Below, in pieces: positions 1 to 35,441 of a stretch of 35,441 nt of DNA (the stretch's first letter is position 1; every line of letters starts with the position of its first letter). Source of the stretch: Polaribacter sp. (GTDB lineage Bacteria; Bacteroidota; Bacteroidia; Flavobacteriales; Flavobacteriaceae). The position numbers and the translations under genes are program-made. The DNA lies in NCBI GenBank assembly GCA_023258495.1, contig JALQZD010000328.1:1-35441 (forward strand), in the 5' to 3' direction. The notes under the pieces are model-generated. The model was not told where the DNA came from and did not search any database. It worked only from the letters and a program-made list of their open reading frames with translations.

Positions 1-270
1 GGATTCACCGCCTCGCTGAACACCAACCCCATCGAGGGTCCGATGATCGCTCTGCCGTTGGCGACCTGGGAGTTCGTGAAGTCACCCGAGCCGTCGATGA
101 TCGCCCGCGGCTTCGGCACGGCCGCCACGCTCATGCTGCTGGTCGTCATCCTGTTCGCCATCGCCCGGATCCTGGGTGGGCGTGGGGCGGGCAATCTCTC
201 ACCTCTCCAAGCTCGTCGGGCCAAGTCCCGATCCAGGCGTGACCTGGCTCGCATGGAGAGCAACCGGATC
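1..270 (+). CDS. pstA: PstA C-terminal fragment, foreign, partial at both ends
   Basis: Reading frame 1 is open from the first base and gives a peptide with the ending typical of the phosphate ABC transporter permease PstA of Actinobacteria: the segment ALPLATWEFVKSPEP, then a last membrane helix rich in L, V and I (about residues 40-60), then a basic tail with RRAKSRSRRDLAR. PstA is the inner-membrane permease that pairs with PstC in high-affinity phosphate import. The start lies outside the window. The GC-rich composition and codon use are quite unlike everything after about position 275. The frame runs on to a stop at 322-324, but the residues after about 270 translate an RNA gene (rnpB) and are not PstA. 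There is no pst gene elsewhere in the window. I am confident about the family, and fairly confident the piece does not belong to this genome. Confidence 0.75.
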
Positions 271-493
271 GAGGACAAGTGCAACAGAAAGAATGTACAG
301 TTCGGCTGTAGTGAAATCAGGTAAACTCTATGTGGTGAAATGCCAAGTACATTAGAAATCCGATTTTTCGGTTAAGAGTTACTCGCTCAATTCTAAAGGG
401 TAGGCAGATTGACCTTAAAAGCAATTTTAAGGCGAGATAAATGATAAGACATCTTCTTAAAAGATGACAGAATTCGGCTTACTGACCTGCTTG
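271..493 (+). ncRNA. rnpB: RNase P RNA, 3' half only (5' truncated)
   Basis: Conserved class A RNase P RNA elements appear in the right order. These are AGTGCAACAGAAAG at 279-292, a TACAG/CTGTA hairpin at 296-310, GGTAAACTC at 320-328, GGGTAGGC at 398-405, and a P18-like hairpin at 413-432 closed by a GCAA tetraloop. They are followed by AGATAAATGAT, a P19-like hairpin at 450-466, and ACAGAATTCGGCTTA at 467-481. The 3' terminal GACCTGCTT would form P1 with the missing 5' end, and a T-rich run follows. The RNA is the catalytic part of RNase P, which trims the 5' ends of tRNA precursors. The 5' half (P1-P9 side, including the first strand of P4) is absent, because the upstream sequence switches to actinobacterial pstA. 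As drawn this copy could not work. The exact left boundary (about 262-278) is uncertain. Confidence 0.85.
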
Positions 494-633
494 TTTTTGT
501 TGAAATATATTCATTAAATCTTCAAAATCATTAATTTTATTTCAATGAAACCCCATATATTGTTCCATAATATTTGATTATTATTAAATTACACCTATCT
601 ATAATTTCTCTTTAAATATTGTCATAAATAGCT

Positions 634-641
634 TAATTTTG
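634..641 (+). promoter_or_regulatory. Promoter -7 element of aconitase
   Basis: TAATTTTG matches the Bacteroidota -7 consensus TAnnTTTG and lies 26 bases before the aconitase ATG. This implies a leader of roughly 20 nt. I do not see a well-spaced TTG at -33. Confidence 0.55.
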
Positions 642-667
642 TCTGCAATTATAAAAATCAGTTGACT

Positions 668-2935
668 ATGGCTTTTGATATCGAAATGATCAAAAATGTA
701 TACGCTCGTGTTGCCGAGCGTGTTGATGCAGCGAGAGCAATAACAGGTACTCCTTTAACACTTGCTGAGAAGATTTTATACGCTCACTTATGGGATGGTA
801 ACCCGACAACGGCATTCGTTAGAGGTAAAGATTACGTTGAATTTACCCCTGATAGAATTGCTTGTCAGGATGCTACTGCACAAATGGCTTTATTGCAATT
901 TATGCAGGCAGGCAAACAAAAGGTTGCTGTGCCAACCACGGTGCATTGTGATCACCTGATTCAGGCCAAAAGTGGTGCAGCTGTCGATTTAAAACATGCG
1001 AATAATGTGAGCAGCGAGGTATTTGATTTCTTAGAATCAGTTTCTAATAAATACGGAATTGGATTCTGGAAACCAGGTGCAGGTATTATCCATCAAGTTG
1101 TATTGGAAAACTACGCTTTTCCAGGTGGAATGATGATTGGTACAGATTCACATACTGTAAATGCCGGTGGATTAGGAATGGTTGCAATCGGAGTAGGCGG
1201 AGCTGATGCTGTTGATGTGATGGCGGGTATGGCTTGGGAGTTGAAATTTCCAAAATTAATTGGTGTTAAATTGATTGGTAAATTGTCTGGATGGACTGCT
1301 CCAAAGGATGTTATTTTAAAAGTAGCAGAAATTTTAACTGTTAAAGGTGGAACAGGAGCCATAGTAGAATATTTTGGTCCTGGAGCTACGGCAATGTCTT
1401 GCACCGGTAAAGGCACGATCTGTAACATGGGAGCTGAGATTGGTGCGACTACTTCAACTTTTGGTTATGACGAGTCAATGGAGCGTTACCTAAGAGCTAC
1501 CGATAGAGCCGATGTTGCTGATGCTGCGAATGCAGTGAAAGAATATTTAACTGCAGATCCTGAAGTATATGAAAATCCAGAACAATATTTTGATCAGGTA
1601 ATCGAAATCAACTTATCAGAATTAGGTCCTTTATTAAATGGTCCTTTTACTCCAGATTTATCTACTAATGTAGGTGAAGAAATGACGAAGAAGGCTTCAG
1701 AAAATGATTGGCCATTAGAAGTTGAGTGGGGATTAATTGGTTCTTGTACAAACTCTTCGTACGAAGATTTATCAAGAGCTTCTTCAATTGCGCAACAAGC
1801 TTTAGATAAAGGATTAAAAACTAAAGCAGAATTTGGTATCAATCCAGGTTCTGAACAAGTGCGTTATACAGCAGAAAGAGACGGAATATTAGATGTATTT
1901 GAGAAACTAAACGCGAAAATATTTACAAACGCTTGTGGACCATGCATTGGACAATGGGCTAGATATTCTGATCCGAAAAATGCTCCTAAAAACAGTATCG
2001 TTCATTCTTTTAATAGAAACTTTGCCAAAAGAGCTGATGGGAACCCGAATACACACGCTTTCGTTGCCTCTCCTGAATTAACGGCGGCAATTGCTATTGC
2101 TGGTAGACTGGATTTTAACCCAATTACGGATTCACTAATCAATGAGAATGGAGAAGAAGTAATGTTAGATGAGCCAACAGGATGGGAGTTACCACCAAAA
2201 GGTTTCGATGTAAAGGATAATGGGTACCTGTCTCCAATGGAAGATGGAAGCGGTGTAGAAGTTACTGTAAAGGATGACTCAGAACGTCTTCAATTGTTAA
2301 CCCCTTTTGTTCCATTAGGATCAGATATCAAAGGAGCAAAATTACTGATCAAAGCCTTCGGAAAGTGCACTACAGACCATATTTCTATGGCGGGTCCATG
2401 GTTGCGATACAGAGGACATTTAGATAATATCGCTAATAATACATTGATTGGTGCCGTTAATGCTTTCAATCAAAAAACAAATTTCGTTAAGAACCAGTTA
2501 ACGGGTGAATACGATGCAGTTCCTGCGACTCAAAGAGCTTACAAAGCAGCCGGAATTAAAACTATCGTTGTTGGGGATCACAACTACGGAGAAGGTTCTT
2601 CTAGAGAGCACGCAGCAATGCAACCTAGACATTTAGGAGTTGCAGCTGTATTAGTGAAGTCTTTTGCTCGAATTCACGAAACGAATTTGAAAAAACAAGG
2701 AATGTTAGGGCTAACCTTTGCCAATGAGAATGATTATGATTTGATTCAAGAAGATGATACATTTAACTTCTTAGATTTAGATCAATTTTCGCCAGGTAAA
2801 CCGTTGACTATTGAAGTCGTTCACACTGATGGGAGTACAGATATTGTGAAAGCAAATCATACGTACAATCAGGGACAAATTGAGTGGTTTAAAGAGGGTT
2901 CTGCATTAAACTTGATTAAAAAGCAAAACGCCTAA
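668..2935 (+). CDS. acn: Aconitate hydratase, mitochondrial type
   Basis: A 755-residue aconitase that interconverts citrate and isocitrate in the cytoplasmic TCA cycle. The three [4Fe-4S] ligands are visible: C360 in GSCTNS, and C423 and C426 in ACGPCIG. Numbering and spacing are almost identical to mitochondrial aconitase (358/421/424), which separates it from the AcnB type. The swivel domain follows a linker at about 535, with the [10 protein letters not shown] motif near residue 640. Length is normal for the family. ATG 668 is preferred because relatives start [10 protein letters not shown]; an in-frame TTG six bases upstream (662) would add two residues. The gene stands alone, with a promoter at 634-641 and a clear terminator after it. 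The protein sequence is ordinary for Bacteroidota, which shows that the native chromosome resumes before this gene. Confidence 0.97.
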
Positions 2936-2952
2936 TTCAAATTATACATAAC

Positions 2953-2988
2953 AAAAACTCCTGACTTGTTCAGGAGTTTTTTATTTTT
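2953..2988 (+). terminator. Rho-independent terminator after aconitase
   Basis: A perfect 10-bp stem (2955-2964 with 2970-2979, AAACTCCTGA/TCAGGAGTTT) has a 5-nt loop and is followed by a run of T interrupted once by A. It lies 20 bases past the aconitase stop, and its T tract ends about five bases before the next start codon. Confidence 0.9.
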
Positions 2989-2993
2989 ATAAA

Positions 2994-3653
2994 ATGTCGT
3001 TAGAGGGAACCCTACCTATAGATTCCGAAATAGTGTTCGATCAATATTGCAGTATTGATTTGTCCGAAGGGAATTCAGATTTGAATTTGTTCGATATTTC
3101 TTCTTCATCGGCTTGGGAAAATTATATAGAATCGGTTTTAACAAAAAATAAAGCTAAAGTGGCTTATGGAGGGTATTTGGAGGTTAGAAACCTGTATGAT
3201 AGAAGTGACTATTTTCAATCGATATCGGAGGATGATAAACGAAATATCCATTTAGGAATTGACTTTTGGTGCAAAGCAGGAACAAATGTTTGTGCATTTC
3301 AAGATGGTCAAGTACACAGTTTTGCAACTAATAAAAATTATGGAGATTACGGACCAACAATAATTTTAGAACATAAAATAGGCAAAGAAAAATTGTATTC
3401 TCTTTACGGGCATCTTTCTAAAAAATCACTCGAAAATTTAAAAATAGGACAGAAGATTCAAAAAGGCCAAAATTTTGCAAAATTAGGAACCTCTGAAATC
3501 AATGGTGATTATGCTCCACATCTTCACTTTCAGGTTATCAAAGATTTACAAGGTAAATTTGGAGATTATCCAGGCGTATCGTCAAAAAAAAATCTGGATT
3601 TCTTCAAAATGAATTGTCCAGATCCGTTGAGTCTAATTCAAAAAAATGCCTGA
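2994..3653 (+). CDS. M23-family metallopeptidase, no signal peptide
   Basis: A 219-residue protein with a LytM/M23 domain in its C-terminal two thirds. The zinc ligands are H86 and D90 in HLGID and H178 in HLHF (H176 and H140 are the accompanying conserved histidines). M23 enzymes usually cut peptide cross-links in peptidoglycan. This one has no signal peptide or lipobox, so it is predicted cytoplasmic. As I remember them, other Bacteroidota have similar signal-less 220-residue proteins with the same GGYLE-R segment ahead of the domain, so this is probably a real subfamily and not a truncated gene. The ATG follows the aconitase terminator almost directly, so the mRNA either starts within the terminator or arises by read-through. 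No other Met is available until residue 206. It ends convergently with the next gene. Actual substrate unknown. Confidence 0.85.
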   Translation: MSLEGTLPIDSEIVFDQYCSIDLSEGNSDLNLFDISSSSAWENYIESVLTKNKAKVAYGGYLEVRNLYDRSDYFQSISEDDKRNIHLGIDFWCKAGTNVCAFQDGQVHSFATNKNYGDYGPTIILEHKIGKEKLYSLYGHLSKKSLENLKIGQKIQKGQNFAKLGTSEINGDYAPHLHFQVIKDLQGKFGDYPGVSSKKNLDFFKMNCPDPLSLIQKNA

Positions 3654-3678
3654 AGTCACATGAAGTGAACATTCAGGC
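3639..3678 (-). terminator. Terminator of the small secreted-protein gene
   Basis: On the minus strand the outer stem GCCTGAA/TTCAGGC (3648-3654 with 3672-3678), with an inner TCAC/GTGA stem, is followed by A and seven T. It overlaps the stop codon of the plus-strand M23 gene. On the plus strand the hairpin has no T tract, so it mainly serves the minus strand. Confidence 0.8.
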
Positions 3679-3697
3679 ACCAACTAACCAACAGTTG

Positions 3698-4045
3698 TTA
3701 TAGTGTTTTTAAGGTTACAGGTAATGTATATAAAGCTCTTGATTTGAGATCTTTAGTGCTTAATTTCTTATAATTCAATTTGCTTTTTACGTAAGAGTTT
3801 AATTCATTACTATCTGAATTCACAGATAATACCACAATTTCATTATTGTCGTTTACTGTAAATAAAACTTCTGCTTTTGAAGTATGAGCAATATCGAAAG
3901 GAGTCTGAGTTCCTAAAATTGAAACGATTTCTGCTCTTAAGTTTTCAGTTTTCTTGATTGGTGGGTTTTCATTACTTGCATAAGAAGAGAAAACTGTTGC
4001 TGCGCTAATTGTGAAAATAGCGATGATTGATTTAAAATTTTTCAT
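3698..4045 (-). CDS. Small secreted protein of unknown function
   Basis: A 115-residue protein I do not recognise by name. It begins MKNFKSIIAIFTISAATVFS, a clear Sec signal peptide with probable cleavage after SSYA near residue 24. The mature part is about 90 residues with a predicted mix of strands and helices. The pattern VLFTVNDNNEIVVLSVNS, then a helix, then LYTLPVTLK faintly resembles the C-terminal domain of TonB-like proteins, but I cannot confirm that. I chose ATG 4045 because the frame's earlier ATG (4078) adds 11 residues ahead of the signal peptide. The gene is 150 bases downstream of mutS2 on the same strand and has its own terminator at 3639-3678. Exported to the periplasm or outside. 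Confidence 0.75.
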   Translation of the reverse strand: MKNFKSIIAIFTISAATVFSSYASNENPPIKKTENLRAEIVSILGTQTPFDIAHTSKAEVLFTVNDNNEIVVLSVNSDSNELNSYVKSKLNYKKLSTKDLKSRALYTLPVTLKTL

Positions 4046-4195
4046 GATAAAATAAATATTAATGTTAAACGTGTTCATAGTAAGAGACGTTGGATATTTA
4101 AAAATGTTTCACTTCAAAAGCAGTTTAATAAAAACTTAACTTTATTTAACGTAAATTAAGATTCGTTCGCAGTAACCCCAGAAGTTTTCCTGTTT

Positions 4196-6400
4196 TTACT
4201 TGGCTTTTTCTACCAATTCCAGCTTGCTTGTAGTTGTTTTTGTGGTAAATAGTCCGAAGTTGATGACTACCTTATTTTTTTCAATTGATTCAATTGTACC
4301 CACCGAATTTGAGTCTATCAATCGTACACGATCATTGATTTTGAATACGTAATTTGCCTTTTCTTTCGCAATGATATTTTCTTTTTGCTTTTTCTCTTTT
4401 CGAATTTTAGTCACATCTTTTAATACAGATTTTTCAGTTGCCTTAATTTTGGCTTCTTCTTTCTTTTTTTGCTCTGTAACTTTTTGTTTAGCAACTTTAG
4501 ATTTTACCGGTTTCGGATTTCTTTTCGCAAATTTTATTTTTTCTGCAGCTACCCAAGCATTGAATTCGGTGATAAGTTTCTTCTTATTGTTGGTCTGGAA
4601 ATACGTGTTGAATAACTCATTAATCTTTCGACCAAGGGATAGCATCTTTTGATTGCTATCGTATAACTCAACAAAGCTGTCCAGTTTTTCCTGTACTTTC
4701 TGTTCCTTTTCTAAGAGTTGTTCTTTTAACTTCTCACTTTCAGATTTTTGTTTTTCCAGGAAATTTGAATTCTTCTGAAGTTTATTTCGTTCCTTTTGTA
4801 ACCTAGAAATAGTTTTATCTAATCTTACTTTCTCGCTCACAACTCTTTTTTTAGCCTGATTAATCAATCGGAAAGGAATTCCAATCTTTTGGGCGACTTC
4901 AAACGTGAAAGAACTTCCGGCTTGACCAATGAATAATTTGTACAAAGGTTCCATCGTTCTTTCATTGAATTGCATATTCGCATTCGTCACATTAGGCAAC
5001 TCATTAGCCAGTACTTTTAAATTGGAGTAGTGGGTGGTAATAATTCCGTAAGACCCTTTCGAATAAAACTCTTCTAAAAAAATTTCAGCTAATGCACCTC
5101 CTAATTCCGGATCAGATCCTGTACCGAATTCATCAATTAAGAATAAGGTTTTATCGTTACACTTTTGTAAAAAGTTACGCATGTTTTTTAAACGGTAACT
5201 ATAAGTACTTAATTGATTTTCAATAGATTGATTGTCTCCAATATCAGTCAATATACCAGTAAATATGGTTGTGCTACTTTTCTCATCAACTGGGATAAGA
5301 AATCCAGCCTGAAACATAAGTTGTAAAAGACCTACTGTTTTTAACGTGATACTTTTTCCTCCAGCATTTGGTCCGGAAATGACTACGATCTGCTGTTTCT
5401 CATTCAAATGAATATCCTGGTCTACGGTTTCAAGACCTAGTTCTTTATTGTTTCTGAATAATAATGGATGAAAGGCTTTTTTAAAATTGATTTCTTTTTT
5501 GGATGATAATTTGGGTAATAAGGCATTGATGTCTCTCGCATAACTGGCCTTTGCACTAATAAAATCAATATGGGTTAAATAGCTTATATAGGACTCAATT
5601 AAAGGAGCATGCGGACGAATATTATTCGCTAATCTTCTGAGAATAGCAATTATTTCTTGCTTTTCATCATACATCAAATTGCTGTATTCATTGCTATACT
5701 TTAGGCTCTCTTTCGGAATGATATAAACAATATTCCCTGATTTGGAAGACCCTAAAACGCTTCCACCGACCTTTCTGCGATGCATCGCTAAAACTGCAAG
5801 TACACGTTGATTATCAATAACAGTCTCTCTAATATCATCTAAATAGCCTGAAGCATTTGCTTTGGATAAGGCACTATTAAAACTTTGATTAATTTTACCT
5901 CGAACATACGTCAAGTCTTTACGAATTTGTTTTAAAGCTTTTGATGCATCATTCTTTATGTCCCCGCTTGGCTCGATTATAGATTTAATAGCATTCGGAA
6001 TCTCCGGATTGTAAAATATAGCGTTTGACAACTCAAATAAATTCGGAAATACATCTTTGAATTTTTTTAAAAACTTTAATTGAAAATTTACCGTATTTGA
6101 TAGCTGTGCTATTTTTAAGAAAGATGAACTTTCTATAAAACTATTTTCGATTTTTAATTTTTGAACTTCGGATGAAATATCATCAAAACCATGACTGGGA
6201 ATTCGATTTTCATTCTCAAAAGAAGAGAGATATTCATCAACATAAGATAATTCTTTTGATAAAATTTCTTCATCAATCATTGGTTTTGACTCCGCAATTT
6301 TCTCCTTACCCAAAGAGGTAAGACAATATTCTTGGGCTTGTTTTAAAACCGTTGGAAACTCAAGATCCTGTAATGTTTTATTTGAAATTCTAATACTCAA
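4196..6400 (-). CDS. mutS2: MutS2-family ATPase without Smr domain
   Basis: A 734-residue MutS2-like protein. It has a MutS core with clamp region, Walker A GPNAGGKS at about residues 339-346, and DEFGTGSDP and THY motifs downstream. A long charged coiled coil (about 510-660) follows, then a C-terminal KOW-like segment FKINDRVRLIDSNSVGTIES. Classical MutS2 ends in an Smr nuclease domain; here the protein stops after the KOW-like part, which I recall as common in this phylum. MutS2 proteins act on branched DNA or on stalled, collided ribosomes rather than in mismatch repair; which applies here is unknown. The frame opens at TTG 6424, but that codon lies in the promoter -7 box (6422-6429). TTG 6400 gives a start like relatives (SIRISNKTLQDLEF). 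Transcribed divergently from ung. Confidence 0.93.
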   Translation of the reverse strand: MSIRISNKTLQDLEFPTVLKQAQEYCLTSLGKEKIAESKPMIDEEILSKELSYVDEYLSSFENENRIPSHGFDDISSEVQKLKIENSFIESSSFLKIAQLSNTVNFQLKFLKKFKDVFPNLFELSNAIFYNPEIPNAIKSIIEPSGDIKNDASKALKQIRKDLTYVRGKINQSFNSALSKANASGYLDDIRETVIDNQRVLAVLAMHRRKVGGSVLGSSKSGNIVYIIPKESLKYSNEYSNLMYDEKQEIIAILRRLANNIRPHAPLIESYISYLTHIDFISAKASYARDINALLPKLSSKKEINFKKAFHPLLFRNNKELGLETVDQDIHLNEKQQIVVISGPNAGGKSITLKTVGLLQLMFQAGFLIPVDEKSSTTIFTGILTDIGDNQSIENQLSTYSYRLKNMRNFLQKCNDKTLFLIDEFGTGSDPELGGALAEIFLEEFYSKGSYGIITTHYSNLKVLANELPNVTNANMQFNERTMEPLYKLFIGQAGSSFTFEVAQKIGIPFRLINQAKKRVVSEKVRLDKTISRLQKERNKLQKNSNFLEKQKSESEKLKEQLLEKEQKVQEKLDSFVELYDSNQKMLSLGRKINELFNTYFQTNNKKKLITEFNAWVAAEKIKFAKRNPKPVKSKVAKQKVTEQKKKEEAKIKATEKSVLKDVTKIRKEKKQKENIIAKEKANYVFKINDRVRLIDSNSVGTIESIEKNKVVINFGLFTTKTTTSKLELVEKAK

Positions 6401-6405
6401 AATAG

Positions 6406-6413
6406 TATCTTTG
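6406..6413 (+). promoter_or_regulatory. Promoter -7 element of ung
   Basis: TATCTTTG is a perfect TAnnTTTG match 22 bases before the ung ATG. A TTTG at 6381-6384 lies about 21 bases upstream, an acceptable -33 element. It lies inside the first codons of mutS2. Confidence 0.65.
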
Positions 6414-6421
6414 ATACGATG

Positions 6422-6429
6422 CAAAAATA
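6422..6429 (-). promoter_or_regulatory. Promoter -7 element of mutS2
   Basis: Minus strand TATTTTTG matches TAnnTTTG and sits about 21 bases before TTG 6400. It overlaps the ung leader, so the two promoters are interleaved. Confidence 0.55.
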
Positions 6430-6435
6430 CGGACT

Positions 6436-7101
6436 ATGCAGGTTAGGATAGAAGATTCTTGGAAAAAAGTTTTACAACCAGAGTTTGAAAAACCTTATTT
6501 TAAACATTTAACCAATTTTGTTAGAAACGCTTATACTACTACAACCTGTTATCCCAAGGGTTCAAAGATTTTCTCGGCTTTTGATTTTTGTAAGTGGGAT
6601 GAATTAAAGGTTGTTATTCTAGGACAAGACCCCTATCACGGACTTAATCAGGCCCATGGTCTGTGTTTCTCTGTATCAGATGGAATACCACACCCACCTT
6701 CTTTAATCAACATATTTAAAGAGATAGAAACTGATTTGGGTAACGCCTATCCGAAGAGTGGAAATTTAGAACATTGGGCACAACAGGGTGTGTTGTTGCT
6801 TAATGCCACCTTGACTGTTGAAGCTGGTCAGGCAGGAAGTCATCAAAAACAAGGATGGGAAACGTTTACAGATGCTGTAATTCAAAATATCAGTAGTAAA
6901 AGAGAAAATGTCGTTTTTCTGCTTTGGGGAGGATTCGCAAAAAAGAAAATCAAATTGATAGACACTTCTAAACATCATGTCTTGACTTCTGGACATCCTT
7001 CACCATTAAGTGCGAATCGTGGTTATTGGTTTGGGAATAAACATTTCTCTCAAACGAATCAAATCCTTATTAGCCTTGGGAAAACAGAAATTAATTGGTA
7101 A
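6436..7101 (+). CDS. ung: Uracil-DNA glycosylase
   Basis: A 221-residue family 1 uracil-DNA glycosylase that removes uracil from DNA as the first step of base excision repair. The water-activating motif GQDPYHG holds catalytic D65, and the HPSPLS motif holds H187, the same residue numbers as E. coli Ung (D64/H187) within one. Length is normal for the family. The ATG at 6436 is 11 bases from the end of the mutS2 frame on the other strand, and promoter elements for both genes overlap. No T-tract terminator follows on this strand; the hairpin after the stop is oriented for the opposite strand. Confidence 0.97.
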   Translation: MQVRIEDSWKKVLQPEFEKPYFKHLTNFVRNAYTTTTCYPKGSKIFSAFDFCKWDELKVVILGQDPYHGLNQAHGLCFSVSDGIPHPPSLINIFKEIETDLGNAYPKSGNLEHWAQQGVLLLNATLTVEAGQAGSHQKQGWETFTDAVIQNISSKRENVVFLLWGGFAKKKIKLIDTSKHHVLTSGHPSPLSANRGYWFGNKHFSQTNQILISLGKTEINW

Positions 7102-7126
7102 AAAAAATCCGCTCAATAAAGCGGAT
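7099..7126 (-). terminator. Terminator of the 52-residue lipoprotein gene
   Basis: The stem ATCCGCT/AGCGGAT (7107-7113 with 7120-7126) is followed on the minus strand by an unbroken T run reaching the ung stop codon. It lies 14 bases after the stop of the small lipoprotein, supporting that gene as real. Confidence 0.8.
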
Positions 7127-7140
7127 TAATGAATTTGAAA

Positions 7141-7299
7141 TTAAGAAACAAACTCGAACACTATATCCGGAGTTTGTTGTGACTTTATTTGGTTTGTCGC
7201 TTCCGTTTCTGCGAGGCCACATGACTTAGATGTACTTCTACAAGATGAGAAAGAAACCAAGAGAACAATGAATGCGATAAATGTTATAATTTTTTTCAT
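7141..7299 (-). CDS. Small lipoprotein, 52 residues
   Basis: A short gene, ATG at 7299-7297 to TAA at 7143-7141. It opens with MKKII, a hydrophobic stretch of about 13 residues, and the lipobox FSSC with the lipidated cysteine at residue 20. The mature part is only 33 residues, with a second cysteine (C26) in the segment SKSCGLAETE. Signal peptidase II processing and an inner- or outer-membrane location are inferred. Support comes from the intact lipoprotein signal, a strong minus-strand terminator directly downstream (7099-7126), and a TACTTTG near-match to the -7 element about 35 bases upstream (7333-7339). It is 127 bases downstream of the uridine phosphorylase gene on the same strand. Function unknown. 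Its size explains why automated callers could miss it. Confidence 0.75.
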   Translation of the reverse strand: MKKIITFIAFIVLLVSFSSCRSTSKSCGLAETEATNQIKSQQTPDIVFEFVS

Positions 7300-7426
7300 A
7301 TTCTATATCTGAGACGAATTTACAGTTTTTAGCAAAGTAAAACGAATTTTCATCCGTGTTTATAACGTTGCTTGTTGTTTTTTATTTTAATGAATCAATT
7401 TCAACTCTAATATATTACAACTAAAA

Positions 7427-8296
7427 TTAATTTGTCAATTTGTCCAATGTATATTGAATTAAGTCTTCAACAACTTTCCCAGGATTTTCACTAAAAGTTC
7501 CACTTGCTCTATTTGCAATAATTGCATTTAGAGAACAGGCATAATGGCCAAATAATGAAGATAGACCATAGATTCCAGCAGTTTCCATTTCAAAATTTGA
7601 AATACGTAAACCCCTAAATTCGAAATCAGTTAACTTTTCATTAATCAACTCATCCTGAATGGGAAGTCTTAAAATTCGACCTTGTGGACCATAAAACCCA
7701 TTGGCTGTAGCAGTAATCCCCTTATACATAACATTGGAATCAAGTTTTGAAAATAATGTGTCAGAACAAGGAATAAATAATGGGTGTGATTTTTTTTCTA
7801 ACCAGTCCATATGAGAAACAAAAGCATTTTCTAAAGCTTCATTTCGAAGGGAATCAACTTGATAGGACCATAGAGTACCTGTTAATTCTAATGCATAAGT
7901 GCTTAATATAAAGGAATTTACAGGTATATCTTCTTGTAATGAACCCGAAGTTCCAATACGAACGATATTAAGAGAAGTAATATCTGTTTTGACTTGTTTA
8001 GATTCGAAATCAATGTTCACTAGAGCATCCAATTCATTTAAAACAATATCAATATTATCATTACCAATTCCGGTAGATAGTACAGAAATTCTTTTTCCGT
8101 TATATTTCCCAGTGGTCGTTTTAAACTCTCTTTTCTGAGTTGTGAACTCAATAGAATCGAAATGTTCTGTGATTTTGTCTACTCGATCTTGGTCTCCAAC
8201 AAATAAAATATCATTGGCAATATTTTCGGGCCTTAAATTCAAATGGTAAATACTACCATCTGGATTTAAGATTAATTCAGAAGGTTTTAAACTCAT
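7427..8296 (-). CDS. udp: Uridine phosphorylase-like nucleoside phosphorylase
   Basis: A 289-residue member of the NP-I nucleoside phosphorylase family, predicted to split uridine and phosphate into uracil and ribose-1-phosphate. Phosphate-site RIGTSG is at residues 113-118, the base-recognition segment FYGPQGR at 201-207 carries the Q and R that mark pyrimidine (uracil) specificity in E. coli Udp, and the ribose-binding EMET is at 236-239. It is slightly longer than E. coli Udp (253). The start overlaps the upstream DUF1835 stop as TAATG, so translation is probably coupled. It is the last gene of a four-gene operon that begins at 10524. Pyrimidine specificity is inferred from the motif. Confidence 0.88.
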   Translation of the reverse strand: MSLKPSELILNPDGSIYHLNLRPENIANDILFVGDQDRVDKITEHFDSIEFTTQKREFKTTTGKYNGKRISVLSTGIGNDNIDIVLNELDALVNIDFESKQVKTDITSLNIVRIGTSGSLQEDIPVNSFILSTYALELTGTLWSYQVDSLRNEALENAFVSHMDWLEKKSHPLFIPCSDTLFSKLDSNVMYKGITATANGFYGPQGRILRLPIQDELINEKLTDFEFRGLRISNFEMETAGIYGLSSLFGHYACSLNAIIANRASGTFSENPGKVVEDLIQYTLDKLTN

Positions 8297-9237
8297 TAAG
8301 AGGTTATTTGAAGTAATTTTTCTGTATCGGAGTTGTACAAGAAACTATATTTTTTTGCGCCTCCCAAGTAACTTTCTTCGTTTCTAAGTTTACTATAGAA
8401 ATTCAATTTACTTTCTAAAACCTGCTTACCTTTTCTACTAAGCTTTACTGGATTGAATGAGGTAAATAATGATTTTAATTGTTCTAATTTTTGGAGGTAC
8501 TGTAAATCACCATAACCATAATGTGGCTGTGATTTCAATAGTGTACCAACCAATTGATCTTTATTTTTAAGCACGTTGGCATGGGCAACGGATAAGATTT
8601 CATTTTCCACTGCATTCAATCCGTTATGAATAGAAGGGAAGCGTTTTAAATGATCTTCAACTGCTGTAGTCAAATTCTGGAAAGGTGACATCGGATTAAA
8701 TTTATACACCACCTCTAAGCGCAGCGGACTATCAGAACAGTATAATTGCCAGATATAATCTGCATATTCAATATCATCCAAAGTTAGATGAATACGTTTC
8801 TTTAGAGCTTGAGAGATTTGATTTTCGGTCAATTCTGAAAATCCTTTGTAAACGGTTGATGACTTTTGTTTTGGTTGTATAATACTAATTGTATATCCCT
8901 TGCGATAGCGCTTTAACCAACTAATAACCGCAATCATATTGATTTGACAAAACAAATCATTTTCGAACCAAAGTACGATCTCATCAAGTTGTTTTTTGTT
9001 ACAAAGGTTTCTGTATTCCTTCAAGGTATAATTGATAAACTTTTGCTTGGTTACCTTGTAGGATGATTTCAGATATAAAAATCGGTTTTTCCAAAATCGC
9101 TCACTTCCAACATCAATTGTTGTTTTTCCTTCACATAACATTTCGCGCCATGTGATAAATTCACCTTCAATATTTAATTTCTTTAAATAGTTTGTGGTGC
9201 TATCCCCGTTAGTAATATGTAAAGTTTTTGATTTCAT
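8296..9237 (-). CDS. DUF1835 domain protein
   Basis: A 313-residue protein whose first ~130 residues match the DUF1835 pattern: it starts MKSKTLHITNGDSTT, followed by WREMLCEG and the LDEIVLWFENDLFCQ segment. No function is established for the family. The C-terminal half is helical, basic and unassigned. ATG 9237 is preferred over the earlier in-frame start at 9264, because relatives begin at the K-TLHITNGD segment and because the longer form would overlap the SUI1 gene. No signal peptide or membrane segment, so probably cytoplasmic. It sits between the SUI1-like gene and udp, with a TAATG junction to udp. Confidence 0.85.
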   Translation of the reverse strand: MKSKTLHITNGDSTTNYLKKLNIEGEFITWREMLCEGKTTIDVGSERFWKNRFLYLKSSYKVTKQKFINYTLKEYRNLCNKKQLDEIVLWFENDLFCQINMIAVISWLKRYRKGYTISIIQPKQKSSTVYKGFSELTENQISQALKKRIHLTLDDIEYADYIWQLYCSDSPLRLEVVYKFNPMSPFQNLTTAVEDHLKRFPSIHNGLNAVENEILSVAHANVLKNKDQLVGTLLKSQPHYGYGDLQYLQKLEQLKSLFTSFNPVKLSRKGKQVLESKLNFYSKLRNEESYLGGAKKYSFLYNSDTEKLLQITS

Positions 9238-9253
9238 TAGATTGAATTTTGGT

Positions 9254-9577
9254 TTATCCTCCAACTCGTTTTACATTAAAACCTTTATTTTTCAATAACT
9301 GCATTATTTTATCGCGATAATCACCTTGTATGATTATTTTTTCATCTTTAAAACTGCCCCCGACAGAAAGCATTGTTTTAATTTCTTTTGCCAGTAATTT
9401 AAAGTCTTTTTGAGCGCCATTATATCCTTCTAGAATGGTAATTGGCTTTCCTTTTCTCTTTTCGTATTTACAAATAATTGGTTCATTTTGCAACCAAACA
9501 TTTGACGATTCTTTTTTCTCAACTTCAGTTTCAACGTGATCTGGGAATAAATTTTTAAGCTGATCTCTTAAGTCCAT
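9254..9577 (-). CDS. SUI1/YciH-family translation factor
   Basis: A 107-residue homologue of eukaryotic eIF1 (SUI1) and bacterial YciH. The core is in the C-terminal 75 residues: CKYEKRKGKPITILEGY, then the LAKEIKTMLSVGGSFKDE segment typical of the family, then IIIQGDY and the terminal KNKGFNVKRVGG. Such proteins bind the 30S subunit and are thought to affect start-codon choice, though the bacterial role is not well defined. The start codon overlaps the upstream oxygenase stop (TAATG), pointing to coupled translation. Length is normal. Confidence 0.92.
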   Translation of the reverse strand: MDLRDQLKNLFPDHVETEVEKKESSNVWLQNEPIICKYEKRKGKPITILEGYNGAQKDFKLLAKEIKTMLSVGGSFKDEKIIIQGDYRDKIMQLLKNKGFNVKRVGG

Positions 9578-10524
9578 TATTTCTTTAATCCCAATTCTCT
9601 TAACCGCTCCTCTAAAAATTCTCCAGCTGTGATGTCGTCGAATTGTTTTGGATTCTTCTCATCTATACAATTATCAAGTACATCCAACTCCATTTCTGAA
9701 ATCGGGTGCATAAAAAATGGGATCGAATATCTCGATGAACCCCAAAGTTCTTTTGGAGGATTTACCACGCGATGGATTGTTGATTTTAATCTGTTGTTAC
9801 TATGTCTTGATAACATGTCGCCAACATTAATCATCAATTCATCCGGTTCGGCGATGGCATCAATCCATTCTCCTTTATGATTCTGAACTTGTAATCCTCT
9901 ACCTTGAGCTCCCATCAATAGGGTAATTAAATTGATATCCCCATGAGCAGCTGCTCTAACAGCACCTTTTGGTTCTGAGGTAATAGGAGGGTAGTGAATA
10001 GGCCGTAGAATACTATTTCCGTTTCTGATGAAATGATCAAAATAAGTTTCTTCTAGACCTAGATGGAGCGCCAAGGAGCGTAAAACGTATTTTGCTGTTT
10101 TTTCGAGCATTCGATACGTCGTTTTTCCAACAGCATTGAATTTTGGTAACTCCTCAACAATTACATTTTCGGGATATTCCTTAGCCCTGATCGGATCATC
10201 TTCTACATATTGACCGAAATGCCAGAATTCTTTTAAGTCCCCTTCTTTTTTACCTTTTGCAGATTCTTTTCCGAAGGAAACATATCCACGCTGTCCTCCA
10301 ATTCCTGGAATCTCATATTTCTGCTTCACTTCTAAAGGTAAATTGAAAAAGTTTTTCACTTCTTCATACAATTCAGATACTAGGTTATCATTAAGGAAAT
10401 GCCCCTTTAAGGCAACAAAACCTATGTTTTCATAGGCCATTCCAATTTCATCAATAAATCTTTGTTTTTTCTCTGGATTTTCAGACAGAAAATCGCGTAA
10501 ATCAACACTAGGAATTCTGTTCAT
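9577..10524 (-). CDS. Isopenicillin N synthase-like 2OG-Fe(II) oxygenase
   Basis: A 315-residue protein with an N-terminal non-haem dioxygenase domain (about 1-120, with the GFVALKGH segment) and a C-terminal 2OG-Fe(II) double-stranded beta-helix. The iron triad is H194, D196 (AHGD) and H251 (TIHRV). R265 and S267 (RYS) would bind the carboxylate of 2-oxoglutarate or substrate. Relatives in bacteria are annotated as isopenicillin N synthase family oxygenases, but there are no beta-lactam genes here, so the substrate is unknown. First gene of a four-gene operon with SUI1, DUF1835 and udp. Cytoplasmic, normal length. Confidence 0.88.
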   Translation of the reverse strand: MNRIPSVDLRDFLSENPEKKQRFIDEIGMAYENIGFVALKGHFLNDNLVSELYEEVKNFFNLPLEVKQKYEIPGIGGQRGYVSFGKESAKGKKEGDLKEFWHFGQYVEDDPIRAKEYPENVIVEELPKFNAVGKTTYRMLEKTAKYVLRSLALHLGLEETYFDHFIRNGNSILRPIHYPPITSEPKGAVRAAAHGDINLITLLMGAQGRGLQVQNHKGEWIDAIAEPDELMINVGDMLSRHSNNRLKSTIHRVVNPPKELWGSSRYSIPFFMHPISEMELDVLDNCIDEKNPKQFDDITAGEFLEERLRELGLKK

Positions 10525-10568
10525 TGTAACTGATTGAAAGGTAAATGTAAAAAATTAATGCAAATAAA

Positions 10569-11285
10569 TTATTTTTTCTTGAAAGGAATCAAGTAAGAAA
10601 CCGTGTAATTAAACCCAAATCCAGTTCCACTTTCAAAGATTCTATTGAATCCTGGAGCATATAAAGTCTTGAAATTCTCTGGCTCTTTACTACTCACCAA
10701 AATCTTGTAAGAAACACTTAAACCAATGAAGGTATTTTGAAGTACTTCTGATTTAATACCGACAACAAATTCCGTCCAATGTGCATGTAAACTTGATGTT
10801 TGTGGGGTAGTAACTGTATTCGGTGGAAAATATATTCCGATATCGGGGTCTGTTATATTTGTCGTATAACTATTCAACGTTTGATCAAAAAAGCTCAAAC
10901 CGTAACGCATCCCTAAAAAGATTTCGTTATTCATGTCTAACCAGTTTTTATAGGAATTGAAATTAAATCCAACCCTCATATAACTTCCTTTAGCGGTGGA
11001 GTTTGAATAGTCTTCGACCGTATTTTCTTCTTCATACCCAATTTCTGCTGCAATGAAAAATCGTTTGCTTATTCTATAATCACCCACAATTTCAAATCCG
11101 GAATAACTTTGATCTAAACTAGCCTTAATCGGTTTACTGATGTCAATCCCTAATCGAAGCCCGTAAGGTGATTTGTAGATAACAGTATCATTCACCTCCT
11201 TCTTATTATCCTTAGACGTAGTTTGGGCCTGAGCACTTAATAATAAGCCAAGCGCTAAACATATACTAATGAAATATCTGCACAT
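10569..11285 (-). CDS. DUF6048 outer-membrane-type protein
   Basis: A 238-residue protein with a signal peptide (MCRYFISICLALGLLLSAQAQ, cleavage after AQA). It then has alternating amphipathic strands: YGLRLGIDIS, FEIVGDYRIS, FFIAAEIGYE, SYMRVGFNFN, NEIFLGMRYGLSFF and FGFNYTVSYLIPF, the last ending at the C-terminus. This is the look of a small outer-membrane beta-barrel, and the family matches what I know as DUF6048. ATG 11285 is chosen because it starts the signal peptide; the earlier ATG (11303) adds six residues. Either way it overlaps the DUF6452 gene by 20-38 bases. Last gene of the rlmD operon. Function unknown. Confidence 0.8.
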   Translation of the reverse strand: MCRYFISICLALGLLLSAQAQTTSKDNKKEVNDTVIYKSPYGLRLGIDISKPIKASLDQSYSGFEIVGDYRISKRFFIAAEIGYEEENTVEDYSNSTAKGSYMRVGFNFNSYKNWLDMNNEIFLGMRYGLSFFDQTLNSYTTNITDPDIGIYFPPNTVTTPQTSSLHAHWTEFVVGIKSEVLQNTFIGLSVSYKILVSSKEPENFKTLYAPGFNRIFESGTGFGFNYTVSYLIPFKKK

Positions 11286-11748
11286 GAGCTTGAGTTTGAT
11301 CATTTAATGATGAAGTGTTAATAGGAGTGATATTTTTTATCCAATTTCCTGATCCTGTTAGAACAACATTTTTAAAATTCGCCTTAAATCCGCAGGAACG
11401 AGAAACAAATGTATCTGAGATATCGTAATTAATAGTCAGGGTTTCTACTTGATTCGTCACTGTAGAACCATTCCCATCATTCATTTTAAAAACATAAGTA
11501 GTAGAAGATGAAGCCGAATTTAACGGAATAGAGATGCTATCTATATTTTGATTGGTAAATAAGCTGTCCGTTATACCTTGTCCAATGATTGATAAACGTT
11601 GAACAGCCTTCACATTTTGCGGATTGGCATCATCATAAAAGCGTAAAATCAATTTAGGTGTCACTGGATTTTCAGTGCAAAAATCATCTTTTTCGCACGC
11701 CATGACGGTCATTATACCGACTATCAAATACAAAAGTTTTTTCGACAT
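11266..11748 (-). CDS. DUF6452 lipoprotein
   Basis: A 160-residue lipoprotein. Residues 1-17 are a lipoprotein signal, with the lipobox VMAC and lipidated C18. The mature part starts EKDDFC, is rich in beta strands, and has another cysteine in RSCGFKANF. The family resembles DUF6452, which in flavobacteria usually sits between rlmD and a DUF6048 gene, as here. The ATG follows the TAA of the pterin dehydratase gene with no spacer, and the 3' end overlaps the DUF6048 gene. The shared operon suggests that DUF6452 and DUF6048 act together in the envelope; that is inference. Function unknown. Confidence 0.82.
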   Translation of the reverse strand: MSKKLLYLIVGIMTVMACEKDDFCTENPVTPKLILRFYDDANPQNVKAVQRLSIIGQGITDSLFTNQNIDSISIPLNSASSSTTYVFKMNDGNGSTVTNQVETLTINYDISDTFVSRSCGFKANFKNVVLTGSGNWIKNITPINTSSLNDQTQAHVQIFH

Positions 11749-12039
11749 TTATTCTTCTACTTCGATTAGTTTATCAATTATTTCTGCCAGTTCAATATCT
11801 AATATCGTAACGCCACCAACATCATGTGTAGTCAACTTAATGTCTAATACATTATACACATTGGTCCATTCTGGATGATGATTCAAAGCTTCACATTCAA
11901 AAGCAATCCGTTGCATCGCGTTAATACAGTCTTTGAAATTATCGAATTCAAAGCTCGTATGGATCGCATCGTCATAATATTCCCAATCTGTTAATTTTGA
12001 GATGCTTTTTTGAATTTCTATATCGCTTAGTTTTTCCAT
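11749..12039 (-). CDS. phhB: 4a-hydroxytetrahydrobiopterin dehydratase
   Basis: A 96-residue pterin-4a-carbinolamine dehydratase. The active-site histidines H54 and H55 in HHPEW and H72 in TTHDVGG have the same 18-residue spacing as human DCoH (H61, H62, H79). It dehydrates the pterin carbinolamine formed by aromatic amino acid hydroxylases, recycling the cofactor. No phenylalanine hydroxylase is in the window. In other bacteria the same fold also supports molybdopterin or other pterin metabolism, so the partner is open. It is 59 bases downstream of rlmD and fused end-to-start to the DUF6452 gene (TAA then ATG). Confidence 0.93.
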   Translation of the reverse strand: MEKLSDIEIQKSISKLTDWEYYDDAIHTSFEFDNFKDCINAMQRIAFECEALNHHPEWTNVYNVLDIKLTTHDVGGVTILDIELAEIIDKLIEVEE

Positions 12040-12098
12040 GTAAAGTGATTTGAATTGCTAAAATAATCGAATTTTGGAATTCTAATACTCAATCGGAT

Positions 12099-13556
12099 TT
12101 AGTTTAACTTTTTGAATAAAGCAACGGATTCAATATGAGAAGTATGCGGAAATTGATCGACTAAACTAAATTTTTCAAAAGTATATCCTGCTTCCTGCAA
12201 CATTTCTGTATCTCGCGCTTGAGTCGCAGGATTGCAGGATACGTAAATTATTCGATTGGCATTGATGTTAATAATCTTCTGCAAGGTTTTGGGCGCAATA
12301 CCGGCTCTTGCAGGGTCTAGAATTATAGTTTTAATCTGATTTTCAAATTGCGGTTGATTTTGAAGGAATTTACCTACATCATCTGCAAAAAACTCAACAT
12401 TAGAAACATTATTTCTTAAGGCGTTTTTCTTTGCGTCTTCAATGGCTGAAGCGACAATATCGATTCCGATTACCTTGGCATTCGGAATTCTAGAAGCGAC
12501 CAATTGACCTATGGTTCCTGTTCCGCAGAAAAGATCTAAAACCACAGAATTCTCAATTTCGGTATTTTCCTCAAATACGTAATCAATGACTTTTGTGTAG
12601 AGTTTTTCTGCTGACTTTGGGTTAGTTTGAAAAAAGCTCTGCATGCTGATTTCGAATTGAAGTCCGAGTAGCTCTTCAATGATCTTTTCTTTACCAACAA
12701 CCAGGTTTACGCTTCCATTTGTGGCAATGGTTCGATCTCCAGTTTCATCATTGATGGTGTGTAGTAGTCCAGCAAATCGATCGCCAAATAATTCTTTTAG
12801 GAAGGTGCCGAATTTTTGAATATCAAACTGTTTTAGATGTGTTGAAGTGGTTACAAGATTAAATAGTAATTCATTGTTTTGAAATGATTTACGAACCACG
12901 AAATACCGAAAAAAACCTTCTCTTTTTGGTCCGTGCCAAGGATCTAAACCTGTTTTTTCACAATAGATACGTATCGATTTCACATGGTTTTCGACATCGG
13001 CATCGAACAATCCAGAATCTTTATCCAGATTTTCTCCTAACCACCAAACACCTCGTTTTTTGAATCCGAGTGTGAACTCATCAACATCTGATTTTAAATT
13101 TTTATCAAAGCCAATAGCAGAGAAACCATATTCCATTTTATTGCGGTAGTGAAAATAGCTAGGTGATTCTACGAACTCATCAAATTTTGCTGAAATATCA
13201 GAGACCTTACCTATTTTCTCAAATAGTGAGAATGTACTTTCTTTTTTATACTGATGTTGAAGAGCAACAGGTAACTTTATATAAGGAGCTCCAGGTATCT
13301 CTTGATACGAAATTTCTACTTCATCCTTTGAAGGTTCAAGGACCTCAACCAGCTTGGCTTCGGCAAATTTCTTTCTACTTTTTACAATTCTAGCACTCAC
13401 CAATTGCCCGGGTAAAGTATTCGGTACAAATACCACAAATTCCCCGTAATCATTACGAATTCTACCAATTCCTTTTCCGCCAAAAGCATAGTCTTCTATT
13501 TGAATGCTGATGGTTTCATTTCTTTTAACAAATGGATTTCTTTCTCTCCTTGGCAT
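12099..13556 (-). CDS. rlmD: RlmD/TrmA-like RNA uracil-C5 methyltransferase without Fe-S cysteines
   Basis: A 485-residue SAM-dependent RNA methyltransferase of the RumA/RlmD family. An N-terminal TRAM domain (about 10-70, with DYAFGGKGIGRI) leads to a central domain and a Rossmann methyltransferase domain with DLFCGTGTIG, DPARAGI and the catalytic cysteine in VSCNPATQ. E. coli RlmD methylates U1939 of 23S rRNA and carries a [4Fe-4S] cluster on a CxxxxxCGGC-type motif after the TRAM domain. Here that stretch reads IPGAPYIKLPVALQHQYKK and has no cysteine. The target uracil is therefore not certain; RlmD is the best guess by genome context (DUF6452/DUF6048 follow). Promoter at 13574-13581. Confidence 0.85.
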   Translation of the reverse strand: MPRRERNPFVKRNETISIQIEDYAFGGKGIGRIRNDYGEFVVFVPNTLPGQLVSARIVKSRKKFAEAKLVEVLEPSKDEVEISYQEIPGAPYIKLPVALQHQYKKESTFSLFEKIGKVSDISAKFDEFVESPSYFHYRNKMEYGFSAIGFDKNLKSDVDEFTLGFKKRGVWWLGENLDKDSGLFDADVENHVKSIRIYCEKTGLDPWHGPKREGFFRYFVVRKSFQNNELLFNLVTTSTHLKQFDIQKFGTFLKELFGDRFAGLLHTINDETGDRTIATNGSVNLVVGKEKIIEELLGLQFEISMQSFFQTNPKSAEKLYTKVIDYVFEENTEIENSVVLDLFCGTGTIGQLVASRIPNAKVIGIDIVASAIEDAKKNALRNNVSNVEFFADDVGKFLQNQPQFENQIKTIILDPARAGIAPKTLQKIININANRIIYVSCNPATQARDTEMLQEAGYTFEKFSLVDQFPHTSHIESVALFKKLN

Positions 13557-13573
13557 AATGATGTGTAAGGCTG

Positions 13574-13581
13574 CAAAAATA
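13574..13581 (-). promoter_or_regulatory. Promoter -7 element of rlmD
   Basis: Minus strand TATTTTTG (TAnnTTTG) lies 18 bases before the rlmD ATG, a short leader. Confidence 0.55.
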
Positions 13582-13637
13582 GAAAATTAGAATGTAGAAC
13601 CACGATAAGATTTCTGAAGTTTCTATGGCTTTTTTTT

Positions 13638-13645
13638 TATCTTTG
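13638..13645 (+). promoter_or_regulatory. Promoter -7 element of rocD
   Basis: TATCTTTG, a perfect TAnnTTTG match, follows a run of T and lies 105 bases before the rocD ATG. If used, it implies a leader of about 100 nt. The -33 region has no clear TTG. Confidence 0.4.
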
Positions 13646-13750
13646 AAACCTCTTCAGGGATGATTTCTTTCCCACGCTGAATTTTCGACATTCTCGAAAA
13701 GATAAAGGTAGAACAGGAATGGTTATTTATCAATTTAAAAATGAATAAGA

Positions 13751-15013
13751 ATGTCTGTTTTAGACCGTCTAACATCACAACAAGCAATTGAATTAGAAGA
13801 AAAATATGGAGCCCATAATTACCATCCATTACCCGTAGTATTAAAAAAAGGAGAAGGGGTACATGTATGGGATTTAGAAGGAAATCATTACTATGATTTT
13901 TTATCTGCCTATTCAGCGGTTAATCAAGGTCATTGCCATCCAAAAATTGTAGATGCCCTTACAGAACAAGCCCAAAAATTAACCTTAACCTCTCGCGCAT
14001 TTCATAATGATGTTTTGGGAGCGTATGAAAAATTCATTACCGATTTATTTGGATACGATAAAGTTTTACCAATGAATACCGGTGTTGAAGGTGGAGAAAC
14101 CGCCATTAAATTATGTAGAAAGTGGGCCTACAAGGTTAAAGGAATTGAAGAAAACAAAGCGAAAATTTTATTCGCAGAAAACAACTTCTGGGGAAGAACC
14201 CTAGCCGCGGTTTCTTCATCAACTGATCCAAGTGCATACAGTGATTATGGTCCATATTTACCTGGATTTGAAATTGTAAAATACAATGACATAGATGCTT
14301 TAGAAAAAGCCTTAGAAGATTCAAATGTTGCCGGATTTATGGTTGAGCCAATCCAAGGTGAAGCTGGCGTTGTGGTACCAGATGATGGGTATTTGAAAAA
14401 AGCTGCTGACCTATGTAAAAGCAAAAATGTATTATTTATCGCTGATGAAGTTCAAACCGGGATTTCAAGAACCGGAAAGCTCTATTGCTGTCAGCATGAA
14501 AATGTAAAACCAGATATTTTAATTTTAGGAAAAGCCCTTTCAGGTGGTGTATTCCCAGTATCTGCTGTTTTAGCTGATGATGAAATTATGCTAACCATCA
14601 AGCCAGGAGAACACGGTTCTACATTTGGAGGAAATCCTTTGGCTTGTCGTGTCGCCATGGCAGCCTTGGAAGTAGCTTTAGAAGAGAACCTAGAAGAAAA
14701 TGCTCAGAAAATGGGCGAAATCTTTAGAAGAGAACTTCTTGAGTTTTCAAAACATTACGATATCATCAAGACAGTTAGAGGAAAAGGATTATTGAATGCA
14801 GTTGTGATTAACGATCCGGAGCAAAGTAATATGGCTTGGGATATTTGCGTGCGATTAAAGGAAAACGGATTATTAGCGAAACCGACTCATGGTAATATTA
14901 TTCGATTTGCACCGCCATTGGTAATGACCGAAAAAGAATTGATGGAATGCCTAACTATCATTAAAAATACAATTCAGGAATTTCAACCAAAAGTACTTGT
15001 AAATGAAGGGTGA
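13751..15013 (+). CDS. rocD: Ornithine aminotransferase
   Basis: A 420-residue class III, PLP-dependent aminotransferase that moves the delta-amino group of ornithine to 2-oxoglutarate, giving glutamate semialdehyde for proline or glutamate metabolism. Cofactor lysine K261 is in LGKALSGG; the aspartate that contacts the pyridine ring is in FIADEVQTG; and the N-terminal segment [16 protein letters not shown] is diagnostic for ornithine aminotransferases as opposed to acetylornithine or GABA aminotransferases. Length is normal. It overlaps the next gene (DUF5362) by 11 bases, so they are probably co-transcribed. Confidence 0.95.
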
Positions 15014-15443
15014 GGTAACACAATTAACTGAATTAAATCTGAATGCTCATTCGAGGTCTTTCTTAAAAGAAATTGCGGGTTGGACTTATTTCTTGTCCAT
15101 TATCGGATTTATATTTGTAGGCTTATTAGTTCTTATCGCTGTATCTGCCAATAGTATTTACAATAATATGGCTCAATTCAGTCAAGAATCACCTTTTGAT
15201 GTTGGCTTATTCATGACAGCGGTTTATGTAATCGTTTCCCTAATTTACTTTTTTCCAATTTTATTTCTTTTTAAGTTTTCCAAACGATTGAAATCGGCTT
15301 TGAAATCAAAAGAGGATGAAGAATTAGCATCCGCCTTAGAAATACTGAAATCACATTACAAATTCATAGGTGTTTTCACGATAATTGTATTATCACTTTA
15401 TGCCCTCGCCATAATTGCAGGGTTGTTAGGTGTATTTGCGTAA
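15003..15443 (+). CDS. DUF5362 membrane protein
   Basis: A 146-residue integral membrane protein with three strong hydrophobic segments (about 25-48, 69-90 and 120-143) and a charged helix (92-117, [20 protein letters not shown]) between the second and third. It resembles DUF5362, a family without known function. Its ATG lies inside the rocD 3' end in another frame (11-base overlap). It ends eight bases from the convergent small membrane-protein gene, with no visible terminator between them. Confidence 0.8.
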
Positions 15444-15451
15444 GAAAAAAA

Positions 15452-15790
15452 TTAACGATGTAAAAGGCGCATTTCTTCGATCCGCTCTTTTAATACCTCA
15501 GGATCTTGCATCGCATCCCAACCTACTTGGTAGATCACCCAAAGGACAAGAAGTATATAGATCAAATTTACGACAACACCTATGCCACCTAAAATTTTTC
15601 CAGCGGCAGCATTGCGGTTTAGACGATAAGCTTCTGGATTTTCAGAATAATTTCGAAGCGCTTTTCTTCCCAAAACATAAGCTACGATTCCTAGTGGGAG
15701 TCCAATAATTCCGTAACAAATACAGGTTAGAATTGAAAGAATTCCTAAGGCCAGAGATGTCGTAGCATGAGGGAGTGGTTGTTTATCCAT
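15452..15790 (-). CDS. Small DUF4190-like ('CCC motif') membrane protein
   Basis: A 112-residue protein with two membrane regions (about 11-41 and 67-90). The first contains TSLALGILSILTCICYGIIG; the second starts at GKILGGIGVVVNLIYILLVL after a GK motif. This layout matches the flavobacterial 'CCC motif membrane protein' family related to DUF4190; here the three-cysteine motif is reduced to CIC. Unknown function. It is third in a compact ybaB-DUF2752 operon with a 3-base gap upstream, and ends convergently with the DUF5362 gene. Confidence 0.82.
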   Translation of the reverse strand: MDKQPLPHATTSLALGILSILTCICYGIIGLPLGIVAYVLGRKALRNYSENPEAYRLNRNAAAGKILGGIGVVVNLIYILLVLWVIYQVGWDAMQDPEVLKERIEEMRLLHR

Positions 15791-15793
15791 AGT

Positions 15794-16087
15794 TTAAAGA
15801 TACAATAAGTAGCTCATTTTAATACCATAACTAAGGATTATTACAATTGCATTCACATACACTAGTAAAAGTAAAACTTTTCTTCTCTTTTTGAATTTGA
15901 AAACGAAGTTGAAAATCAATACTATAAAAAGAAGGATAATCGTGTAAATAGCTGGGTATGAGTAAAAGGCTTCGTCAAAATTACCGTTTATTACATACAA
16001 AACGGAACGTTGAAAACCACAGCCAGGGCATTCAATGCCAAATAACATTTTATTCACACATGGTAATAAGTAGTTCTCTAAATTCAA
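15794..16087 (-). CDS. DUF2752 membrane protein, TTG start
   Basis: A 97-residue membrane protein of the DUF2752 family, recognised by the N-terminal LPCVNKMLFGIECPGCGFQRS block with its conserved CPGCG. Two hydrophobic helices follow (about 45-64 and 72-92). The function is unknown; the cysteines suggest a metal or redox role, which is inference. The start must be TTG at 16087 (six bases after the ybaB stop), since the only in-frame ATG would cut off the conserved LPC segment and an in-frame stop lies nine bases upstream. Confidence 0.82.
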   Translation of the reverse strand: MNLENYLLPCVNKMLFGIECPGCGFQRSVLYVINGNFDEAFYSYPAIYTIILLFIVLIFNFVFKFKKRRKVLLLLVYVNAIVIILSYGIKMSYLLYL

Positions 16088-16093
16088 AATAAA

Positions 16094-16417
16094 TTATTTA
16101 AACATATCCATTCCAGGAATGTTTGGCATTCCGCTTTTCGCAGCCGCTGCCATTTCCGTTTCGTTAATTTTAGAAGCTCTTTCAATCGCCTTGTTCAATG
16201 TGATAACCAAGTAATCTTCTAGTTCTTCAGTATCTTGAAGTAATGATTCATCAATGCTGATGCTTTTGATCTCGCGATTGGCAGTCAACGTGACTTTAAT
16301 CTTATGATCACTTGAATTCTCATCAATTAAAACGGTGTTTAATCGGTTTTTTGTCTCTTCTACTTTTTGTTTCGCCTCTTTCAGCTTATTCATCATTCCA
16401 GATAAATCTCCAAACAT
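16094..16417 (-). CDS. ybaB: YbaB/EbfC nucleoid-associated protein
   Basis: A 107-residue YbaB/EbfC family protein: [23 protein letters not shown] forms the N-terminal helix, then strands with [19 protein letters not shown], and a C-terminal helix ending in [12 protein letters not shown]. These small dimers bind DNA and coat the nucleoid. It leads a three-gene minus-strand operon with DUF2752 and the small membrane protein, and is transcribed divergently from oligopeptidase B. Length and ends are normal for the family. Confidence 0.94.
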
Positions 16418-16517
16418 AATTTCTTTTTTTAATCGTTTATAAAATTACTAAATTCAGCCTTTTTTAACCCAATGCATATTGATAAAAAAAGACAATCGGA
16501 ATTGTACTTTTATTATC

Positions 16518-16525
16518 TAATTTTG
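16518..16525 (+). promoter_or_regulatory. Promoter -7 element of ptrB
   Basis: TAATTTTG (TAnnTTTG) lies 19 bases before the oligopeptidase B ATG. An out-of-frame ATG at 16540 just ahead of the real start opens only a two-codon frame (ATG CAA TGA). Confidence 0.55.
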
Positions 16526-16544
16526 CAACTAATAAAAAAATGCA

Positions 16545-18665
16545 ATGAATCATAAAAAGGTACATACGCCTGTTGCTAAAAAGGAACCTGTAAAATTTAA
16601 AATGCATGGCGATATTCGAATTGATAATTACCATTGGATGCGCATATCTGATGCACAAAAAAATGCGTCAGTAAAGGATGAACACACGCAAGAAGTAATT
16701 GATTATCTTGAGGTTGAAAACACTTATTATGACACTGTAATGGATTACACAAAATCTTTCCAGGAGAAACTTTTTCTTGAAATGAAAGGAAGGATTAAAG
16801 AGGATGATTCTTCAGTGCCATATAAAGATAACGGCTATTATTACAATATCAGATACGAAACAGGAAATCAATATCCAATTTATTCTAGAAAAAAAGGATC
16901 ATTAAAAGCTTCAGAAGAAGTTCTCTTTGATGTGAATAAAGAAGCAAATGGTTATGATTATTTTCATTTGGGTAGTTTAAATGTATCACCAAATAATAGA
17001 TTTGTCGTTTTTGCGACAGACACGGTTAGTAGAAGACAGTATTTCTTGCGAATAAAAGATTTAAAAACAGGTAAAATCCTTGATGATATTATCGAAAACA
17101 CAACGGGTGGATCAGTTTGGGCAAATGATAATAAGACAATTTTTTATACGAAGAAAAATCCAACGACGTTGCGAAGTGAGAAAATTTACCGTCATATTTT
17201 GGGTACGCCAGCATCCGAAGACGTGGAAGTATATCATGAGAAGGATGAAACATTTGGTACGTATGTTACCAAGTCTAAATCGAGACAATATATCATTATT
17301 GGCTCCTACAGCACAGTATCGACCGAGGCACAATTTCTAGACGCCAATAATCCATTTGGTGAATTTCAACTAATTCAACCTAGAGAGCGAGATCATGAAT
17401 ATTCAGTCTCTCATTATGGTGATAGTTTTTATATCTTAACCAATAAGGATAAAGCGATTAATTTTAAATTGATGAAAACCCCGGTTTCAAGCCCATCAAA
17501 GGAAAATTGGGTTGATGTGATTCCGCATAGAGATGATACGCTTTTAGAAAGCTTTTCGATTTTTAAGGATTTCTTGGTCCTAGAAGAGCGTACGAACGGT
17601 TTAGACAAAGTCCGTTTTAAGAAATGGGATGAATCTCAAGATTATTACCTTCCGTTCGATGAAGAAACGTATACAGTAGGGGTGTATTCTAATTCTGAAT
17701 TTGATACAGATATCATTCGATATTCGTACAACTCATTTACAACTCCAAACTCCATCATCGATTTTAATATGAATACTCAAGAAAAAACGATTCTAAAGGA
17801 GCAGGAAGTAATGGATGGAAAGTTTGTAAAATCAAATTATAAAAGTAAACGCGTATGGGCTACTGCTAGAGATGGTAAAAAAGTACCCATTTCTTTGGTA
17901 TATCATAAAAACACTTTGTTAGGGAAAGATACCCCTATTTTACAATATGCCTATGGATCTTATGGTGCAACGATTGGAGATCGATTTTCAACGACTCGAT
18001 TGAGCTTGTTAGATAGAGGATTTGTCTATGCCTTAGCGCATATTAGAGGCGGTCAATACTTAGGGCGTGAATGGTATGAAGACGGGAAAATGTTGAATAA
18101 AAAGAATACATTCACCGACTTTGTTGATTGTTCGAAGTTCTTAATTGAAAATAATTACACTTCAGCGCAGCATTTGTATGCGATGGGTGGATCTGCTGGT
18201 GGATTATTAATGGGTGTAATTTTGAATATGAATCCAGAATTGTACAATGGAGTACTTGCTGCAGTGCCATTTGTTGATGTTGTTTCAACAATGTTGGATG
18301 AATCCATTCCATTAACCACAGGTGAATTTGACGAATGGGGCAATCCGAAGAATCAAGAATACTACGATTATATCAAATCATATTCGCCTTACGATCAGGT
18401 GAAAGCACAAAATTACCCGAGTATATTGGTTACTACAGGATTTCATGATTCTCAAGTACAATACTGGGAACCTGCTAAATGGGTGGCGAAGTTGAGAGAG
18501 TTGAAAACGGATAACAATGTACTTTTACTCAAAACCAACATGGGTACTGGACATGGAGGCGCATCTGGTCGATTTGATGCTTTAAAAGAGACTGCAATGG
18601 ATTATACCTTTCTGTTAGCACTTGAAAACAAATTGGTAGATACTGAACTCATAAATCCTGAATAA
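16545..18665 (+). CDS. ptrB: Oligopeptidase B (S9A serine peptidase)
   Basis: A 706-residue prolyl oligopeptidase-family enzyme. An N-terminal segment and seven-bladed propeller (about 75-410) precede the alpha/beta hydrolase domain. The catalytic triad is S550 (GGSAGG), D635 (FHDSQV) and H670 (GHGG). The 85- and 35-residue spacings equal those of E. coli OpB (S532, D617, H652). OpB cuts short peptides after Arg or Lys. No signal peptide is visible, so it should be cytoplasmic. About 20 residues longer than E. coli OpB. Transcribed divergently from ybaB; next gene downstream in 78 bases is the cysteine synthase-like gene with its own promoter-like element. Confidence 0.95.
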   Translation: MNHKKVHTPVAKKEPVKFKMHGDIRIDNYHWMRISDAQKNASVKDEHTQEVIDYLEVENTYYDTVMDYTKSFQEKLFLEMKGRIKEDDSSVPYKDNGYYYNIRYETGNQYPIYSRKKGSLKASEEVLFDVNKEANGYDYFHLGSLNVSPNNRFVVFATDTVSRRQYFLRIKDLKTGKILDDIIENTTGGSVWANDNKTIFYTKKNPTTLRSEKIYRHILGTPASEDVEVYHEKDETFGTYVTKSKSRQYIIIGSYSTVSTEAQFLDANNPFGEFQLIQPRERDHEYSVSHYGDSFYILTNKDKAINFKLMKTPVSSPSKENWVDVIPHRDDTLLESFSIFKDFLVLEERTNGLDKVRFKKWDESQDYYLPFDEETYTVGVYSNSEFDTDIIRYSYNSFTTPNSIIDFNMNTQEKTILKEQEVMDGKFVKSNYKSKRVWATARDGKKVPISLVYHKNTLLGKDTPILQYAYGSYGATIGDRFSTTRLSLLDRGFVYALAHIRGGQYLGREWYEDGKMLNKKNTFTDFVDCSKFLIENNYTSAQHLYAMGGSAGGLLMGVILNMNPELYNGVLAAVPFVDVVSTMLDESIPLTTGEFDEWGNPKNQEYYDYIKSYSPYDQVKAQNYPSILVTTGFHDSQVQYWEPAKWVAKLRELKTDNNVLLLKTNMGTGHGGASGRFDALKETAMDYTFLLALENKLVDTELINPE

Positions 18666-18725
18666 GAATCTTCATAAATTGAGGAAATTTATCTTGAATT
18701 TTTAAGGACAATTCAACAGGAATTG

Positions 18726-18733
18726 TACTTTTG
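18726..18733 (+). promoter_or_regulatory. Promoter -7 element of the cysteine synthase-like gene
   Basis: TACTTTTG (TAnnTTTG) lies 10 bases before ATG 18744, so the leader would be only a few nucleotides. It overlaps the upstream in-frame ATG at 18723, which is therefore unlikely to be the start. Confidence 0.5.
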
Positions 18734-18743
18734 TCTCGCTAAA

Positions 18744-19739
18744 ATGGAACAGAACCCAAAGATTCATAAAAACATTCTAGAACTTATTGGAAATACACCA
18801 ATGGTTGAGTTAAATACAATAACCAAAGGTTTAAAAGGTAAGTTCGTAGCCAAATTAGAATCCTTCAATCCCGGTCACTCTGCAAAAGATAGAATTGCAC
18901 TACATATTATTGAAAATGCAGAAGAAAAGGGAATTCTAAAACCGGGTGCTACAATCGTTGAAACTACTTCTGGAAATACAGGTTTTAGCCTTGCAATGAT
19001 TAGTCTTGTAAAAGGATACAAATGTATTTTAGCTGTTAGCGATAAATCATCAACCGATAAAATTGAGATGCTGCAATGCATGGGAGCTGAGGTACATGTA
19101 TGTCCTGCAAATGTAAAACCTGATGATCCAAGATCATATTACGAAGTAGCTAAAGCAATTCATAAAAGAACTCCAAATTCTATTTACATCAACCAATATT
19201 TTAATGATTTAAATATTGAAGCCCACTACAGATCCACTGGTCCAGAAATTTGGAAGCAAACCGATGGAAAAGTAACGCATGTTGTTGTGGCTAGTGGAAC
19301 AGGTGGAACTATTTCAGGAACCGGTAAATACTTAAAAGAGCAAAATCCGGATATTCAAATTCTTGGTGTTGACGCTGTTGGATCCGTCTTAAAGAAATAC
19401 CATGAGACAGGTGAATTGGACCCGAGTGAAATCAAGCCTTACAAAATTGAAGGACTCGGTAAGAATTTAATTCCGTCCGCTACAGATTTTTCGGTTATTG
19501 ATACCTATGAAAAAGTAACCGACAAAGAAGCAGCTCTATGTGCTAGAGAAATTCTTGAAACCGAGGGGATTTTTGGTGGGTATACTACAGGTGCTGTATG
19601 GTGTGCTACCAAACAATACGCCAAAAAAGGTGTATTTACAGCGCATAGTTATGTGGTACTTCTATTCGCAGATCATGGTTCTCGCTACCTGAACAAGGTC
19701 TATAGTAATACTTGGATGGAGGATCAAAAATTCATCTAA
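18744..19739 (+). CDS. Cysteine/cystathionine synthase-like PLP enzyme, possible cysteate synthase
   Basis: A 331-residue fold-type II PLP enzyme of the CysK/CBS family. Cofactor lysine K48 is in [10 protein letters not shown], the substrate loop is TTSGNTG, and the phosphate-binding loop is [10 protein letters not shown]. It lacks C-terminal CBS regulatory domains. By motif it is closer to cystathionine beta-synthase than to CysK (SAKDRI). It is followed, 77 bases on, by an alpha-oxoamine synthase. In sulfonolipid (capnine) producers a PLP synthase of this family makes cysteate from phosphoserine and sulfite, and the oxoamine synthase uses it. That role is an inference from adjacency; plain cysteine or cystathionine synthesis remains possible. 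ATG 18744 is chosen because the upstream ATG (18723) lies within the promoter element. Confidence 0.85.
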
Positions 19740-19816
19740 AACGTTTGTAGATTAAACATTTGAAAAACTGCAAAAAAATAGGTTAATTTGCACATTGACT
19801 ACTTAATTGAGAAATT

Positions 19817-21067
19817 ATGACGAATGACTTATTTGACCGTATAAAAGCAGACAAAGGACCTCTAGGAAATTGGGCCGATAAAGCAGAGGGCTATTATGTA
19901 TTTCCAAAATTAGAAGGGCCAATTTCAAATCGAATGCTTTTCAATGGTAAACGTGTCATTACTTGGAGTATTAATGATTACCTAGGTCTTGCGAATCACC
20001 CAGAAATCATAAAGATTGATACCGAAGCTGCTGCTGAGCATGGTATGGCTTATCCTATGGGTGCAAGAATGATGTCTGGTCACTCTAAATATCATGAACA
20101 ATTAGAGCAGGAATGTGCTGAGTTTGTAGGTAAAGAAAAGTCGTATTTGGTAAACTTCGGATACCAAGGGATTATGTCTGCAATTGATGCCTTAGTCGGT
20201 AAAAACGATATCATTGTGTACGACGTTGATACGCATGCGTGCATCATTGATGGAGTGCGTCTTCACCCAGGAAAACGATTTGTGTACAAACACAATGATA
20301 TTGAAAGTTTTGAGAAAAATATGAAACGTGCCGTTCGAATGGCTGAAAAGACTGGAGGAGGTATTTTAGCGATTTCAGAGGGTGTTTTTGGAATGAGAGG
20401 TGAACAAGGTCGTTTAAAAGAAATCTGTGCTTTAAAAGAAAAATATAACTTCAGATTATTAGTTGATGATGCTCATGGGTTCGGAACCTTAGGAGAAGGA
20501 GGAAGAGGTACAGGTTATGAACAGGGAGTACAGGATCAGATTGACGTTTATTTTGCAACTTTTGCGAAGTCAATGGCTGGTATTGGGGCTTTCCTTGCCG
20601 GTGACAAAGATGTAATTCAATTCTTACAATACAATATGCGTTCTCAAATGTTTGCGAAGTCATTGCCAATGGCAATGGTGAAAGGAGCATTGAAACGTTT
20701 AGATATGATTCGTAAAATGCCAGAGCTTAAAGATAAGTTATGGGAAAATACGAATGCACTACAAAATGGATTGCGGACTGCTGGTTTCGATTTAGGAACA
20801 ACTCAGACTTGTATCACACCAGTTTACCTGAAAGGTGATATTCCTGAAGCAATGGCTATGGTAAATGACCTTAGAGAAAATTATGGTGTATTCTGTTCAA
20901 TTGTTGTGTATCCTGTCATTCCAAGAGGATTAATTATCTTACGATTGATTCCTACCGCTACGCATACACAAGAAGATATCGATGAGACTATTACGGCCTT
21001 TTCCGGAATTCGTGAGAAATTAGAGAATGGAACGTATAAGCGTATCGCTGCTGCCTTAGTTTCATAA
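19817..21067 (+). CDS. Alpha-oxoamine synthase, possible cysteate acyltransferase
   Basis: A 416-residue fold-type I PLP enzyme of the alpha-oxoamine synthase family (8-amino-7-oxononanoate synthase, serine palmitoyltransferase, glycine C-acetyltransferase). Cofactor lysine K251 lies in FATFAKSMAGIGAF, preceded by LLVDDAHGFGTLG. The N-terminal extension (NDLFDRIKADKGPLGNWADKA) and the segment MGARMMSGHSKYH resemble the flavobacterial branch that, as I recall, includes the cysteate-fatty acyl transferase of capnine synthesis (cfat; sulA in Alistipes). No other biotin genes are nearby, which argues against BioF. Serine palmitoyltransferase is the main alternative. The neighbour upstream is a CysK/CBS-like enzyme. 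A terminator follows at 21093-21127. Confidence 0.88.
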   Translation: MTNDLFDRIKADKGPLGNWADKAEGYYVFPKLEGPISNRMLFNGKRVITWSINDYLGLANHPEIIKIDTEAAAEHGMAYPMGARMMSGHSKYHEQLEQECAEFVGKEKSYLVNFGYQGIMSAIDALVGKNDIIVYDVDTHACIIDGVRLHPGKRFVYKHNDIESFEKNMKRAVRMAEKTGGGILAISEGVFGMRGEQGRLKEICALKEKYNFRLLVDDAHGFGTLGEGGRGTGYEQGVQDQIDVYFATFAKSMAGIGAFLAGDKDVIQFLQYNMRSQMFAKSLPMAMVKGALKRLDMIRKMPELKDKLWENTNALQNGLRTAGFDLGTTQTCITPVYLKGDIPEAMAMVNDLRENYGVFCSIVVYPVIPRGLIILRLIPTATHTQEDIDETITAFSGIREKLENGTYKRIAAALVS

Positions 21068-21092
21068 TACCAGTTTATTTATAACTCAGACG

Positions 21093-21127
21093 TTACTCCA
21101 TGAATTGTAATGGAGTAGTTTTTGTTT
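21093..21127 (+). terminator. Terminator of the alpha-oxoamine synthase gene
   Basis: The stem ACTCCAT/ATGGAGT (21095-21101 with 21110-21116) has an 8-nt loop and is followed by AG and a T-rich tract, 27 bases after the stop codon. Confidence 0.75.
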
Positions 21128-21291
21128 ATAGCATTTTCTTTTCGATACATAATAACGCCATTTTAAATAAGAAAAGAACCGGATTTCAGAGCCTTTTTCC
21201 AAGGTTTTTACTGATGACCTTTACTGTAGTCAAAATGTAAGGCACAGAAAATCATATTTTTTTTATTTTAGACCTACAAAACTGACTTGTA

Positions 21292-22023
21292 ATGCGTGAA
21301 AAACTAAAATCAGTTGTAGAAGATAATACTTCAAGAAAAGGAAAGGTTTTTGATTATATTATTCAGGTTCTCATCATCCTGTCTTTAATAGCATTTTCTC
21401 TTGAGACACTGCCGAATAATAGCCAAGCCCTTCAACATATTTTGTTTTACATCGAAGTTTTTTGTGTCGTTGTATTTTCCATAGAATATCTGCTTCGGAT
21501 CTATGTTGCAGATCAACCGCTACGTTACATTTTTAGTTTCTTCGGATTAATTGATTTGCTGGCCATTTTGCCTTTTTACCTAAATATAGCAATTGATTTA
21601 AGGTCACTAAGAGCATTTAGGATATTCAGAATTTTCAGAGCTTTGAAACTCGTTCGATACAACAGAGCACTGCGAAGATTCCGCATTGCTGCTGAAATTG
21701 TTCGCGAAGAAATCATATTGTTTTTTATGGTTGCGTCAATATTAATTTTTCTCTCAGCTGCTGGAATTTATTTCTTTGAAAATGAAGCACAACCTAAATT
21801 ATTCAGTTCTATTTTTGATAGTTTGTGGTGGGCTATAGTCACCTTAACCACAGTGGGTTATGGTGATGTTTTTCCGGTTACCCTAGGTGGAAAAATATTT
21901 ACCTTTTTCGTGTTGATAATTGGTGTCGGTATTGTGACATTACCGGCTGGAATAATGGCAACAGCATTAACAAAAGCAAGAACCATAGAGGAGGCCGAGG
22001 TTCAGAAAGAAAAAAGAAGTTAA
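21292..22023 (+). CDS. Voltage-gated-type potassium channel
   Basis: A 243-residue six-helix channel subunit. Hydrophobic S1-S3 are at about 22-40, 48-71 and 80-100. An S4-like helix carries arginines at every third position (R107, R110, R113, R116). S5 and S6 flank a pore loop with the selectivity filter TVGYGD at 187-192. The filter predicts K+ selectivity; four subunits form the pore in the inner membrane. It has no C-terminal RCK/TrkA domain, only a short charged tail. The gene is preceded by a 224-base spacer holding the upstream terminator. Its stop codon directly abuts the stop of the convergent helicase gene, with no spacer. Confidence 0.93.
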   Translation: MREKLKSVVEDNTSRKGKVFDYIIQVLIILSLIAFSLETLPNNSQALQHILFYIEVFCVVVFSIEYLLRIYVADQPLRYIFSFFGLIDLLAILPFYLNIAIDLRSLRAFRIFRIFRALKLVRYNRALRRFRIAAEIVREEIILFFMVASILIFLSAAGIYFFENEAQPKLFSSIFDSLWWAIVTLTTVGYGDVFPVTLGGKIFTFFVLIIGVGIVTLPAGIMATALTKARTIEEAEVQKEKRS

Positions 22024-23724
22024 TTACTTCCTTCTTCGCTTTCTACCAAAACCAGTTGGCTTATTATCTTTACGATCTCTTCTTTTCTTGCCACGCTTGC
22101 CTTCGCTACTAGGATCTTTTTTAGTAATTTCTATTACAGCTTTTCTATTATTGAAAACAGGCTTGTTTTTCTGAAAAGAGGACTGAATAAGGTCTGAGAA
22201 GTTTTTATCAATTTCAAAGAATGAAAAAGAATCAAAAATATCGATTTCCCCAATTTCAACTCCATTTCCAATCCCTTGCTCATTAATTAGACCCATTAAT
22301 TTTGAAGGTCTCAATCGATCCTTACGACCTAAATTGATGAAGAATCGTGTCATATTCATTGATGAAGATTTCTTTCTTGAACCTTTATCATTAATAATCA
22401 TTTCATTCAAATCCTGAGCATTCTCGTAGTAATGAAGAAGCGTATTGAATTCAAGTGCAACGAATCGCTTGATTAATTCCTCACGATCAAAATCTTTTAA
22501 TTGATTATAAATCTGTGGAAGGAAATCGTTCACTTTGGATGTATCAACAGAATTGTCTTTTACCTTTTTCAATAAATGCATTAATTGATTCTCACAAATT
22601 TCTTCTCCACTCGGAATCTGACTTTCTTTGATGGGTTGTTTTAGAATTCGCTCAATGCTTTTTAGCTTGGTAACTTCGTTTCTATTGGCCAAAATAATGG
22701 ACTGACCACTACGGCCAGCTCTACCAGTTCTTCCACTTCGATGGGTGTAATTTTCAATCTGATCTGGAAGTTTGTGATTAATAACATGCGTTAAATTGTC
22801 AACATCCAAACCTCTAGCAGCTACATCCGTAGCAACTAACAACTGAATATTTCTTCCTCTGAATTTAGCCATAACCGCATCTCGCTGCGATTGACTTAAA
22901 TCTCCGTGAAGTGCATCTGCACTATATCCGTCCTGAATTAATTTATCGGCAATTTGCTGGGTATCTTTTCGTGTTCTACAAAAAATAATACCGTAAACCT
23001 CAGGGTTGAGGTCCACAATTCTTTTGAGAACCAAATACCTTGTTTTTTCCGTAACTCTGTAAAACTCATGACTTACATTAGCTGTTCCAGTATTCTTTTG
23101 GCCAGCGCTAATTTCAATCGGATTGTTAAGATAGTTTTTAGCAATCTCCTCCACTTCTTTTGGAAATGTTGCTGAAAATAAGAGACTTTGCTTTGATTTT
23201 GGGGTATACCGCACAATGGCATCTAAATCCTCTTTAAATCCCATATTTAGCATTTCATCGGCTTCATCTAACACCACAAATCGTGTATTAGATAAATTCA
23301 ATGATTTACGCTTTAATAAATCTAACGTTCTACCAGGTGTACCTACAACAATATGAACACCACGTCTTAATTCTTTTATTTGTTGCTCAATATTAGAACC
23401 GCCATAAACCGTTAAAACATTGATTTTCGGCATGTATTTAGAAAATTCCTGAATATTCTTACCAATTTGGATGGCAAGTTCTCTGGTTGGAGATAAAATT
23501 ATTGCCTGGACAGACTTATTAGATGTATCTAGATGCTCCAAAATAGGAAGGCTAAACGCAGCGGTTTTACCTGTACCTGTTTGTGCAAATGCTTTTAAAT
23601 CTGATCCTGAACTTAAAATTTGTGGTATTGTCTGTGCCTGAATAGGCGTAGGGTTCTCGTATCCAATGGCATGCAAAGCCCTACAAATGGGCTCTTGAAG
23701 CCCAAGGTTTTCAAATGTACTCAT
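22024..23724 (-). CDS. DEAD-box RNA helicase with DbpA-like C-terminal domain
   Basis: A 566-residue ATP-dependent RNA helicase. Q motif GYENPTPIQ, motif I AQTGTGKT (47-54), PTRELA, DEAD, SAT and HRSGRTGRAG are all present. A linker leads to a DbpA-like RNA-binding domain (about 430-510, with RFFINLGRKDRLRPSKLMGL), and the last ~30 residues are a basic tail. Members of this group assist ribosome assembly or unwind RNA in the cold. ATG 23724 matches the usual MSTFENLGL start. An in-frame GTG at 23757 has GGAGG seven bases upstream and cannot be excluded; it would add 11 residues. Promoter-like element at 23801-23808, hairpin in the leader. Convergent with the channel gene. Confidence 0.94.
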   Translation of the reverse strand: MSTFENLGLQEPICRALHAIGYENPTPIQAQTIPQILSSGSDLKAFAQTGTGKTAAFSLPILEHLDTSNKSVQAIILSPTRELAIQIGKNIQEFSKYMPKINVLTVYGGSNIEQQIKELRRGVHIVVGTPGRTLDLLKRKSLNLSNTRFVVLDEADEMLNMGFKEDLDAIVRYTPKSKQSLLFSATFPKEVEEIAKNYLNNPIEISAGQKNTGTANVSHEFYRVTEKTRYLVLKRIVDLNPEVYGIIFCRTRKDTQQIADKLIQDGYSADALHGDLSQSQRDAVMAKFRGRNIQLLVATDVAARGLDVDNLTHVINHKLPDQIENYTHRSGRTGRAGRSGQSIILANRNEVTKLKSIERILKQPIKESQIPSGEEICENQLMHLLKKVKDNSVDTSKVNDFLPQIYNQLKDFDREELIKRFVALEFNTLLHYYENAQDLNEMIINDKGSRKKSSSMNMTRFFINLGRKDRLRPSKLMGLINEQGIGNGVEIGEIDIFDSFSFFEIDKNFSDLIQSSFQKNKPVFNNRKAVIEITKKDPSSEGKRGKKRRDRKDNKPTGFGRKRRRK

Positions 23725-23800
23725 ATCTGTGTTGTTAATTGATTCACAGATACCCACCTGTAAACCTCCAATAATCGACTAACTCACGTTTTGTGAGCCG

Positions 23801-23808
23801 CAAAGATA
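23801..23808 (-). promoter_or_regulatory. Promoter -7 element of the DEAD-box helicase
   Basis: Minus strand TATCTTTG is a perfect TAnnTTTG match. Transcription would start near 23795, so the mRNA would begin with the CTCAC/GTGAG hairpin at 23783-23797 and have a leader of about 70 nt to ATG 23724. Confidence 0.6.
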
Positions 23809-23831
23809 GCATAACTTATTAGTTTACAAGC

Positions 23832-25220
23832 TTATTTTTGTAAAGATGCCAAATAGGGCTGAACATTCTTAGAGGAGATTGATGCATAACCATTAATAAC
23901 CAGGCCATTATGATCAACTAGAATAGAACGAGGTAATTTACTTGATAAGAAAGAATGCGCCGTACTATTGGCGTCCAAATAGAATTGATTTTTGATATCA
24001 ATATTTCTTATATGTGATGTTGACTTTCCATCGATTTTGATTTCCACAAATTGAATATTTGGGTATTTGTTAGTCAAATAATCAATTCGTGAGGCAATAT
24101 AACTTTCAGAAACAAACTCTGGATTCCAAAAGAATAATAAAGAGTTTTTGTTTTTAATGATATCTTTAATTCTTCTTGAGATATCATTATAATCTTTAAC
24201 GACAAAATTACTTATAGACTTATTTTTTCGAACCAGTCTTGTGTCATTTAAAAGATTATTTATCAGCTTTTTATCGTCATTATTTGAAGTTAAACTTAAA
24301 TAATTATTAAATGTATCTTCATTAATATCACAAGAGGATTTATTATAAAAATGGCTGATAACTGTCTGCTTCAAAAAGGCATTTCGTGTAGTTTCACAAC
24401 TAACATTTTTATGGATAGTAACCAACAAATCATTAGTAAATTTCGGAGAATAATTATCATGCATTGGCTTATGGCCTAAGGCATAAGTTTGATTGTATAA
24501 AAAATTCCTCACATAGTTTGAATAAGGAGGATAATACATTAAATCCGATTTATTGTGCGAAATACTCGATCTAAAGGCATAAAATGAGGAATCAATTTCT
24601 GGAAACTTATCCTTTTTATGCGATCGAACATGTGCAATCGGATACCTCTCAATTCTTGCATATGCCGGATAGGTAAGTGCTATTTTTAATATTTGCTTAT
24701 AGCCTTCAGTTTCTTCAGGATGATTACCCACGAACTCGTTATATTTTTTCATCTTAGTTTTCAACAAGCTATCCACTTTGTTTTTAAAACCGTCGGATTG
24801 ATGTCTGTAGGCATTGTAGAAAAAGTTTTTTTCCTTTTCATAGGCAAGGAAACAATCGATAAGTATATTGTTTCTTTCTGCACCTTTACCTGCAAATACA
24901 AGCGATTCATCAAAATCCCAGGTATTCAAACGAAGCATTAAACTGTCTTTTGGTTCTAAGTAAATGTATTGATGTTCTATGCCATGCATGAAGTGATACA
25001 GACCTTCCTCAACGTTATCAAAACTGCCCATGAATTTATTATCGTTGTCCAAATAAAGCGTATCAATAGGCTTTTCTTGGTAGAAGAGAATCACATGGCC
25101 TTCTTTCGGATTGATAATTTTACCGCCAAAATAAGTTACATCATTAGAATTTTCATTTTGACAGCTTACCATTAAAATCAAAGAAAATACTAGGAGTATT
25201 GTTTTCAATAATTTATTCAT
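23832..25220 (-). CDS. Lipoprotein with thioredoxin-like domain lacking CxxC
   Basis: A 462-residue lipoprotein: signal MNKLLKTILLVFSLILMVSC with lipidated C20. An N-terminal domain (about 28-120, YFGGKIINPKEGHVILFYQE) is like the DUF4369 domain found before TlpA domains. A long central helical region follows, then a C-terminal thioredoxin-like domain (about 330-462) with SLLFFWNPE where a WCGPC-type site would be, and LPRSILVDHNGLVI as the cis-proline strand. No cysteine remains at the redox position, so it cannot act as a disulfide reductase. Function unknown. ATG 25220 is preferred because the promoter element at 25243-25250 would leave almost no leader for ATG 25235. Second ATG at 25223 is also possible. 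Confidence 0.8.
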   Translation of the reverse strand: MNKLLKTILLVFSLILMVSCQNENSNDVTYFGGKIINPKEGHVILFYQEKPIDTLYLDNDNKFMGSFDNVEEGLYHFMHGIEHQYIYLEPKDSLMLRLNTWDFDESLVFAGKGAERNNILIDCFLAYEKEKNFFYNAYRHQSDGFKNKVDSLLKTKMKKYNEFVGNHPEETEGYKQILKIALTYPAYARIERYPIAHVRSHKKDKFPEIDSSFYAFRSSISHNKSDLMYYPPYSNYVRNFLYNQTYALGHKPMHDNYSPKFTNDLLVTIHKNVSCETTRNAFLKQTVISHFYNKSSCDINEDTFNNYLSLTSNNDDKKLINNLLNDTRLVRKNKSISNFVVKDYNDISRRIKDIIKNKNSLLFFWNPEFVSESYIASRIDYLTNKYPNIQFVEIKIDGKSTSHIRNIDIKNQFYLDANSTAHSFLSSKLPRSILVDHNGLVINGYASISSKNVQPYLASLQK

Positions 25221-25242
25221 CATATCCATTTTCATCCAGAAT

Positions 25243-25250
25243 CAAAAGTA
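25243..25250 (-). promoter_or_regulatory. Promoter -7 element of the thioredoxin-like lipoprotein
   Basis: Minus strand TACTTTTG matches TAnnTTTG and lies 22 bases before ATG 25220. Confidence 0.5.
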
Positions 25251-25377
25251 AATAAAGCGTTCAATGGACTTTGTTAAGGCGCTGTTAAAATACTTTTAAT
25301 CTGTTCCACAAAAATTAATATTCAAAAAAATTAAAAATTCATTGAAAAATCAAGTATTATAAGAAATTTCTATTGCT

Positions 25378-25385
25378 TACTTTTG
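25378..25385 (+). promoter_or_regulatory. Promoter -7 element of the ABC-F gene
   Basis: TACTTTTG (TAnnTTTG) lies 16 bases before the ABC-F ATG. It is divergent from the lipoprotein promoter 130 bases away. Confidence 0.55.
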
Positions 25386-25401
25386 CAAAAATTTTGACAG
25401 T

Positions 25402-27021
25402 ATGCTAACAGTATCGAACTTATCTGTACAATTTGGGAAGCGCGTATTATTTGACGAAGTAAATACCAAATTTCAAACAGGAAATTGTTATGGAATTATT
25501 GGAGCCAATGGTGCAGGAAAATCAACGTTTTTAAAGATAATCTCTGGAAAACAGGAGCCGACTTCCGGTCAAGTTCATATTGAACCAGGAAAAAGAATGT
25601 CGGTTTTAGAACAAAATCATAATGCTTATGACGAATATACCGTTTTAGAAGCCGTTGTGATGGGGAATAAGGAACTCTATACTATTAAAAAAGAGATTGA
25701 TGCACTTTATGCTGATTACACAGATGAAAATGCTGAGAAAATTGGTGAATTGCAAGTAAAGTTCGAAGAAATGGACGGTTGGAATGCCGATGCTGAAGCG
25801 GCAGCTATGTTATCAAATTTAGGTATTGCTGAGGATTTACATTACTCTCAAATGAGTGATTTGGATGGAAAACAAAAGGTACGTGTATTATTGGCACAAG
25901 CCTTATTCGGTAATCCAGACATTTTGATTATGGATGAACCTACCAACGATTTGGACTTTGAGACTATTGGTTGGTTAGAAAATTTCCTGGCTAATTATGA
26001 TAACTGTGTCATCGTTGTTTCGCACGATAGACACTTTTTAGATGCCGTTTGTACGCATATTTCAGATATTGATTTCGGTAAAATCACGCATTACTCTGGA
26101 AATTATACATTCTGGTATGAATCCTCTCAATTGGCCGCAAAACAAAGAGCTCAACAGAATAAGAAAGCTGAAGAAAAGAAGAAAGAACTTGAAGAATTCA
26201 TCAGAAGGTTTTCTGCGAATGTTGCTAAATCAAAACAGGCAACATCAAGAAAGAAAATGATTGAAAAATTAAATGTTGATGAAATTAAGCCTTCGAGCCG
26301 CAGATATCCAGCCATTATTTTCAAAAGCGATCGAGAGGCTGGAGATCAGATTTTAAACATTGAAAATTTAAGTAAGACCCTGGATAACGAAACTTTATTT
26401 CAAAATGTAGATTTGAACTTGCAAAGAGGAGATAAGGTCGCCGTAATTTCTAAGAACTCAAAGGCTGTGACCTCTTTTTTCCAAATCATAATGGAAAAAG
26501 AGATGGCTAATTCTGGAAATTATTCATGGGGGGTGACCACCACACAAAGTTACTTACCACTTGATAATTCCGAATACTTCCAAAACTCCGAATTAAACCT
26601 TGTTGACTGGTTAAGACAGTATGCTCAAACGGAGGAGGAGAGAGAAGAAGTGTTCTTAAGAGGTTTTTTAGGTAAGATGATTTTCTCTGGAGAGGAAGCT
26701 TTGAAAAAAAGTAATGTGTTATCTGGTGGGGAGAAAGTTCGTTGTATGTTGTCTAAAATGATGATGAAAAGAGCCAATATTTTATTATTAGATGAACCTA
26801 CAAACCACTTGGATCTTGAATCGATTCAATCGTTAAATAATTCTTTAATCAACTTTAATGGTACCATTTTGTTTTCAACACATGATCATGAATTTGCTCA
26901 AACAGTTGCCAATAGAATTATTGAATTGACACCAAGTGGTATAATAGATAGGCATTCAACCTTTGATAATTACCTGCAAGACAATAAAACTAAAGAATTA
27001 AGAACAAAAATGTATCAATAA
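25402..27021 (+). CDS. ABC-F family ATPase (YbiT-like), asymmetric ATP sites
   Basis: A 539-residue soluble protein with two ABC domains joined by a charged P-site-tRNA-interaction-like linker (about 240-300, KKAEEKKKELEEFIRRF) and no membrane segments, the ABC-F layout. These proteins act on the ribosome. NBD1 has Walker A GANGAGKST (34-42) and Walker B ILIMDEPTND (174-183), but its signature is LDGKQK (154-159) where LSGGQ is expected. NBD2 has a normal LSGGEK signature (440-445) and Walker B LLLDEPTNH (461-469), but its Walker A region reads ISKNSKAVTS (349-358), with no GxxGxGKS/T. The fold is otherwise complete. I recall similar deviations in related Bacteroidota proteins. No antibiotic-resistance role is implied. 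Confidence 0.92.
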   Translation: MLTVSNLSVQFGKRVLFDEVNTKFQTGNCYGIIGANGAGKSTFLKIISGKQEPTSGQVHIEPGKRMSVLEQNHNAYDEYTVLEAVVMGNKELYTIKKEIDALYADYTDENAEKIGELQVKFEEMDGWNADAEAAAMLSNLGIAEDLHYSQMSDLDGKQKVRVLLAQALFGNPDILIMDEPTNDLDFETIGWLENFLANYDNCVIVVSHDRHFLDAVCTHISDIDFGKITHYSGNYTFWYESSQLAAKQRAQQNKKAEEKKKELEEFIRRFSANVAKSKQATSRKKMIEKLNVDEIKPSSRRYPAIIFKSDREAGDQILNIENLSKTLDNETLFQNVDLNLQRGDKVAVISKNSKAVTSFFQIIMEKEMANSGNYSWGVTTTQSYLPLDNSEYFQNSELNLVDWLRQYAQTEEEREEVFLRGFLGKMIFSGEEALKKSNVLSGGEKVRCMLSKMMMKRANILLLDEPTNHLDLESIQSLNNSLINFNGTILFSTHDHEFAQTVANRIIELTPSGIIDRHSTFDNYLQDNKTKELRTKMYQ

Positions 27022-27047
27022 AAAAAGAAGCCTAGCTTTTTTTTGTA
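27022..27047 (+). terminator. Weak terminator between ABC-F and oxyR
   Basis: A short GC core, AAGC/GCTT with a CTA loop, is flanked by A runs on the left and eight T on the right (the runs can pair with each other). It may serve both convergent genes. Confidence 0.5.
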
Positions 27048-27051
27048 TAGG

Positions 27052-27993
27052 TCATTTGCCTTGGATCGGACTAATAATTTTTACATCCGAGAACGAAATA
27101 GCTCCTCTAACTACACCATCTATTGTTTTTTTCAGCGCTTCAATGAGTTGCATTTTTAATTGCGATTTGTGGTAAATAAGACTAACTTCTCTCGCAGGAG
27201 GTGGTGTTTGAAATTCTTTTAATAACCGTCTGTCTTTATCAGATAAATCTAAAGAGTGTAAATAAGGAATTAGCGTCATTCCCATTCCTTCTTTAGCCAA
27301 TTTAATCAGCGTATCGAAGCTTCCGCTTTCCAATTGAAAGCCTTTTTTATTGTCTGTTTTGCGATTTCTACACAGATTTATCACGCTATCCTTAAAACAA
27401 TGTCCATCCTCAAGCAATAAAATATCTTCAATCTCAAGTTCATCTGCATTGATATTGGGTTCACTGAAAAGGCGATGGTTTTGTGGAACTAAACCAACAA
27501 ATGGCTCATAATATAAGGGTCGTTCTTTGATTGCTTCATTCTCTAAAGGTGTAGCGGCGATCGCAGCATCTATGTGGCCATCGGATAACTTTCTAATGAT
27601 TTCTTCTGTCGTCAATTCCTCGATGATCAACTTTACCTTCGGATATTTTTTCGTGAAATTATTTAAGAACATCGGTAGCAGAGTAGGCATAATTGTTGGA
27701 ATGATACCTAGTTTAAAATCGCCTCCAATAAAGCCTTTTTGCTGGTGAACAATATCTACAATACGGTTACTTTCATCAACAATAACCTTTGCTTGCTCTA
27801 CAATTTTTTCACCGAGTTCGGTCAATTCGATTGGCTTTTTGGATCTGTTAAAAATTTGAACATCAAGTTCTTCTTCTAACTTCTGAATCTGCATACTTAA
27901 TGTAGGTTGCGTCACAAAGGTATGCTCTGCAGCCACAGTAAAGTTTTTGTACTCTGCCACAGAAAGGACATATTTTAGTTGGGTGATTGTCAT
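27052..27993 (-). CDS. oxyR: OxyR-type LysR regulator
   Basis: A 313-residue LysR-family regulator. An N-terminal helix-turn-helix (about 1-60, TVAAEHTFVTQPTLSMQIQK) precedes a two-lobe sensor domain. The peroxide-sensing pair sits at C199 (LLEDGHCF) and C208 (INLC), identical in number and spacing to E. coli OxyR, so the thiol-disulfide switch is expected to work. It should activate peroxide-defence genes such as catalase or AhpC; none is in this window. An inverted repeat upstream (28032-28045) could be an autoregulatory site. Convergent with the ABC-F gene. Confidence 0.95.
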   Translation of the reverse strand: MTITQLKYVLSVAEYKNFTVAAEHTFVTQPTLSMQIQKLEEELDVQIFNRSKKPIELTELGEKIVEQAKVIVDESNRIVDIVHQQKGFIGGDFKLGIIPTIMPTLLPMFLNNFTKKYPKVKLIIEELTTEEIIRKLSDGHIDAAIAATPLENEAIKERPLYYEPFVGLVPQNHRLFSEPNINADELEIEDILLLEDGHCFKDSVINLCRNRKTDNKKGFQLESGSFDTLIKLAKEGMGMTLIPYLHSLDLSDKDRRLLKEFQTPPPAREVSLIYHKSQLKMQLIEALKKTIDGVVRGAISFSDVKIISPIQGK

Positions 27994-28031
27994 TAATAGT
28001 TATTTCTTATAAAATTACGAAATCCCTATTG

Positions 28032-28045
28032 ATAATACCTATTAT
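28032..28045. promoter_or_regulatory. Inverted repeat upstream of oxyR
   Basis: ATAATA-CC-TATTAT is a perfect 6-bp inverted repeat with a 2-base centre, about 40 bases upstream of the oxyR ATG. The sequence CCTATT also occurs twice as a direct repeat with a 13-base period (28025 and 28038). Such a position suits LysR-type autoregulation. No experimental match is claimed. Confidence 0.35.
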
Positions 28046-28068
28046 GCAATTCTTAAATTTCTCTTAAA

Positions 28069-28713
28069 TCAATCCAAAAAAGAGCGAATGCCTAGTTCAA
28101 ATCCCATAGTACTATAGCCGCTATTCGGTTGTTGAATATCGAAGTTTGAAACATGACCGAATTGCATTGAAGAGCTTATATTTATTTTTTTAAATAATTG
28201 ATAATCAAAACCTAATGATATATTTTCAATAAAGGTAAAGCCTTTGGCTAATCGTTCTGTTCTTCGATCTATATGTGCAATTCCAACTCCTGCGGTAAAC
28301 ACTGCATTCAATTTCGTTCTTAGTTGTTGTCGAAAAGAAATGGCAAATTCTAAACCGACTAAAGCAATGCTTTTGGGTGTAGTGAATTCCAATCTCTTTT
28401 GGAGGTAATTACTTTCTGATGGCAATACAAACTGTTCATTGATAAGTTGATGTTGTATTTTATGTATTTGTGGTTGAACAATGAGTTCAACTTCAGAATT
28501 GTTCCATTTTCGGAGTGAATAAAATCCTTGAATTTTTAGGATATGAGCTTGATAGCGATAATCAGGATCATTAAAAAGAAAATTATCTTCTGTGGTAAAA
28601 TTGTACAAAATCCCCAATGAATTTGGGATTAAGACATGTTTTTTGATTTTATCTTGTGCGTTGTTAACCCCACAAAGGAGTAAATAGGTGATGACAATTA
28701 CATTCCTTAGCAT
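28069..28713 (-). CDS. PagL-like acyloxyacyl hydrolase
   Basis: A 214-residue protein with a signal peptide (MLRNVIVITYLLLCGVNNAQ) and a set of amphipathic strands ending in a terminal aromatic-rich strand (FELGIRSF), consistent with a small outer-membrane beta-barrel. The segment FGHVSNFDIQQPNSGYS contains the H187-x-S189-N190 motif of PagL/acyloxyacyl hydrolases, where His and Ser are catalytic. PagL removes the 3-O-acyl chain from lipid A. Its start overlaps the upstream dehydrogenase stop (TAATG). It is the last gene of the Gfo/Idh-hbd-pagL run. The exact substrate is inferred. Confidence 0.78.
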   Translation of the reverse strand: MLRNVIVITYLLLCGVNNAQDKIKKHVLIPNSLGILYNFTTEDNFLFNDPDYRYQAHILKIQGFYSLRKWNNSEVELIVQPQIHKIQHQLINEQFVLPSESNYLQKRLEFTTPKSIALVGLEFAISFRQQLRTKLNAVFTAGVGIAHIDRRTERLAKGFTFIENISLGFDYQLFKKINISSSMQFGHVSNFDIQQPNSGYSTMGFELGIRSFLD

Positions 28714-29600
28714 TATGAAAACATTGCAGCAACAATCTCAGCTTTTCTAGATTCTGAATAATCGTAGAATCCTTCTCCAGATTTCACTCCTAGTTTTCCA
28801 GCCGTTACCATATTTACCAGTAGAGGACAAGGAGCGTATTTCGGATTTTTAAATCCGTCATACATCACATGAAGAATCGAAAGGCAAACATCCAATCCAA
28901 TAAAATCAGCTAATTGTAATGGACCCATCGGATGCGCCATCCCTAATTTCATAACCGTGTCTATTTCCTTCACGCCAGCGACTCCATTGTATAAGGTTTC
29001 AATAGATTCATTAATCATTGGCATCAAAATACGATTGGCCACGAATCCTGGGTAGTCATTTACCTCAACTGGAACCTTTTTGATATCCATTGATACATTA
29101 ACAATTGCTTCTGTAACTGCATCCGTAGTATTATAGCCTCGAATAATTTCAACCAACTTCATGATTGGGACTGGATTCATAAAATGCATTCCGATGACCT
29201 TATCCGGTCGGTTTGTTACAGCAGCGATCTGAGTAATGGAAATGGAAGAAGTATTTGTAGCCAAAATTGCATCAGCATTCGTACATTCATCCAATTGCTT
29301 GAATATCGATTTTTTCAAATCCATATTTTCGGTTGCGGCCTCAATGACTAGCTCTGCATTTTTTACTCCGTCTGGAATGCTTGTAAAGGTGGTGATATTA
29401 CTTAAAGTATTTTGCTTATCAGCTGCTGTAATTTTTTCTTTTGCAATCATTCGATCCAAATTCTTGCTGATAGTACCTAAACCCTTATCCAGAGCGACTT
29501 GAGAAATGTCAATCAGACTTACACTATAACCAAATTGTGCGAAAGTATGAGCAATTCCATTTCCCATGGTTCCGGCTCCAATAACTGCTATATTCTTCAT
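28713..29600 (-). CDS. 3-hydroxyacyl-CoA dehydrogenase family protein
   Basis: A 295-residue NAD-dependent 3-hydroxybutyryl-CoA dehydrogenase-like enzyme (Hbd/PaaH type). The Rossmann fingerprint GAGTMG is at 8-13, D31 likely binds the NAD ribose, and the catalytic histidine H139 is in GMHFMNP, with the E and N of the helical C-terminal domain downstream (PGFVANRILMPMINES). It oxidises 3-hydroxyacyl-CoA to 3-ketoacyl-CoA. Single-domain, with no fused enoyl-CoA hydratase. It begins seven bases after the Gfo/Idh/MocA gene and overlaps the PagL-like gene by one base, so all three are likely one transcript. Confidence 0.93.
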   Translation of the reverse strand: MKNIAVIGAGTMGNGIAHTFAQFGYSVSLIDISQVALDKGLGTISKNLDRMIAKEKITAADKQNTLSNITTFTSIPDGVKNAELVIEAATENMDLKKSIFKQLDECTNADAILATNTSSISITQIAAVTNRPDKVIGMHFMNPVPIMKLVEIIRGYNTTDAVTEAIVNVSMDIKKVPVEVNDYPGFVANRILMPMINESIETLYNGVAGVKEIDTVMKLGMAHPMGPLQLADFIGLDVCLSILHVMYDGFKNPKYAPCPLLVNMVTAGKLGVKSGEGFYDYSESRKAEIVAAMFS

Positions 29601-29607
29601 AAAAAGT

Positions 29608-30567
29608 TTAAAAATTATCTATTATTTGATGTGCAATTCGTAAGTTTTCAGTTCCTTGTCTTAGGGTTACCACTGGTGTAGTATTCGTATTAATCGCATC
29701 AGCAAATGTTTCCAATTCATCGAGAATAGCATTGTTTGAGGTGATTGTCGGATTGTCAAAATAAATCTGCTTTTTAACTCCTTCCGCATTTTCTAAAATC
29801 ATATCAAAGTCACCAGGAACTTCTGGAGCATCTTTCATTCGAACTACTTCAGATTTTTTTTCAAGCATGTCTACTGATACATAGGCATCTTTCTGGAAAA
29901 ATCGAATCTTACGCATATTCTTTAAAGAAATACGACTTGTTGTTAAGTTGGCTACACATCCATTTTCGAATGTAATTCTTGCATTTGCGATATCTGGAGT
30001 ATCAGAAATAACTGAAATTCCACTTGATTGGATATCAACAACCTTAGATTTTACAGCAGAAAGAATAATATCAATATCGTGAATCATTAAATCCAACACC
30101 ACAGAAACATCGGTTCCTCTTGGATTAAATTCAGCAAGACGATGTGCCTCAATAAACATTGGATTTTTAATGGTTTCTCTGACAGCAGTGTATGCCGGAT
30201 TGAATCGTTCGACATGCCCAACTTGTCCTTTGACATCATGCTGACTAGCAAGGGTAAGAATAGCTTCAGCTTCTAAAACGGTATTTGCAATAGGTTTTTC
30301 GATAAAAATGTGCTTACCCTTTTTAATGGCCATTTTGGCACAATCGAAGTGAGATAAGGTCGGAGTAACAATATCGACAACGTCAACAGCATCGATTAGC
30401 TCTTCAATAGCATCAAAAGAAGTGTATCCAAATTCATTGGAAACCCTTTGAGCATTTTCTTTATCGGGATCATGAAAACCAATTAAATCATACTTTGACG
30501 ACTGCTGTAGTAATTTAAGATGAATCTTCCCCAAATGACCTGCGCCCAAAACCCCGATAGTAAGCAT
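29608..30567 (-). CDS. Gfo/Idh/MocA family oxidoreductase
   Basis: A 319-residue NAD(P)-dependent oxidoreductase. The Rossmann motif GAGHLG is at 8-13, EKPI (90-93) carries the conserved lysine, and VGHVERFNP starts the C-terminal alpha/beta domain, with HD (MIHDIDIIL) further on. The substrate, usually a sugar or inositol-like compound, is unknown. ATG 30567 is chosen because the longer frame starts at TTG 30603, which overlaps the -7 element (30601-30608). First gene of the three-gene run with the hydroxyacyl-CoA dehydrogenase and the PagL-like protein, divergent from pcm. Confidence 0.9.
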   Translation of the reverse strand: MLTIGVLGAGHLGKIHLKLLQQSSKYDLIGFHDPDKENAQRVSNEFGYTSFDAIEELIDAVDVVDIVTPTLSHFDCAKMAIKKGKHIFIEKPIANTVLEAEAILTLASQHDVKGQVGHVERFNPAYTAVRETIKNPMFIEAHRLAEFNPRGTDVSVVLDLMIHDIDIILSAVKSKVVDIQSSGISVISDTPDIANARITFENGCVANLTTSRISLKNMRKIRFFQKDAYVSVDMLEKKSEVVRMKDAPEVPGDFDMILENAEGVKKQIYFDNPTITSNNAILDELETFADAINTNTTPVVTLRQGTENLRIAHQIIDNF

Positions 30568-30600
30568 TGCTGATTTTTTATAGATTAAAATCTTGATGAA

Positions 30601-30608
30601 CAAAGATA
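30601..30608 (-). promoter_or_regulatory. Promoter -7 element of the Gfo/Idh/MocA operon
   Basis: Minus strand TATCTTTG is a perfect TAnnTTTG match 33 bases before ATG 30567. Confidence 0.6.
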
Positions 30609-30670
30609 CAATTTTATAGGTTTTCCTTTTAATTTATTAGTACTTTTAAGCTGTTCAAAATTGGTTCAGT

Positions 30671-31312
30671 TTGAGGGATACTTCGAAACATCAGGGATTA
30701 AGAAACAAATTAGCTCAGGTATTAGAACGTAAAGGAATTCAAGATATTGGGGTGCTAAATGCTATTCGAAAAATTCCAAGACATTTGTTTATTGATAGTA
30801 GTTTTGAATCACATGCCTATCAAGATAAGGCGTTTCCAATAGCTGCGAATCAAACGATATCTCAACCCTATACTGTTGCTTTTCAAAGTCAGACCTTGAA
30901 CATTCAAAAAGATCATAGGATCCTTGAAATAGGAACTGGTTCTGGTTATCAAACTGCAGTTCTTTTGGAAATGAATGCAGAAGTTTATACCATTGAACGT
31001 CAGCATGAATTATTCAAAAAGACATCCTTATTTTTGCCGAAACTTGGTTACAAACCAAAACGGTTCATTTTTGGAGATGGATATAAAGGATTAGCCGAAA
31101 AAGCACCTTTCGATAAAATTATTGTGACTGCTGGAGCGCCTTACGTTCCAAAACCATTATTAGCGCAATTAAAAGTAGGAGGAATGCTATTAATTCCGGT
31201 GGGTGATGAAACACACATCATGACTTTATTTACCAGAAAATCTGCAACTGAGTTTGATAAAAAAGAATTGGGTGATTTTGCTTTCGTCCCGATGTTAGAA
31301 GATAAGCAATAA
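30671..31312 (+). CDS. pcm: Protein-L-isoaspartate O-methyltransferase, TTG start
   Basis: A 213-residue SAM-dependent enzyme that repairs isoaspartyl residues in damaged proteins. The diagnostic IPRHLFI segment and DKAFPIAANQTISQPY block lead to the SAM-binding LEIGTGSGYQTAVL motif at about residues 80-93, and VTAGAPYVPKPLLAQLK follows near 155-170. Length is normal. The start has to be TTG at 30671: relatives begin KDT-xHQGLR, and the first in-frame ATG would remove the whole N-terminal half. It is divergent from the Gfo/Idh/MocA gene and ends one base from the convergent DUF2147 stop. Confidence 0.94.
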   Translation: MRDTSKHQGLRNKLAQVLERKGIQDIGVLNAIRKIPRHLFIDSSFESHAYQDKAFPIAANQTISQPYTVAFQSQTLNIQKDHRILEIGTGSGYQTAVLLEMNAEVYTIERQHELFKKTSLFLPKLGYKPKRFIFGDGYKGLAEKAPFDKIIVTAGAPYVPKPLLAQLKVGGMLLIPVGDETHIMTLFTRKSATEFDKKELGDFAFVPMLEDKQ

Positions 31313-31313
31313 A

Positions 31314-31736
31314 TTATTCTGCTCGTTGCCAGTATGCGGTTCTGCCTAATAAAGAAAATCCGATATACCCTCTGATTTTCAATTTATTATCTTCTACTAA
31401 TTTGATGTAGCATTTGTATTCTTTACCGTTCTTAGGATCTAGAATTTTTCCGCCAGACCATTCGTCATCATTCATTTGTAAACCACTAAGGATTTCCATA
31501 CCAAGAATTGGTTTGTCTTTATTTGATCCCTTGCACATATCACAAACTGCTGTTTTTCTATCTGGATTTTTGATTTCAATAATTTTAGCAAATGCTTTTC
31601 CGTCTTTTTCGTATACTTCTATGACTGATTCAATTTCTTGTGTTTCATCGTTGAAAGAATGCCATTTTCCGAAAATAGTTTGGGAATTTACGGTATAATT
31701 GATAGTTATTAATAAAAGTAGAATGATTTTTTTCAT
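31314..31736 (-). CDS. DUF2147 secreted protein
   Basis: A 140-residue protein with a signal peptide (MKKIILLLLITINYTVNSQT). The mature part opens IFGKWHSFNDET and contains VCDMCKGSNKDKPILG and a GRTAYW-containing end, the pattern of DUF2147. The function is unknown. The CxxC pair (C64/C67 by count) might bind metal or form a disulfide. It is nine bases downstream of kdsC on the same strand, so probably the last gene of the DUF2520-kdsC operon; it ends convergently with pcm. Exported to the periplasm. Confidence 0.88.
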   Translation of the reverse strand: MKKIILLLLITINYTVNSQTIFGKWHSFNDETQEIESVIEVYEKDGKAFAKIIEIKNPDRKTAVCDMCKGSNKDKPILGMEILSGLQMNDDEWSGGKILDPKNGKEYKCYIKLVEDNKLKIRGYIGFSLLGRTAYWQRAE

Positions 31737-31745
31737 GATCTTGAT

Positions 31746-32273
31746 TTAGTCAAAGTTAGCTTCTGTTTCTTCTGTCCATTTTCCTTGAACCCTCATAATT
31801 TGTTCCAATACATCCCTTACACATCCCTCTCCGCCTTTTTTGTAAGAAATATATTTACTAATCTGCTGAATTTCTGGAGCGGCATCATTTGGACAGCAGG
31901 GTAGGCCAACCTCCATCAGTACGGGTAAGTCTGGAATGTCATCACCCATATAAAGTACTTCGGATGCATCTAACTTATATTTTTTCTTCAGCAGATTCCA
32001 TTGTTCTATCTTCTGATGAGCGCCTAAGTAAATATCCTCAATTCCCAAATTCGCTAGTCTCGTGCGCACACCCTCATTGGTCCCACCAGAAATTACACAA
32101 ACGCGGTATCCCTTATCCACAGCAGTTTTTAAGGCATATCCGTCTTTAATATTCATAGTTCTTACCAATTCTCCATTTGGCATAATGGTAACATAACCAT
32201 TGGTTAAAACGCCATCCACATCGAGGATAATGGTTGTAATATTTGGTAATAATTGCTTGTAACTAATGTTCAT
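31746..32273 (-). CDS. kdsC: KDO-8-phosphate phosphatase (KdsC)
   Basis: A 175-residue HAD-family phosphatase with the KdsC signature: DVDGVLTNG (nucleophile D18, acid D20), motif II SGGTN, motif III lysine in the QKIEQWNLLKKK region, and MGDDIPDLPVL carrying motif IV aspartates. No cap domain, as expected for this tetrameric subfamily. It removes phosphate from KDO-8-P in the cytoplasm during synthesis of the lipopolysaccharide core sugar KDO. It overlaps the upstream DUF2520 gene by 11 bases. Normal length. Confidence 0.93.
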   Translation of the reverse strand: MNISYKQLLPNITTIILDVDGVLTNGYVTIMPNGELVRTMNIKDGYALKTAVDKGYRVCVISGGTNEGVRTRLANLGIEDIYLGAHQKIEQWNLLKKKYKLDASEVLYMGDDIPDLPVLMEVGLPCCPNDAAPEIQQISKYISYKKGGEGCVRDVLEQIMRVQGKWTEETEANFD

Positions 32274-32958
32274 TCTGAATAGATTCTGTTAAGCGTTTAT
32301 AGATTAATTGATATTTATCCGGTAGTAAAAGTAAATGTTTTTTTATGGTTTCCTGATCGTTTCGAACCGCAGGGCCAGTTTGGGCTTCTTTTGGAGCTAG
32401 ATCTGAAAGTTTTTTCACGGTTTCGTTGATAAGTGGATGTAATATGTTAAAAGGAATTTGATTCGATTCGCAAATTTCATCAGCAATTGAAAACATGTGA
32501 TTGCTAAAGTTGTTAGCAAATACGGCTGAAACATGAATGATTTCCCGTTGCTTTGAATCAATTCGATAGACCTTTGAAGAAATCAATTTTGCTATTTTTT
32601 CTAAAAGGTCATAATCTGAATCAGACTCGGCCTCCAAACATATTGGAATTTCACTAAAATCTACTTCCTTCGATTTTGAAAAACTCTGAAGCGGATAAAA
32701 AACGCCTTTGTTTTTAGGGTTTTTCAGTGAATTTAGATGCGATCCACCTGAGGTATGTACGACTAAATTGGTGTCAATTTGAGAGGATACTTCGGCAATT
32801 GCATCATCAGAAACCGCAATTATAGCCACATCCGCAGAAGGTAAAGATTCAATTTTTCTGGACGAGATTTGGGTACATTCAATCTTATCAATAGCATTGA
32901 ACTGCTTTACCAAGTGAAAAGCTACATTTCCATTACCAATTACAAGAATAGAAACCAT
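32263..32958 (-). CDS. Rossmann-like and DUF2520 domain protein
   Basis: A 231-residue protein with an N-terminal Rossmann domain (SILVIGNGNVAFHLVKQF, GNGNVA) and a C-terminal helical DUF2520 domain (about 115-225) containing HVSAVFANNFSNHM. The layout is like F420/NADP-dependent reductases of the 6-phosphogluconate dehydrogenase fold; substrate unknown. In flavobacteria this gene commonly precedes kdsC, as here (11-base overlap), so it probably heads the operon with kdsC and the DUF2147 gene. Start at ATG 32958 fits the Rossmann beginning. Confidence 0.88.
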   Translation of the reverse strand: MVSILVIGNGNVAFHLVKQFNAIDKIECTQISSRKIESLPSADVAIIAVSDDAIAEVSSQIDTNLVVHTSGGSHLNSLKNPKNKGVFYPLQSFSKSKEVDFSEIPICLEAESDSDYDLLEKIAKLISSKVYRIDSKQREIIHVSAVFANNFSNHMFSIADEICESNQIPFNILHPLINETVKKLSDLAPKEAQTGPAVRNDQETIKKHLLLLPDKYQLIYKRLTESIQNEH

Positions 32959-33088
32959 AGAACGAAGATATTGATTTTAAACGTTCCTGAACAACAGATT
33001 TGAATTTCAATAAAAGAATTTAAGATTTATAACTTTTAGTTTTTAATTTAGTCAGGTTTAAAAACAACTCGCTTTTAAGTTCCATTTT

Positions 33089-34243
33089 ATGAAGAATAAA
33101 AAACTCGGATTAAATTCCATTTGTGTTCATACCGGAGAAGTAGAGGATACTCAATTTAAAGGTGCGGTGTCACCAATTTTTGTAGCTACTTCTTACGCAT
33201 TTGATGATGTCGATGTGAAGAGATACCCAAGATATTTTAACACACCTAACCAGGAGCAGCTGGCTAAAAAAATTGCAACCTTAGAACATACCGAAAACGC
33301 AATGATTTTCAGTTCGGGTATGGCTGCGATTAGTCATAGTATGATGGCGTTTTTGAAGTCTGGTGATCACGTAATTTTACAACAGGTAATCTATGGCGGA
33401 ACTTTCAATTTTGTGGTAAAGGAATTCGAGAAATTCGGAATAGAATACACTTTTACCGATAGCTATGATGTCAATGATTTCAAGGCTTTGCTGCAAAAAA
33501 ATACGAAAATCATTTATATCGAAACACCTTCGAATCCGTTACTGGGAATTACCGATTTAAGAGCGATTACAGAGCTGGCAAAAAACAATGGTATTCTAAC
33601 CATGATAGACAATACCTTCGCGTCTCCAATTAATCAGAATCCCCATGATTTTGGTATCGATATTATCGCGCATTCTGCTACAAAATATATGGGTGGTCAC
33701 TCTGATATATGTGCTGGAGCAGTTGCGGCTTCGAATTTGCATATCGAGCAAATTTGGGCTACCTCTATCAACTACGGCGGAAATTTAAGTGAGTATACGA
33801 TTTGGCTTTTGGAAAGAAGTTTAAAGACCTTGAATTTGAGGGTAAAAGAACAAACTAGAGTTGCTCATAAATTGGCCACTTACCTTTCTGATAATAAGGA
33901 TATTGATACGGTTTATTATCCTGGATTACCTTCTCATCCAGGTTATGATATCGCAAAGGAGCAAATGAAAGGGTTTGGTGCTATGTTATCGTTCGAATTG
34001 AAATCTGGAATTGATCCCATGGTGTTTCAACGAAATTTAAAATTTATTAAACCAAGTATGAGTTTAGCAGGTTTAGAATCTACCACGGTAAGCCCGGCAC
34101 AAACTACCCACGCATTACTATCTGAAGAGGAGCGCTTAGAAAGAGGAATTAGAAATGGATTGATTCGTTTTTCGACAGGTATTGAAGAAGTTGAGGATTT
34201 AATTGAAGATATCGAACAAGCGATTCATGCCTCCAAACACTAA
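33089..34243 (+). CDS. Cystathionine gamma-synthase/lyase family PLP enzyme
   Basis: A 384-residue Cys/Met-metabolism PLP enzyme. Cofactor lysine K199 is in HSATKYMGGHSD, the IYIETPSNPLLGITD block and the substrate-binding SLAGLESTTVSPAQTTHA segment are present. It may act as cystathionine gamma-synthase, cystathionine gamma-lyase or methionine gamma-lyase; sequence reading alone does not separate them. Together with the CysK/CBS-like gene at 18744 it could serve transsulfuration, but the two are far apart and not in one operon. Divergent from the DUF2520 gene with a 130-base spacer, in which I see no riboswitch. Confidence 0.9.
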   Translation: MKNKKLGLNSICVHTGEVEDTQFKGAVSPIFVATSYAFDDVDVKRYPRYFNTPNQEQLAKKIATLEHTENAMIFSSGMAAISHSMMAFLKSGDHVILQQVIYGGTFNFVVKEFEKFGIEYTFTDSYDVNDFKALLQKNTKIIYIETPSNPLLGITDLRAITELAKNNGILTMIDNTFASPINQNPHDFGIDIIAHSATKYMGGHSDICAGAVAASNLHIEQIWATSINYGGNLSEYTIWLLERSLKTLNLRVKEQTRVAHKLATYLSDNKDIDTVYYPGLPSHPGYDIAKEQMKGFGAMLSFELKSGIDPMVFQRNLKFIKPSMSLAGLESTTVSPAQTTHALLSEEERLERGIRNGLIRFSTGIEEVEDLIEDIEQAIHASKH

Positions 34244-34461
34244 CATTTTACCAAAAAAAGGAATAAACGAAGCATAGAAACAAGGGCAATAGCATCCGCA
34301 GCATAACTACCACAGACAAAGAGTATCCTTGTAATCGAGAAAATAAATCATGTAATTGTCATTTATATTGTTGAATTTTAAAGAGAACGTACTACAATAT
34401 TCGTGCATAGAATATGACATAAGTGATAATCGGAAAACCCTTGTTATTATTACGATTTCTT

Positions 34462-34469
34462 TATTTTTG
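34462..34469 (+). promoter_or_regulatory. Candidate distal promoter of bshB1
   Basis: TATTTTTG (TAnnTTTG) lies 107 bases before the bshB1 ATG. Its last two bases are part of the inverted repeat at 34468-34480, so a repressor bound there would cover the transcription start. Confidence 0.35.
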
Positions 34470-34480
34470 TAATCATTACA
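34468..34480. promoter_or_regulatory. Operator-like inverted repeat TGTAAT-C-ATTACA
   Basis: A perfect 6-bp inverted repeat around a single C, directly at the expected start site of the distal promoter. The regulator is unknown. Confidence 0.4.
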
Positions 34481-34538
34481 ATTGATACTTTTTAATACGA
34501 AATCGAAATAGATTAGGAAGTTTAAATCAAAGTTTAGG

Positions 34539-34546
34539 TATCTTTG
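34539..34546 (+). promoter_or_regulatory. Proximal promoter -7 element of bshB1
   Basis: TATCTTTG is a perfect TAnnTTTG match 30 bases before the ATG. Confidence 0.55.
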
Positions 34547-34576
34547 AATTCTCGATAAAAAAAATAGAGTTTAAAT

Positions 34577-35293
34577 ATGAAATTAGATATTTTGGCCTTC
34601 GGGGCACACCCAGATGACGTTGAATTGGGATGCAGTGGAACAATAGCCAAAGAGGTTGCTTTGGGTAAAAAAGTTGGAATCATTGATTTGACAAGAGGAG
34701 AACTTGGAACCAGAGGAACGGCTGAGATAAGAGATCTAGAAGCCAAAGATGCAGCAAAAGTTTTAGGCGTATCTGTGCGTGAAAATTTAAATTTTAGAGA
34801 TGGATTTTTTGTAAATGATGAAGCACATCAAATGGAGATTATTCAGGTATTACGAAAATATCAACCAGATATTGTTTTGTGCAATGCAGAGAAAGATCGA
34901 CATATTGATCACGGAAAAGGAGCGAGTTTAGTGTCTGATGCTTGTTTTTTAAGTGGTTTGAGAAGAATTCAAACTACTATGAACGGGACTCAACAGGAAG
35001 CTTGGCGACCAAAACATGTTTTTCATTACATCCAGTGGCAGCCCTTAATTCCAGATTTTTATGTTGATATAACTGGTTTTATGGATGAAAAGGTGAATTC
35101 AATTTATGCCTACAAATCACAATTTTATGATCCTAATAGCAAGGAACCTGAAACACCCATTTCATCAAAGAATTTTATAGACAGTGTTATCTACAGATCT
35201 AAAGACTACGGAAGAGTGGCAGGTGTGGAATATGCTGAAGGATTCACCACGAATCAAGCACTTGTCATTTCATCATTAGAACAATTAAAATAG
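34577..35293 (+). CDS. bshB1: Bacillithiol deacetylase BshB1
   Basis: A 238-residue PIG-L/LmbE-family zinc deacetylase. The zinc-site motif AHPDDVE gives H11, D13 and D14, and the second motif RHIDHGKG gives H109 and H112. RGELGTRGT and the C-terminal KSQFYD segment match BshB1. It removes acetate from GlcNAc-malate, the second step in making the thiol bacillithiol, in the cytoplasm. bshA and bshC are not nearby. Normal length. Two promoter-like boxes precede it; the tRNA-His gene follows in the same direction 56 bases on, with its own promoter. Confidence 0.93.
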   Translation: MKLDILAFGAHPDDVELGCSGTIAKEVALGKKVGIIDLTRGELGTRGTAEIRDLEAKDAAKVLGVSVRENLNFRDGFFVNDEAHQMEIIQVLRKYQPDIVLCNAEKDRHIDHGKGASLVSDACFLSGLRRIQTTMNGTQQEAWRPKHVFHYIQWQPLIPDFYVDITGFMDEKVNSIYAYKSQFYDPNSKEPETPISSKNFIDSVIYRSKDYGRVAGVEYAEGFTTNQALVISSLEQLK

Positions 35294-35325
35294 ATGATAA
35301 AATTTTCTAGAAATAGAAAATAAAT

Positions 35326-35333
35326 TATATTTG
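35326..35333 (+). promoter_or_regulatory. Promoter -7 element of tRNA-His
   Basis: TATATTTG (TAnnTTTG) lies 16 bases before the mature tRNA 5' end, the usual arrangement for tRNA genes in this phylum. Confidence 0.65.
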
Positions 35334-35349
35334 CATCCGCTTATAAATG

Positions 35350-35423
35350 GTGATTGTAGCTCAGCTGGTTAGAGCGCCGGATTGTGGTTCCGGAGGTCGC
35401 CGGTTCGAACCCGGTCTTTCACC
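35350..35423 (+). tRNA. trnH: tRNA-His (GTG anticodon)
   Basis: A complete cloverleaf. D stem GCTC/GAGC, perfect anticodon stem CCGGA/TCCGG with loop TTGTGGT (anticodon GTG at 35384-35386), T stem GCCGG/CCGGT with loop TTCGAAC. A G at 35349 (position -1) can pair with C73 at 35423, the identity element of tRNA-His. The 3' CCA is not encoded. The acceptor stem GTGATTG/CTTTCAC has two adjacent U-U mismatches at pairs 5-68 and 6-67. Same strand as bshB1. Confidence 0.93.
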
Positions 35424-35441
35424 CAAAATTCAAGGTCTGGT

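Follow-up and report, generated by a model that had tools for sequence, protein, structure and literature searches.

A putative capA-capB gene pair for the first steps of sulfonolipid synthesis in Polaribacter

Two adjacent genes of a Polaribacter genome are very probably those for the first two steps of capnine and sulfonolipid synthesis in a Polaribacter-type flavobacterium, a cysteate synthase (CapA) and a cysteate fatty acyltransferase (CapB, also known as Cfat or SulA); the probability of this reading is put at roughly 0.93. The initial annotation had described a CysK/CBS-like gene and an alpha-oxoamine synthase (AOS) gene lying 77 bases apart on the same strand, and had read them as a candidate sulfonolipid (capnine) gene pair. 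The arrangement is confirmed and both genes are intact, and the reading is supported by family matches, active-site residues, phylogenetic trees and the conservation of the pair, while the reactions and the product are predicted from characterised relatives. Sulfonolipids have been linked to gliding motility in Bacteroidota and to the signals that bacteria send to choanoflagellates and animals (PMC11211663, PMC10191378).

The locus and its neighbourhood

The window, i.e., the whole stretch of DNA analysed (35,441 nucleotides), is contig C5 of a 2.2-Mb genome that consists of 408 contigs and is rated 84% complete. The features around the pair are as follows.

16545..18665, + strand: prolyl-oligopeptidase family gene (oligopeptidase B-like; PF02897 and PF00326), ending 78 bases upstream of capA
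18744..19739, + strand: capA, predicted cysteate synthase (CapA) of 331 aa, with a match to NF053679, a place in the CapA clade and 7/7 separating positions
19740..19816, + strand: intergenic gap of 77 bases between capA and capB, with no terminator-like site reported inside
19817..21067, + strand: capB (cfat, sulA), predicted cysteate fatty acyltransferase of 416 aa, with matches to 28eh and 7u7h, the active-site residues and a place in the CapB clade
21092..21119, + strand: weak terminator-like hairpin 3' of capB, from the terminator scan
21292-22023: ion-channel gene downstream of capB

The open reading frame check found capA open from a TTG at 18723, with an ATG start at 18744. Pfam places the capA product in PF00291 (PALP, 261 bits) and the capB product in PF00155 (Aminotran_1_2, 119 bits). 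The terminator scan reported no site between the oligopeptidase gene and capA or between capA and capB, and one site 3' of capB. An operon is plausible, and is put no higher than that because terminator-like sites are no commoner than chance, with 2 in the region against a mean of 3.3 in shuffled sequences. The Bacteroidota-type promoter pattern matched the window 8 times against 11 by chance, and sigma-70-like sites numbered 23 against 24.7 expected. Elsewhere in the window, a gene for the bacillithiol deacetylase BshB1 (34577-35293; 302 bits, cut-off 182.5) adjoins one for a PLP enzyme of Cys/Met metabolism of the cystathionine synthase/lyase type (33089-34243).

Identity of the two enzymes

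In a PDB search, the capB product matched 28eh, named "Cysteate-C-fatty acyltransferase" (692 bits, 71% identity), the crystallised SulA of Alistipes finegoldii, 7u7h (573 bits, 60% identity), and the serine palmitoyltransferase (SPT) 3a2b (245 bits, 35% identity). SulA has been reported to use cysteate and acyl-ACP as substrates, and not serine or phosphoserine (PMC9304779). Nine of its active-site residues (N53, G115, Y116, H140, D217, H220, T248, K251 and R376) are identical in the capB product, which also carries Lys281, so that all ten residues checked agree, at the same numbering as in SulA. Lys281 has been proposed as a mark separating sulfonolipid from sphingolipid enzymes (PMC9304779). 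This position is Lys in all 32 CapB rows and Ala in all 21 SPT rows (20 proteins matching CapB at 32-37% identity, plus 3a2b), and is occupied by Asn in Kbl and Thr in BioF; the marker thus holds in a broader set than the four SulA sequences with which it was introduced. In a 55-row tree, the AOS protein falls with SulA and 28eh on a branch of 32 rows (support 100/100), apart from the SPT clade (100/94) and from Kbl and BioF, as the initial annotation had supposed.

It could be argued that the second gene encodes an SPT of sphingolipid synthesis, and that a cysteine or cystathionine synthase gene precedes it by chance. SPT and CapB indeed belong to one fold family, both rely on PLP chemistry and their active sites are mostly alike, with 3a2b agreeing at nine of ten positions checked, the exception being Phe for Tyr116. 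Moreover, the NCBIfam SPT model for Bacteroidota gives the capB product 294 bits, but this is far under its cut-off of 640. The presence of Lys rather than Ala at position 281, the much lower identity to SPT than to the cysteate enzymes, the separation of the two clades and the conserved pairing of capB with capA leave this explanation hardly credible, and SPT was rejected as the function of the second gene. The second gene is therefore taken as coding for the CapB/Cfat/SulA enzyme, predicted from its relatives to use cysteate and acyl-ACP.

The product of the first gene scores 601.8 bits against the NCBIfam 20.0 model NF053679 (cysteate synthase CapA), whose cut-off of 600 it exceeds by 1.8 bits, and it lies under the respective cut-offs of the CBS, CysK and CysM models. 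The expectation that standard annotation would miss the link between the two genes thus stands in part: no NCBIfam model reached its cut-off for the capB product, but NCBIfam 20.0 labels the first one a cysteate synthase, so that a routine annotation could well pick it up. The curated cut-off of NF053679 is tight, because it is passed so narrowly here and excludes proteins of the neighbouring family f2 that share the CapA clade; six f2 proteins encoded beside capB score 540-552 bits, and the two of them that were placed fall inside the clade. In a 38-row tree, the capA product lies in a 17-row CapA clade (100/99) formed by proteins of the window's own family and of f2, PDB 9k2p included, and apart from CBS, CysK and CysM, in agreement with the earlier proposal. 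A protein of genome G037 joins this clade as sister only (99/88). This tree took in 8 of the 37 CapA genomes of the phylum sample described below, and two matches of genome G178 (471 and 455 bits) were left unplaced. The sister group of CapA is a 16-row Bacteroidota CBS-like clade (95/95) that includes a paralogue from contig C37 of the same genome; the CBS chains 7xrq and 5ohx and the E. coli CysK and CysM fall outside both groups, and the E. coli outgroup branches are long here and in the CapB tree, where the tree program flagged them. A comparison of 16 CapA rows with 16 CBS-like rows, leaving out L054 (truncated) and L142 (an outlier), gave seven positions that are invariant among the former and differ in the latter, and the capA product has the CapA residue at all seven. 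It is 69% identical to 9k2p, with lower values for the C37 paralogue (55%) and the two CBS chains (43-44%). Although 9k2p is the closest structure to CapA, it is not taken as a characterised reference because its PDB record gives no enzyme name.

These results also bear on the explanation in which sulfonolipids involve the second gene alone, the first serving general sulfur metabolism as a cystathionine beta-synthase or cysteine synthase. Such a role would fit the CBS-like sister group of CapA, the marginal NCBIfam score, and the content of the host genome, where two strong members of the family were found, the capA product and the C37 paralogue, and no third, CysK/CysM-like one. However, the CBS role in this genome appears to be filled by the C37 paralogue, which scores 471 bits against NF053679, under the cut-off, belongs to the CBS-like clade, and has PDB matches after 9k2p that are mostly named cystathionine beta-synthase (24 of 26 at E <= 1e-70). 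In addition, the capA product carries the CapA residues at the separating positions and its gene adjoins capB, and this explanation is considered very unlikely. The first gene is best read as coding for the cysteate synthase CapA, which is predicted from characterised relatives to form cysteate from O-phosphoserine and sulfite.

Conservation and distribution of the pair

In 88 of 110 loci, the window's own genome counted, capA is the immediate 5' neighbour of capB in the same orientation, with gaps of -35 to 322 bases, and the juxtaposition is therefore more than chance. Among the 22 other loci, 18 are short (about 1.5 kb upstream), one (L051) is cut by a contig end, and three, titled Tenacibaculum, have about 10 kb upstream of capB and no capA there. 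The second protein is 80-94% identical to its counterparts at the 80 titled loci (the best being a Flavobacteriaceae MAG at 94%, and Polaribacter-titled records ranging over 84-92%), which is the basis for placing the genome in or close to Polaribacter. At these loci, capA is in place in 74 of the 77 with enough upstream sequence. In 71 of the 74 titled loci long enough to show it, the gene before capA-capB is the oligopeptidase B-like one, which is thus a conserved neighbour of the pair with no known tie to lipid synthesis. The ion-channel gene, considered as a third pathway gene, follows capB in only one of 75 titled loci with room, and is therefore not part of the unit. Polaribacter and its near relatives, which include many uncultured marine flavobacteria, thus share a firm capA-capB pair.

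The distribution over the phylum was surveyed in a sample of 296 genomes, with thresholds of at least 380 bits for CapB and at least 500 bits for CapA (and a limit of E <= 1e-130 for CapA matches). CapB occurs in 108 genomes and CapA in 37, all of which have CapB, and every one of the 30 genomes sampled from the window's family carries both genes. Of the 37 genomes, 19 have capA next to capB and the other 18 have them apart (17 of genus g2, plus G088 of the window's own genus), so adjacency is common and not universal. In the remaining 71 of the 108 CapB genomes, neither a CapA match of at least 500 bits nor a match to the archaeal-type cysteate synthase model TIGR03844 (E <= 1e-40) was obtained. 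The CBS-like proteins of nine f3-f10 and three f23 genomes fall with CBS and not with CapA in the 38-row tree. As the usual partner of CapB, the archaeal-type enzyme was rejected: at this cut-off, which diverged versions could escape, it was found in 5 of the 296 genomes and in none of the 108 with CapB. Five f29 genomes (L156-L160), with an archaeal-type enzyme over the TIGR03844 cut-off, have AOS matches that fall with SPT (Ala281) and no CapB above 380 bits. The cysteate of CapB genomes lacking a CapA-grade gene may come from a diverged archaeal-type synthase, from CBS-like enzymes or from another source, the first being possible because a review reports the archaeal-type enzyme in Alistipes and Odoribacter (PMC10191378). 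A search for reductase or N-acyltransferase genes near distant capB genes, in which the neighbours at 20 loci were clustered, gave no neighbour family in more than four loci (the L126 fusion described below dropped out of this clustering, displaced by a longer overlapping frame), and a scan of 10 neighbours of such genes gave nothing consistent.

In three of the 108 CapB matches, CapB forms the C-terminal part of a protein of 1108-1143 aa.

L124:2145-5576, + strand: CapB fusion, genome G254
L125:4571-7897, - strand: CapB fusion, genome G219
L126:2472-5852, + strand: CapB fusion, genome G179, with a fatty acid hydroxylase-family gene directly 3'

In these fusions, AMP-binding (acyl-ligase-like) and phosphopantetheine-binding (ACP) domains precede CapB; Lys281 is kept and the three proteins form their own branch inside CapB in the 55-row tree. 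This domain order fits acyl-ACP as the donor. In a thin literature search, covering open-licence PMC papers, fusions of this kind did not come up. This acyl-ligase-ACP-CapB fusion, the CapB genomes without a CapA-grade gene, and the source of sulfite are leads less settled than the pair itself.

Predicted pathway and relation to known systems

In the published pathway, CapA converts phosphoserine to cysteate by sulfonation, CapB combines cysteate with acyl-ACP, CapC reduces the resulting 3-ketocapnine, and N-acylation follows (PMC10191378, PMC11211663). By analogy, the Polaribacter CapA, a PLP enzyme, would replace the phosphate of O-phosphoserine with sulfite to give L-cysteate, and CapB would hold cysteate on PLP (Lys251) and condense it with a fatty acyl-ACP, with loss of CO2, to give 3-ketocapnine. 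An unlinked short-chain reductase (SDR) would then produce capnine, which an N-acyltransferase would turn into the sulfonolipid. No reductase gene lies beside capA-capB in the window, which is unsurprising because in two species the gene for 3-ketocapnine reductase is reported not to cluster with cfat (PMC11211663). A gene on contig C346 of the host genome is a candidate only for this step, its product being the best of seven SDRs scanned, with the 3-ketodihydrosphingosine reductase model NF049977 as its top NCBIfam match (270.5 bits, cut-off 400). The host genome also encodes GldN of the gliding and secretion machinery.

As for substrate supply, searches of the host genome (84% complete) found no SerC, PAPS/APS reductase, sulfite reductase or cysteine dioxygenase. 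SerC is present in both relatives searched, at 435-436 bits, under the model cut-off of 443.6. The complete genome G029, of the same genus, has capA, capB and cysteine dioxygenase, with a PAPS/APS reductase match of 20.8 bits, below cut-off, and no sulfite reductase match. Because these genes occur there without sulfate-reduction genes over cut-off, it is conceivable, though doubtful, that in small-genome marine Polaribacter the sulfite for CapA comes from organic sulfur (e.g., through the oxidation of cysteine by cysteine dioxygenase) and not from sulfate reduction, in which case scavenged organosulfur would be the raw material of these sulfonolipids. The larger relative G088 of the same genus has PAPS/APS reductase, sulfite reductase and cysteine dioxygenase, which argues against such a rule for the genus.

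Published systems include CapA/CapB/CapC of Capnocytophaga and Ornithobacterium, SulA of Alistipes, Cfat of Flavobacterium johnsoniae, and CYS and CFAT of Chryseobacterium gleum (PMC11211663, PMC9304779, PMC10191378, PMC12927429). Among the open-licence PMC papers that a literature search brought up, judged by titles and the beginnings of abstracts, none is on the Polaribacter pair. The pathway is already published for relatives, so that the Polaribacter pair adds a member to a system that is not new and leaves existing knowledge of the pathway unchanged. Among its nearest counterparts is the pair of another genus, in Capnocytophaga ochracea, whose CapA (C7M8J5) and CapB (C7M8J6; described by Liu et al. 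2022) belong to the same two enzyme families, as judged here from published descriptions (PMC10191378, PMC12927429). Since the Capnocytophaga accessions are consecutive (ACU93374.1, ACU93375.1; PMC12927429), the two genes are very probably adjacent there too, and the adjacency is hence very probably known already. The Cfat of F. johnsoniae (Fjoh_2419) is assigned to the family of the capB product on the word of PMC9304779. Unlike in the window, capA and capB lie apart in genus g2 of the same family, whose identity with Flavobacterium is not established. Finally, the SulA of A. finegoldii shares with the capB product its clade and all ten active-site residues checked, but Alistipes differs in that, according to a review (PMC10191378), its cysteate synthase is of the archaeal type and stands in for CapA.
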